NCBI GenBank assembly: GCA_023146115.1
Contig: JAGLCS010000049.1
Span: 1 to 45,705, forward strand
Length of the DNA stretch: 45,705 bases
Source: Abyssibacter sp.
GTDB lineage: Bacteria; Pseudomonadota; Gammaproteobacteria; Nevskiales; OUC007
Direction: 5' to 3'
In this document: positions 1-45,705 of the stretch, piece after piece
Layout of the letters: each line of letters starts with the position of its first letter
How positions within the stretch are numbered: the stretch's first letter is position 1
Position numbers and translations under genes: made by a program
The notes under the pieces: model-generated
The model's database searches: none
What the model was told of the DNA's origin: nothing
What the model saw: only the letters and a program-made list of their open reading frames with translations

Positions 1-43
1 TTTCACGGCGGCGACAGGGGTTCGAATCCCCTTGGGAGTACCA
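1..43 (+). tRNA. tRNA-Glu (UUC), 3' part only
   Basis: The window opens inside the anticodon loop of a tRNA. Bases 1-6 (TTTCAC) read as U33, anticodon UUC and the 3' side of the loop. They are followed by the anticodon stem, a short variable loop, a T arm with stem AGGGG/CCCCT (16-20 with 28-32) around the loop TTCGAAT, the 3' acceptor strand TGGGAGT, discriminator A40 and an encoded CCA at 41-43. The anticodon-to-T-arm sequence closely matches the gammaproteobacterial tRNA-Glu that I remember from E. coli. The 5' half lies outside the window, so the cloverleaf cannot be checked in full. Confidence 0.93.
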
Positions 44-519
44 ATCCGCGCTATCCGGCACCCCCTCACTGGGGGGAGCACGCCCGTCAACATGACTGGT
101 AGCGTTTCGTCCTTTCGAAACAATCAGCGACTATGATCGCGGCAAAGCTGCACGTTTCATGCATCAAGACGCCATGCATGGCGATTGCAGCTCATGCACC
201 GACGCGGCTCCGGCAGAGTCGCTCTTTTCGGATCTGGACGGATGCACTACTACGACTCGACGGGTCGGCGCCGTTTGAAACGCCGATATGTCTGGGGCTG
301 CTACGGATTCTTCTTCGGAATCGTTGTCGGCGCCGTGCTCTCCGCCGGGCTGGGCTAAGCTGCCAGACCTCGGCAGGGAGCAATTTCGGTTGACTGTGGT
401 CTGACTCCCCAGCACTGGCGGCTCCACCGTCGGGGGCGAGGGTTGAGAGTTCGGATGACACTCCAGACTCTCAAGACAACGATCAAAACGTAAAAACGTT
501 CAACCGAAAGGATTGCGAA
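44..519. other. tRNA-protease intergenic region
   Basis: About 475 bases separate the tRNA from the Do protease. Just after the tRNA, CCCCC (61-65) and GGGGG (71-75) can form a short hairpin around TCACT, but no T-run follows, so it is only a weak terminator candidate. The middle holds one plausible small reading frame (242-358, listed separately). The stretch 359-500 shows nothing I recognise; a leader for the protease presumably lies there. I could not identify a convincing sigma-E or sigma-70 promoter by eye. Confidence 0.5.
242..358 (+). CDS. candidate small membrane protein (38 aa)
   Basis: This short frame runs from ATG 242 to TAA 358. The N-terminal half is strongly basic (GRRRLKRR at residues 8-15). 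The second half is a continuous hydrophobic, glycine-rich stretch from about residue 17 to 38, enough for one membrane span. The pattern suits a small inner-membrane protein with a cytoplasmic N-terminus by the positive-inside rule. Third codon positions are mostly G or C, as in neighbouring genes. A weak GGAT lies about 8 bases before the start. I recognise no family. It could be a chance frame; the amphipathic layout and codon bias are the only support. Confidence 0.42.
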   Translation: MHYYDSTGRRRLKRRYVWGCYGFFFGIVVGAVLSAGLG

Positions 520-1926
520 GTGAAGCTAAGCAAGATCTCTCTGCTGTTCACCGCGTTCGCTGCGGTCGCGACGCTGCTGGCTGCACCCGCGCACGCGGAC
601 AACCTGCCCGACTTCCGAACCCTGGTGAAACAGAACCAGGCGGCGGTCGTGAATATCAGCACCACCCAGGCTCAACCGGCCCAGGGCCAGGGCTTCGGTT
701 TTGACCTACCGGAAAACCACCCCTTCAACGAGTTCTTTCGCCGCTTCGGCGAGCCGAACATGCCGCGGCAAAGACCGGCCCAGTCGCTGGGCTCGGGGTT
801 CATCATCTCGGACAATGGCACGGTTCTGACCAACGCCCATGTGGTCAAGGACGCCGATGAAATCATCGTGCGCCTGTCCAACCAGCGCGAGCTGACGGCC
901 CAACTCATCGGCCTGGACGAGCGCTCCGACGTGGCGGTTCTCAAGATCGAGGCGTCCGATTTGCCCACATTGACCCTGGGCGATTCCGACAAGCTCGAAG
1001 TCGGCGAATGGGTATTGGCCATCGGGTCGCCCTTTGGCCTGGATTTCACTGCAACCCAGGGCATCGTTTCCGCCCTGGGCCGCAGCCTGCCATCCGACTC
1101 GTATGTCCCGTTCATCCAGACCGACGTCGCAGTCAATCCGGGCAACTCCGGTGGCCCGCTGATGAATACCAGCGGCGAGGTCGTGGGCATCAACTCGCAG
1201 ATCTATTCGCGCTCAGGCGGCTACCAGGGCGTGTCCTTCGCGATCCCGATCAACACGGCCATGCAGGTCGCCCGGCAGATCGAATCCAAAGGTTACGTCA
1301 GCCGCGGATGGCTGGGCGTAAGCATCCAGAACGTCACCCAGGATCTGGCACGCTCGTTCGGCCTTGACCGCCCGCGCGGCGCGCTCGTGGCCAATGTGCT
1401 GGACGGCAGCCCTGCCGAAAAAGCGGGGATCGAGCCCGGCGATATCATTCTCGAGTTCAACGAGCAGTCGGTCACCTCTTCCGCGTCGTTACCCCCCATC
1501 GTGGGCGAGACACCAGTCGGCAGTAAGGTGCCGGTTCTGATTCTGCGCGACGGCAAGCGCAAGACGCTGAAAGCCAAGATCGAGGAACTCAAGGAACAGG
1601 ATCAGCAAGTGGCCTCCAACGCCTCCGGGGGGGATCAATCCTCTGGCGGACTGGGCGCCAATGTGCGCGACCTCACCGATGACGAGCGCGAAGCCCTGGG
1701 CATCGATCGCGGCGGAGTCGTCATCGTCGGCATCGATCGGGACAGCCCGGCCGCTCAAGCCGGCATTCGAACCGGCGACGTCATCCGGCGCGTTGGCCGC
1801 GAAAACATCGGGTCGGCCAAGGAACTGCGCAAGGTCGTTGATGGTCTGCCCAAGGGCAAGCCAATCTCGGTGCTGGTGCAGCGCGGCGAAAATCCGCTGT
1901 TTGTGGCCGTGACCTTGCCGGACTAA
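520..1926 (+). CDS. periplasmic serine protease Do (DegP/MucD type)
   Basis: Envelope protease and chaperone of the HtrA (S1C) family, 468 aa, which degrades misfolded periplasmic proteins. An N-terminal signal peptide ends at AHA, about residue 26. The trypsin-like domain carries the full triad: His107 (TNAHVV), Asp137 (ERSDVAV) and Ser210 (NPGNSGGP). Two PDZ domains follow, at roughly 265-350 and 375-465. The start is GTG at 520, preceded by AAAGGA 7 bases upstream; the signal peptide begins right there. The gene stands alone and ends in a strong terminator. In Pseudomonas mucD follows the algU-muc genes; that context is absent here. A second Do-like protease lies at 24710, so degP/degQ/mucD naming is left open. 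Confidence 0.95.
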   Translation: MKLSKISLLFTAFAAVATLLAAPAHADNLPDFRTLVKQNQAAVVNISTTQAQPAQGQGFGFDLPENHPFNEFFRRFGEPNMPRQRPAQSLGSGFIISDNGTVLTNAHVVKDADEIIVRLSNQRELTAQLIGLDERSDVAVLKIEASDLPTLTLGDSDKLEVGEWVLAIGSPFGLDFTATQGIVSALGRSLPSDSYVPFIQTDVAVNPGNSGGPLMNTSGEVVGINSQIYSRSGGYQGVSFAIPINTAMQVARQIESKGYVSRGWLGVSIQNVTQDLARSFGLDRPRGALVANVLDGSPAEKAGIEPGDIILEFNEQSVTSSASLPPIVGETPVGSKVPVLILRDGKRKTLKAKIEELKEQDQQVASNASGGDQSSGGLGANVRDLTDDEREALGIDRGGVVIVGIDRDSPAAQAGIRTGDVIRRVGRENIGSAKELRKVVDGLPKGKPISVLVQRGENPLFVAVTLPD

Positions 1927-1950
1927 CAGAGCGTTTACGACGCTAGAGAG

Positions 1951-1976
1951 AGGCCCGGCTCTGCCGGGCCTTTTTT
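1951..1976 (+). terminator. intrinsic terminator after the Do protease
   Basis: A perfect 9-bp stem, AGGCCCGGC (1951-1959) with GCCGGGCCT (1963-1971), closes a 3-base loop and runs directly into six T residues. It lies 25 bases after the protease stop codon and before the convergent Nudix gene. Confidence 0.93.
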
Positions 1977-1984
1977 GTGTGTCC

Positions 1985-2662
1985 CTAGACCGGCCCGTTT
2001 GGAATCACCTCGGGACCACTTGCCGCCCAGTCCAGGAGACCACCGACCCTGGCCACAGCCGCGTACTGACGAAGCTGCGCAATCTGCGGCGGCAGCAGCA
2101 AGAATTGACCGCTGCGATGCGCCTCGATCGCCTCACCCGGGCTTAACCATCGGGACTCGGTCAGCTCGACGCCATCAACGGCCGCTTCGCCCTGGTCTGT
2201 GGGGGCGGCCGCCAGAAAGAAGCGCGTGGAATAGCGCAATGGGGACGAGCTTGGTGTCGTCCAGAAACTCACATAGTGCAACGGTGCCAACTGGGCGTCG
2301 GCAGCGTACGCGTTCACGGTCGACAACAAGCCTTCACCTCGGTGCAGCGCCTGACGCACCTGCATACGTTGCTCGTCTAACCAGCTCGCCCGCAGACAGG
2401 CCAGCCCGGTTTCTTCCAGGCATTCGCGAACGGCAGCGACCTTGTAGGGCTCCAGGTCAGTGCCGCTCAGCGCCAGTGGTGTCGGGATGGTCACATCCGC
2501 CAAGCCATCGTGAGTTTCGACCAGGCCGCCAGGAAACACCCAGGCGTTTGGCGCGAATCGAGCCGTTGCCGGGCGACGAACCATCAGCACACGGTTATCC
2601 GGTCGCGCCAACACCAACCCCGCGGCCGCGACGGGCACGGTGCCGGTCCTGCGCTTCGGCAT
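1985..2662 (-). CDS. Nudix hydrolase, NUDT19-like with split Nudix box
   Basis: A 225-aa Nudix-fold hydrolase, expected to cleave a nucleoside-diphosphate-linked compound. The catalytic part of the Nudix box is intact: R79-E-C-L-E-E-T-G86-L. The glycine part, FPGGLVE at 43-49, sits about 30 residues upstream instead of directly adjacent. An insertion at this place is known in the NUDT19/RP2p group, which act on CoA and acyl-CoA, so a CoA diphosphatase role is an inference. The frame is open upstream to 2842, but ATG 2662 has GAGG 5 bases before it and the conserved fold begins there. It starts 7 bases after the lipoprotein gene upstream on the same strand, so the two are probably co-transcribed. 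Confidence 0.85.
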   Translation of the reverse strand: MPKRRTGTVPVAAAGLVLARPDNRVLMVRRPATARFAPNAWVFPGGLVETHDGLADVTIPTPLALSGTDLEPYKVAAVRECLEETGLACLRASWLDEQRMQVRQALHRGEGLLSTVNAYAADAQLAPLHYVSFWTTPSSSPLRYSTRFFLAAAPTDQGEAAVDGVELTESRWLSPGEAIEAHRSGQFLLLPPQIAQLRQYAAVARVGGLLDWAASGPEVIPNGPV

Positions 2663-2669
2663 CACGACC

Positions 2670-3086
2670 TCAGGTGGCGTCCCGGCGCTGGCCGGACCAC
2701 TGTTCTCCGTTCTCGGTGATGCGGTACTGGACACGTTCGGAGAACGTGTCACCGACCTTGCCGTTGCGGAATCTCCGATAGGCAGCGAAACCGTTCTCAC
2801 CCAGGCCGCCGACGCCGTCGGTCTTAACCCAATCAGCCACATCCTTGAGCAAGCGGACCTTCACGTCAGCTTCCACGTCGTAGGTATTTGGGTTCACCGA
2901 ATGTTTTCTGACGATGTCGATGCTGACGATTTCATATAATCCCGGAAACGCGCGCATCCCCGGATACGCAAACGCCGAATCGAGTTCGGTTTTTACGATC
3001 GCTCGCGGGCTGGGTCCACTGACGCAGCCGGCAGCCGACACCAGCGCCAACGCGGCCAGCATCATCAGGATATTCTTGTAATTCAT
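2670..3086 (-). CDS. small predicted lipoprotein, function unknown
   Basis: A 138-aa protein with a lipoprotein signal: a short basic N-terminus, a hydrophobic run and a lipobox ending VSAAGC, the cysteine at residue 21. The mature part is mixed alpha/beta with no family I recognise. I chose ATG 3086 because the following residues (MNYKN) give a normal signal-peptide N-region. GTG or ATG starts at 3089, 3095 and 3098 are also possible and add a few residues. The chosen start overlaps the start codon of the divergent RDD gene (both read from CATG at 3084-3087). The Nudix gene follows 7 bases downstream. Confidence 0.78.
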   Translation of the reverse strand: MNYKNILMMLAALALVSAAGCVSGPSPRAIVKTELDSAFAYPGMRAFPGLYEIVSIDIVRKHSVNPNTYDVEADVKVRLLKDVADWVKTDGVGGLGENGFAAYRRFRNGKVGDTFSERVQYRITENGEQWSGQRRDAT

Positions 3087-3504
3087 GGCCACCATCACGT
3101 CGCCAGCCAGCCTTTGGATTCGTCTCGCCGCATTAGTCTACGACAGCCTCGTGGTCGCGGGGATCTGGATTCTCGGCACGTTTGCCGTGCTGCCTTTAAC
3201 CGGTGGGGTGGGTGTCACCGCCGGCATGCCCTGGTACCGCATCTACCTGTTCGCCCTGGCCGCGCTGTTCTTCGTCGGTTTCTGGTGCCGCGCAGGCCAG
3301 ACGCTGGGCATGCAGGCTTGGCGCTTGCGGGTTCGCAGCCGCAGCGGCGGGCGGCTGATGATTACCCAGGGGGTTGTCCGCCTCGTGGTTGCCTGGGTCA
3401 CACTGGGGCTTGGGTTTCTTTGGTGCCTGATCGACCCTGAGCGACGCGCGCTGCACGACCTGGTCGCGGGCACCGAAGTCGTGCGTGAGCCACGATCGCA
3501 ATAG
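3085..3504 (+). CDS. RDD family membrane protein
   Basis: A 139-aa inner-membrane protein of the RDD family. It shows hydrophobic segments at about residues 15-40, 48-66 and 92-115 and the family-typical residues: an Arg/Asp pair in the first helix region (IRLAALVYDS) and the pattern GQTLGMQAWRLRV after the second helix. It ends with CLIDPERRALHDLVAGT, also typical. RDD proteins are poorly characterised, and some have been proposed as transporters. A stop codon at 3079 in frame makes ATG 3085 the only good start. That start overlaps the ATG of the divergent lipoprotein gene. The GH5 gene follows after 53 bases. Confidence 0.9.
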   Translation: MATITSPASLWIRLAALVYDSLVVAGIWILGTFAVLPLTGGVGVTAGMPWYRIYLFALAALFFVGFWCRAGQTLGMQAWRLRVRSRSGGRLMITQGVVRLVVAWVTLGLGFLWCLIDPERRALHDLVAGTEVVREPRSQ

Positions 3505-3557
3505 ATTGTGGCCACCGTGGTCTCAAGCTCTTCGCCCCACAAAACCGCAGAACCCTC

Positions 3558-5300
3558 ATGCTCAGACGATCGATGTTGTGCAGCGCCATGCTGGGCGCAT
3601 TGCTCAGCATGAACGCCATCGCGTATTCGGCCTCTGGCGGGCGTATTGTCGACGCGCAGAACCGCGTGGTGCAGTTGCGCGGCGTGAACTGGTTCGGTTT
3701 CGAAACCGAGACGCACGCGCCCCACGGCCTGTGGGCTCGCGCATGGCAGGACATGCTGTCGCAAATCGAAAGCATCGGCGCGAATGCCATTCGCGTTCCG
3801 CTCTGCCCGGCGACCATCGACGGCGTCGCGACACGGGGCCAGGACCCGGCGCTCAATGCCGACCTGCTCGACATGGATTCGGCGCAGTTGCTCGACCACT
3901 TCGTTCGCGAGATGAGCGCACGCGGTTTCTACGTGCTGCTGGACCACCACCGGCCGGATTGCGAACGCATCTCACCACTTTGGTACACCCAGGATTATTC
4001 CGAGAGCGCCTGGATCGCCGATCTGTCAGAGCTGGCCCGGCGATTTCGGGATGTGTCAGGCGTTATCGGCATTGACCTGAAGAACGAGCCGCATGGCAGC
4101 GCGACCTGGGAATCCGGACGTGTCGCAACCGACTGGAACCGCGCGGCCGAGCGTGCGGCCGAAGCGGTGTTAAAAGTGGCCCCGCACTGGCTCATGTTTG
4201 TCGAGGGGATCAGCGACACCAGCGAATGCTCACAGCCCGGCCCGGCGTTCTGGGGCGAGAATCTGGAGCCGATGGCCTGCACGCCACTGAATATTCCCGC
4301 CGACCGGCTGGTGCTCGCGCCCCACACCTATGGCCCCGATGTTCATCCGCAGCCCTATTTCGACGATCCGCGATTCCCCGCGAATATGCCGGCGATCTGG
4401 GAGCGGCGCTTCGGCCAGTTTGTCGCTCAGGGATACACCGTCATGCTGGGCGAATTCGGCGGGCGCTACGGTGAAGGCGATCCACGTGACCGCGCCTGGC
4501 AGGATGCGCTGGTCTTCTACCTGATCGGCAAGGGCATCGACAGCGGATTTTACTGGTCGTGGAACCCCAACTCCGACGACACCGGAGGACTGCTACGGGA
4601 TGACTGGACAACCCTGCATCAGGAGAAAGTAGCGTTGCTACGCACACTTTGGTTCGGTAACCCACGACCGCCCGAACGTGCACCGGAGGCAACCTTCGAG
4701 GAGGCGCATGCCCCTACGCCGATGCCTCCACATGCCGGCAAACCGCCCCGTCCCACACCGGCATCTGCCATCACGACGCAGGTCGATCGCCTGTCGACAT
4801 GGGAGCAAGGCCAGTGCGAGCAGGTGACTGTACGTAACGACTCGCGGCATGCCGTTCTATGGAAAACCACCCGACCACTAGACGGAACAATTTCGCAGCT
4901 CTGGAACGCCGTCATGACCAGCACGGACCTGGGCTCGGAGTTCCGGGGCGTGTCGTGGAACGCCACCCTGGCGCCCGGCACAAGCGCCCACTTCGGTTAT
5001 TGCCTGGAACGACGAACGACCAACCGCCCAGCGTCGCCACCCACCAGCCGGGGCGTATCCACACAGCTCGCCGTGCAATCCGACTGGGGCGCGGGCTATT
5101 GCGTGCAGGCGAAGGTGCGCAACACTGCGGCGGATACGATCACCTGGTCCGCAGAGGTTCCGATCGATGGGCGGGTACGCGAACTCTGGAATGCGCGGTT
5201 CAGCCGCGAGGGCGACACGCTGACCGTCATCGGCGAACCTTACAACGCGCAGCTCGCACCCGACGCACAGACGCAATTCGGTTTTTGCGCATTGCGCTAA
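3558..5300 (+). CDS. secreted GH5 glycosidase with two CBM2 modules
   Basis: A 580-aa exported endoglucanase-type enzyme, likely acting on cellulose or a related beta-glucan. The order is signal peptide (to about residue 25), GH5 barrel (about 28-365), a proline-rich linker (about 370-403), then two carbohydrate-binding modules of family 2 (about 405-485 and 500-580). The acid/base is Glu177 in DLKNEPHG and the nucleophile is Glu299 in MLGEFGG. In the first module, Trp415, Trp449 and Trp467 align with the three surface tryptophans of CBM2; in the second, Trp510 and Trp544 are kept but the third position is Tyr562. Each module has a likely disulfide pair (Cys420-Cys482, Cys515-Cys577). The start has no strong ribosome site. 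A small exported protein follows immediately. Confidence 0.93.
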   Translation: MLRRSMLCSAMLGALLSMNAIAYSASGGRIVDAQNRVVQLRGVNWFGFETETHAPHGLWARAWQDMLSQIESIGANAIRVPLCPATIDGVATRGQDPALNADLLDMDSAQLLDHFVREMSARGFYVLLDHHRPDCERISPLWYTQDYSESAWIADLSELARRFRDVSGVIGIDLKNEPHGSATWESGRVATDWNRAAERAAEAVLKVAPHWLMFVEGISDTSECSQPGPAFWGENLEPMACTPLNIPADRLVLAPHTYGPDVHPQPYFDDPRFPANMPAIWERRFGQFVAQGYTVMLGEFGGRYGEGDPRDRAWQDALVFYLIGKGIDSGFYWSWNPNSDDTGGLLRDDWTTLHQEKVALLRTLWFGNPRPPERAPEATFEEAHAPTPMPPHAGKPPRPTPASAITTQVDRLSTWEQGQCEQVTVRNDSRHAVLWKTTRPLDGTISQLWNAVMTSTDLGSEFRGVSWNATLAPGTSAHFGYCLERRTTNRPASPPTSRGVSTQLAVQSDWGAGYCVQAKVRNTAADTITWSAEVPIDGRVRELWNARFSREGDTLTVIGEPYNAQLAPDAQTQFGFCALR

Positions 5301-5340
5301 TCGCGTGACAGACTGAGCGACGATGCTCAGAGACACTGCT

Positions 5341-5832
5341 ATGCGAACTCTTGTGGCGCTCGCGCTTTGCGCCTGCCAGGGATCGGCCCTCGCCGGTAGC
5401 GCCGACGACTTCGACTTTTGGGTCGGTCGATGGGCCTTGACCTGGGGCTCGGACGGTCAGGCCACCAACACCGTCGCCAAAGTGCTGGATGGCAAGGTCA
5501 TCCAGGAGCAATTCGATGCCCGTCCGAATGATCGGCTCGTCGGGTTGAGCTTATCGGTCTACGACGCCAAGTCGGATGAATGGAAACAGACCTGGGCCGA
5601 CAACACTGGCGCCTATCTGGATTTCACCGGCGGCCTGAATCCGGACGGCACCATGGAATTGTTCCGCCCCGCCACATCCGAGGATGGCGACCCCATGCTG
5701 CAGCGCATGGTTTGGTACAACATCCGGGGCAACTCGCTGGACTGGAACTGGGAACGATCACTCAACGGCGGCCAGAGCTGGGAAACCGTGTGGAAGATCC
5801 ACTACGAGCGCATCAAGGTGTCTGGGCGTTAG
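5341..5832 (+). CDS. small exported protein, DUF1579-like
   Basis: A 163-aa protein with a signal peptide (hydrophobic run LVALALCA, cleavage near ALA-GS at about residue 18). The mature part contains DFDFWVGRW, regular beta-strand patterns and several tryptophans, resembling DUF1579-like or lipocalin-like beta-barrels. I cannot name a ligand or reaction. An in-frame ATG at 5323 would add six residues; neither start has a clear ribosome site. It lies 22-40 bases after the GH5 gene on the same strand, so the two are probably one transcript, but the neighbourhood alone does not prove a role in polysaccharide use. Confidence 0.72.
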   Translation: MRTLVALALCACQGSALAGSADDFDFWVGRWALTWGSDGQATNTVAKVLDGKVIQEQFDARPNDRLVGLSLSVYDAKSDEWKQTWADNTGAYLDFTGGLNPDGTMELFRPATSEDGDPMLQRMVWYNIRGNSLDWNWERSLNGGQSWETVWKIHYERIKVSGR

Positions 5833-5860
5833 CGAAGCGCCGACTGAATCAATAAGCCAG

Positions 5861-6493
5861 CTAGAAGTTAACGGCCGCTCCGACGCGAAACTCCGTGGTA
5901 TCAAGCGTCTCGTAGTCTTGCGCCGACAGCACGATGGAAAACGCGTCGGTGAGACCCCAGCGGAATCCGCCGACGAAAACGCGCTCGTCTTCGAAGGTGT
6001 CATCATCGGCATCGGTGATGTCGATATAAGTGTATCGACCGAACAGCTCGCTCTGATCCCCGATCGGCAAGGAAAGTCCCAGCGATCCGCCGACGCCATT
6101 GTTCTGGATGGACGTGACCTCCGTCATCGGAGTGGCCGGATCGTCGTCCTGCAAGCGAACGCGCATGTGCTCGAAGCTGACGGCGACCTGTAGTGCCAAA
6201 CCCCCAGCATCTTCGAACACCAGCCGCGGGCCGGCACCAACGCTGGCCGTCACGAAGTCCAGCTCCGGCGATTTCTGATCATGCCGCCAGTCAAAATCCG
6301 CATACCACGCGGCGTAGTCCCAGAACGACTTGGCGAAGCGGAAGCCGAACCCCAGATCGCTGTCGCGATCCGGTCCGTCCATGCCGAATTCGGTCTGCCC
6401 GTAGTGCAGTTCAAAATAATTGGCCTGGGTGGAATTTGCCGCGCAAACCCCCGCCCAAGCCAGCAGGCCCAAGATGGCCAGTCCCTTGATCAT
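5861..6493 (-). CDS. outer-membrane beta-barrel protein
   Basis: A 210-aa protein with a signal peptide cleaved near residue 19 (VCAAN). The rest is alternating beta-strand sequence with aromatic girdle residues, and it ends in AAVNF with the terminal phenylalanine typical of barrels recognised by the Bam complex. It fits the small OmpW/Omp_b-brl class of 8-stranded barrels. Substrate or function cannot be read from the sequence. It is convergent with the small exported protein upstream on the other strand and follows the peroxiredoxin gene by about 110 bases. Confidence 0.78.
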   Translation of the reverse strand: MIKGLAILGLLAWAGVCAANSTQANYFELHYGQTEFGMDGPDRDSDLGFGFRFAKSFWDYAAWYADFDWRHDQKSPELDFVTASVGAGPRLVFEDAGGLALQVAVSFEHMRVRLQDDDPATPMTEVTSIQNNGVGGSLGLSLPIGDQSELFGRYTYIDITDADDDTFEDERVFVGGFRWGLTDAFSIVLSAQDYETLDTTEFRVGAAVNF

Positions 6494-6604
6494 CGGAATC
6501 TCCGTTCCAGTTGCGTCTCCTGCAATCGATCATAGCGGAGTCGGTCAACGGACGGACATTGAGCAGCCTTGCCGTTCATGAAACACGAAGCCGGAACCGG
6601 CCGA

Positions 6605-7240
6605 TCAGGATCCCGGTTGCTTCACGACGCGCAGGTACGAGGTCTTCGCATCCCAGCCATTGGGAAATTTGGTACGCGCTTCTTCGTCGGATACCGACGG
6701 CACGATGATCACGTCATCGCCCGACTCCCAGTTCACCGGAGTGGCGACCTGGTGTTGATCGGTGAGCTGCAGGGAATCGAGCACCCGCAGAATCTCGTTG
6801 AAGTTGCGCCCGGTGGACGCCGGATAGGTGAGCGTTAACCGGACCTTCTTTTGCGGATCGATGATGAAGACCGACCGCACGGTCAACGTGCTGCTGGCGT
6901 TGGGGTGGATCATGCCGTACAGCTCGGACACCTTGCGATCCGCATCGGCGATCATCGGAAAGTTCGGTTTAACGCCTTGAGTCGTCTCGATATCCTTGGA
7001 CCAGCCGTGGTGATCGTCGACAGAATCCACCGACAAGCCGATCACCTTGGTGCCACGTGCTTCGAACTGGTCCTTCAGCTTGGCCGTGTAACCGAGCTCG
7101 GTCGTGCAAACCGGCGTGTAGTCCTTGGGGTGCGAGAACAGCACACCCCAGGCGTCACCCAACCACTCGTGGAATCGCAGACGACCTAGCGTGGTGTCTG
7201 CCTCGAAATCAGGGGCCAAATCGCCAAGTTGTAGCGCCAT
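6605..7240 (-). CDS. 1-Cys peroxiredoxin (Prx6 type)
   Basis: A 211-aa thiol peroxidase that reduces hydrogen peroxide, organic peroxides or peroxynitrite. The active-site motif is HPKDYTPVC, giving the peroxidatic Cys45 with Thr42 in the usual place. It is the only cysteine in the protein, so this is a true 1-Cys enzyme needing an outside reductant. The long C-terminal part with TPVNWESGDDVIIVPSV and FPNGW is typical of the Prx6 subfamily and its dimer form, and the length fits. The frame is open far upstream (to 7546), but ATG 7240 begins the conserved N-terminus and has AGAGG 8 bases before it. The MATE exporter gene lies 68 bases upstream on the same strand. Confidence 0.96.
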   Translation of the reverse strand: MALQLGDLAPDFEADTTLGRLRFHEWLGDAWGVLFSHPKDYTPVCTTELGYTAKLKDQFEARGTKVIGLSVDSVDDHHGWSKDIETTQGVKPNFPMIADADRKVSELYGMIHPNASSTLTVRSVFIIDPQKKVRLTLTYPASTGRNFNEILRVLDSLQLTDQHQVATPVNWESGDDVIIVPSVSDEEARTKFPNGWDAKTSYLRVVKQPGS

Positions 7241-7308
7241 GTCGCATGCCTCTTTGTGAACCTGCGCCAAACCATGCGCCCGGCGCCAGCAAGTCTCAAG
7301 ACATGTGC

Positions 7309-8652
7309 TTATAGCGTCTGCGCCACTCGGGAGCGCCGCACCAGTCGCCATGCGAGCAAGACGCCGGCGCTGCCCAGCCCGGCGATGATGCCCCACCACA
7401 GCGCGTTCGGGCCTTGACCAAACCCGAACGCCAGTACGGTGCCGATCGGCATTCCGATACCCCAGTACGCCACCAAGGTAATCAGCATGGGCCAGTTCGT
7501 ATCCTTGAAACCACGCAGCGCACCGGCTGCCGAAGCCTGCAAGCAATCGAACACCTGGAACAAGGCGGCCCAGAACAACAAACCCACGGCCAACGGCGCG
7601 ACCTGCTCACTCGCGGTGTACAACCGCACGATGTACTCCGGAATCATCAAGATCAGCGCGGCAGAGAAACAGGCAAACGCCAGACTCAGTGCGACACCGG
7701 TCCAGCTGGCCCGCCTTGCGGCATCCGGATCACCACGACCAATGGCATGGCCGACACGCACCGTCGTGGCAAACGCGAACCCCAACGGCACCATGAAGCA
7801 GACCGACGAGAAGTTGATCGCAATCTGATGCGCCGCGGCCGGAACATCGCCAAAACGCGCCATGACCAGCGACGTGGCCCCGAAAAAGCCGGCCTCAAAG
7901 GTCAACATCGCCGCGATCGGCAAGCCCACAACCAGCCAGTCGCGGATGGTGCTCCATTGCGGCGCCACCCAGCGGCGGAACAACGCCAACGCGCGCAGGT
8001 AACGATTCGTGTGATAGGCGATGACGAACAATGCGAGCATCACCGTATCGGCTATGGCCGTTGCGTAGCCGCACCCCACGGCACCGAGCTGCGGCGCCCC
8101 CCAATGGCCCCACATCAGTATGTAGTTGAGCAACACGTTGACCAGCAGCCCAATGATGCCGACCAGCAGGAACGGGCGCGTCTCCCCCATGCCGTCCGCA
8201 CCAAAACGCAGCACCAGCATGACCGCAAACGCTGGCGAACCCAGCGACACCGCCCGCAGATAGCCGGCTGCCGATGCTGTGCCTTGCTCGGACAGCCCTA
8301 GATGCTGCATCAACGGTGCCGCCGTCACTTGCATGAGCACCAACAACACGAGGCCCACCACCACCGCCACCCAGAGGCACTGCTGCAGATAATGTCCAAT
8401 GCGATCCGGCACTTCACCGCCACCACGCTGCTGCGCAACAATCGGCGACAAACCGTTCGCCAGTCCGATGACCAGCAGGCCCAGAATCATCCAGTAGCTG
8501 GAGCCGGACGCGACCGCCGCAAGATCCGTAGCCGACAGTCGGCCCGCCATGATCGTATCCGCCACGCGGGAGCCCATCATCGCCAGCTGGGCCAGCACGA
8601 TTGGCGTCGCCAGGCGAAGGCAGGCGCGGATTTCAGCCATCAGCGCGGGCAT
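7309..8652 (-). CDS. MATE family multidrug efflux transporter (NorM-like)
   Basis: A 447-aa polytopic inner-membrane protein with about twelve hydrophobic helices in two similar halves, the MATE arrangement. The first helices contain LRLATPIVLAQLAMMGSRVADTIMAG, the family-typical N-terminal pattern (residues about 12-37), and the second half has the matching GLPIAAMLTFEAGFF stretch near residue 240. It should export cationic drugs or metabolites using a Na+ or H+ gradient; the substrate cannot be inferred. An alternative ATG four codons downstream (8640) is possible. Confidence 0.95.
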   Translation of the reverse strand: MPALMAEIRACLRLATPIVLAQLAMMGSRVADTIMAGRLSATDLAAVASGSSYWMILGLLVIGLANGLSPIVAQQRGGGEVPDRIGHYLQQCLWVAVVVGLVLLVLMQVTAAPLMQHLGLSEQGTASAAGYLRAVSLGSPAFAVMLVLRFGADGMGETRPFLLVGIIGLLVNVLLNYILMWGHWGAPQLGAVGCGYATAIADTVMLALFVIAYHTNRYLRALALFRRWVAPQWSTIRDWLVVGLPIAAMLTFEAGFFGATSLVMARFGDVPAAAHQIAINFSSVCFMVPLGFAFATTVRVGHAIGRGDPDAARRASWTGVALSLAFACFSAALILMIPEYIVRLYTASEQVAPLAVGLLFWAALFQVFDCLQASAAGALRGFKDTNWPMLITLVAYWGIGMPIGTVLAFGFGQGPNALWWGIIAGLGSAGVLLAWRLVRRSRVAQTL

Positions 8653-8896
8653 GAACGGGGCTCCTGAACACGGAGAGGGCGCGGGAGTCTAGCGAAATCG
8701 TCCGCCCATCGGAGACACAACGCTGCGCGCGCCCCCGCTGCCTTTAATGGCACGGTGAAGTCCTGAATCTAAGTGCTTCTTTTAACGGCAATTTGACATG
8801 GCTTCGCTATTGTTTGGACGACACCGCTCTATTACTCTGCACACAGAAGGGATCGAGCTGGCGCAGTGACGCCGCCTCACCAAGCCGGGGGTTTAG

Positions 8897-11176
8897 ATGA
8901 ATACGCAGTTTTCCGCATGGCTACGCGCATTGGCGCTGGCCACAATCAGCGCTTGTGTCGTCGCTTGTGGCAGCGACAACACGTTGTCTGGCAACGGTGA
9001 CGGCACTGGAGGCGGAACCGGCGGCACACCCGACCCCGGCGACCCCGTCGACGAAATCGTATTGCGGATGGGTGTGCTCGACGACAACTCCGGCACGTTC
9101 ACGCAGAACGTGATCTTTGTGGAGCAATCGCCGATTGCCGACGGGGTCGGCACCACCCTTCGCGTCGACATTGTCGACGAGAACGGCGCGCCGTACATCG
9201 ATAATTCCATCTCTGTCGATTTCTCGGCGGGTTGCGCGGATTCGTCGGCGCTGCCGACAAATCGCACGACCGGAACCACCGGGCGCGCCTCCACGATCTA
9301 CACGGGCACCGTGGCCTGCGCGGGGCTGGACGCGATCACCGCGACCGCGACATTCGGCGATCAGACTCTCAGCGCCTCCGGCAGCGTCGACGTGCGCGTC
9401 GTGCGCATGGGTTCACTGACCGGCGGGAGTTTCAATGAGGGCGTCGTGGCGGTCGGGCAATCCCCGATCGCGACCCGTGGCTCGTCAGGCCTGCGCGTCG
9501 ACTTCGTGGACCAGAACGATAATCCGATCTCGTCGGCAGCGCTGACCGTCTCTTTCTCCAGCGCAATCTGTACCGGTGATGCCACGCTGGATTCGCCAGT
9601 CACCTCTGTGAACGGGGTCGCCCGGTCCACCTTCCAGGACGCGGGCTGCGCCAGCGGCGCCGAGATTACCGACACGATCACGGCCACAACGACAGCGTTC
9701 GGAAAAGCGCTTTCTGCCGCCGGAAATCTCACGGTACAACCCGCCAACCTCGGTGCACTCGAGTTTGTCCAGGCCGATCCTCCTGTGATCGGCTTGCGCG
9801 GAACCGGCGGCCAGGGCATTCCTGAAACCTCCACGGTGACCTTCCTGCTTCGCGATGAAGTAGGCGACCCTGTCGAGGGCGAAACGGTGGTCTTTGTTCT
9901 GGACCGCAATACCGGCGGCATCGAACTGTCCGATTCTCAAGGCATCACGAATTCGGACGGGCAGGTGGCTGTGGTCGTACGCGCAGGCACGGTGCACACC
10001 TCCGTCCGGGTGCGCGCCGAAGCCACCGATGGCAACTCGGGCGAAACCATCTCTAGCCAGTCGGACCAACTGGTGATTTCTTCGGGCATCGTGGATAACG
10101 ACAGCTTCTCGCTCACAGCCGAGTGCTTCAATCTGGAAGCCTTCGATTACGACGGTGTGGAAACCGGCGTGAACATCCGTCTGGCAGACCGGTTCAACAA
10201 CCCGGTCCCCGAAGGCACTGCAGTCGCGTTCACCACCGAGGAAGGTTCCATCGACGGCCAGTGCTTTGTCGACGCCACCGGAGCTTGCTCGGTTGTCTGG
10301 CGCAGCCAAGGTCGTCGGCCGGTGGATGGCCGCACGACCGTGCTGGCAACCGCGACGGGTGAAGAGAGCTTTTTTGACAGCAATGGCGATGGCGTCCATC
10401 AGGATGGCGAGCAGAATCTCGCCGAGCAGGACCTGCCAGAGGCATTCCTCGACCGGGACGAGGACGGCGTTTACGACATCGCCGGCTTCGGGGGTAATGG
10501 CCGCCAGACACCGAATCGACCGTTTACAGCCATCGAGGCGGATTCGAACGTCGACTTCAACAACGACAACCTGCACAACGCGGCCAGTGGCAGCTTCACC
10601 GGCCTGTTGTGTGAAAGCGGCTGCGACGACCCGAACGAAGGCACGTTGCTCAGCGTGCGCGAATCCCTCGTGCTGATTTTCTCCGGATCGGGGGCTGTTC
10701 TCGACGGGCAGTACATGGCGGACAGCGACGGCTTCAATGACAGCCTGCTCGTTCTCGACCGGACAGGCACCGACCCGTCACCTACCGGAGTGGCGCTGAC
10801 GACCAATTCCGGTGATTTCGACGACACGATGAACCTCGGCCAGCAGTTCGATAACGCCGGCGACCCGACGTTCTTCGTGGGGGGCGCGTCACTGGGCGTG
10901 ATCCTGCGCGATGCGCGTGGTCAGCCGCTGCCTGTCGGCACGACCATCACTGTCGAAAGCGATGTAGGTTCACCGGTCGGCGTGACCAGCTACGAGGTGC
11001 TCTGCACGACCAGCGACGCGCTGCTCTCGCACCTCTATGTCTTCTCGATCGACGGACCTGATCCCGACGCCGAGGCGGACAACGGGTCGATCCGAATCAC
11101 CGTGACCACCCCACGCGGCATCATCAGCCGCCAGAGCTACGGTGTGACGTTCACCCCCGCCCCTGAGGGACCTTGA
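8897..11176 (+). CDS. large surface lipoprotein with Ig-like (Big) repeats
   Basis: A 759-aa exported protein. The signal ends in a lipobox (VVACGS, Cys24), followed by a glycine/threonine-rich linker at 30-48. Most of the rest is repeated beta-sandwich sequence: related segments beginning VLRMGVLDD (about residue 55) and VRMGSLTGG (about 170), then a Big_1-like domain around 285-390 (DEVGDPVEGETVVFVLD, SDGQVAVVVRAG), and more copies to the C-terminus. Around 495-530 are acidic DSNGDGVHQDGE and DRDEDGVYD stretches that look like calcium-binding loops. Such proteins often act in adhesion, but no ligand is evident. A 244-base upstream gap likely holds its own promoter. Confidence 0.85.
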   Translation: MNTQFSAWLRALALATISACVVACGSDNTLSGNGDGTGGGTGGTPDPGDPVDEIVLRMGVLDDNSGTFTQNVIFVEQSPIADGVGTTLRVDIVDENGAPYIDNSISVDFSAGCADSSALPTNRTTGTTGRASTIYTGTVACAGLDAITATATFGDQTLSASGSVDVRVVRMGSLTGGSFNEGVVAVGQSPIATRGSSGLRVDFVDQNDNPISSAALTVSFSSAICTGDATLDSPVTSVNGVARSTFQDAGCASGAEITDTITATTTAFGKALSAAGNLTVQPANLGALEFVQADPPVIGLRGTGGQGIPETSTVTFLLRDEVGDPVEGETVVFVLDRNTGGIELSDSQGITNSDGQVAVVVRAGTVHTSVRVRAEATDGNSGETISSQSDQLVISSGIVDNDSFSLTAECFNLEAFDYDGVETGVNIRLADRFNNPVPEGTAVAFTTEEGSIDGQCFVDATGACSVVWRSQGRRPVDGRTTVLATATGEESFFDSNGDGVHQDGEQNLAEQDLPEAFLDRDEDGVYDIAGFGGNGRQTPNRPFTAIEADSNVDFNNDNLHNAASGSFTGLLCESGCDDPNEGTLLSVRESLVLIFSGSGAVLDGQYMADSDGFNDSLLVLDRTGTDPSPTGVALTTNSGDFDDTMNLGQQFDNAGDPTFFVGGASLGVILRDARGQPLPVGTTITVESDVGSPVGVTSYEVLCTTSDALLSHLYVFSIDGPDPDAEADNGSIRITVTTPRGIISRQSYGVTFTPAPEGP

Positions 11177-11185
11177 TCCATCGCG

Positions 11186-12199
11186 CTAACGGCCAATGTC
11201 GTGCTTGCGTAACAAGCCACGCAGCTTGTCGTAGCTAAGCCCGAGCGCCTCCGCCGTGCGTCCCTGGTGATGCTGATGCGCATCCAGGGCGTGCGTCAGG
11301 CGCGCGGCCTCGAACTCTGCGACGACTTCGGTAAAGTCATACGGATAGCGAATCTGCGCCTCAGGTACAGGCGCTGATGTTGTCGCGCCGGCCGGGGCGC
11401 TGTCCGGCATCCGGCTGCTCGGGCGAAATGGCGATGCGAAGGGGTCGAATTCAATCCGGGAGACCGGCTTGCCGGGCACAGCGCGGTACACCGCCCGTTC
11501 CACCACGTTCTTGAGCTCACGCACGTTGCCCGGCCAGGCGTAGTTCTCCAAGGTCGCCGAGGCCGCGCCGGTGAAGCCGGCAAAGTATTCGTGCCGCAGC
11601 TGCTTCACCATGCCCTTGGCGAAGTGTTCGGCCAGCGGAACGATGTCCTCCGGGCGAAACCGTAGGGGTGGCAGCGTGAGCACGTCGAACGACAGGCGGT
11701 CCAGCAAATCTTCCCGAAAACGGCCTTCGGCCGCCCACGCCGGCAGGTCGACGTTTGCGGCGCCGATAATCCGGACATCCACCTGCCGCATCTCATTTGA
11801 ACCGACCCGCTCGAACTGTCCGTACTCCACGACCCTGAGCAACTTCTCCTGCAAGCGCAGCGACATGGAAGCCAGCTCGTCGAGGAACAGTGTGCCGCCG
11901 TCCGCCGTTTCAAAACGGCCGGCGCGAGACTTACTGGCGCCGGTGTAGGCACCGGCCACATGCCCGAACATTTCGGACTCCAGCAGCTCTTCGTTAATCG
12001 CGGCACAGTTCAGCTTGATGAACGGCCGGTCCCATCGCTCAGACAGATAATGCAGCCGGGCGGCGATGAGTTCCTTACCGGTGCCGCGCTCGCCGATCAC
12101 CAGCACTGGCTTGGCCAGCGGTGCCACCTGCGATAAGCGCTCAAGCAGATCAAGGAAGGACTCGGATTCACCGATCAGGGATTCTGCTTCTCGCTCCAT
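11186..12199 (-). CDS. pspF: PspF, sigma-54 activator of the psp operon
   Basis: A 337-aa AAA+ enhancer-binding protein that activates sigma-54 RNA polymerase at psp promoters and is held inactive by PspA. Visible parts are Walker A GERGTGKE (36-43), the sigma-54 contact loop as GAYTGA (83-88, with Tyr where GAFTGA is usual), Walker B LFLDE (104-108), and a Fis-type helix-turn-helix at the C-terminus. Like E. coli PspF it lacks an N-terminal receiver domain. The frame is open to a TTG at 12238, but ATG 12199 matches the E. coli N-terminus and leaves a perfect palindrome (12212-12224) outside the coding region. It is divergent from the psp genes it should control. Confidence 0.96.
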   Translation of the reverse strand: MEREAESLIGESESFLDLLERLSQVAPLAKPVLVIGERGTGKELIAARLHYLSERWDRPFIKLNCAAINEELLESEMFGHVAGAYTGASKSRAGRFETADGGTLFLDELASMSLRLQEKLLRVVEYGQFERVGSNEMRQVDVRIIGAANVDLPAWAAEGRFREDLLDRLSFDVLTLPPLRFRPEDIVPLAEHFAKGMVKQLRHEYFAGFTGAASATLENYAWPGNVRELKNVVERAVYRAVPGKPVSRIEFDPFASPFRPSSRMPDSAPAGATTSAPVPEAQIRYPYDFTEVVAEFEAARLTHALDAHQHHQGRTAEALGLSYDKLRGLLRKHDIGR

Positions 12200-12211
12200 G
12201 CCGCTCAACCC

Positions 12212-12224
12212 GGTCAATTTGACC
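12212..12224. promoter_or_regulatory. perfect palindrome, likely PspF binding site
   Basis: GGTCAA-T-TTGACC is a perfect inverted repeat of six bases per arm. It lies between the pspF start and the sigma-54 promoter, about 110 bases upstream of that promoter, where the PspF enhancer sites lie in E. coli. Its closeness to the pspF start would also allow autogenous repression. The assignment comes from position and symmetry, not from a matched consensus. Confidence 0.5.
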
Positions 12225-12291
12225 AAATCTTGGGGCAATTAACCTATAAAGGCAATGGAGCTCGCTTGGGAGTAATAATCTTTTCTTTTAT

Positions 12292-12304
12292 AATCAATGT
12301 CTTA
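12292..12304 (+). promoter_or_regulatory. IHF binding site in the psp control region
   Basis: AATCAATGTCTTA fits the IHF consensus WATCAANNNNTTR at every defined position. It sits in an AT-rich tract (12268-12320) between the presumed PspF site and the sigma-54 promoter, the same order as in E. coli, where IHF bends the DNA so that PspF can reach the polymerase. Confidence 0.75.
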
Positions 12305-12320
12305 TCTGGTTTTCAAAAGA

Positions 12321-12336
12321 TGGCACAGGTGTTGGA
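12321..12336 (+). promoter_or_regulatory. sigma-54 promoter of the psp operon
   Basis: TGGCAC (12321-12326), five bases, then TTGG (12332-12335) gives the -24/-12 spacing of sigma-54 promoters. The -24 element is a perfect match; the -12 element has TTGG instead of TTGC. The E. coli pspA promoter also departs from the consensus at this place (TTGT, from memory). Transcription would start near 12347, about 34 bases before the first gene. Confidence 0.8.
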
Positions 12337-12380
12337 ATAAAGAGGCTGTGACCCAAACACCGCTTACAGGGAGTTCTGAC

Positions 12381-12620
12381 ATGATCCGCACTATCGCCAT
12401 CGCCGCCGTCCTCGCAGCCAGCATGACCACCAGCGCCCACGCGTCCCCGAACGTGCGCGATGCGATCCATGCGGCGACATCACACGCCATTGCCACACAG
12501 GGCAATCGCGCGCTGAAGCACATCAAAGACGAAGCGTTTCGCATTCTTCGTCCCGTACTTCCGGAGCCTGCTCCGGTAGTCGAATCTGCCGAGCAGTCCG
12601 CCCTCAAGAAGGCGGACTAA
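12381..12620 (+). CDS. small exported protein, first gene of the psp operon
   Basis: A 79-aa protein with a clear signal peptide (IAIAAVLAASM, cleavage after SAHA near residue 21). The mature part is about 58 residues: an amphipathic, histidine-containing helical stretch (about 24-58) and a Pro/Glu-rich tail (LPEPAPVVESAEQ). I recognise no family. ATG 12381 has AGGGAG 8 bases upstream; a longer frame from 12297 would cross the sigma-54 promoter and is rejected. It lies directly downstream of that promoter and 35 bases before pspA, so it should be induced with the Psp proteins. A periplasmic product would be on the other side of the membrane from PspA; its role is unknown. Confidence 0.82.
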   Translation: MIRTIAIAAVLAASMTTSAHASPNVRDAIHAATSHAIATQGNRALKHIKDEAFRILRPVLPEPAPVVESAEQSALKKAD

Positions 12621-12655
12621 GGCGAGCCCGATCCCACCAATACTTGGAGCCAAAC

Positions 12656-13333
12656 ATGGGTATTTACTCTCGACTGTCCGACATCATCAATTCCAACATG
12701 CATGCCATGCTGGACAAGGCGGAAGATCCGGAAAAACTGGTCCGCCTGATCATTCAGGAAATGGAAGACACCTTGGTTGAGGTGCGCTCGACCTCCGTCC
12801 GCACCATCGCTCGGAAGAAAACGCTGGAGCGCAAGCACAGCGCCCTGAATCGCGACGCGGCGGAGTGGGAACGCAAGGCCGAGCTCGCAATTCGCCATGA
12901 GCGCGAAGACCTGGCGCGCGCCGCCCTGCTGGCCAAGCAGCGCATTGTCGACGTCCAAAACGAGATCAGCGAGGAGCTGAACGCGCTGGACACCGAGCAA
13001 GACAAGCTCGACACGGACATCGCCAAGCTGAAGAGCAAACTGGCTGATGCCAAGGCACGGCAGAAGACCATCGTGTTACGCAAGCGCTCCGCGACGACGC
13101 GCGTACGCGTGCAGCAACAGGTCAACAGCGAGAAGATCGATGACGCCATGGTGCAGTTCGAGGCCTACGAGCGCCGCATCGATTCGCTAGAAGCCGAGGC
13201 AGAATCGTATGATCTGGGTCGCCAGGATCTGAATGACGAGTTTGCCGAGCTGGAAAGCTCCGACCAGGTTGAGGAAGAGCTGGCGGCCTTGAAGGCCCGC
13301 GTCCGCACGCCAGACGCTCCTTCTGACAAATAA
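12656..13333 (+). CDS. pspA: phage shock protein A
   Basis: A 225-aa ESCRT-III-related coiled-coil protein. It binds stressed inner membrane through its N-terminal amphipathic helix and, when unstressed, inhibits PspF. The N-terminus (MGIYSRLSDIINSN) and the segment DKAEDPEKLVRLIIQEME are nearly the same as in E. coli PspA, as is the EAYERRIDSLEAEAES region. Nearly all the protein is predicted coiled coil; the length is within three residues of E. coli. ATG 12656 is preceded by TGGAG at a spacing of 7 and starts the conserved helix. The next gene, pspB, starts 27 bases after the stop. Confidence 0.98.
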   Translation: MGIYSRLSDIINSNMHAMLDKAEDPEKLVRLIIQEMEDTLVEVRSTSVRTIARKKTLERKHSALNRDAAEWERKAELAIRHEREDLARAALLAKQRIVDVQNEISEELNALDTEQDKLDTDIAKLKSKLADAKARQKTIVLRKRSATTRVRVQQQVNSEKIDDAMVQFEAYERRIDSLEAEAESYDLGRQDLNDEFAELESSDQVEEELAALKARVRTPDAPSDK

Positions 13334-13360
13334 ACCAACATCGCAAGGCTAGGGAGTCCG

Positions 13361-13588
13361 ATGGACGAACTCTTTCCACTGCTCGTCATCCTGCTGGTGG
13401 TCGTGGCGCCGACCTGGATCGCGTTTCACTACATCACGATCTGGAAGAAGCACAAGCCAGTCAGCTCGGAAGATCAGGATGCCAAGATCCGGCAACTGGA
13501 GCAGTCCGCACGCCGTATGCGGCATCGCCTGGAGGCTCTGGAAGCCATCCTGGATGCCGAAGTCCCCAACTGGAGACGCAAGTCATGA
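13361..13588 (+). CDS. pspB: phage shock protein B
   Basis: A 75-aa inner-membrane protein with one N-terminal span (residues about 4-25) and a cytoplasmic coiled coil (LEQSARRMRHRLEALEAIL, about 43-61). The pattern FHYITIWKKHK after the span and the ending PNWR are typical of PspB. With PspC it senses membrane stress and draws PspA away from PspF. The stop codon overlaps the pspC start (ATGA at 13585-13588), so translation is coupled. Confidence 0.95.
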   Translation: MDELFPLLVILLVVVAPTWIAFHYITIWKKHKPVSSEDQDAKIRQLEQSARRMRHRLEALEAILDAEVPNWRRKS

Positions 13589-14001
13589 AACGCAGCCGCT
13601 CGCTAAACCTGCACCGCGACCCCGACAATGGCTGGATCGCCGGTGTCTGCGCGGGGTTGGCCACCTACTTTGACGTGGACCGCAAGGTGGTCCGAATCAT
13701 CATGGTGCTGGGACTGATCTTTTTTGCCTGGCCGACGCTCATCGCCTATGTCGTCGCCGCCTGCTTGCTGCCAAAGAAGTCGCGCGCCGCCGAAGCGACT
13801 ACCGCGACAGCGGATTTCGAAGCGGATGACACCGATCCGGACAACATGGCGTACACGCCGAATCTGCATGAGGTCGAAGATGATTTCGACCACTTGGAGC
13901 GCAAGCTTCGGGGGCTGGAAGCTTATCTGTCCTCCAAGGACCTGGAGCTGAACCGCGCGTTCCGCAACCTGGAACGTGGCGAGAACCGCGCGTCGGGCTA
14001 A
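13585..14001 (+). CDS. pspC: phage shock protein C
   Basis: A 138-aa inner-membrane sensor protein. The N-terminal PspC domain contains the family motif GWIAGVCAGLATYFDVD (about residues 16-32) followed by a hydrophobic region with one or two spans (about 36-66). A charged C-terminal coiled-coil tail follows (HLERKLRGLEAYL). It acts with PspB as a positive effector of psp expression. No pspD or pspG is found next to it. The last bases overlap the stop of the convergent thioesterase gene. Confidence 0.95.
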   Translation: MKRSRSLNLHRDPDNGWIAGVCAGLATYFDVDRKVVRIIMVLGLIFFAWPTLIAYVVAACLLPKKSRAAEATTATADFEADDTDPDNMAYTPNLHEVEDDFDHLERKLRGLEAYLSSKDLELNRAFRNLERGENRASG

Positions 14002-14432
14002 ACCGGGCGCGGTGGCAACGAATAGCTGCCCGTCGCCACCGCCACCGGTTCGGGATCATCGACGCTGTGCACGTCAACCGTGCAGATCACCAGCCGCCGC
14101 CCGAGCTTGAGGATCCGGGCCCGGGCTTCGATATCCCGCATCTCGGGCCGGCGGAGAAAATGGATGTTCGTGTCGGTGGTCACCGCCAACAACTCCGCTC
14201 CCAAGTGGCCGAGTATGACCGCGTACATGGCCGAATCCGCCGCCGCAAACATCATCGGCCCCGACAGCGTGCCGCCCGGCCGTACCATGGTCGCGTCTAC
14301 CGGCATGCGGATCGTCGCGCGACCCGGTGCCAGTTCGGTGACCTGCAACCCCGCGGCCCGTGGTAAGCCGGCGTGCAACAGGCGCTGGACATCGGCAGCC
14401 GCCAGCACCGGCTTCAAGTTCGTCTCTTCCAT
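13998..14432 (-). CDS. PaaI-type hotdog thioesterase
   Basis: A 144-aa hotdog-fold acyl-CoA thioesterase-like protein. The pattern GGTLSGPMMFAAADSAMYAVI (about residues 53-73) holds the helix with the catalytic-site Asp seen in PaaI/YbgC-like enzymes, and FLRRPEMRDIEARARILKLGRR matches the later strands. The substrate is unknown. The frame is open to 14477; I chose ATG 14432 because the recognisable domain begins soon after, but ATG 14465 or TTG 14477 cannot be excluded and no start has a good ribosome site. It follows tgt on the same strand and overlaps the end of pspC by 4 bases. Confidence 0.82.
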   Translation of the reverse strand: MEETNLKPVLAAADVQRLLHAGLPRAAGLQVTELAPGRATIRMPVDATMVRPGGTLSGPMMFAAADSAMYAVILGHLGAELLAVTTDTNIHFLRRPEMRDIEARARILKLGRRLVICTVDVHSVDDPEPVAVATGSYSLPPRPV

Positions 14433-14486
14433 CCCGCTAGTTTGCCACGCCGGCCGTCCATCCATACCCGCCCGCAAGCACTGCAG

Positions 14487-16624
<2,138 letters not shown>

Positions 16625-16718
16625 TCGAACATCGCAGATACGTGAGGGCGCGGATCATACGTGAGCAAACCGCGCGGCATGAGCCGTGCTTTACAATCGT
16701 CCGCAACAAGATCATGAC

Positions 16719-18059
16719 ATGGGGGGATTCGTGGCTGCTGCACGCGAACATTGGGGAAGCCGATTCGGATTCATCATGGCCGCCGCGGGCTCCGCGGTCG
16801 GCCTCGGCAACATCTGGAAGTTCCCATACGAAACCGGCGCCAACGGTGGCGGCGCGTTTCTGCTGCTCTACCTGCTATTTATCGTGGTGTTCGGCGCCTC
16901 GTTAATCCTCGCGGAAATGGTCCTGGGCCGTGCCAGCGGCCAAAATCCGGTCGGCGCATTTCGCAGCCTGGGGGGTGGGCGTTGGCCGCTAGTGGGCTAT
17001 CTGGGCGTGTTCACCGGCTTTGTCATTCTCTCCTTCTACATCGTCATTGCCGGTTGGACCATCGCTTACATGGGCTTCATGCTCGACGGCAGCCTCATCA
17101 GCGGCGATGCCGAGAGCATCGGCGCGAAATTCAGCGCGTTTATCAGCGGGGGCGCCACGCCGGTGCTGCTCGCTGGCCTGTTCATGGTCGCCACCGTGAT
17201 CGTCGTGCTGGGCGGCATCGGCAAGGGCATCGAGCGGGCGTCCAAACTGTTGATGCCGGTGCTTTTTGTGCTGCTGCTGGTTTTGATTGCCCGATCGGTG
17301 TCGCTACCGGGCGCGGGTGAAGGTCTGCGCTTTTTTCTGGTGCCGGACTGGAGCAAGGTCGACGGCGGCACGTTCACCTCGGCCATCGGCCAGGCGTTCT
17401 TTTCGCTGTCACTCGGCATGGGCGCCCTCATCACCTATGGCTCTTATCTTCCCAAGACCACACCGATGCCCGGCTCGGCCGCGATCATCGTCGGGCTGGA
17501 TACGCTGGTCGCCCTGCTCGCCGGCTTCATGATTCTGCCCGCCGTATTTGCCTACGGGCTCGATCCCGCTGCCGGGCCCGGCCTGACCTTCGTCACCCTG
17601 CCGGTGGTGTTCTCGCAGATGCCTGCCGGCGCGATCTTCGGCTTCGTATTCTTCGCACTATTGTTCGTCGCCGCGCTGACATCGGCCGTCTCATTGCTGG
17701 AAGTCGTCGTGACCTACCTGGTCGACGAAACCCGCCTGACGCGGCGCCCGGCCGCGCTAATCGCCGGCTGCATCTGCTTTGGCCTGGGCGTGCCGTCGTC
17801 GCTGTCGCAAGGTGCGGTGGATATCCAGATATTCGGCATGGACTTCCTCACCGCGGCCGCCTCGCTGACCGATCTGCTCCTGCCTATTGGCGGGCTATGC
17901 ACGGCCCTGTTTGTCGGGTGGAAGCTGGGACCGAAGTCCGTGGCCCTGGTCACCAATAACGGAACCCAGCGGTTCGCGCTGGCGACCGTCTGGCTATTCA
18001 TTCTTCGCTTTGTCGCGCCGATCGGCATCGCCTATGTACTGATCAGCGGGATGCTCTGA
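16719..18059 (+). CDS. Na+-dependent transporter, NSS family
   Basis: A 446-aa inner-membrane symporter of the neurotransmitter:sodium symporter family, which takes up amino acids or related compounds with Na+. The N-terminus has WGSRFGFIMAAAGSAVGLG followed by NIWKFPYE, the family signature that lines the sodium and substrate sites in helix 1. About eleven to twelve hydrophobic segments follow, as in LeuT-like bacterial members. The start is ATG 16719 or possibly GTG 16731, which has GGGGGGA five bases upstream. The stop and the next start overlap as TGATG, coupling it to an AGCS transporter. Confidence 0.93.
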   Translation: MGGFVAAAREHWGSRFGFIMAAAGSAVGLGNIWKFPYETGANGGGAFLLLYLLFIVVFGASLILAEMVLGRASGQNPVGAFRSLGGGRWPLVGYLGVFTGFVILSFYIVIAGWTIAYMGFMLDGSLISGDAESIGAKFSAFISGGATPVLLAGLFMVATVIVVLGGIGKGIERASKLLMPVLFVLLLVLIARSVSLPGAGEGLRFFLVPDWSKVDGGTFTSAIGQAFFSLSLGMGALITYGSYLPKTTPMPGSAAIIVGLDTLVALLAGFMILPAVFAYGLDPAAGPGLTFVTLPVVFSQMPAGAIFGFVFFALLFVAALTSAVSLLEVVVTYLVDETRLTRRPAALIAGCICFGLGVPSSLSQGAVDIQIFGMDFLTAAASLTDLLLPIGGLCTALFVGWKLGPKSVALVTNNGTQRFALATVWLFILRFVAPIGIAYVLISGML

Positions 18060-19699
18060 TGCAGAAATTCTTCGACATCATCAACGCCATTAACGGCGTG
18101 ATGCTCAGCGTGCCCATGCTGCTGGCCCTGCTTGCGGTGGGATTGCTCTTCACCATCTGGACTCGATTCTGTCAGTTTCGCTCGCTGACACATGGCGTCG
18201 GCCTGCTGACCGGCCGCTGGACCAGCGGGGATGGCGCCGGTGCCATTTCGCACTTCCAGGCGTTGTCGGCCGCGTTGTCAGCCACCGTTGGCCTGGGCAA
18301 CATCGCCGGTGTCGCCATCGCCGTGGAACTGGGCGGGCCCGGCGCCGTGTTCTGGATGTGGATGATCGGGCTGGTGGGCATGGCGGTCAAAACCACCGAG
18401 GTGACGCTCTCGATGCTGTACCGGGATACCACCGATCCCGACAATCCACATGGCGGCACGATGTGGGTGGCGAAGCGCGCCCTGCCCGAACTGTCGGGCC
18501 GGCTGAAAACCGCCGGACCGGTCATCGGCGGCCTGTTCACTTTGCCGCTGATCCTGTTCGCGCTCACCGGCGGCAACATGTTCCAGGCCTGGAGCGTGTC
18601 CGATACCACCCATGCCTACTTTGGCGTGCCGCCGTGGATCTCGGGACTGGTCCTGGCCACGATTGTGGGCCTCGTGATTCTGGGCGGCATCCGCCGTATC
18701 GGCATTATTGCCGGCACGCTCGTACCGCTGATGTGTGCGATCTACATCGTCGCCGGGCTGTTTGTCATCTTCATCAACCGCGACGTCGTCCCGGACGTGT
18801 TTGCGCTGATCTTCACCTCCGCGTTTTCCGCAGCCGAAGGCACCGGCGCGTTCGTCGGTGCGAGCTTCGGCACGGCCTTCATCTTCGGCATGAAGCGCGC
18901 GCTGTTCTCGTCGGAGGCAGGCTTGGGGAGCGCCCCGATTGCGCATTCCGCGGTCAAGACTGATGAGCCCGTGACCGAAGGCGTCGTGGCCGGCCTGGAA
19001 CCCTTCATTGACACCATTGTGGTCTGCACGATCACCGCGCTGGTCATTCTCAGCAGCGGCATCTGGCAACGCCAGGCGGCAGGAAGTTTTGAGCCCCCGG
19101 TAGAACTGGTGCAAACCGCAGCGGGCTGGCAGCCCAGCGTCACCGAACTGCCCGACGGCGATTGGCAGGCGGGCGCGCAGGTGTTCACTATCATCGAGAT
19201 CGATGGCGAGCGTACCCGCCTATATGGACGGGTGAGCGGCGATCAAAACCTGCAGTGGCGCTCCGTCGTGTCGGACACCCAGCCACGGCTGCTCGACAAC
19301 GGCCTTTACGCCGACTACACCGGCGCCACCCTGACCGCCAAGGCCTTCGATAGCGGCGCTGACGGCCTGGGCAAGTGGATGGTGACCATGGCGGTCTGGC
19401 TATTCGCGATCTCGACCATTATTACCTGGAGCTACTATGGCGAGCAGGGCGTCATCTACCTCGCCGGCCCACGCTGGGTCGTGCCCTATCGAGCCGTCTG
19501 GTGCGTCCTCATCGTCGTCACCTGTCTTGGGTTCATCCGCACCTCTGGCGAGTTGGATTCCATCAGCACGGTTGCTCTGGGCTTCATGCTGGTGATCAAT
19601 CTGCCCATCATGCTGCTGCTCGGCAGTCGTATGGTTCATCAGTATCGTGACTACTTTGACCGCATCCGCCGCGGCGAAATCCGACCGAACAATGGATGA
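18059..19699 (+). CDS. AGCS alanine/glycine:cation symporter with insertion
   Basis: A 546-aa sodium:alanine or glycine symporter. Family motifs are clear: SATVGLGNIAGVAIAVELGGPGA (about 75-97 in two parts), HGGTMWVAKRAL (131-142), GSAPIAHSAVKTDEPVTEG (290-308) and ISTIITWSYYGEQ (451-463). Usual members have about 450-480 residues; here roughly 85 hydrophilic residues (336-420) lie between the helix ending LSSGIW and the GATLTAKAF segment, looking like a small beta-rich soluble domain. It overlaps the NSS gene by one base and hemH by 8 bases. The paired transporters probably act on related amino acids; glycine supply to haem synthesis is a tempting link to hemH, but bacteria of this group make ALA from glutamate. 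Confidence 0.94.
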   Translation: MQKFFDIINAINGVMLSVPMLLALLAVGLLFTIWTRFCQFRSLTHGVGLLTGRWTSGDGAGAISHFQALSAALSATVGLGNIAGVAIAVELGGPGAVFWMWMIGLVGMAVKTTEVTLSMLYRDTTDPDNPHGGTMWVAKRALPELSGRLKTAGPVIGGLFTLPLILFALTGGNMFQAWSVSDTTHAYFGVPPWISGLVLATIVGLVILGGIRRIGIIAGTLVPLMCAIYIVAGLFVIFINRDVVPDVFALIFTSAFSAAEGTGAFVGASFGTAFIFGMKRALFSSEAGLGSAPIAHSAVKTDEPVTEGVVAGLEPFIDTIVVCTITALVILSSGIWQRQAAGSFEPPVELVQTAAGWQPSVTELPDGDWQAGAQVFTIIEIDGERTRLYGRVSGDQNLQWRSVVSDTQPRLLDNGLYADYTGATLTAKAFDSGADGLGKWMVTMAVWLFAISTIITWSYYGEQGVIYLAGPRWVVPYRAVWCVLIVVTCLGFIRTSGELDSISTVALGFMLVINLPIMLLLGSRMVHQYRDYFDRIRRGEIRPNNG

Positions 19700-20783
19700 C
19701 TCACGCGCGCCACATGACCAGGCGCCGAGGCTCGGCGTGCTGCTGGTCAACCTGGGCAGCCCCGAAGCGCCCAGCCCACGGGCGATTCGTCGCTATTTGC
19801 GAGAATTTCTATCCGACTCCCGAGTGATCGAAATTCCGCGCTTGCTGTGGCTGGCGATTCTCTATCTGTTGGTTCTGCCCTTCCGGCCTGGGCGGATTGC
19901 CAAGGGCTACCAGGCAATCTGGACCGATCGCGGCAGTCCGCTCGCCGTGTACACGGCCGATCTGGCAAGCGCGCTGCAGATCCGAATGGCTCAGCGCATT
20001 CCGGGGCCGGTTACCGTTGACTGGGCGATGCGCTACGGCAGCCCATCCATTCATACCAAGTTGAGCCAGCTCAAAGCGGCCGGTGCAGAGCGGCTGTTGA
20101 TCGTCCCCCTCTATCCGCAGTACTCGGGCACGACCACGGCGAGCGTGTTCGATGCCGTGACGGCAACACTGCGGGGCTGGCGCTGGATACCGGAACTGCG
20201 CTTCGTCACCGCGTATCACGATCATGGGGCCTACATTGATGCCTTGTGTGAATCTGTCCGAAACCACCCGTCCAGCAACTCACCCGAAGCGCGGCATCTG
20301 GTGATGTCATTCCACGGCATTCCGCAGCGATACATCGAGCAGGGAGACCCCTATTTCTGCCACTGTCATAAGACAGCGCGGCTGCTGGCCGACGCGCTCG
20401 ACCTGAAGCCAGGTGAATACAGCGTCAGCTTCCAAAGCCAGTTCGGAAAGGCACAATGGGTGGGACCGTCAACCAGCGACACACTGACCCGATTGGCGGA
20501 GGCCGGCACGAAAGAGCTGCGTGTTGTCTGCCCAGGATTCGCCGCAGACTGCATCGAGACACTGGAAGAAATCCAGATCGAGAACCGCGATATCTTCCGC
20601 GACGCCGGCGGTGAAACGCTTCACTACGTTCCCGCCCTCAATGCCACGCAGGGCCATGTCCAGGCCATGGAGTCTCTGGTCATCCAACATGCATCCGGCT
20701 GGCCGGAAGCCCTGGGCGATAGCGCTCAGCGCGACCGTCGCAACGCGCCGCATCGGGTGCGGAGCTTAGAAGACGGCGCGTAG
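19692..20783 (+). CDS. hemH: ferrochelatase
   Basis: A 363-aa enzyme that inserts Fe2+ into protoporphyrin IX, the last step of haem synthesis. It starts its conserved core with GVLLVNLGSPEAP (15-27), has YPQYSGTTTAS (141-151) and the family signature VMSFHGIP (204-211) with catalytic His208, and the conserved acidic residue region PGFAADCIETLEEI. The frame is open to 19647 but ATG 19692 precedes the conserved part and overlaps the AGCS stop by 8 bases. The C-terminus has a charged tail beyond the usual end. Location next to two transporters is unusual and may reflect chance operon growth. Confidence 0.97.
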   Translation: MDDSRAPHDQAPRLGVLLVNLGSPEAPSPRAIRRYLREFLSDSRVIEIPRLLWLAILYLLVLPFRPGRIAKGYQAIWTDRGSPLAVYTADLASALQIRMAQRIPGPVTVDWAMRYGSPSIHTKLSQLKAAGAERLLIVPLYPQYSGTTTASVFDAVTATLRGWRWIPELRFVTAYHDHGAYIDALCESVRNHPSSNSPEARHLVMSFHGIPQRYIEQGDPYFCHCHKTARLLADALDLKPGEYSVSFQSQFGKAQWVGPSTSDTLTRLAEAGTKELRVVCPGFAADCIETLEEIQIENRDIFRDAGGETLHYVPALNATQGHVQAMESLVIQHASGWPEALGDSAQRDRRNAPHRVRSLEDGA

Positions 20784-20796
20784 CCTTCGGCTGCGA

Positions 20797-21546
20797 TCAA
20801 TCCGGTGCGGTCGGGTCGATTCCCCACAAGACACGGCCGATCGCGGACTGAAACGCCTGTTGACCACGACCCACCGGCGCCAAACGCCTTGAAACGCCAA
20901 CCGGTTCACGCTCAGCGCCCGACCTAAGCGGCGCCACCGGAGCTGACACAGCCTCCAGACCCGGTAGTGCAGCGATTGCCCCAGCCTCTGGTGCCGCGGG
21001 CTTCGTGGCTTGCATTGCGACGGATGATTCGTCGTGGAACGCGCTGCTTACATCAGCTTGAGCTTGGGTGTTTAACCTATCCGGCGCTGCGGCGACGGCG
21101 CGGTCGGGGGACGGCATGGGCCGACCCGTGACCGGGCGACCGACAATCACCCGCGGCTCTCCTAACGCCAAACGCTGAGCCGCCGAGCAGCCCGTCGAAC
21201 CAGGCACGGTGGAAATCGGGGTGCCTGGACATTGATCGATTCCATCCGGGATGCCATCGCCATCACCGTCGATCGCACAGCCATCGGGGTCGATGCTCGC
21301 GCCCACCGCAGAGACCGGACAGCGGTCGTCGACATCGGGAATGCCGTCTTCATCGGCATCCGGAAGATCAGAACAGCCGCGCGCGTCGACAGGTTGCCCC
21401 GGCCGGGTGTACGGGCATTCGTCGATCTCGAACGGAACACCGTCGCCGTCGCCGTCGACAATAAACCCGGCACCCCAGACCGGAACGGTCATGAGGCACA
21501 GGCAGAGTCCGGCACGCCAGTGTCGAAAAGTTGGGTCCCCAAGCAT
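20797..21546 (-). CDS. exported thrombospondin-type-3 repeat protein
   Basis: A 249-aa protein. After a signal peptide (cleavage near VWGAG, about residue 26) come three calcium-binding TSP3-like repeats, each of the form DGDGDGxPxxxDxCP (about 31-47, 60-77 and 91-108) with paired cysteines. The C-terminal half (130-249) is low-complexity, rich in Ala, Pro and Arg, and probably disordered. No enzyme or barrel domain is present, unlike the OmpA-type neighbour at 21662 that has the same repeats, so the two may be related by duplication of the repeat module. A terminator lies between them, so expression is probably separate. Confidence 0.8.
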   Translation of the reverse strand: MLGDPTFRHWRAGLCLCLMTVPVWGAGFIVDGDGDGVPFEIDECPYTRPGQPVDARGCSDLPDADEDGIPDVDDRCPVSAVGASIDPDGCAIDGDGDGIPDGIDQCPGTPISTVPGSTGCSAAQRLALGEPRVIVGRPVTGRPMPSPDRAVAAAPDRLNTQAQADVSSAFHDESSVAMQATKPAAPEAGAIAALPGLEAVSAPVAPLRSGAEREPVGVSRRLAPVGRGQQAFQSAIGRVLWGIDPTAPD

Positions 21547-21581
21547 TGAGAAAATCTACCTGTTTCGCGCAACACGGTCCA

Positions 21582-21620
21582 TAAAAAAACCCCCGAGGGC
21601 ATAAAAGCCATCAGGGGTTC
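21582..21620 (-). terminator. terminator after the OmpA-family gene
   Basis: Read on the minus strand, AACCCC (21619-21614) pairs with GGGGTT (21593-21588), with a partly paired inner stem, and a run of seven T follows (A-run at 21583-21589 on the plus strand). It lies about 40 bases after the OmpA-family stop codon. Confidence 0.85.
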
Positions 21621-21625
21621 CTCAA

Positions 21626-21651
21626 GCCGGACGGCACCAGGGCCGTCCGGC
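21626..21651 (-). other. perfect hairpin just upstream of the terminator
   Basis: GCCGGACGGC (21626-21635) and GCCGTCCGGC (21642-21651) are perfectly complementary, giving a 10-bp GC-rich stem with a 6-base loop between the OmpA-family stop codon and the U-tract terminator. It has no T-run of its own. It may protect the 3' end of the mRNA or be a degenerate second terminator. Confidence 0.7.
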
Positions 21652-21661
21652 ACTTCAGGTC

Positions 21662-22810
21662 TTACTTGCCGCGGGCGCGGATTTCGCCACGACGGTTCAA
21701 CAAGCGGCCCTGCGGCGTCTTGTTGCTGGCAACCGGCTGAGTTTCGCCGAAGCCAAGCGTCACGATGCTATCCGGGTTCACACCCTTGCGGACGAGGTAG
21801 TCACGCACGGCGTTTGCACGACGCGTGGACAGTCCGGAGTTGTACTCCTTCGTGCCGACACTGTCGGTATGGCCGGTGATCTGCACGGTGACTTCCTTGT
21901 ATTTCTCCTGCAGCGAGCGGATCTCGGCAGCGGTGTTATCCAGCAGCACCGATGCGTATTCGCTGATCGCAGAGCTGTCGAAGGCGAAGTTGACGTCTTC
22001 GAAGCGGCGCTCGACCGGCTCGGTCTGACCGCTGGACTCCAGCGGAACACCGAACTCGTCTACAGCGACCCCGGCAGGGGTGCGTGGCGAGCGATCCAGA
22101 TCATCGGGTACGCCATCGCCGTCCGAATCAAGCGGGCAGCCAACGGCATCGACCGGAACACCGGATGGCGTGCCGGGGCAGCGGTCGTAGCGATCGCCCA
22201 CTCCGTCACCATCGGAATCAGTCACACCGCCCGGAGCCGGCAGCGCCGGCGCAGTTTCGGTCTTGCGACCGACCGGGAAAACCAGACCCAGGCTGACGAC
22301 CATCTCGCCGAAGTCGTTGCCGTTATAGAGGTCGTCTTCCGCAAACGTGTGGCGGTAGCGAGAATCCAGACGCAGCCCGACATCCGGACCTTCCGGCTTC
22401 TTGAGGAAGAAACCGAGCCCGATATCAGCGAACGCTTCATTCGACGTGAAGCCCGCGCCTTCCGGCTCGGTCCGCGCCAGACCGAAGCCGATCGAACCAT
22501 AGGATTGGATCAGGTTGGTCGCCGGCAGGAACAGCATGTTATTGAGGCGGTAGCCGTAGACGGTCCAGTCCTGCGGGCCGGAGAAATCTTCGTAGAACAG
22601 CCCGATTTCCGTGCCCCACTTTTCATTGACGGCCAGGCCCACAGAAACCTCTGCGCCATATGCGTCGTCGGTGTTCCGATCGTCATCTGCGGCGATGAGA
22701 CGGACTTGCGGTGAAACGTAAGGCCGGAGGTCACGCGCCTCGGCTGCCGTGGTCACGGTGCAGCCGAGCAGCGCAACAACGGCGATTCCCGCACGAATCT
22801 TGTCGAACAT
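21662..22810 (-). CDS. OmpA-family protein with TSP3 repeats
   Basis: A 382-aa envelope protein. A signal peptide (to about residue 25) is followed by an eight-stranded-barrel-like region (about 27-190), a linker with two TSP3 calcium repeats (DSDGDGVGDRYDRCP about 200-214, DSDGDGVPDDLDRSP about 229-243), and a C-terminal OmpA peptidoglycan-binding domain (about 265-380) with ITGHTDSVGTKEYN and LSTRRANAVRDYLV. It should tie the outer membrane to the cell wall, like OprF. The ribosome site GGGAG lies 8 bases before ATG 22810. The second repeat keeps the loop but has lost its last cysteine (RSP instead of RCP). Confidence 0.93.
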   Translation of the reverse strand: MFDKIRAGIAVVALLGCTVTTAAEARDLRPYVSPQVRLIAADDDRNTDDAYGAEVSVGLAVNEKWGTEIGLFYEDFSGPQDWTVYGYRLNNMLFLPATNLIQSYGSIGFGLARTEPEGAGFTSNEAFADIGLGFFLKKPEGPDVGLRLDSRYRHTFAEDDLYNGNDFGEMVVSLGLVFPVGRKTETAPALPAPGGVTDSDGDGVGDRYDRCPGTPSGVPVDAVGCPLDSDGDGVPDDLDRSPRTPAGVAVDEFGVPLESSGQTEPVERRFEDVNFAFDSSAISEYASVLLDNTAAEIRSLQEKYKEVTVQITGHTDSVGTKEYNSGLSTRRANAVRDYLVRKGVNPDSIVTLGFGETQPVASNKTPQGRLLNRRGEIRARGK

Positions 22811-22866
22811 TATAGTTACTCCCTTAACGACGTCGGGTTTTTCGATGACGCATGGTACCGACGGGG

Positions 22867-22897
22867 ATTATAGACCATCCCCATTCGTTGAATGCAA
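22867..22897 (-). promoter_or_regulatory. candidate sigma-70 promoter for the OmpA-family gene
   Basis: On the minus strand a perfect TATAAT (22872-22867) lies 57 bases before the start codon. TTGCAT (22897-22892) is a possible -35, but the spacing is 19 bases, longer than the usual 17. The -10 match is strong; the -35 assignment is tentative. Confidence 0.5.
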
Positions 22898-23028
22898 TGT
22901 AGTTTTGACAATTCCCTCACACCAATCATGCCGTTTTATGACGCTACAGGTCTTTAGACGGTTTCCACGCTCCTTCTGACGAGCGAGACGGTTGCTACAC
23001 TCCACCGCCGCTTCTAAGGACACTGCGA

Positions 23029-24063
23029 ATGGAATGGCTGGCCGACTATCTCGTTTTTCTCGCCAAGGCAGTGACTGTCGTCATTGCATTCGTAGCGATC
23101 ATCACAATGGTTGCAGCGGCTGTTCGCCAGCAGCGCCAAGGTTACAGCGACCGGCTTGATGTTCAGTCGCTCAACGAGCGCTACGACGCCTTCGTCGACA
23201 CCGTTCAAGACGCCATCGCGGATGACCGCGGGCGCAAGCAACGCCGCAAAGCACGTAAGGCCGAGGAAAAACTGCGCAAGAAGGCGTCCAAACTCGGCAA
23301 GGCCGAACACAAGGCGAAGCTGTTCGTGGTCGATTTCGACGGCGACATCAAGGCATCGGAAACCGATGCGCTGCGCCATGAAGTGACCGCCATTCTGCAA
23401 ACTGCCGAGCCTGGTGATGAGGTGCTGCTGCGCCTAGAATCCAGCGGTGGCATGGTGCACGGCTACGGGCTTGCGGCCTCTCAACTCGCACGTCTGCGTG
23501 ATCATGGCGTGCGGCTCACGGTTTCGGTGGACAAGGTCGCGGCCAGCGGCGGCTACATGATGGCCTGCGTGGCCGATCGAATCTGTTGCGCGCCGTTTGC
23601 GATCATCGGCTCGATCGGGGTCGTCGCACAGCTGCCCAACTTCAACCGTCTGCTGCGCGAGCATAACGTCGACTTCGAATTGCATACGGCCGGAGAGTAC
23701 AAGCGCACGTTGACGATGTTCGGAGAGAACACCGACGAAGGCCGGGCCAAGTTTCAGGACGAACTGGAAGAGGTGCATGGCCTGTTCAAGCGCTTCATCG
23801 AGCAGTTCCGCCCCCAGCTAGACTTGGCGACAGTCGCCACGGGTGAACACTGGTTCGGCACGCGTGCCAAGGAACTTAACCTGGTGGATGACGTCATCAC
23901 CAGCGATGACCTGCTGTTGAAAGCCAGCCGGGAGAAGTCCATCTACCAGCTGGAGTTCCACCCGCAGCGCAGCCTGCAGGACCGACTCGCCAATGCGGTG
24001 GACAGCTCGTGGAAAAACATCCTGCGCAGCATTCGCCACGACAGCGGGACAACCTGGAACTAG
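23029..24063 (+). CDS. sohB: SohB, membrane serine protease of family S49
   Basis: A 344-aa inner-membrane protease, related to SppA. An N-terminal span (residues about 8-32) is followed by a charged helical linker rich in Lys/Arg (65-97) and the S49 domain. The nucleophile is Ser173 in KVAASGGYMMA and the general base is Lys225 in AGEYKRTLT. The region LESSGGMVHGYG (136-147) is typical. SohB was first found in E. coli as a multicopy suppressor of degP loss, which fits the Do protease two genes downstream. AAGGA lies about 9 bases before ATG 23029. Confidence 0.95.
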   Translation: MEWLADYLVFLAKAVTVVIAFVAIITMVAAAVRQQRQGYSDRLDVQSLNERYDAFVDTVQDAIADDRGRKQRRKARKAEEKLRKKASKLGKAEHKAKLFVVDFDGDIKASETDALRHEVTAILQTAEPGDEVLLRLESSGGMVHGYGLAASQLARLRDHGVRLTVSVDKVAASGGYMMACVADRICCAPFAIIGSIGVVAQLPNFNRLLREHNVDFELHTAGEYKRTLTMFGENTDEGRAKFQDELEEVHGLFKRFIEQFRPQLDLATVATGEHWFGTRAKELNLVDDVITSDDLLLKASREKSIYQLEFHPQRSLQDRLANAVDSSWKNILRSIRHDSGTTWN

Positions 24064-24093
24064 CCCGCCGACACGGAACAAGGAGATTGTTCG

Positions 24094-24726
24094 ATGAAAT
24101 TGACCAGTGAGAGCTTTGCCGACCAGACCGCGATCCCCGGACGCTGCGCGTTCGCAGTCAAGCATCCGGACACTCACGTGCAATTCTCCGACAACCGCAA
24201 CCCGCAGCTAACATGGTCGGACGCACCTCAAGGCACCTCGTCCTTTGCGCTGCTGTGCGTCGACCCCGACGCCCCGACCAAGCCGGATGATGTCAACCAG
24301 GACGGTCGCACCGTCCCCGCGGATTTGCCACGTGCGAACTTTGCCCACTGGGCGATGGTCGATATTCCGAGCAATGTCACGGAGATCGGCGAAGGTGCCT
24401 GCAGCCAGGGCGTCAGCCCGCGTGGGAAGTCCGACCTCATCGGCCCTGAAGGCAGCCGACAGGGCAAGAACGACTACAGCAGTTGGTTCGATGGAGATGC
24501 CGACATGGAAGGCACGTACCGCGGTTACGATGGCCCCTGCCCGCCGTGGAATGATGCGATCGCACACCGCTACGTGTTCAAGGTCTACGCGCTGGACTGC
24601 GCCACACTGGAATTACCTGATTCCTTCACCGTTGCCGATGTCGAGACAGCGGCAAAGAGCCACATCCTGGCCAGCGCCGAATTGACGGGACTCTACAGCC
24701 TGAACCCGGATGTGCCAGCGGAATAG
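24094..24726 (+). CDS. PEBP-family protein (YbhB/YbcL type)
   Basis: A 210-aa cytoplasmic protein of the phosphatidylethanolamine-binding (Raf kinase inhibitor-like) family. The family pattern is LLCVDPDAPTKPD (53-65), then HWAMVDIP (85-92), and the segment YRGYDGPCPPWND with later HRYVFKVYALD. The biochemical role of bacterial members is not settled. AAGGAG lies 8 bases before ATG 24094. The end overlaps the start of the downstream Do-like protease by 17 bases, which suggests coupled translation; overlap with a protease gene is worth noting because some PEBP proteins inhibit serine proteases in eukaryotes. Confidence 0.93.
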   Translation: MKLTSESFADQTAIPGRCAFAVKHPDTHVQFSDNRNPQLTWSDAPQGTSSFALLCVDPDAPTKPDDVNQDGRTVPADLPRANFAHWAMVDIPSNVTEIGEGACSQGVSPRGKSDLIGPEGSRQGKNDYSSWFDGDADMEGTYRGYDGPCPPWNDAIAHRYVFKVYALDCATLELPDSFTVADVETAAKSHILASAELTGLYSLNPDVPAE

Positions 24727-26098
24727 TCGTTATCGCCTGAGGGGGTGCCTAGTCGCGGGCCTGGTAGCGGCCGCTGTCCACTTCCCCAATTCAGCATCGG
24801 CCGGCATCCCACTGCCGGTGCTCGCGGACGGCACGCCGTCACTGGCGCCCATGCTGGAGTCAGTGCTGCCCGGCGTCGTCAACGTGGTCGCCACCGGACG
24901 CGTTCGTCAGCAAGCCCACCCGCTGCTCGACGACCCCTTCTTCCGCCATTTCTTCAATGCGCCACGCCAGCCCCGGTATCGCGAGACCCAATCCATCGGC
25001 TCCGGCGTCATCATTGATGCGCGTCGCGGTTATGTCGTCACGAACTACCACGTCGTCGAATCCGGCACGGAATTCCTGGTGCGGCTCGGTGACGACAGGG
25101 AGTTTCCGGCCACGCTGATCGGATCGGATCCGGATACCGACCTGGCGGTGGTCCGGATTCAGGCGGACCAGCTGCAAGCCATTCCCTTCCCCAAGAACGA
25201 CAGCTTACGCGTCGGCGATTTCGTGGTGGCGATCGGCAACCCGTTCGGGCTGCGACAGACTGTCACGTCCGGCATCGTCAGCGCACTGGGGCGTCACGGA
25301 CTCGGCCGTGGATACGAGGACTACATCCAGACCGACGCATCGATCAATCCCGGCAACTCGGGCGGCGCCCTGGTCAATCTGCGCGGCGAGCTGGTCGGCA
25401 TCAACACGATGATCTACTCCAACAGCGGTGGCAGCATCGGTATCGGCTTTGCGATTCCGGCGCCCATGGTTCGGAACATCACCAAGGCCATCATCGACGA
25501 TGGCCGCGTAATCCGACCCTCGCTGGGTGTCGTCGGCCAGGACTTGCACGCCGAACTCGCACAGGCCTTCGATTTGCAGCCTAACGACGGCGTGCTGGTC
25601 GCGCGCATTCTCGAGGGCTCGCCGGCGGACCAGGCTGGCCTGGAACCCGGTGACGTCATCCGCAAGCTGGGCGATGTGCGCCTTCGTGACACGGACAGCC
25701 TGCGCCGCGCGCTGGGGCTGGCCCGAGCCGGGGAGCGTCTACCGCTCATATACTTGCGCAACGGCAAGCAGCACACGGTCACCGTGCGCCTGGTCGCGCC
25801 GGCAACGGCTGAAATCGACGGCGCGACCGTGCATCCGTTGCTCGACGGCGTCCGGCTGGCCAACATGACCGAACACCACCCGCTGGCGGGGCGTCTCCAG
25901 GGGCTGGTCGTCGAGCAGGTCGCCACGGGGTCCAGAGCGGCGATGGCTGGGCTGCGCAGCGGCGACATCATCACGCAAATTGGTCGTACACCGACCGGCT
26001 CGGTTGACGACGCCAAACGCGCTGCCACCGATGCGCAGGGCGAGTTGGTGTTGCGCATCCAGCGTGATCAGCGATCCGCGTTCGTCGTATTGCGGTAA
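24710..26098 (+). CDS. second Do-type periplasmic protease (DegQ-like)
   Basis: A 462-aa HtrA-family protease with a signal peptide (cleavage near SASAG, residue 31), triad His114 (TNYHVV), Asp144 (DTDLAVV) and Ser217 (NPGNSGGA), and two PDZ domains (about 275-365 and 375-460). It differs from the protease at 520 in having a shorter linker after the signal and a less conserved second PDZ domain that ends at the last residue. Length and layout match DegQ/DegP. ATG 24710 overlaps the PEBP gene by 17 bases. The two proteases probably share clients, but nothing here separates their roles. Confidence 0.94.
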   Translation: MCQRNSRYRLRGCLVAGLVAAAVHFPNSASAGIPLPVLADGTPSLAPMLESVLPGVVNVVATGRVRQQAHPLLDDPFFRHFFNAPRQPRYRETQSIGSGVIIDARRGYVVTNYHVVESGTEFLVRLGDDREFPATLIGSDPDTDLAVVRIQADQLQAIPFPKNDSLRVGDFVVAIGNPFGLRQTVTSGIVSALGRHGLGRGYEDYIQTDASINPGNSGGALVNLRGELVGINTMIYSNSGGSIGIGFAIPAPMVRNITKAIIDDGRVIRPSLGVVGQDLHAELAQAFDLQPNDGVLVARILEGSPADQAGLEPGDVIRKLGDVRLRDTDSLRRALGLARAGERLPLIYLRNGKQHTVTVRLVAPATAEIDGATVHPLLDGVRLANMTEHHPLAGRLQGLVVEQVATGSRAAMAGLRSGDIITQIGRTPTGSVDDAKRAATDAQGELVLRIQRDQRSAFVVLR

Positions 26099-26144
26099 CC
26101 CGCCCCACGCTCGCTATACTCGTCACTCAACGAGGACTGTGCAG

Positions 26145-26336
26145 ATGAACGATTCGGAACTGAGCGGGCTGGAAACGCGATTGCAGGCATTGCTCGCGGA
26201 TTACCGGCGTCTGGCTGAGCACAATCGCCTGCAGGATCGCGAACTCTCCGAACTGCGCGCCTCCAATGCCGAACTCAAGCGCCGGCTACGCTCCATTCTT
26301 GAGCGAATTCGTGCCCTTGAGGTCGAGACGGCTTAG
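26145..26336 (+). CDS. ZapB-like coiled-coil protein (TIGR02449 type)
   Basis: A 63-aa protein made of one long coiled coil (about residues 5-60, LETRLQALLADYRRLAEHN and following heptads). Small proteins of this kind lie directly before zapA in many gammaproteobacteria (family TIGR02449). By position and shape it may serve in the division machinery together with ZapA, but this is inferred. ATG 26145 has GAGG 9 bases upstream; the open frame further upstream lies inside the protease gene and is rejected. Confidence 0.85.
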   Translation: MNDSELSGLETRLQALLADYRRLAEHNRLQDRELSELRASNAELKRRLRSILERIRALEVETA

Positions 26337-26375
26337 GGCTTCCCCTGAGCCATCAACGCGAAAAAGGTTCCGAGC

Positions 26376-26687
26376 ATGGTGGATGAAGCAAGGTCGATCA
26401 CCGTCACGATCATGGGTCGCGAGTATCAGATCGCCTGCCCGCCCGAGGAACATGAGCGCCTGACCGAATGTGCCGAGTACCTCAACGGACGGATGAATGC
26501 GATCCGCAAGCGCGGACGCTCCATGGGTATCGAACGCATTGCCATCATGGCGGCGCTGAACATCGCACGCGATTTCCTGGATAACCGCGATGCTGGCTCC
26601 GACCATGGCGACGTGGACGAATCAGCACGCCGCCGGCTGCGGCAGATGGAATTGTCCATCGACCAGGCATTGTCGGAGCGAGGTTGA
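26376..26687 (+). CDS. zapA: cell division protein ZapA
   Basis: A 103-aa cytoplasmic protein that crosslinks FtsZ filaments. The N-terminal ZapA fold contains VTIMGREYQIACPPEEHERL (about 10-29) and AEYLNGRMNAIR (33-44), followed by IERIAIMAALNIARDFL (52-68) and a C-terminal coiled coil. Length is normal. The gene comes 39 bases after the ZapB-like gene and just before 6S RNA, the order seen in E. coli and relatives. Confidence 0.96.
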   Translation: MVDEARSITVTIMGREYQIACPPEEHERLTECAEYLNGRMNAIRKRGRSMGIERIAIMAALNIARDFLDNRDAGSDHGDVDESARRRLRQMELSIDQALSERG

Positions 26688-26750
26688 ACCCCCGCCTTCC
26701 TGGCAATGTCAAGCACTAGCCGAACGCGGCGAAATTCGGTGTAATGTGCA

Positions 26751-26939
26751 GGGTATCTCCTGCGGTGTTCGTCAGTGTGCCGGGTTACCTCCTGAGCCAA
26801 TGCACCACACCGGGGAGGGTTGGTCGCTCGTGGTGAGCACGTCCACTTCGGTGGAAAGCCTAAGCGGGTGATCCGAATCCCCACCTGAGATCATGTCTCA
26901 GGGTCAATGGCACGCAACGGCACAGGCGGGAGATGCCTT
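26751..26939 (+). ncRNA. ssrS: 6S RNA
   Basis: A roughly 188-nt RNA that binds sigma-70 RNA polymerase and damps transcription in stationary phase. The ends pair: GGTATCTCC (26752-26760) with GGAGATGCC (26929-26937). A second stem pairs GTGTGCC (26775-26781) with GGCACGC (26909-26915). Conserved parts include CCTGAGCC (26791-26798) and GGTTGGTCGC with GTGAGCA and AAAGCCT. The terminal stem is CCAC-TTCG-GTGG (26843-26854). Position between zapA and fthC is the standard one. TGTAAT at 26739-26744 would suit a -10 element for a start near 26751, with no clear -35. The 3' end overlaps the first codons of fthC. Confidence 0.92.
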
Positions 26940-27541
26940 CCCCAGATTCACTTTCGGAGCAGCGCAGCGCAATTCGCCGGCAGTTGCTTCGTGCGAGACG
27001 CTCGGTTGACGCCGCGACCCGTGCCGCGTTTCGAACGGCTGCGGTGGAGTTCGCGCTGTCGGATCCGCGAATCCGCCGAGCGCGCTCAGTCGCCGTCTAC
27101 CACGCCATGCGTACCGAGGCACCGACGGACGCCCTGATCAGGACGCTCTGGCGACAAGGCAAACAAGTCTTCCTCCCGATCGTGAGGGGGCGGCGAATGC
27201 GCTTTGTGCGTTACGGTCCCGACGCACGGCTGCATTCGCGCGCGATCGGCATGCACGAACCCCGAGGGACGTGGTTGGCCTCATCGCGGCAACTCGATGT
27301 CGTGTTTCTCCCTTTGACCGGTTTCGACTTGCAGGGCAATCGGCTCGGCCTTGGCGGGGGATTCTACGATCGCACGTTCGCCACCAGTCGCGCGGGCGGT
27401 CGCATCTGGCATCGCCCCAAGCTGATCGGACTCGCGTTTTCGGTGCAAGGCGTGGACAGATTGCCGATCGCCGCGCACGACGTGCCCTTGCACGGCATCG
27501 TGACCGAGCTTGGCGCGATCGATTTCCCGGCGACCGGTTAG
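26933..27541 (+). CDS. fthC: 5-formyltetrahydrofolate cyclo-ligase
   Basis: A 202-aa enzyme (YgfA family) that turns 5-formyl-THF into 5,10-methenyl-THF using ATP. The core runs from IRRQLLRARR (14-23) to VFLPLTGFDLQGNRLGLGGGFYDRT (about 124-148 in two parts), the ATP and folate loop. In E. coli it is co-transcribed with 6S RNA. Here ATG 26933 sits inside the closing stem of that RNA, with GGGAG only one base before it, so no proper ribosome site. No other ATG, GTG or TTG lies upstream in frame before the stop at 26861; a TTG at 26984 would still keep most of the domain. Confidence 0.93.
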   Translation: MPSPDSLSEQRSAIRRQLLRARRSVDAATRAAFRTAAVEFALSDPRIRRARSVAVYHAMRTEAPTDALIRTLWRQGKQVFLPIVRGRRMRFVRYGPDARLHSRAIGMHEPRGTWLASSRQLDVVFLPLTGFDLQGNRLGLGGGFYDRTFATSRAGGRIWHRPKLIGLAFSVQGVDRLPIAAHDVPLHGIVTELGAIDFPATG

Positions 27542-27584
27542 ACTCCCGCGCCGACACCCCAATCACCGACAAACGCGAGCAGAC

Positions 27585-28061
27585 ATGCAGTACTGGCTGA
27601 TGAAATCCGAGCCTAACGAGTTCTCATTCGATGATCTCAAGACCAGGCCCGAGCAAAAGGAACCCTGGGATGGCGTTCGCAATTACCAGGCTCGCAACAT
27701 GATGCGCGACGCGATGAAAGTCGGTGATGGCGTGCTGTTCTACCATTCCAATTGTGACGTGCCCGGCATCGTTGGTCTGGCCAAGGTTGCCAGCCTGCCA
27801 CGTCCCGACCACACGGCCTTCGACCCGGACGACAAGCACTTCGACCCCAAAAGCGACCCAGACAATCCACGCTGGTTTCTGATCGATGTGCAGTACGACC
27901 GACCGCTTCAACGCCCGATCGCCCTGGCGGAGATCAAGCAGCATGCCGACGCGCTGGACGGGCTGGCCCTGATTCGCCGTGGCAACCGCCTGTCGGTCAT
28001 GCCGGTGTCGGCCGAGCACTGGGACTACATCTTGGGGCTGGAGTCGGCCGACGCGCCCTGA
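27585..28061 (+). CDS. EVE-domain protein
   Basis: A 158-aa protein made of one EVE domain, a PUA-like fold that binds modified bases in nucleic acid; the human relative is THYN1. It begins with MQYWLMKSEPNEFSFDDL, and carries WDGVRNYQARNMMRDAM (about 28-44) and GVLFYHSN (49-56), all family-typical. A true target in bacteria is unknown. ATG 27585 starts the conserved fold; the open frame upstream overlaps fthC and is rejected. The order fthC-EVE is common in proteobacteria. It is convergent with ilvA. Confidence 0.93.
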   Translation: MQYWLMKSEPNEFSFDDLKTRPEQKEPWDGVRNYQARNMMRDAMKVGDGVLFYHSNCDVPGIVGLAKVASLPRPDHTAFDPDDKHFDPKSDPDNPRWFLIDVQYDRPLQRPIALAEIKQHADALDGLALIRRGNRLSVMPVSAEHWDYILGLESADAP

Positions 28062-28079
28062 CCGCGCAAGCCATCAGCG

Positions 28080-29633
28080 CTACCGCAAGAACATCCGATA
28101 CGCCGGGTTGCCCGACTCATCCCAGTACCGGTAACCGATGCGCTGCAGGCGATCAAGAAAGTCCTGCAGTTCGCCTTGCGGCACCTGGAAGCCGGCCAGC
28201 ACGCGACCAAAGGCTGCACCATGATTGCGGTAATGAAACAGCGAAATATTCCAGCGCCCCCCGAGCTGTTGTAGAAAGCGCATCAGCGCGCCGGGCCGCT
28301 CCGGAAACTCGAAGCGAAACAGACGTTCGTCCTGCAAGGCGTCCGCCCGACCACCGACCAGATGCCGCAGATGCACCTTGGCCACGTCGTTGTCGCTCAG
28401 GTCACTGATCTCGTAGCCCGCCTTGCGAAACTCGTCGCACAGCGCATCGCGCTCACGATCACCATCGCGGATCGCCACCCCCACGAAGATATGCGCCTTG
28501 GCGGCATCGGCATACCGGTAGTTGAACTCGGTCACCGCCCGTCGGCCGAGGAGCTCACAAAACTGCAGGAAACTGCCCGGCACCTCCGGCAAGGTCACGG
28601 CCAGCAAAGCCTCGCGGTGCGCGCCCAGAGCCGTACGCTCCGACACGTATCGCAGCCGGTCGAAATTCATGTTGGCGCCGCTCACCACCGCGACTAGTGT
28701 GCGGCCATGCAAGCCCCGGGCCTGAACGTCCCGCTCCAGCCCGGCTAGCGCCAGGGCGCCCGCTGGCTCGGGAACCGAACGCGTGTCTTCGAACACGGCG
28801 CGAATCGCCGCGCAGATCTCGTCCACCGAAACCTGGATGGTCCGGTCAACGCATTGCCGTGCGACGGCGAAGGGATAGGCGCCGATCTGGCGCACGGCCA
28901 CCCCATCAGCGAATAGCCCGACCTGATCCAGCACCACTCGCGCATCGGCCTTTAGCGCGTGGTGCAGGCAAGCAGAATCCAGCGGTTCGACCGCAACAAT
29001 CTCGGTGCCAGGGCGATGTCGTTTAATGTAGGCCGCCATTCCGGCGACCAGGCCACCGCCACCGACGGGAATGTAGACGGTGTCGATCGCATCGCGATGC
29101 TGATCGAGTATTTCCTTGGCGACCGTTCCCTGCCCGGCCATGACGTCGGGGTCGTCGTAAGGATGAATAAACGACTGACCCCGCTCGGCGATGAGCGAAT
29201 TCGCATGCGCCAGCGCGTCGTCATAAGCATCGCCCACCAACACGACCTCGGCTCCGTATGCGCGGACCGCATCGATCTTGATCGACGGCGTTGTCTCCGG
29301 CATGACGATCGTCGTCCGGATATCCAGCGCTTGCCCAGCCAGCGCAACGCCCTGGGCGTGGTTGCCCGCCGACGCCGCAACAACGCCCGCAGCACGCTGC
29401 GCTGGTGTCAGTTTGGCGATGCGGTTGTAGGCACCGCGCAACTTGAAGGAATGCACCGGCTGCGCGTCCTCGCGCTTGAGCCAGATCTGGTTGCCCAGCC
29501 GACCCGACAGCTTGGCGGCCGAGTCCAAGGGCGACACGCGGGCCACATCGTAGACCGTGGCCATGTCGATAGCCTGCGCCAGAGCGTCCAGGTCAACAGC
29601 GGGCCATGCCGCGGAGTCAGCAGCGTCATTCAT
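28080..29633 (-). CDS. ilvA: threonine ammonia-lyase, biosynthetic
   Basis: A 517-aa PLP enzyme that deaminates threonine to 2-oxobutanoate, the first step of isoleucine synthesis. PLP binds Lys64 in HSFKLRGAYN, and the phosphate loop is VGGGGLVAG. Two ACT-like regulatory domains at the C-terminus (about 340-515) should give isoleucine inhibition, as in the E. coli enzyme, which it follows closely in sequence and length. The frame is open on to 30200, across the whole proC region, but the conserved protein begins near ATG 29633. No good ribosome site precedes that ATG. It is divergent from proC across 58 bases. Confidence 0.97.
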   Translation of the reverse strand: MNDAADSAAWPAVDLDALAQAIDMATVYDVARVSPLDSAAKLSGRLGNQIWLKREDAQPVHSFKLRGAYNRIAKLTPAQRAAGVVAASAGNHAQGVALAGQALDIRTTIVMPETTPSIKIDAVRAYGAEVVLVGDAYDDALAHANSLIAERGQSFIHPYDDPDVMAGQGTVAKEILDQHRDAIDTVYIPVGGGGLVAGMAAYIKRHRPGTEIVAVEPLDSACLHHALKADARVVLDQVGLFADGVAVRQIGAYPFAVARQCVDRTIQVSVDEICAAIRAVFEDTRSVPEPAGALALAGLERDVQARGLHGRTLVAVVSGANMNFDRLRYVSERTALGAHREALLAVTLPEVPGSFLQFCELLGRRAVTEFNYRYADAAKAHIFVGVAIRDGDRERDALCDEFRKAGYEISDLSDNDVAKVHLRHLVGGRADALQDERLFRFEFPERPGALMRFLQQLGGRWNISLFHYRNHGAAFGRVLAGFQVPQGELQDFLDRLQRIGYRYWDESGNPAYRMFLR

Positions 29634-29691
29634 GCAAGGTAGACCGGAACGGCCTGCGGAGGAGTGTCGTCGTTTATCATACGGCGTCATC

Positions 29692-30543
29692 ATGATCGCA
29701 ACGAATCCTCCGACACCCCGCATCGGCTTTATTGGCGCCGGCAATCTCGCCACAAGTCTGATTGGCGGGCTCATCCAGGCCGGTTGGGCTCCCGACTCGC
29801 TATGCGCGGCGGATCCCTCCGATGCGAGACGCCAGCAGCTCACCGAGCAATTCGGTCTGCTGGTGTCACCGGAAAACGCGGACATCGTCCACCAGGCCGA
29901 TGTCGTCGTGCTGGCCGTCAAGCCGCAAATCATGCGAGCGGTGGCGACGGCCCTGTCACGTGCGCTGCATCCCGACCAAACCGTGGTGTCTGTCGCCGCC
30001 GGCATCCGCGGCGATGCGCTAACCAACTGGTTGAGCTCGACGTTGGGCACGCCGGGAGTGATCCGGGCAATGCCCAACACGCCAGCATTGCTTGGCGTCG
30101 GAGCGACCGGACTGGTCGCGGTCAACCCGGTGAATGAACTGGGGCGCACGACCTCGGAATCGATTTTTTCGGCAGTCGGCCAAGTCGAATGGCTGGACAA
30201 CGAAGCGCAGATCGACGCCGTTATCGCCGTCGCTGGCAGCGCACCAGCCTATTTCTTCGCGTTCATCGAAGCCCTGGCTCAAGGCGGCGAAGCGCTGGGT
30301 TTAAATGCCGACGTGTCGCAACGGTTGGCGATCCAGGCAGCACTGGGTGCGGCGCGGATGGCGGCCGAAACCGGTGAACCGGTCGCCACACTGCGCGAGC
30401 GGGTGACCTCCCCCGGCGGGACGACGGCCGAGGCATTGAAAGCGTTTCAGGCCGGTGACCTGGAGGGCCTGGTGCAGCGGGCGATGAATGCTGCGGTCGC
30501 GCGGGCACAGACGATGGCGGACGAATACGGAGCAACAAACTGA
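29692..30543 (+). CDS. proC: pyrroline-5-carboxylate reductase
   Basis: A 283-aa enzyme that reduces pyrroline-5-carboxylate to proline with NAD(P)H. The N-terminal Rossmann motif is GFIGAGNLATSLIGG (about 12-26), AVKPQ follows (about 83-87), and the C-terminal signature is RVTSPGGTTAEALKAF (about 238-253). In pseudomonads yggS usually precedes proC; here ilvA stands there instead. It overlaps yggT by one base (TGATG) and leads a five-gene overlapped operon. Confidence 0.97.
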   Translation: MIATNPPTPRIGFIGAGNLATSLIGGLIQAGWAPDSLCAADPSDARRQQLTEQFGLLVSPENADIVHQADVVVLAVKPQIMRAVATALSRALHPDQTVVSVAAGIRGDALTNWLSSTLGTPGVIRAMPNTPALLGVGATGLVAVNPVNELGRTTSESIFSAVGQVEWLDNEAQIDAVIAVAGSAPAYFFAFIEALAQGGEALGLNADVSQRLAIQAALGAARMAAETGEPVATLRERVTSPGGTTAEALKAFQAGDLEGLVQRAMNAAVARAQTMADEYGATN

Positions 30544-31097
30544 TGGGACAGGGCGCGGACGCCGGACTCTTTCTGGTCAATACCTTATTCACGCTCTACA
30601 TGAGCGTCGTCTTTCTTCGCGTCGTCCTGCGCTGGGTTTCGGCTGACTTCTACAACCCGCTATCGCAGTTCATCTGGCAGGTCACGAATCCTCCGGTGGC
30701 CCCGTTGGCGCGTGTCGTGCCGCGTTGGCGCAAACTCGATACCGCCGCGCTGGTCTTTTTAGTGGCCCTGGCGGTCGCGCATATCACCGTGGTCTTGCTG
30801 CTCACGCCTTACCGCCTCGGGCCGCTGGCAGTTCTGTGGTTTGCAGCGCTCAAGCTCATCGTGCTCGTGCTCAACGTCTACACGTTCACGATTTTTGTCC
30901 AGGCGATCATGAGCTGGCTCGGGCCGCAGCAAACGAATCCTGCTAATGCACTGCTGTGGAGCGTGAACCAGCCAGTCCTGACACCAGTCCGGCGCATCAT
31001 TCCGCCCATTGGCGGCTTGGACCTGAGCCCGCTGTTCGTCATTCTCGGCCTGCAGGTGCTCAGTCGCCTGATCTCGCTGCCCGCCCTGTTCCGCTGA
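30543..31097 (+). CDS. YggT family membrane protein
   Basis: A 184-aa inner-membrane protein with two similar halves, each with a YGGT domain of two spans: [28 protein letters not shown] (about 22-49 in parts) and [28 protein letters not shown] (about 117-144 in parts). Both end with a P-x-R motif (PLARVVPRW and [11 protein letters not shown]). The role is unknown; E. coli YggT has been linked to osmotic tolerance. It overlaps both proC and metX by one base. Confidence 0.93.
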
Positions 31098-32221
31098 TGC
31101 CGATGGACGACGGCGTCGGCCTGGTCCAGGCGCAGACGCTGCATTTCGACCAACCGCTGTCGCTGGAATGCGATGCGACGCTGCCGGCCTACGATCTGGC
31201 CTACGAGACCTACGGTTCGCTCAACGCCGATGCCAGCAATGCAATCCTGATCTGCCACGCGCTGTCCGGTGATCATCATGCCGCGGGCCGTTACAGTCCC
31301 GAGGACCGCAAGCCGGGCTGGTGGGACAACTGCATCGGCCCTGGGCGGCCGATCGACACGAATCGCTACTTCGTCGTGTGCTCCAACAATCTCGGCGGAT
31401 GTGGGGGCTCGACCGGACCGGCGTCCACGAACCCCGCCACGAGTCGTCCCTGGGGCCCGGACTTCCCGATGGTCACCGTTGGCGATTGGGTACGCAGCCA
31501 GGCTCGGCTGGCCGCGGCATTGGGCATCTCGTGCTGGCATGCCGTCATCGGCGGCAGCCTCGGCGGAATGCAGGCGCTTGAATGGTCGATTCGCTATCCG
31601 GATCGCATCCGTCGCGCTGTGGTGGTCGCGGCGGCGCCCAAACTTTCGGCACAGAACATTGCGTTCAACGAGATTGCCCGCCATGCCATTCGCTCGGATC
31701 CGCGTTTCCACGACGGACGCTATCTGGAACACGATGCCGTACCCGGCGTAGGCCTGCGTCTGGCCCGCATGCTCGGCCATATCACCTACCTGTCGGATGA
31801 CGGCATGCGGGCACGTTTCGGGCGGGATCGTAGAGCCGATCAGGCGCGATTCAACTTCGATGTGGAATTCGAGATCGAGTCCTACCTGCGCTACCAGGGC
31901 GAATCCTTCGTCAACCGGTTCGATGCCAACACCTATCTGCTGATGACCAAGGCCCTGGACTATTTTGATCCGGCACAGGCCGCAGGTGACGATCTCGCCG
32001 CCGCACTGGCGCCGGCGAGCGCCCGCTTTCTGGTGGTGGCCTTTTCCAGCGACTGGCGGTTCTCGCCCAAGCGCTCGCGTGAGATTGTCCAGGCACTGCT
32101 GGCGAACAAAAAGCAGGTGAGCTACCTCGAGATCGAATCGGACTTTGGTCATGACGCATTCCTGATGCCGATTCCGCTCTACCACCGTGCGTTGTCCGGT
32201 TTTCTGGAGGCCCCGGCATGA
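31097..32221 (+). CDS. metX: homoserine O-acyltransferase
   Basis: A 374-aa alpha/beta-hydrolase-fold enzyme that acylates homoserine at the start of methionine synthesis. The triad is Ser154 (GGSLGGMQ), Asp319 (FSSDWRFSP) and His352 (FGHDAF). Proteins of this sequence family are often labelled acetyltransferases, but in many gammaproteobacteria the MetX form uses succinyl-CoA, so the acyl donor is left open. ATG 31097 overlaps the yggT stop by one base and fixes the start; an upstream open frame lies inside yggT. It overlaps metW by 4 bases, the usual metX-metW pair. Confidence 0.96.
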
Positions 32222-32817
32222 GCTTGCGCGCGGACCTTGCGCTAATGAGTCGCTGGATCGAGCCGGAATCCTCGCTGCTGGATCTGGGCTGCGGCGATGG
32301 CGTGCTGCTGGACACGCTCACGCGCCACCGAGAGGTCGTTGGTTTTGGCGTGGAGCTGGATGCAGAGCTGGTCGCCAGCTGCATCGAACGAGGCCTCAAC
32401 GTGATTCAGCGCGACCTGGATGAAGGGCTATCCGATTTTGGAGACGGGGCCTTCGACTACGTCGTCATGACCCAGGCGCTGCAAGCGGTCCCCCACCCTC
32501 ACCGACTGCTGCGCGACATGGTCCGCGTGGGCCGCGAAGCCATCATCACGTTTCCGAACTTCGGCCACTGGCGCACACGCTGGGCGCTGATCGCGGGCGG
32601 GCGCATGCCGATGACAGAAGCGCTGCCCCATCCCTGGTACTCGACGCCCAACGTGCGCCTGTGCACCGTGCGCGACTTCGAAGCCCTGTGTCAGGAAGAG
32701 CAGGTCACCATTGTCGAACGCGTCATGGTCGACCAACGCCACCGGTCCAACGCGATGATGCAGCGACTGCCCAACCTGCTGGGTGAGATCGCGGTCTATC
32801 GAGTGTCGGCCGGATGA
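32218..32817 (+). CDS. metW: MetW, methionine biosynthesis partner of MetX
   Basis: A 199-aa protein of methyltransferase fold. The SAM-like motif [12 protein letters not shown] (20-31) and [12 protein letters not shown] (about 86-97) are seen, together with [13 protein letters not shown] (about 109-121), a MetW hallmark. It is required with MetX for methionine synthesis in pseudomonads and relatives; a methyltransferase reaction has not been firmly shown. Four-base overlaps join it to metX and to the DUF4426 gene. Confidence 0.96.
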
Positions 32818-33248
32818 CGCGCCTCGCAACCAAGGTCCTGCTGCTGTGGCTGATGGTCTCGCTGCCTGCCGGCGCGGAACAATCGGTCCGCGACGATGAC
32901 ATCGTGATCCACTACTCCGCCATGACCACCGCCGACCTCACTCCCGACATCGCCAAGGCGCTCGACGTGACCCGCAGTCGCAAACGCGCGCTGGTGGTGA
33001 TCCATGCACAGCATTTGGATGGCGCGAACCGGGTGTCGAAACTAGCCGACGTGCAGGGCCGAACCCGCAACCTGGTTTCACAACGCCGTGAACTCCGCTT
33101 TCGCGCGGTCAAAGACGGCGGCACCGACTACGCGATCGCCGTGGTGCCGGTGGCCAATCTGGAAACCCTGATCTTCGACCTGGAGGTGCGGGTGGAAGGC
33201 CATACCCGCGCGGTCCCGATTCAGTTTCGCCAGCAGTTCTACCACTAG
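32814..33248 (+). CDS. exported DUF4426 protein
   Basis: A 144-aa protein with a signal peptide (cleavage near AGAEQ, about residue 22). The mature part, with VIHYSAMTTADLTPDIAKAL (about 31-50) and a beta-rich C-terminal half ending FRQQFYH, matches the DUF4426 family that closes the metX-metW operon in many gammaproteobacteria. The function is unknown; link with methionine synthesis rests on this repeated gene order. It overlaps metW by 4 bases. The stop codon sits within the small inverted repeat CTAGGGA/TCCCTAG (33245-33251 with 33259-33265). Confidence 0.88.
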   Translation: MTRLATKVLLLWLMVSLPAGAEQSVRDDDIVIHYSAMTTADLTPDIAKALDVTRSRKRALVVIHAQHLDGANRVSKLADVQGRTRNLVSQRRELRFRAVKDGGTDYAIAVVPVANLETLIFDLEVRVEGHTRAVPIQFRQQFYH

Positions 33249-33275
33249 GGAACAACACTCCCTAGCACTCGCCAT

Positions 33276-33737
33276 TCAGGCGTCTGGCGCGACCTGCAGC
33301 TTGCGCTGAATCCAGTCCCGGTGCGGGATATGAAGCAAGTCGGAGAACCGACGCATCAGGTGTTCCTCGTGCTTGTCGAGCTTGCCGTCGGCGTAAGCAA
33401 CCCGCCATAGCCGAGTGAGCACGTCGAGCTTATCCGCGTAGGACATCGAATCATTAATCGTGCTCACGAACCGGTGCAACGAGGCCGCATCGTCGGCACG
33501 TTGCGAAGCCGCATGCATCAGTTCGCCGATCTGGGACGGGGTCAGGCCAAACGCCTTCTCCAGCTCCAGCTCGACCGCTTGCCGTTCAATGGCATCTTCG
33601 GAGAAATCGGCCCGGGCAACTTCGACCATCAGCACGGCAGCCGCCAGCTGAGTGTCATCCATGCCGCTGCTGGCGTCCTCGTTGTCAGCCGACGCCGAGA
33701 ACAATCTCGACGCCAGCTGCTTGAGCGCAGAGGCCAT
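33276..33737 (-). CDS. TerB-like protein
   Basis: A 153-aa helical protein of the TerB superfamily. Two acidic helix-loop segments are typical: VEVARADFSEDAIERQAVE (about 38-56) and WRVAYADGKLDKHEEHLMRR (about 110-129), both with metal-binding-like aspartates and glutamates. Stand-alone TerB proteins are common at the membrane face and are not by themselves tellurite resistance genes; no other ter gene is nearby. The start overlaps the stop of the barrel gene upstream by one base, so it is probably expressed with it. Confidence 0.88.
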   Translation of the reverse strand: MASALKQLASRLFSASADNEDASSGMDDTQLAAAVLMVEVARADFSEDAIERQAVELELEKAFGLTPSQIGELMHAASQRADDAASLHRFVSTINDSMSYADKLDVLTRLWRVAYADGKLDKHEEHLMRRFSDLLHIPHRDWIQRKLQVAPDA

Positions 33738-34456
33738 TAAAACCCGAACGCGAGCCGAAGATTGAACGCGGTATTGTCGCCAATCTGCTCAGCCTCGGCG
33801 GTGATCTTCATCAACGCCAGCGCCAGACGTACGCCGCCAAACACGCGGTCGAGGTCGTAGTCCTCGTCGTCGTAGCCGGCCACATCAGACGTGACCTCAG
33901 AATCAACCCGGCCATAACCGACATACGGCGTGGCGAACACGAAGCCCTTGGAAATCGACACGTCGTAGGACAAGGCCTTGGCCTCGATATCGTCTTCACC
34001 CGTGGCGGACTGGTAACCCAGACGCAGCGATACAGCGGGAATCGCGACATTGCCGGAGACGAAGGAGTACCGCGCCTCGCCACCCAGCAAGGTGATATCC
34101 GTGCCAGGAACCAGACCCAGCTGGGCGCCGACTTCCACGTTGATCAACGGGATCCCCTTGCTGGCAACCAGGCTCACGAAGCCCAACCCACTGGGGTCCT
34201 CACCCACCAGCGACTGCCAGCTGTCGCCATTTTCCACCGTGGTGTAACTCAGCATGGCGCCGACATCAAAGCCCAGCAGTCCACCGGTTTCGGCCGGGCT
34301 GGCCGACCGGTAGGCCAATGCCGCCGACAAGTCTTCCCCGACGCCACGGAAATCACCCTGCAAGGCTCCGCCGTCGTTCGGCAGATCCAGGTCGACCGCC
34401 ATGGCGGACATCGGCAGTACAGCCAGGCAGGCTGCCGCGATCAATCGTTTCGACAT
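33737..34456 (-). CDS. outer-membrane beta-barrel protein
   Basis: A 239-aa protein with a signal peptide (SKRLIAAACLAVLPMSAMA, cleavage near residue 20). The mature part has regular amphipathic strands, runs of Tyr/Gly and acidic loops (YDDEDYDLD), and ends in LRLAFGF, the terminal aromatic residue expected for barrels. DUF6588-like barrels look similar, but I am not certain of the family. ATG 34456 has TGGA at about 6 bases; ATG 34471 would add five residues. It overlaps the TerB gene by one base. Confidence 0.8.
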   Translation of the reverse strand: MSKRLIAAACLAVLPMSAMAVDLDLPNDGGALQGDFRGVGEDLSAALAYRSASPAETGGLLGFDVGAMLSYTTVENGDSWQSLVGEDPSGLGFVSLVASKGIPLINVEVGAQLGLVPGTDITLLGGEARYSFVSGNVAIPAVSLRLGYQSATGEDDIEAKALSYDVSISKGFVFATPYVGYGRVDSEVTSDVAGYDDEDYDLDRVFGGVRLALALMKITAEAEQIGDNTAFNLRLAFGF

Positions 34457-34537
34457 TTGCGTTCCACTCATGTTTTGGAAAAGGCGGGCGGAGAATAGCA
34501 AACCCGTTTGACAGGTTATCGTCACACCCGCCAGGAA

Positions 34538-35176
34538 TCAGGGCAACGCAGCCCAGCGTGCGACGATTGCCTGCGAGACCTGCTCACGCAACTCGGTGAG
34601 ATGGCCGTGGAAGAAGTGCCCGACCTCCGGCAGCCACAGCTGCTCCGGCGGCTTGTCCAGCGAGGCCAGGGTCTTGCGGTTGTCGCTAGCGGCGATGACA
34701 TCGTCCGCCTCGCCATGGATATAGAACCAGGGACAATCCAGGCGGGGCACGCCACCCAGCGCGGTGTAGCTCAGGGCGGGTGCCACAGTCACAAGCTGCG
34801 CTGGATCGCAGCGCGATGCGGCGTGCAGGCTGACCCAGCCGCCAAACGAGAATCCGGCCATCAGCAATGGTTGTTCGTTGAACTGTTGTCGAGCGTGCTC
34901 GACCACCGCCAGCGCGTCATCCAGCTCGCCGGCACCACCGTCATGCAGGCCCTCGCTATCGCCGACACTGCGAAAATTGAACCGGACGGAGATCAAGCCG
35001 GATTGTTCCGCCGCCCGCGCCAGCGTGTAGGCAACCTTGTTATCCAGCGTGCCGCCATAAAGCGGGTGCGGATGGCAGATCACTGCGATCCCGCGCGCCT
35101 CACCCTCGGCCTGGCCCACCGCAACTTCCAGCGCGCCGGCCGGTCCGTCAATGGTGTAGCGATCCCATTGGCTCAC
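34538..35176 (-). CDS. alpha/beta hydrolase
   Basis: A 212-aa serine hydrolase of the small alpha/beta class (dienelactone-hydrolase-like). The nucleophile elbow is GFSFGG (Ser at about residue 110), the acid is in HGEADDVI (about 155-162), and the base is in VGHFFHG (about 185-191). CHPHPLYGGTLDNKV (34-48) near the N-terminus is typical of the YsgA/Ypr147-like group whose substrates are unknown. ATG 35176 overlaps the antiporter stop (ATGA), so it is translationally coupled to that gene. Confidence 0.9.
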   Translation of the reverse strand: MSQWDRYTIDGPAGALEVAVGQAEGEARGIAVICHPHPLYGGTLDNKVAYTLARAAEQSGLISVRFNFRSVGDSEGLHDGGAGELDDALAVVEHARQQFNEQPLLMAGFSFGGWVSLHAASRCDPAQLVTVAPALSYTALGGVPRLDCPWFYIHGEADDVIAASDNRKTLASLDKPPEQLWLPEVGHFFHGHLTELREQVSQAIVARWAALP

Positions 35177-37083
35177 GACGTGACCACGTCCGCCGCGGGG
35201 TCGGGGCTTGGCTGCGCGCGGTCCTTGTCCTTTTGCTTGCGTCCGCTCGAGCGGCTGCGTGCCTCGGCTTCCGCGCTACCGGATTTCTTCGGCGCGTAGT
35301 AAACGACCGTCTCACCAGGGCGCGGCTTGATCGGTGCATGCGGCGCATGAAAGGTCAGGCGTTTGCCCTCTCGCAGCACGCCGATGCAAAGCGATCCGTC
35401 CGGCAGATCCGAGAGAAAATCCTCGTAGCTGTAAGCCTCGGTAATCTTGGTCTTGTAGAACTTCCAATCCTGGAAGTGACGCCGCCAGAGTTCCTCGTAC
35501 TGGGCGTTCTCGGCGAAAGCCGGCACACCGGTGAACGGCCGTGCCACCGCCTTGCTCTTCTGGCGATTCCCGCCTTCGTCCGGCGCATACATCGGTAGCT
35601 GGAACACGCGATCGTGCTCCAGGCGGCCGGCGAAGTTACGGCAAACCAGCGCGTTGTAGGCGTCGTTGCTGGTCGCGGCCAGGACGACATTGACTCCATT
35701 GAGGTGCAACGACAGCTGCAACTCGTCCGACAGAATCTCGCCGTAGATAACGTTGACGCCGGCCAGCCGCGCTTCCCGCAGGCGATGCCAGGACGAGTCC
35801 ACCAGCAACACGGACAGGTTCAGGTCCTTCGCCAGGGCCTGCGCGAGTTCGGTGGTCCACGGCGAGGCGCCGACAATCAGCACGCCGTCGTCCGGGGTGG
35901 CCAGATCCAGGCGCTTGGCCAGCCAGCTGATGGTGAAACCGTGCAGCGTCACGGTGGTGAGCACCATTGCGAACACCAGCGGCAATAGCAGCTCGGCGTC
36001 TTCATAGCCGGCATCGAGCATCTCTGGCCCGAACAGACCGGCCACGGCGGCGGCGACGATCCCGCGCGGCGCGATCCAGCTCAACAGCAGGCGCTCGTTC
36101 CATTTCATGTCGGCGCCGATCGTGGCGAGCAGAATCGACAATGGACGAACGACGATGAGCATCGACGCGACCAGCGCGATGGCATGCCAGTCCAGATGCG
36201 AAATCGTCACCGGATCCAGATCGGCAGTCAGCAGAACGAACACGGAGGACACCAGCAAAATGGTGATGTACTCCTTGAACCGTCGCATTTCCTCGAAATT
36301 CGGCAGTTCCAGATTGCCCAGCACCATACCCATCAGCGTCACGGCGAGCAGCCCGGCCTCGTGCTGAACGGCATTGCTGAGTGCAAACACCAGCAGCACG
36401 CCGGCCAGCATGCTCGGCGCCTTCAGGTATTCCGGCACGTAACCGTTGCGAAACGCCCAGCCGACGAGCAACGCTGCGCCCCCACCGATGATGATCGCGG
36501 CCACCGAGCCAATGCCCAGCGAAATCAGCACTGAATCCAGCGGGTCACCGCCGCCGGAATAGACGAAAAACTGGAAGATCAGCACCGCGGCCAGCGCGCC
36601 GATCGGATCATTGATGATCCCCTCCCACTTCAAGTAGCTGGCCGTGCGGCGGTTCAAGCGCGCCTGTCGCAGCAGCGGGATGATCACCGTGGGGCCGGTA
36701 ACGACCATGATCGCGCCGAAGACCAGCGCCACGGGCCAGTCCAGATCGCCGATACCCTTCGCCGCCAGGCTGCCCAGGCCGAATGCGAATATGGCGCCGA
36801 TCGACACCAGTCGCTTCACGCCAGATGCGGCTTCCTTGAACTCATGCAGCCGCAGGGTCAGGCCACCCTCGAACAGGATGACGGCGACACAAAGGCTGAC
36901 AACGGGGCGGTAGACATCACCGAAGTCCACGCTGGGGCGCACGAAGCCCAACACGGGGCCAACGGCGACACCGGCCAGCAGGAACAACACAATCGCCGGC
37001 AAACGCATACGCCACGCGATCCACTGCGCGGCGACGCCCAGCGAGACCACGAGCACGAGCACATTGAGCAAGTCGTGAGTCAT
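35173..37083 (-). CDS. CPA-type Na+(K+)/H+ antiporter with C-terminal regulatory domain
   Basis: A 636-aa inner-membrane antiporter. About twelve helices form residues 5-395, with VVTGPTVIIP (about 126-135) and the ion-site motif NDPIGAL (about 157-163) of CPA1 exchangers. A cytoplasmic nucleotide-binding (TrkA-N-like) domain follows (DGVLIVGASPWTTELAQAL, about 400-420, to about 500), then a TrkA-C-like segment (about 540-600) and a Lys/Arg/Ser-rich tail. It should set pH or cation balance. It overlaps an alpha/beta hydrolase gene by 4 bases; the SH3b protein gene is 76 bases upstream. Confidence 0.93.
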   Translation of the reverse strand: MTHDLLNVLVLVVSLGVAAQWIAWRMRLPAIVLFLLAGVAVGPVLGFVRPSVDFGDVYRPVVSLCVAVILFEGGLTLRLHEFKEAASGVKRLVSIGAIFAFGLGSLAAKGIGDLDWPVALVFGAIMVVTGPTVIIPLLRQARLNRRTASYLKWEGIINDPIGALAAVLIFQFFVYSGGGDPLDSVLISLGIGSVAAIIIGGGAALLVGWAFRNGYVPEYLKAPSMLAGVLLVFALSNAVQHEAGLLAVTLMGMVLGNLELPNFEEMRRFKEYITILLVSSVFVLLTADLDPVTISHLDWHAIALVASMLIVVRPLSILLATIGADMKWNERLLLSWIAPRGIVAAAVAGLFGPEMLDAGYEDAELLLPLVFAMVLTTVTLHGFTISWLAKRLDLATPDDGVLIVGASPWTTELAQALAKDLNLSVLLVDSSWHRLREARLAGVNVIYGEILSDELQLSLHLNGVNVVLAATSNDAYNALVCRNFAGRLEHDRVFQLPMYAPDEGGNRQKSKAVARPFTGVPAFAENAQYEELWRRHFQDWKFYKTKITEAYSYEDFLSDLPDGSLCIGVLREGKRLTFHAPHAPIKPRPGETVVYYAPKKSGSAEAEARSRSSGRKQKDKDRAQPSPDPAADVVTS

Positions 37084-37159
37084 GGATTAGTCAGGTTCGC
37101 CAGCGACGGGCGGCAGGTCGTTATAGCACAGCGCCCAGCAGCGCCATGTAATGATGAAA

Positions 37160-37840
37160 TCAGCCCAGACCTTCCCAGCCGGACTTGCGGCGCCGCAGGT
37201 GTGGTGCGACCAGGCCGAGGGCCAGGCCGATGAACGCGATGGCCGCGCCGGTAATCCAGTTGTCGCGCAGCGACTGCTCGTTGCGCAGTTCCATTCCCAG
37301 TCGATCGCGCTCTTGCTCCAACGTTCGCACCTCTTCGACGAGCTGCTCGTTGCGCCGCTGGATCTCCATCGGCCGTGCAGCGGCCGACGACACGCGGCGC
37401 AGTTCGGTTTCCAGGCTGCCGACCTTCTCTTCCAGCTGACCGATCTGCGTTCGCATCTGCGTGTTTTCGGACTGGACCGTTTCGAGCTGCGCAACGGCCT
37501 CGGCCGCTTGTTGCTCCGCCTGAGACTGCGCTTGCCGAGCGGTGTCCACGCGTTCACGGGCCACAGGATTGTTCTGGAGGTAGCGGCTGAGCACCCAACC
37601 TTCCGTTCCGGAGGAAGTGCGAACCTGGGTGTAGCCGGACTCGGCATCCTGTTGCAACACTTCCACTCGTGAGCCGCTATCCAGCATGGCGCGGATGCCG
37701 AATTGCGTGCCTTGCCCCCGACGCAGGGTAATTTCCAGCTCATCGGTCACGTAGGCCGTGGCCGCGAGCGCAGAAAATGGCAAAGCAGCCAGCAGACAGA
37801 CAATTAGCGGTACGGCTCGATTGGTCACAGAATCCTCCAT
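37160..37840 (-). CDS. YgiM-like SH3b membrane protein
   Basis: A 226-aa protein with the order signal peptide (cleavage near ALAAT, about 27), bacterial SH3 domain (about 28-92, with VTDELEITLRRGQGTQF and GTEGWVLSRYL), a long periplasmic coiled coil (about 95-195, Glu/Gln-rich) and a C-terminal membrane span (WITGAAIAFIGLALGLVAPHL, about 195-215) with a basic end. This is the TIGR04211/YgiM layout, thought to bind peptidoglycan. Function is not established. It lies upstream of the antiporter on the same strand. Confidence 0.92.
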   Translation of the reverse strand: MEDSVTNRAVPLIVCLLAALPFSALAATAYVTDELEITLRRGQGTQFGIRAMLDSGSRVEVLQQDAESGYTQVRTSSGTEGWVLSRYLQNNPVARERVDTARQAQSQAEQQAAEAVAQLETVQSENTQMRTQIGQLEEKVGSLETELRRVSSAAARPMEIQRRNEQLVEEVRTLEQERDRLGMELRNEQSLRDNWITGAAIAFIGLALGLVAPHLRRRKSGWEGLG

Positions 37841-37891
37841 GAAGCGTGACAGACCAGGCGGCGAAAGGCGCGGGAGTCTAACAAAGCCTCG

Positions 37892-39349
37892 CTAGCGGGC
37901 ATTGATCAAACCCTCGGGCTGTTGATCGACCAGCAAATCGGCGAATAAGTTCGGATCATCAAAATGCCGTGAGCCGACGAACGCGATCGCATGCCGCCCC
38001 CATATTCGCATTGTGCCCGGCGAACGCACGCCGCTGGGCCACAGATACCATCGCTCCGACCGCCTCGACTCCGGCACCAGCCCATCGGCACCGAACAAAG
38101 CCCGACGTTGCCCGGTCCCGGCCATCGGCATCGACAACAAATCGGTGTAGGCGGCAAGCCGGTATCGCTGGGCGCCGTCCGCTGCAACGGCGGCGGGGCT
38201 GACGTCCACGATGAGATGATCGGTGCGCCGAACGGCGACCTCCACCCGGCCCGGCGTCCTGACCACCTCCGGCACAACCGCCGGCTCGGCGATGTCTTGC
38301 GCCGCGACAACCGCGTCGGGAGGAAACAGCACGTGGTAGCACCCGCAGGGGTGGATGCTGTCGCGCATACGCAGCTTGCCATCTCGATCCAGCGTCACCC
38401 GCCACAGGATGCCGTCCAGCGCACCGGCATACGGATCCCAGCCGGACTCGGCTGGGCGGCCGGCAAACCACAGCGTGTAGATAAGCTGCCAGACCAGCTC
38501 CCCCCGGTCCTGCCAGGGCAGCAGTTGCACATGCGCGACGGGCCGCGCTACATCAAAGGCAAGCTGATCCTCCATCCACACCGGGCGCCCTGGACGATCC
38601 GCATCCGTGGCGACGTCGAGCCGAAACACGGGCGCATGCTCGGCAACCCAGTGCGTCAGTAATGCGCGATCCGGCCGTGGCAGACCTGGTAGCTCCGGCG
38701 CCTCCGCCAATAGCCGGTCGATCAACGCAGGGGCAGCCACACTGGCTTCGTAGACCTGCCACGCGCTGTGCTGCTGGGACGCGCCGTAGTCGGCCAGGTA
38801 ATCGTACTGCCAGGCGCGCACACCCGCCTTCAATCTGATGCGCGTGATGGGATAAAGACCCAGCCAGCGCTGCCACCGCCGGTACGCCGACGGCTGGGCA
38901 CTGCGGTCCATCCAGGCGTTCCATTGCGCGTCATCAACCGTCGCATCCAGCGCCTGCCGCGCGCAACGCTGCATCTGCCGTTGCAGCGTGCCGGCCATCG
39001 CTTGGTCATCGGCGTTCATCAGCGCCGCCGTCCATGCCCGATTCCCCAACGTCGCGGTCGCCGCGAGCCACTGACGGCGAGCATCAGGGTCGTCAGCCAC
39101 CGGCCAGCGATCCCAGCCACGGAAGCTACGAAACCATGGCGCACCATCCAGGGGCATGCCATAGGCGGTCTGGACACGCTGTTTTTTGGTGAAGTCCTCG
39201 TAACGGGTTGCGACCTGTTCGCAGGGCAGATTCGACGCCATCGTCGGCGGTCGCTCCACCGAGCCGGGCACGACACACCCGACCATCGCCAACGAGAACA
39301 GCAATGCCAGCAACGGGTTGTCGCACTTAAACCGTGCGTCTATAGTCAC
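37892..39349 (-). CDS. large predicted lipoprotein, function unknown
   Basis: A 485-aa protein with a lipoprotein signal (LLALLFSLAMVGCVV, Cys about 25). The mature part is Trp/Asp-rich alpha/beta sequence; one notable stretch is DSIHPCGCYHVLFPP (about 332-346) with paired cysteines. I recognise no family. The frame is open to 39451; I chose GTG 39349 because it gives a normal lipoprotein N-terminus and avoids the start region of the divergent gene at 39414. GTG 39361 is an alternative. No strong ribosome site is visible for either, so the start is uncertain. Confidence 0.72.
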   Translation of the reverse strand: MTIDARFKCDNPLLALLFSLAMVGCVVPGSVERPPTMASNLPCEQVATRYEDFTKKQRVQTAYGMPLDGAPWFRSFRGWDRWPVADDPDARRQWLAATATLGNRAWTAALMNADDQAMAGTLQRQMQRCARQALDATVDDAQWNAWMDRSAQPSAYRRWQRWLGLYPITRIRLKAGVRAWQYDYLADYGASQQHSAWQVYEASVAAPALIDRLLAEAPELPGLPRPDRALLTHWVAEHAPVFRLDVATDADRPGRPVWMEDQLAFDVARPVAHVQLLPWQDRGELVWQLIYTLWFAGRPAESGWDPYAGALDGILWRVTLDRDGKLRMRDSIHPCGCYHVLFPPDAVVAAQDIAEPAVVPEVVRTPGRVEVAVRRTDHLIVDVSPAAVAADGAQRYRLAAYTDLLSMPMAGTGQRRALFGADGLVPESRRSERWYLWPSGVRSPGTMRIWGRHAIAFVGSRHFDDPNLFADLLVDQQPEGLINAR

Positions 39350-39413
39350 CGTGCGGTGCACACAGGGAGTGTTGCGCCTGGAATTCACTCTATAACGGAA
39401 CGCGGAGACGAAC

Positions 39414-39953
39414 ATGCGGCGCCACACTCTAGCAGCAATCTTATTGGGCATTGCGGCATCGGGGCCAGCTGCTGCCAGCAGCTATGGAGCCCCCTCGCCA
39501 GAAGGTTTGATGTTCCTCGAAATGGGTTTCGGAGATGCCTCGGCCCAGCCGCTGGTGCAGAAACTTCGCTATGGATTCCAGTTCGATGTCGCACACGGCT
39601 TCGAGCAGATCGACCGCCCGAAAATGTTGCGGATGGAATTCAACAGCAATCAGATGTCGCCGATGGGCCTCAACCGCTTCGAGGTTGGCGGCGTCAACGT
39701 GCTGACCACGCATTACCGGATGAACGCAGCCGGCATGTTCGAGGGCTACTCGGTCATCGATTTCGGTTTGCTCGCGATCGGCGTGGCCGGTCTTGCTGCG
39801 ATTGGCACCGAGGTATTCGACAGCGACGAAACCGAGGAAGTCGCGCTGCCCGGTGATGACGGCGACGACGGCGATGGTGGTGACGACGGCGATGACGGCG
39901 ACGACGGAGGCGATCCGGTCTGCGGCCTGATTCCGCTGCCCGGCTGCCCGTAA
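39414..39953 (+). CDS. exported protein with acidic Gly-Asp tail
   Basis: A 179-aa protein. A signal peptide (LAAILLGIAASGPAAAS, cleavage near residue 22) leads to a beta-rich region (about 30-110) with MGFGDASAQPLVQKLRYGFQ, then a hydrophobic, possibly membrane-spanning stretch (LLAIGVAGLAAIG, about 119-131), and a tail of GDDGD-type repeats (about 145-167) ending PVCGLIPLPGCP with two cysteines. No family is recognised. CGGAG lies 6 bases before ATG 39414, and a clear terminator follows. The acidic tail could bind calcium or stay disordered. It is divergent from the unknown lipoprotein across 64 bases. Confidence 0.78.
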   Translation: MRRHTLAAILLGIAASGPAAASSYGAPSPEGLMFLEMGFGDASAQPLVQKLRYGFQFDVAHGFEQIDRPKMLRMEFNSNQMSPMGLNRFEVGGVNVLTTHYRMNAAGMFEGYSVIDFGLLAIGVAGLAAIGTEVFDSDETEEVALPGDDGDDGDGGDDGDDGDDGGDPVCGLIPLPGCP

Positions 39954-39972
39954 CGTCGGCCCGCAGCACCAA

Positions 39973-40000
39973 GAACGGCCCGGCTAGTCCGGGCCGTTTT
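39973..40000 (+). terminator. intrinsic terminator after the acidic-tail gene
   Basis: ACGGCCCGG (39974-39982) pairs perfectly with CCGGGCCGT (39989-39997) around a 6-base loop, and four T residues follow. The next gene, the TatD-like nuclease, begins 26 bases later. Confidence 0.9.
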
Positions 40001-40025
40001 CATTCCTCGCCCCGGACGCCAAACC

Positions 40026-40832
40026 ATGATCGACATCGGCGCCAACCTCGCTGACGCCAGCTTCGACGCCGACCGGCCGGACGTTCTGGACCGGGCTTGG
40101 TCCGCCGGCGTCGAGCACATCGTCCTAACCGGCTCCTCGGCGTTCAGCAACCGGCGGGTACAGGAGATCATCGGGCTGGCGCCAAGCCGCCTCTCGGCGA
40201 CGGCGGGCCTGCATCCGCACTACGCCTCCGAGTGGACGCCGGCGCTGGGCGACGAGATCCACGCGCTGGCCAACGCGCATCGGCTTGTTGCCGTCGGGGA
40301 ATGCGGCCTGGACTATTTCAGAGACCTGTCAGATCGCGGCGCCCAGCGCCGCGCCTTCATCGAGCAGTTGGCCATCGCGGTCGAGCACGGTCTCCCGGTG
40401 TTCCTGCATCAACGGGATGCGCACGCGGACTTTGTGGCGGTACTCCGCGAATATCGCGCCTCACTGGTGGATTGCGTGGTGCACTGCTTCACGGACACCG
40501 CCGATGCACTGGCTGATTACCTGAGCCTGGACTGCCACATTGGCATCACCGGCTGGATCTGCGACGAACGGCGAGGCCAGCATCTACTGGATTGCGTCGG
40601 GAGCATCCCGCCACAGCGCCTGATGATTGAAACAGATGCGCCCTACCTGCTCCCCCGGACGATCCGCCCACGGCCGAAATCCCGGCGCAACGAGCCCATG
40701 CATCTTGGCGTTGTGGCCGACGCCGTTGCCGCAGCACGAGACGAATCTGTCGAGATGCTTCGCAGCGCGACCAGCGCCAATGCCAGGCGGTTTTATCGGC
40801 TGCCTGAAACCCCCGAGCCCGCTGGCCGCTAA
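40026..40832 (+). CDS. TatD-family metal-dependent nuclease
   Basis: A 268-aa TIM-barrel hydrolase of the TatD 3'-5' exonuclease family. Metal ligands are in the usual places: MIDIGANL at the start (where most members have an H-x-H or D-x-G-x-N form), AVGECGLDYFRD (about 89-100), a His in VFLHQRDAH (about 125-133), VVHCFT (about 147-152) and IETDAPYLLP (about 200-209). It should degrade single-stranded DNA or RNA in repair. It begins soon after a terminator, so a promoter must lie in or near 39950-40025. Confidence 0.93.
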   Translation: MIDIGANLADASFDADRPDVLDRAWSAGVEHIVLTGSSAFSNRRVQEIIGLAPSRLSATAGLHPHYASEWTPALGDEIHALANAHRLVAVGECGLDYFRDLSDRGAQRRAFIEQLAIAVEHGLPVFLHQRDAHADFVAVLREYRASLVDCVVHCFTDTADALADYLSLDCHIGITGWICDERRGQHLLDCVGSIPPQRLMIETDAPYLLPRTIRPRPKSRRNEPMHLGVVADAVAAARDESVEMLRSATSANARRFYRLPETPEPAGR

Positions 40833-40861
40833 CCCGGGCGCGAACACCACTGTCCGCCGCG

Positions 40862-41938
40862 TTAGCGCATGGAGCGCAGCCGCACCGCAACCAGCACGGC
40901 CACGGCGGCTGTCGGCAAGAAGGCCGTGACCACCGGCGACAAGCCATAGATCAGCCCGGTGCTGGATGTGACCTCGTTGACCAGATAAAAGCCCACCCCG
41001 AACAGCACGCCAATAAACAGGCGCTGCCCCGCCCCGCTTTGCCGCAGCGAGCCAATCACGAAGGGCACGGCGACGAGCATCATGACAATCACCGTGATCG
41101 GCGCCGCGAGCTTGCGCCAGAACGCCAGCGACGAACTCTCGGCGTCCAGGCCGTTACGCTCCAGGTACTCCACATAGCGCCACAGCCCCCAGGCCGAAAG
41201 GCTTTCCGCTTCCAGCACGAACAGCCGCAGCACATCCGGGGTTAGCTCGGGCGTCAAATCCATCGGCCAGGGCTCCTGGTCCATGGTTTCCACGCGAATC
41301 TCGTCCTCCAAGAAACGCGTGCGGCGCACCCCTTCAAACGTCCAGTGATCGTCGTCGTAGCGCGCCGAATCGATGGCGATCGCCGCATCCATGCTGCCAT
41401 CGTCACTCAGCCTGAACAGCTCAACCTGACGAATCTGGCGCTCGCTGACCAGCTCGCCGATAAAGACGAAATGCTTGCCATCACGCAACCACACCCCGTC
41501 CTTGCTACCGCGGGCACTCTCACCGTAGCGGGCGACACTGCGGATCTCATCGGCCAGCGGCGTCGTCACCGGTACGAGCAGCTCACCCAGGGCGAACGCC
41601 AGCGCGCCGATCACCACGCCGGCCTTGGCCACACCCCAGGCCAGCCGAATCACCGAGATACCCGCGGCACGCATGGCGACCAGTTCGGAATTCGCGGCCA
41701 AGGCGCCCAGACCCATCAGGGTGCCGAGCAGCGCGATGACGGGAAACATCACATACACCGTCTCGGGAACCTGCAACGCCACGTACTGGAGAATGGCGCC
41801 AATCCCGTACTGGCCACGACCGAGATCCTCCAGTTCGGTGACGAAAGTGATGAACGTGGAAATCGCCAGCAGCGCCGCACCGACGACCAGCGTCAGGGTG
41901 AACACCGACTGACGCAGATACGCGTCGACCCGCCTCAT
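40862..41938 (-). CDS. lptG: LptG, LPS export ABC permease
   Basis: A 358-aa inner-membrane permease of the LptB2FG transporter that drives lipopolysaccharide to the outer membrane. Three spans near the N-terminus (about 13-105, with the family pattern TFITFVTELEDLGRGQYG between two of them), a periplasmic beta-jellyroll domain (about 125-255) and three spans at the C-terminus. The segment LGALAANSELVAMRAAGIS (about 77-95) is the coupling helix that meets LptB. The start overlaps the lptF stop by 4 bases (ATGA). Confidence 0.96.
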   Translation of the reverse strand: MRRVDAYLRQSVFTLTLVVGAALLAISTFITFVTELEDLGRGQYGIGAILQYVALQVPETVYVMFPVIALLGTLMGLGALAANSELVAMRAAGISVIRLAWGVAKAGVVIGALAFALGELLVPVTTPLADEIRSVARYGESARGSKDGVWLRDGKHFVFIGELVSERQIRQVELFRLSDDGSMDAAIAIDSARYDDDHWTFEGVRRTRFLEDEIRVETMDQEPWPMDLTPELTPDVLRLFVLEAESLSAWGLWRYVEYLERNGLDAESSSLAFWRKLAAPITVIVMMLVAVPFVIGSLRQSGAGQRLFIGVLFGVGFYLVNEVTSSTGLIYGLSPVVTAFLPTAAVAVLVAVRLRSMR

Positions 41939-43029
41939 GACGAACTACGCCCGAGCAGGCGAAGCCGCCCATCACGGAACAGATAAAGCCACACCACGGC
42001 CAGGGCGACGAGCATGTGAACCCACCACATCCCCAGCCAGGCCGGGATCAGCCCCTTGCCTACCCAGGCCTGCGCCACACCCAGAACGTTGACATAGACG
42101 ATGTAGGCCCCGATGCCGAGGATGAGTTTGGCGTAGCGGCCCTGCCGCGGCGAGGTATGGGATAGCGGAACGGCCAGCAGCGCCAGCAACAGCACGGTGA
42201 TCGGCGACGACGCCCGCCACTGCAACTCGGCGATGTCTTCGGGCTGACCGGAGGCAAGCAGATCGGTGGTTGCAGCGATCTTCCGCTTGCCGACCTCGTA
42301 AACGAAACTGGGGGCAGGAAACCGGAATCCGTTGTCAACAAAGGACAGCACCCGAAATGCCGCCTGCCCCGGCTGGCCTTCATAGCGATAGCCGTTCTTC
42401 AACGCCAACGTGCGATCCCCCGTGTCGGCCTCAATCGACTCCCGCCCGCTCTGAGCGACCAACACACCGGCGCGAGCCTCGCCAAAGCTGCGCACGAAAA
42501 TCTGCTCCATCGTGCCTTCCGCGGCATCCCGCCGCTCCACATAGAACACGGCAGGCACGCCCGGAATCGTACGGAACTGTCCGGGCTCGAAGGCCGAGAA
42601 GGCAATCTGCTGCTGCGCGCGCTTGATCAAATAATCCGCGGTGCGCCCCGCCCAGGGCGACAGCGCAAAACTGAGAATCGCGGTGATGGCCGCCAGCGCG
42701 ATGCCAAGCCGGATGAACGGCCTGTAGAGCGTACCCAGGCTGACACCACAAGCCGCAATCGCAGCCATTTCGCTATCGCGATAAAGCCGGCCAAGGGACA
42801 GCATCACCGCCAGCAGCAAGGACACCGGTATCAGGATGACCAGATATTGCACGCTGGATAGCGCAACCACCTGTAACAACAGGGTTTCCGGCAGCTCCCC
42901 ACTCGCGGCAAGCCCGAGAAAACGCGCGAATCGCGTGGACAGCATGATTGCCAACAGCACCAGTGTGACCGCCACCCAGGTCAGACCCGCCTCGCGAAAC
43001 AGGTAGCGGTCGAGAATTAACGGGCGCAT
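41935..43029 (-). CDS. lptF: LptF, LPS export ABC permease
   Basis: A 364-aa partner of LptG, with the same fold: N-terminal spans (about 12-105), jellyroll (about 120-250) and C-terminal spans (about 270-350). It begins MRPLILDRYLFREAGLTW, the typical LptF start, and has LGRLYRDSEMAAIAACGVS (about 78-96) as the coupling region. The frame is open to 43194 but ATG 43029 marks the conserved N-terminus; no clear ribosome site is seen. It is divergent from pepA across about 220 bases, the standard gammaproteobacterial arrangement. Confidence 0.96.
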   Translation of the reverse strand: MRPLILDRYLFREAGLTWVAVTLVLLAIMLSTRFARFLGLAASGELPETLLLQVVALSSVQYLVILIPVSLLLAVMLSLGRLYRDSEMAAIAACGVSLGTLYRPFIRLGIALAAITAILSFALSPWAGRTADYLIKRAQQQIAFSAFEPGQFRTIPGVPAVFYVERRDAAEGTMEQIFVRSFGEARAGVLVAQSGRESIEADTGDRTLALKNGYRYEGQPGQAAFRVLSFVDNGFRFPAPSFVYEVGKRKIAATTDLLASGQPEDIAELQWRASSPITVLLLALLAVPLSHTSPRQGRYAKLILGIGAYIVYVNVLGVAQAWVGKGLIPAWLGMWWVHMLVALAVVWLYLFRDGRLRLLGRSSS

Positions 43030-43249
43030 TCGGCAGGCATCAAGAGTTGAAATTCGGTGGTCAACTTGGACTTGGGATGAAAAATACGCCGAACCGCCTA
43101 GAATGGAGCGAGACGGCCTAAGAGCCGGACAATTTGTCCCGTCATCAGCTCGATGCCCGGAGGCTCGAGCGCTGATTCCGACAGCGGACTCCATCCGGAG
43201 GTTCGCTGAGCGTCTGTGTCAGTTTAATACCAAGGAGAAAGGACGACAC

Positions 43250-44770
43250 ATGGAATACTTTGTCAAGAGTGGCAATCCCGAGAAACAGCGCGTTGGATGC
43301 GTGGTCGTCGGCGTATTCGACCGCCGCAAGACCACCATCGCCGCTGGCACGCTGGACCACGTGAGCGCGGGCGCCATCGGCAGTGTCATGCGTCGCGGCG
43401 ACATGGACGGCAAGCTGGGACAGACCCTGATGCTGCACAACCTGCCCAACATGTTCTGCGACCGTGTGCTGCTAGTTGGCATGGGCAAGGAGCGCGATCT
43501 CGACGACGCCAACTTCCGCACGGCCTGTACCACCGCCGCCAAGACCCTGAAGAAATGCGGCGCCAAGGATGCGGTGAGCTACCTGACGCATGCCAATGTC
43601 AAAGGCCGCTCGCATGGCTGGAAAGTGAAGCAGGCCGCGCTCATGACCGAAGCCGCGTTCTACAGCTTCACCGAGTGTCGCGGCGAAGAGGCGCGCAACA
43701 ACATCGACCCGCCGAAAATCGAGCGCATCACCTTCGATGTACCGCGCCGCAGTGATCTGGACGAAGGCGAAGTCGGCCTGACCGAGGCCCTGGGGATTGC
43801 CAAGGGTGTGGCGACGTCACGGCGCCTCGGTGATCTGCCGGGCAATATCTGCACGCCGACCTTCCTTGCCGATCACGCGCAGCAGCTCGCCAAGGACTAC
43901 AGCAAGATCAAGACCCGCGTGCTGGAAGAAGCGGAGATGGAGGAACTCGGCATGGGTGCGCTGCTCTCCGTATCACGCGGCAGCCGCCAACCGGCCAAGC
44001 TGATCATCATGGAGTACATGAACGGGCCGAAGGACCAGAAGCCGGTGATCTTTGTCGGCAAGGGCCTGACCTTCGATGCCGGCGGTATCAGCATTAAGCC
44101 CGGCCCCAAGATGGACGAGATGAAGTACGACATGTGCGGCGGCGCATCCGTCTTCGGTGCCATGCATGCGCTGGCCGAGCTGGAACTGCCCATGAATGTC
44201 GTGGGTATCGTGCCCAGCTCCGAAAACCTGCCGGATGGCGACGCCAACAAGCCGGGCGACATCGTCACCAGCATGTCGGGCATCACCATCGAGGTGCTGA
44301 ACACCGATGCCGAAGGCCGGCTGATCCTCTGTGACGCGCTGACCTACGCCGAGCGGAATTACGACGCCGACGTGATCGTCGACATGGCCACGCTAACCGG
44401 TGCCTGCGTGGTCGCGCTGGGTGCCCACGCCACCGGCCTGTTCTCGAACCAATCATCGTTGGCCAAGGCATTGCTCAACGCCGGCGAATCCATCGTCGAT
44501 CGCGCCTGGGAGATGCCGCTGTGGGAGGACTACCAGCAGCAGCTCAAAAGCCCGTTTGCCGACGTCGCCAACATCGGTGGGCCGGGAGCCGGTGCGATCA
44601 CCGCCGCCAGCTTCCTGCACCGCTTCATGCGCAAGCAGCGCTGGGCGCATCTGGACATCGCCGGCACGGCCTGGACCAGTGGCGGCGCGACCAAGGGCTC
44701 GACCGGTCGCCCCGTTGGTCTGCTGGTGCAGTTCCTGCTCGACCGTCTGGAAAAGCAGCAGGCGGCCTGA
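43250..44770 (+). CDS. pepA: leucyl aminopeptidase A
   Basis: A 506-aa di-metal aminopeptidase of family M17. In E. coli it also binds DNA and acts in Xer recombination and in control of carAB. Metal and catalytic residues are all present: Lys271 and Asp276 (KGLTFDAGG), Lys283, Asp294, Asp353 and Glu355 in the signature NTDAEGRL, with Arg357. The N-terminus (MEYFVKSGNPEKQR) matches E. coli PepA. ATG 43250 has AAAGGA 6 bases upstream. The frame is open further upstream but without conserved sequence. A terminator follows the gene. Confidence 0.98.
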   Translation: MEYFVKSGNPEKQRVGCVVVGVFDRRKTTIAAGTLDHVSAGAIGSVMRRGDMDGKLGQTLMLHNLPNMFCDRVLLVGMGKERDLDDANFRTACTTAAKTLKKCGAKDAVSYLTHANVKGRSHGWKVKQAALMTEAAFYSFTECRGEEARNNIDPPKIERITFDVPRRSDLDEGEVGLTEALGIAKGVATSRRLGDLPGNICTPTFLADHAQQLAKDYSKIKTRVLEEAEMEELGMGALLSVSRGSRQPAKLIIMEYMNGPKDQKPVIFVGKGLTFDAGGISIKPGPKMDEMKYDMCGGASVFGAMHALAELELPMNVVGIVPSSENLPDGDANKPGDIVTSMSGITIEVLNTDAEGRLILCDALTYAERNYDADVIVDMATLTGACVVALGAHATGLFSNQSSLAKALLNAGESIVDRAWEMPLWEDYQQQLKSPFADVANIGGPGAGAITAASFLHRFMRKQRWAHLDIAGTAWTSGGATKGSTGRPVGLLVQFLLDRLEKQQAA

Positions 44771-44791
44771 TCGTCCAAGGCTGCTGATGCG

Positions 44792-44821
44792 AGGCCGGCA
44801 GTTGCGCTGCCGGCCTTTTTT
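44792..44821 (+). terminator. intrinsic terminator after pepA
   Basis: AGGCCGGCA (44792-44800) pairs with TGCCGGCCT (44808-44816), loop of 7, followed by a run of six T ending at 44821. It separates pepA from holC, which must then have its own promoter or depend on readthrough. Confidence 0.93.
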
Positions 44822-44923
44822 GTTGGGGCGCTTGCCGATCGGGCATGACGCAATGCAGCGCCTGCGCTAATCTTGCCCGCCCTCGCGCTGTCACAGGCAG
44901 CCGCCGCGCCGACCACACGGCCC

Positions 44924-45349
44924 ATGACACGAATCGGCTTCTACATACTTCGGGCAGCAGAACCACAGGCGTTCCTCTGCCGGCTCTGCCAGCAGCTCTA
45001 CCAGCGCGGTCAGTCAGTCTATGTTCATGCGGCCGATGAGCAGGCGGTGCAGCAATTGGACGAATCGCTATGGACCTACCTCCCTGGCGCGTTCGTTCCC
45101 CACGATGTGTTGGGGGCGAATGATTCAGCCGACACGCCCGTGCTGCTGGGCCATGGTGAACCGCCGGAGAACCGGCACGATGTGCTGATCAACCTGGCGC
45201 CGGATGTGCCACTGTTCTTCAGTCGCTTCGAGCGCGTGGCCGAGATCATCCCGGCCGAAGATTCACTCAAGACTGCTGGTCGACAGCGGTTCCAGTTCTA
45301 CCGCGATCGCGGTTACCCACTCGACACCTATCAAGACGTAGATGGATAA
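44924..45349 (+). CDS. holC: DNA polymerase III chi subunit
   Basis: A 141-aa subunit of the clamp loader, joining it to SSB through psi/chi. It has the family start MTRIGFYIL and the stretches [19 protein letters not shown] (about 21-39), LDESLWTY (45-52), DVLINL (about 86-91) and [12 protein letters not shown] (about 121-132). ATG 44924 starts the conserved protein; no strong ribosome site is evident. The end overlaps the valS start by 8 bases, so valS translation is probably coupled. Confidence 0.95.
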
Positions 45350-45705
45350 GACCTACGACCCGTCAGAAATCGAACCCCGGTGGTACCAGACCTGGGAGGA
45401 CGCCGGCGATTTCAATGCCCGGCTCGACGCCGACCGCGATGCCTACTGCATTGTCATTCCGCCGCCGAATGTTACGGGCAGCCTGCACATGGGGCATGCC
45501 TTCCAGCACACCATCATGGATGCGCTGACGCGCTACCACCGGATGCGCGGCGACAACACCTTGTGGCAGCCGGGCACGGATCACGCGGGCATCGCGACGC
45601 AGATGGTGGTCGAACGCCGCCTCGCCGCCGAAGGAGTCTCGCGCCACGATCTGGGCCGCGAAGCCTTTGTCGACAAGATCTGGGACTGGAAAGCCGAGTC
45701 CGGTG
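45342..45705 (+). CDS. valS: valyl-tRNA synthetase, 5' part only
   Basis: The first 121 codons of a class I aminoacyl-tRNA synthetase; the frame runs out of the window with no stop. It begins [19 protein letters not shown], then [19 protein letters not shown] (about 41-59) with the HIGH-type ATP-binding motif as HMGH, and [15 protein letters not shown] (about 77-91), which is characteristic of ValS. ATG 45342 lies 8 bases inside holC. The pepA-holC-valS order agrees with E. coli. Confidence 0.97.

Follow-up and report, generated by a model that had tools for sequence, protein, structure and literature searches.

Overlap of the 6S RNA gene with the probable start codon of fthC in Abyssibacter sp. 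and its relatives

The locus described here raises the question of where 6S RNA ends and where the gene behind it, fthC, begins, and of whether one RNA molecule can serve both. 6S RNA is the RNA that throttles RNA polymerase; members of this class bind the sigma-70 RNA polymerase, template the synthesis of pRNA and accumulate in stationary phase. The sequence analyzed, termed the window, is a stretch of 45,705 nucleotides from Abyssibacter sp. (GenBank assembly GCA_023146115.1, contig JAGLCS010000049.1, positions 1 to 45,705). The neighborhood of 6S RNA and fthC (ygfA) is among the most conserved RNA–gene neighborhoods in Proteobacteria, and the order zapA-6S-fthC is usual in beta- and gammaproteobacteria (PMC7641849). 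The purpose of this conserved link has been called unknown (PMC2848244). According to profile matches, the window presents the classical order zapA-ssrS-fthC, typical of Gammaproteobacteria, with the following features.

26376..26687, + strand: zapA, cell division protein (PF05164, 82.8 bits), the upstream neighbor
26754..26936, + strand: ssrS, the 6S RNA gene, in its Rfam bounds (RF00013, 72.3 bits, model 1-187)
26752..26763, + strand: 5′ arm of the outer closing stem of 6S RNA, from fold and covariation
26926..26937, + strand: 3′ arm of the outer closing stem, containing the probable fthC start codon, from fold and covariation
26924..26929, + strand: AGGCGG, a weak Shine-Dalgarno-like motif within the 3′ arm (anti-SD duplex of -5.2 kcal/mol)
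26933..26935, + strand: ATG, probable fthC start codon, the sole ATG, GTG or TTG from the upstream stop to the conserved domain, at the same position in genomes G001, G002 and G007
26933..27541, + strand: fthC, 5-formyltetrahydrofolate cyclo-ligase, 202 aa (PF01812, TIGR02727)
26984..26986, + strand: TTG, fthC codon 18, candidate alternative start, CTG in G001 and G002 and without a Shine-Dalgarno match
27585..28061, + strand: EVE-domain protein (PF01878, 194.3 bits), the downstream neighbor

By profile match, the fthC product is a 5-formyltetrahydrofolate cyclo-ligase, with a near full-length match to PF01812 (147.7 bits, profile positions 2-186 of 186) and a score of 138.6 bits against the TIGR02727 equivalog, whose cut-off is 84.9; it is the single PF01812 match in the genome assembly. 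Further downstream, on the - strand (28080-30200), an open reading frame of 706 aa starting from TTG resembles a threonine dehydratase after roughly its first 200 residues, and its long upstream part is probably non-coding.

The ends of the RNA were checked with the 6S covariance model RF00013, which covered 26754-26936 as a whole-model match (1-187 of 187), scoring 72.3 bits (cut-off 46.4) with an E value of 1.9e-12. The pairing of GGTATCTCC (26752-26760) with GGAGATGCC (26929-26937), noticed in the preliminary description, was confirmed at nine of nine positions, the single wobble joining T26754 to G26935, the last base of the fthC ATG. Covariation was evaluated with 36 6S RNAs from the order aligned together with the E. 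coli one. The closing stem (19 pairs, ATG included) had 90.6% of its cells paired, compared with 29.6-60.3% in control stems slid along the alignment, and changes on both sides were found in 54 cells against 14.8 in shuffles, with none of 500 shuffles reaching the score. Ten of the 19 pairs presented changes on both sides; for the three pairs holding the ATG (columns 204-206), both sides had changed in 8, 10 and 10 sequences, respectively, and the covarying pairs extended to columns 207-208, corresponding to 26936-26937 in the window. Additionally, the annotated 3′ end of E. coli ssrS was found to align with 26936, three bases past the A of the ATG. By homology to that end, the ATG would lie within mature 6S RNA, and the initial placement of the fthC ATG inside the 3′ arm of the closing stem holds in its coordinates. 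The overlap of ssrS and fthC is almost certainly real.

The fthC frame is open from 26864, after the TAA at 26861-26863, and the ATG at 26933-26935 was the only ATG, GTG or TTG found ahead of the conserved domain, the next being the TTG at 26984. The observation that no other usual start lies upstream in this frame was thus accurate. The ATG, at position -3 relative to the 6S end, is likewise the sole usual start in both congeners (G001 and G002) and in G007, a member of another family. The AGGCGG motif ahead of it, with a duplex energy of -5.2 kcal/mol against a background 10th percentile of -5.7 and a median of -2.4, is not significant alone.

The best explanation overall, and probably the correct one, is that fthC uses a start codon located within the 3′ arm of the stem that closes 6S RNA, so that the two genes overlap, the gene having taken over a codon that lay in this arm. 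Provided that the E. coli 3′ end applies here, trimming or cleavage at that point would deprive an RNA of the fthC start, as first proposed on the grounds that maturation would sever the frame from its start, and an RNA retaining fthC would carry 6S sequence on its 5′ side. Since the bases are shared, it follows from the geometry that the same molecule would not give both outputs, and this exclusivity of 6S RNA and FthC per molecule is considered likely. As to a dual-function RNA, the same geometry would assign the RNA and coding functions to different molecules of one locus rather than to a single molecule.

Fold predictions pointed in the same direction as the earlier proposal that folding of 6S RNA hides the start codon. 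In the full-length RNA beginning at the 6S 5′ end, the predicted pairing probability of the ATG with the 5′ arm was 1.00 in the window, G001, G002 and G007. When the leader was shortened to 40 nt, the ATG was predicted to be unpaired at 0.92 in the window, 0.73 in G001, 0.35 in G002 and 0.58 in G007, the effect of truncation on its accessibility being uneven (0.35-0.92) among these four genomes with the -3 ATG. The full 6S fold would bury the fthC start, and FthC would be made from the smaller share of read-through RNAs whose 5′ arm is missing, has been cut away or has yet to pair; the majority of molecules would end up as 6S RNA and the FthC level would remain low. A simple scan for a terminator-like site between 6S and fthC found none. 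A probable origin of the overlap lies in the frequent GATGC ending of 6S RNA and in the G-rich sequence at its 3′ end, usable as a ribosome site; the overlap would then have been retained as the gene became dependent on it.

The arrangement was compared across 85 genomes of the order, 78 of which have 6S and fthC together. Frames were read in a fixed 6S register, since the Rfam ends are one base off in G009 and in G348 and truncated in G351, and the counts given by family are not independent of descent. In the neighboring family f2, the largest of the order, with 54 genomes compared, 49 have fthC reading in phase with the 6S 3′ arm. Of these 49, 44 have a start codon 22 bases before the arm end (43 ATG and one GTG), where the arm, ATGACGGCACAGGCGGGAGACAC, encodes the first codons MTAQAGDT. 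The other five in-frame genomes present a 6S-internal ATG at -28 (G354 and G355) or -43 (G053), or start outside the RNA (G347 and G348). The ATG at -22 is kept in 31 of the 31 f2 genomes that have no ATG, GTG or TTG from the 6S end to profile position 8. In contrast, ATG or GTG was found at -22 in 2 of the 24 genomes in which fthC is out of that frame or which belong to f4 and f6; the frames in f6 are spread 8/6/1.

With the ACGGC register as the zero point, the linkers of the in-frame f2 genomes measured 27-66 or 138, always differing by multiples of three, and those of the five out-of-frame genomes 50, 104, 143, 146 and 175. When genera were combined with linker lengths, 24 of 29 combinations were in the arm frame, with a binomial value against 1/3 of 6e-8, which is overstated since the genomes are related. 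A codon-position bias was sought in the f2 linker and none was found (179/165/178), so the frame appears to be kept to join the start and the domain and not for the linker sequence itself. The overlap in f2 differs from that of the window in its frame and lies deeper in the RNA. The comparison of related genomes suggested in the preliminary description thus bore out the overlap but not its standing as a single oddity, most of f2 having it. The 6S RNA of G003, which belongs to a sister genus, likewise ends in GATGC, with fthC starting in another frame at +28 or +34, where the contig ends. Since this genome shares the GATGC end and starts elsewhere, the ATG appears to have pre-existed as a feature of the RNA that became a start where the frame allowed, or else to have been abandoned. 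A further genome, G005 (family f3, locus L014), has fthC in the f2 frame, but its codon at -22 is GCT and the stretch past 6S offers no usual start; its sole in-frame candidate start is a TTG at -43, deep in 6S, and could be real, or the gene may use a rare start codon or contain a sequence error.

The overlap recurs in f1/f5 and in f2 with different frames and depths, and the ATG of the window is completely buried in the predicted fold; both observations would be expected of a selected switch, in which the overlap persists because FthC synthesis is switched off as 6S folds and matures, linking folate recycling to the growth phase. Against such a switch, fthC starts outside 6S in f6, f4, G003 and part of f2, which implies that the link is dispensable, and burial is not uniform between lineages, the f2 ATG abutting the stem and being predicted as partly paired (0.01-0.60 unpaired). 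Capture of a convenient start codon fits the data as well as a selected growth-phase switch does, and the overlap could be mere economy, relatives doing without it. The claim that RNA and protein would be mutually exclusive outputs of one transcript is kept as likely per molecule, on geometry and with a 3′ end as in E. coli, whereas its extension to a selected switch is possible but doubtful. Slightly more doubtful is an order-wide, selected exclusive-output locus, in which the 6S arm doubles as the fthC start and folding and maturation set the level of the folate enzyme.

A separate promoter inside 6S would yield a short-leader or leaderless fthC mRNA, and the two products would then be made without competition. 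Genes of such size often have internal starts, and the predicted release of the window ATG in a 40-nt leader would suit such an mRNA; no sigma-70-type match was found in 26300-28200 by a scan that was crude and limited to that promoter type, and an internal promoter is considered unlikely.

Initiation at the TTG at 26984 or at a rare codon, with the ATG lying in 6S by chance, was evaluated against E. coli and other orders. In the current E. coli RefSeq annotation, ssrS ends at 3056165 and fau (ygfA) starts at 3056241, a gap of 75 nt, in agreement with the earlier statement that its coding region begins well after the 6S end. The RefSeq fau start codon aligns one residue before the TTG, making a protein without the first half of helix 1 conceivable. 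In E. coli MG1655 (locus L147, 860-944), the RefSeq fau ATG, at locus position 942, lies inside the conserved first helix, and an in-frame ATG at 888, 21 nt past ssrS, would give a longer N-terminus, as PRK10333 (198 positions) and the solved relatives suggest.

Outside the order, the 60 closest-spaced of 87 loci with 6S and fthC together (L065-L124) were examined, and the fthC start followed 6S in 58 of 60, often within 10-40 nt. At -3 of 6S, ATG occurs more often than any other triplet in these loci (17/60), as would be expected if its presence there were fortuitous, but just one of the 17 has it in frame with fthC (G238, which also has later starts), while the fthC frames overall are spread 23/20/17. 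By simple arithmetic ignoring relatedness, one in-frame case in 17 has a probability of about 0.01 under an expectation of 1/3, and other orders perhaps avoid an early start at the -3 ATG. Two loci from one genus of another order (G192 and G290; L089 and L097) have fthC with only GTG codons at -7/-10, inside 6S, and are possibly a separate case of the overlap.

The TTG itself, named at the outset as a later codon at which FthC might begin, is replaced by CTG in G001 and G002, and these congeners offer no further usual start as far as profile position 12; a Shine-Dalgarno match was looked for at the TTG and none was found, and on these two grounds it was rejected as the fthC start. The solved relatives of FthC align from query residues 7-14, ahead of codon 18. 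A true start at this TTG or at a rare codon is very improbable. Equally improbable is a mature 6S 3′ end before the ATG, with molecules that do not overlap, given covarying pairs up to 26936-26937 and an annotated E. coli end aligned with 26936.

The start codon within the 6S arm sets the window apart from similar loci already described. E. coli ssrS-ygfA (fau) has the same zapA-ssrS-fthC order and the same RNA and protein families, and there 6S and ygfA are reported to be co-transcribed (PMC2848244), the 6S 3′ end lying in the read-through transcript, as the title of a 2011 paper by Chae et al., listed in PMC10670590, states. However, fau starts 75 nt past ssrS (RefSeq), or 21 nt past it if the longer in-frame ORF is taken, and the genes do not overlap. 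With such a gap, one precursor could give both 6S RNA and a translatable fau RNA, which the window could not if its 3′ end is the same. In Coxiella and Alcanivorax, 6S lies in the 5′ UTR of ygfA (PMC4064990; PMC9788540), upstream of that gene as in the window, but an overlap with the coding region is not described there. Similarly, UpsM of R. sphaeroides and Rli51 of Listeria are small RNAs from the leader of a downstream gene; in the portions of those reports available, they are not 6S RNAs and are placed in the leader and not across the start codon. No report of an overlap of the fthC start with mature 6S RNA was found in the open literature searched, some key papers being outside it. Both parts of the locus are plain members of known families, and the overlap is a new variation on the known 6S-ygfA arrangement.

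The overlap affects the annotation of both genes, namely the Rfam ends of the RNA and the N-termini of FthC, and it subjects one end of a structured regulatory RNA to the constraints of protein coding. The shared bases make the link between 6S and fthC directly testable, as mutations in the stem arm, with and without compensation, would tell apart their consequences for the RNA and for the protein. If the exclusive-output reading is true, a global regulator of RNA polymerase would, through its folding and maturation, set the level of a folate enzyme.
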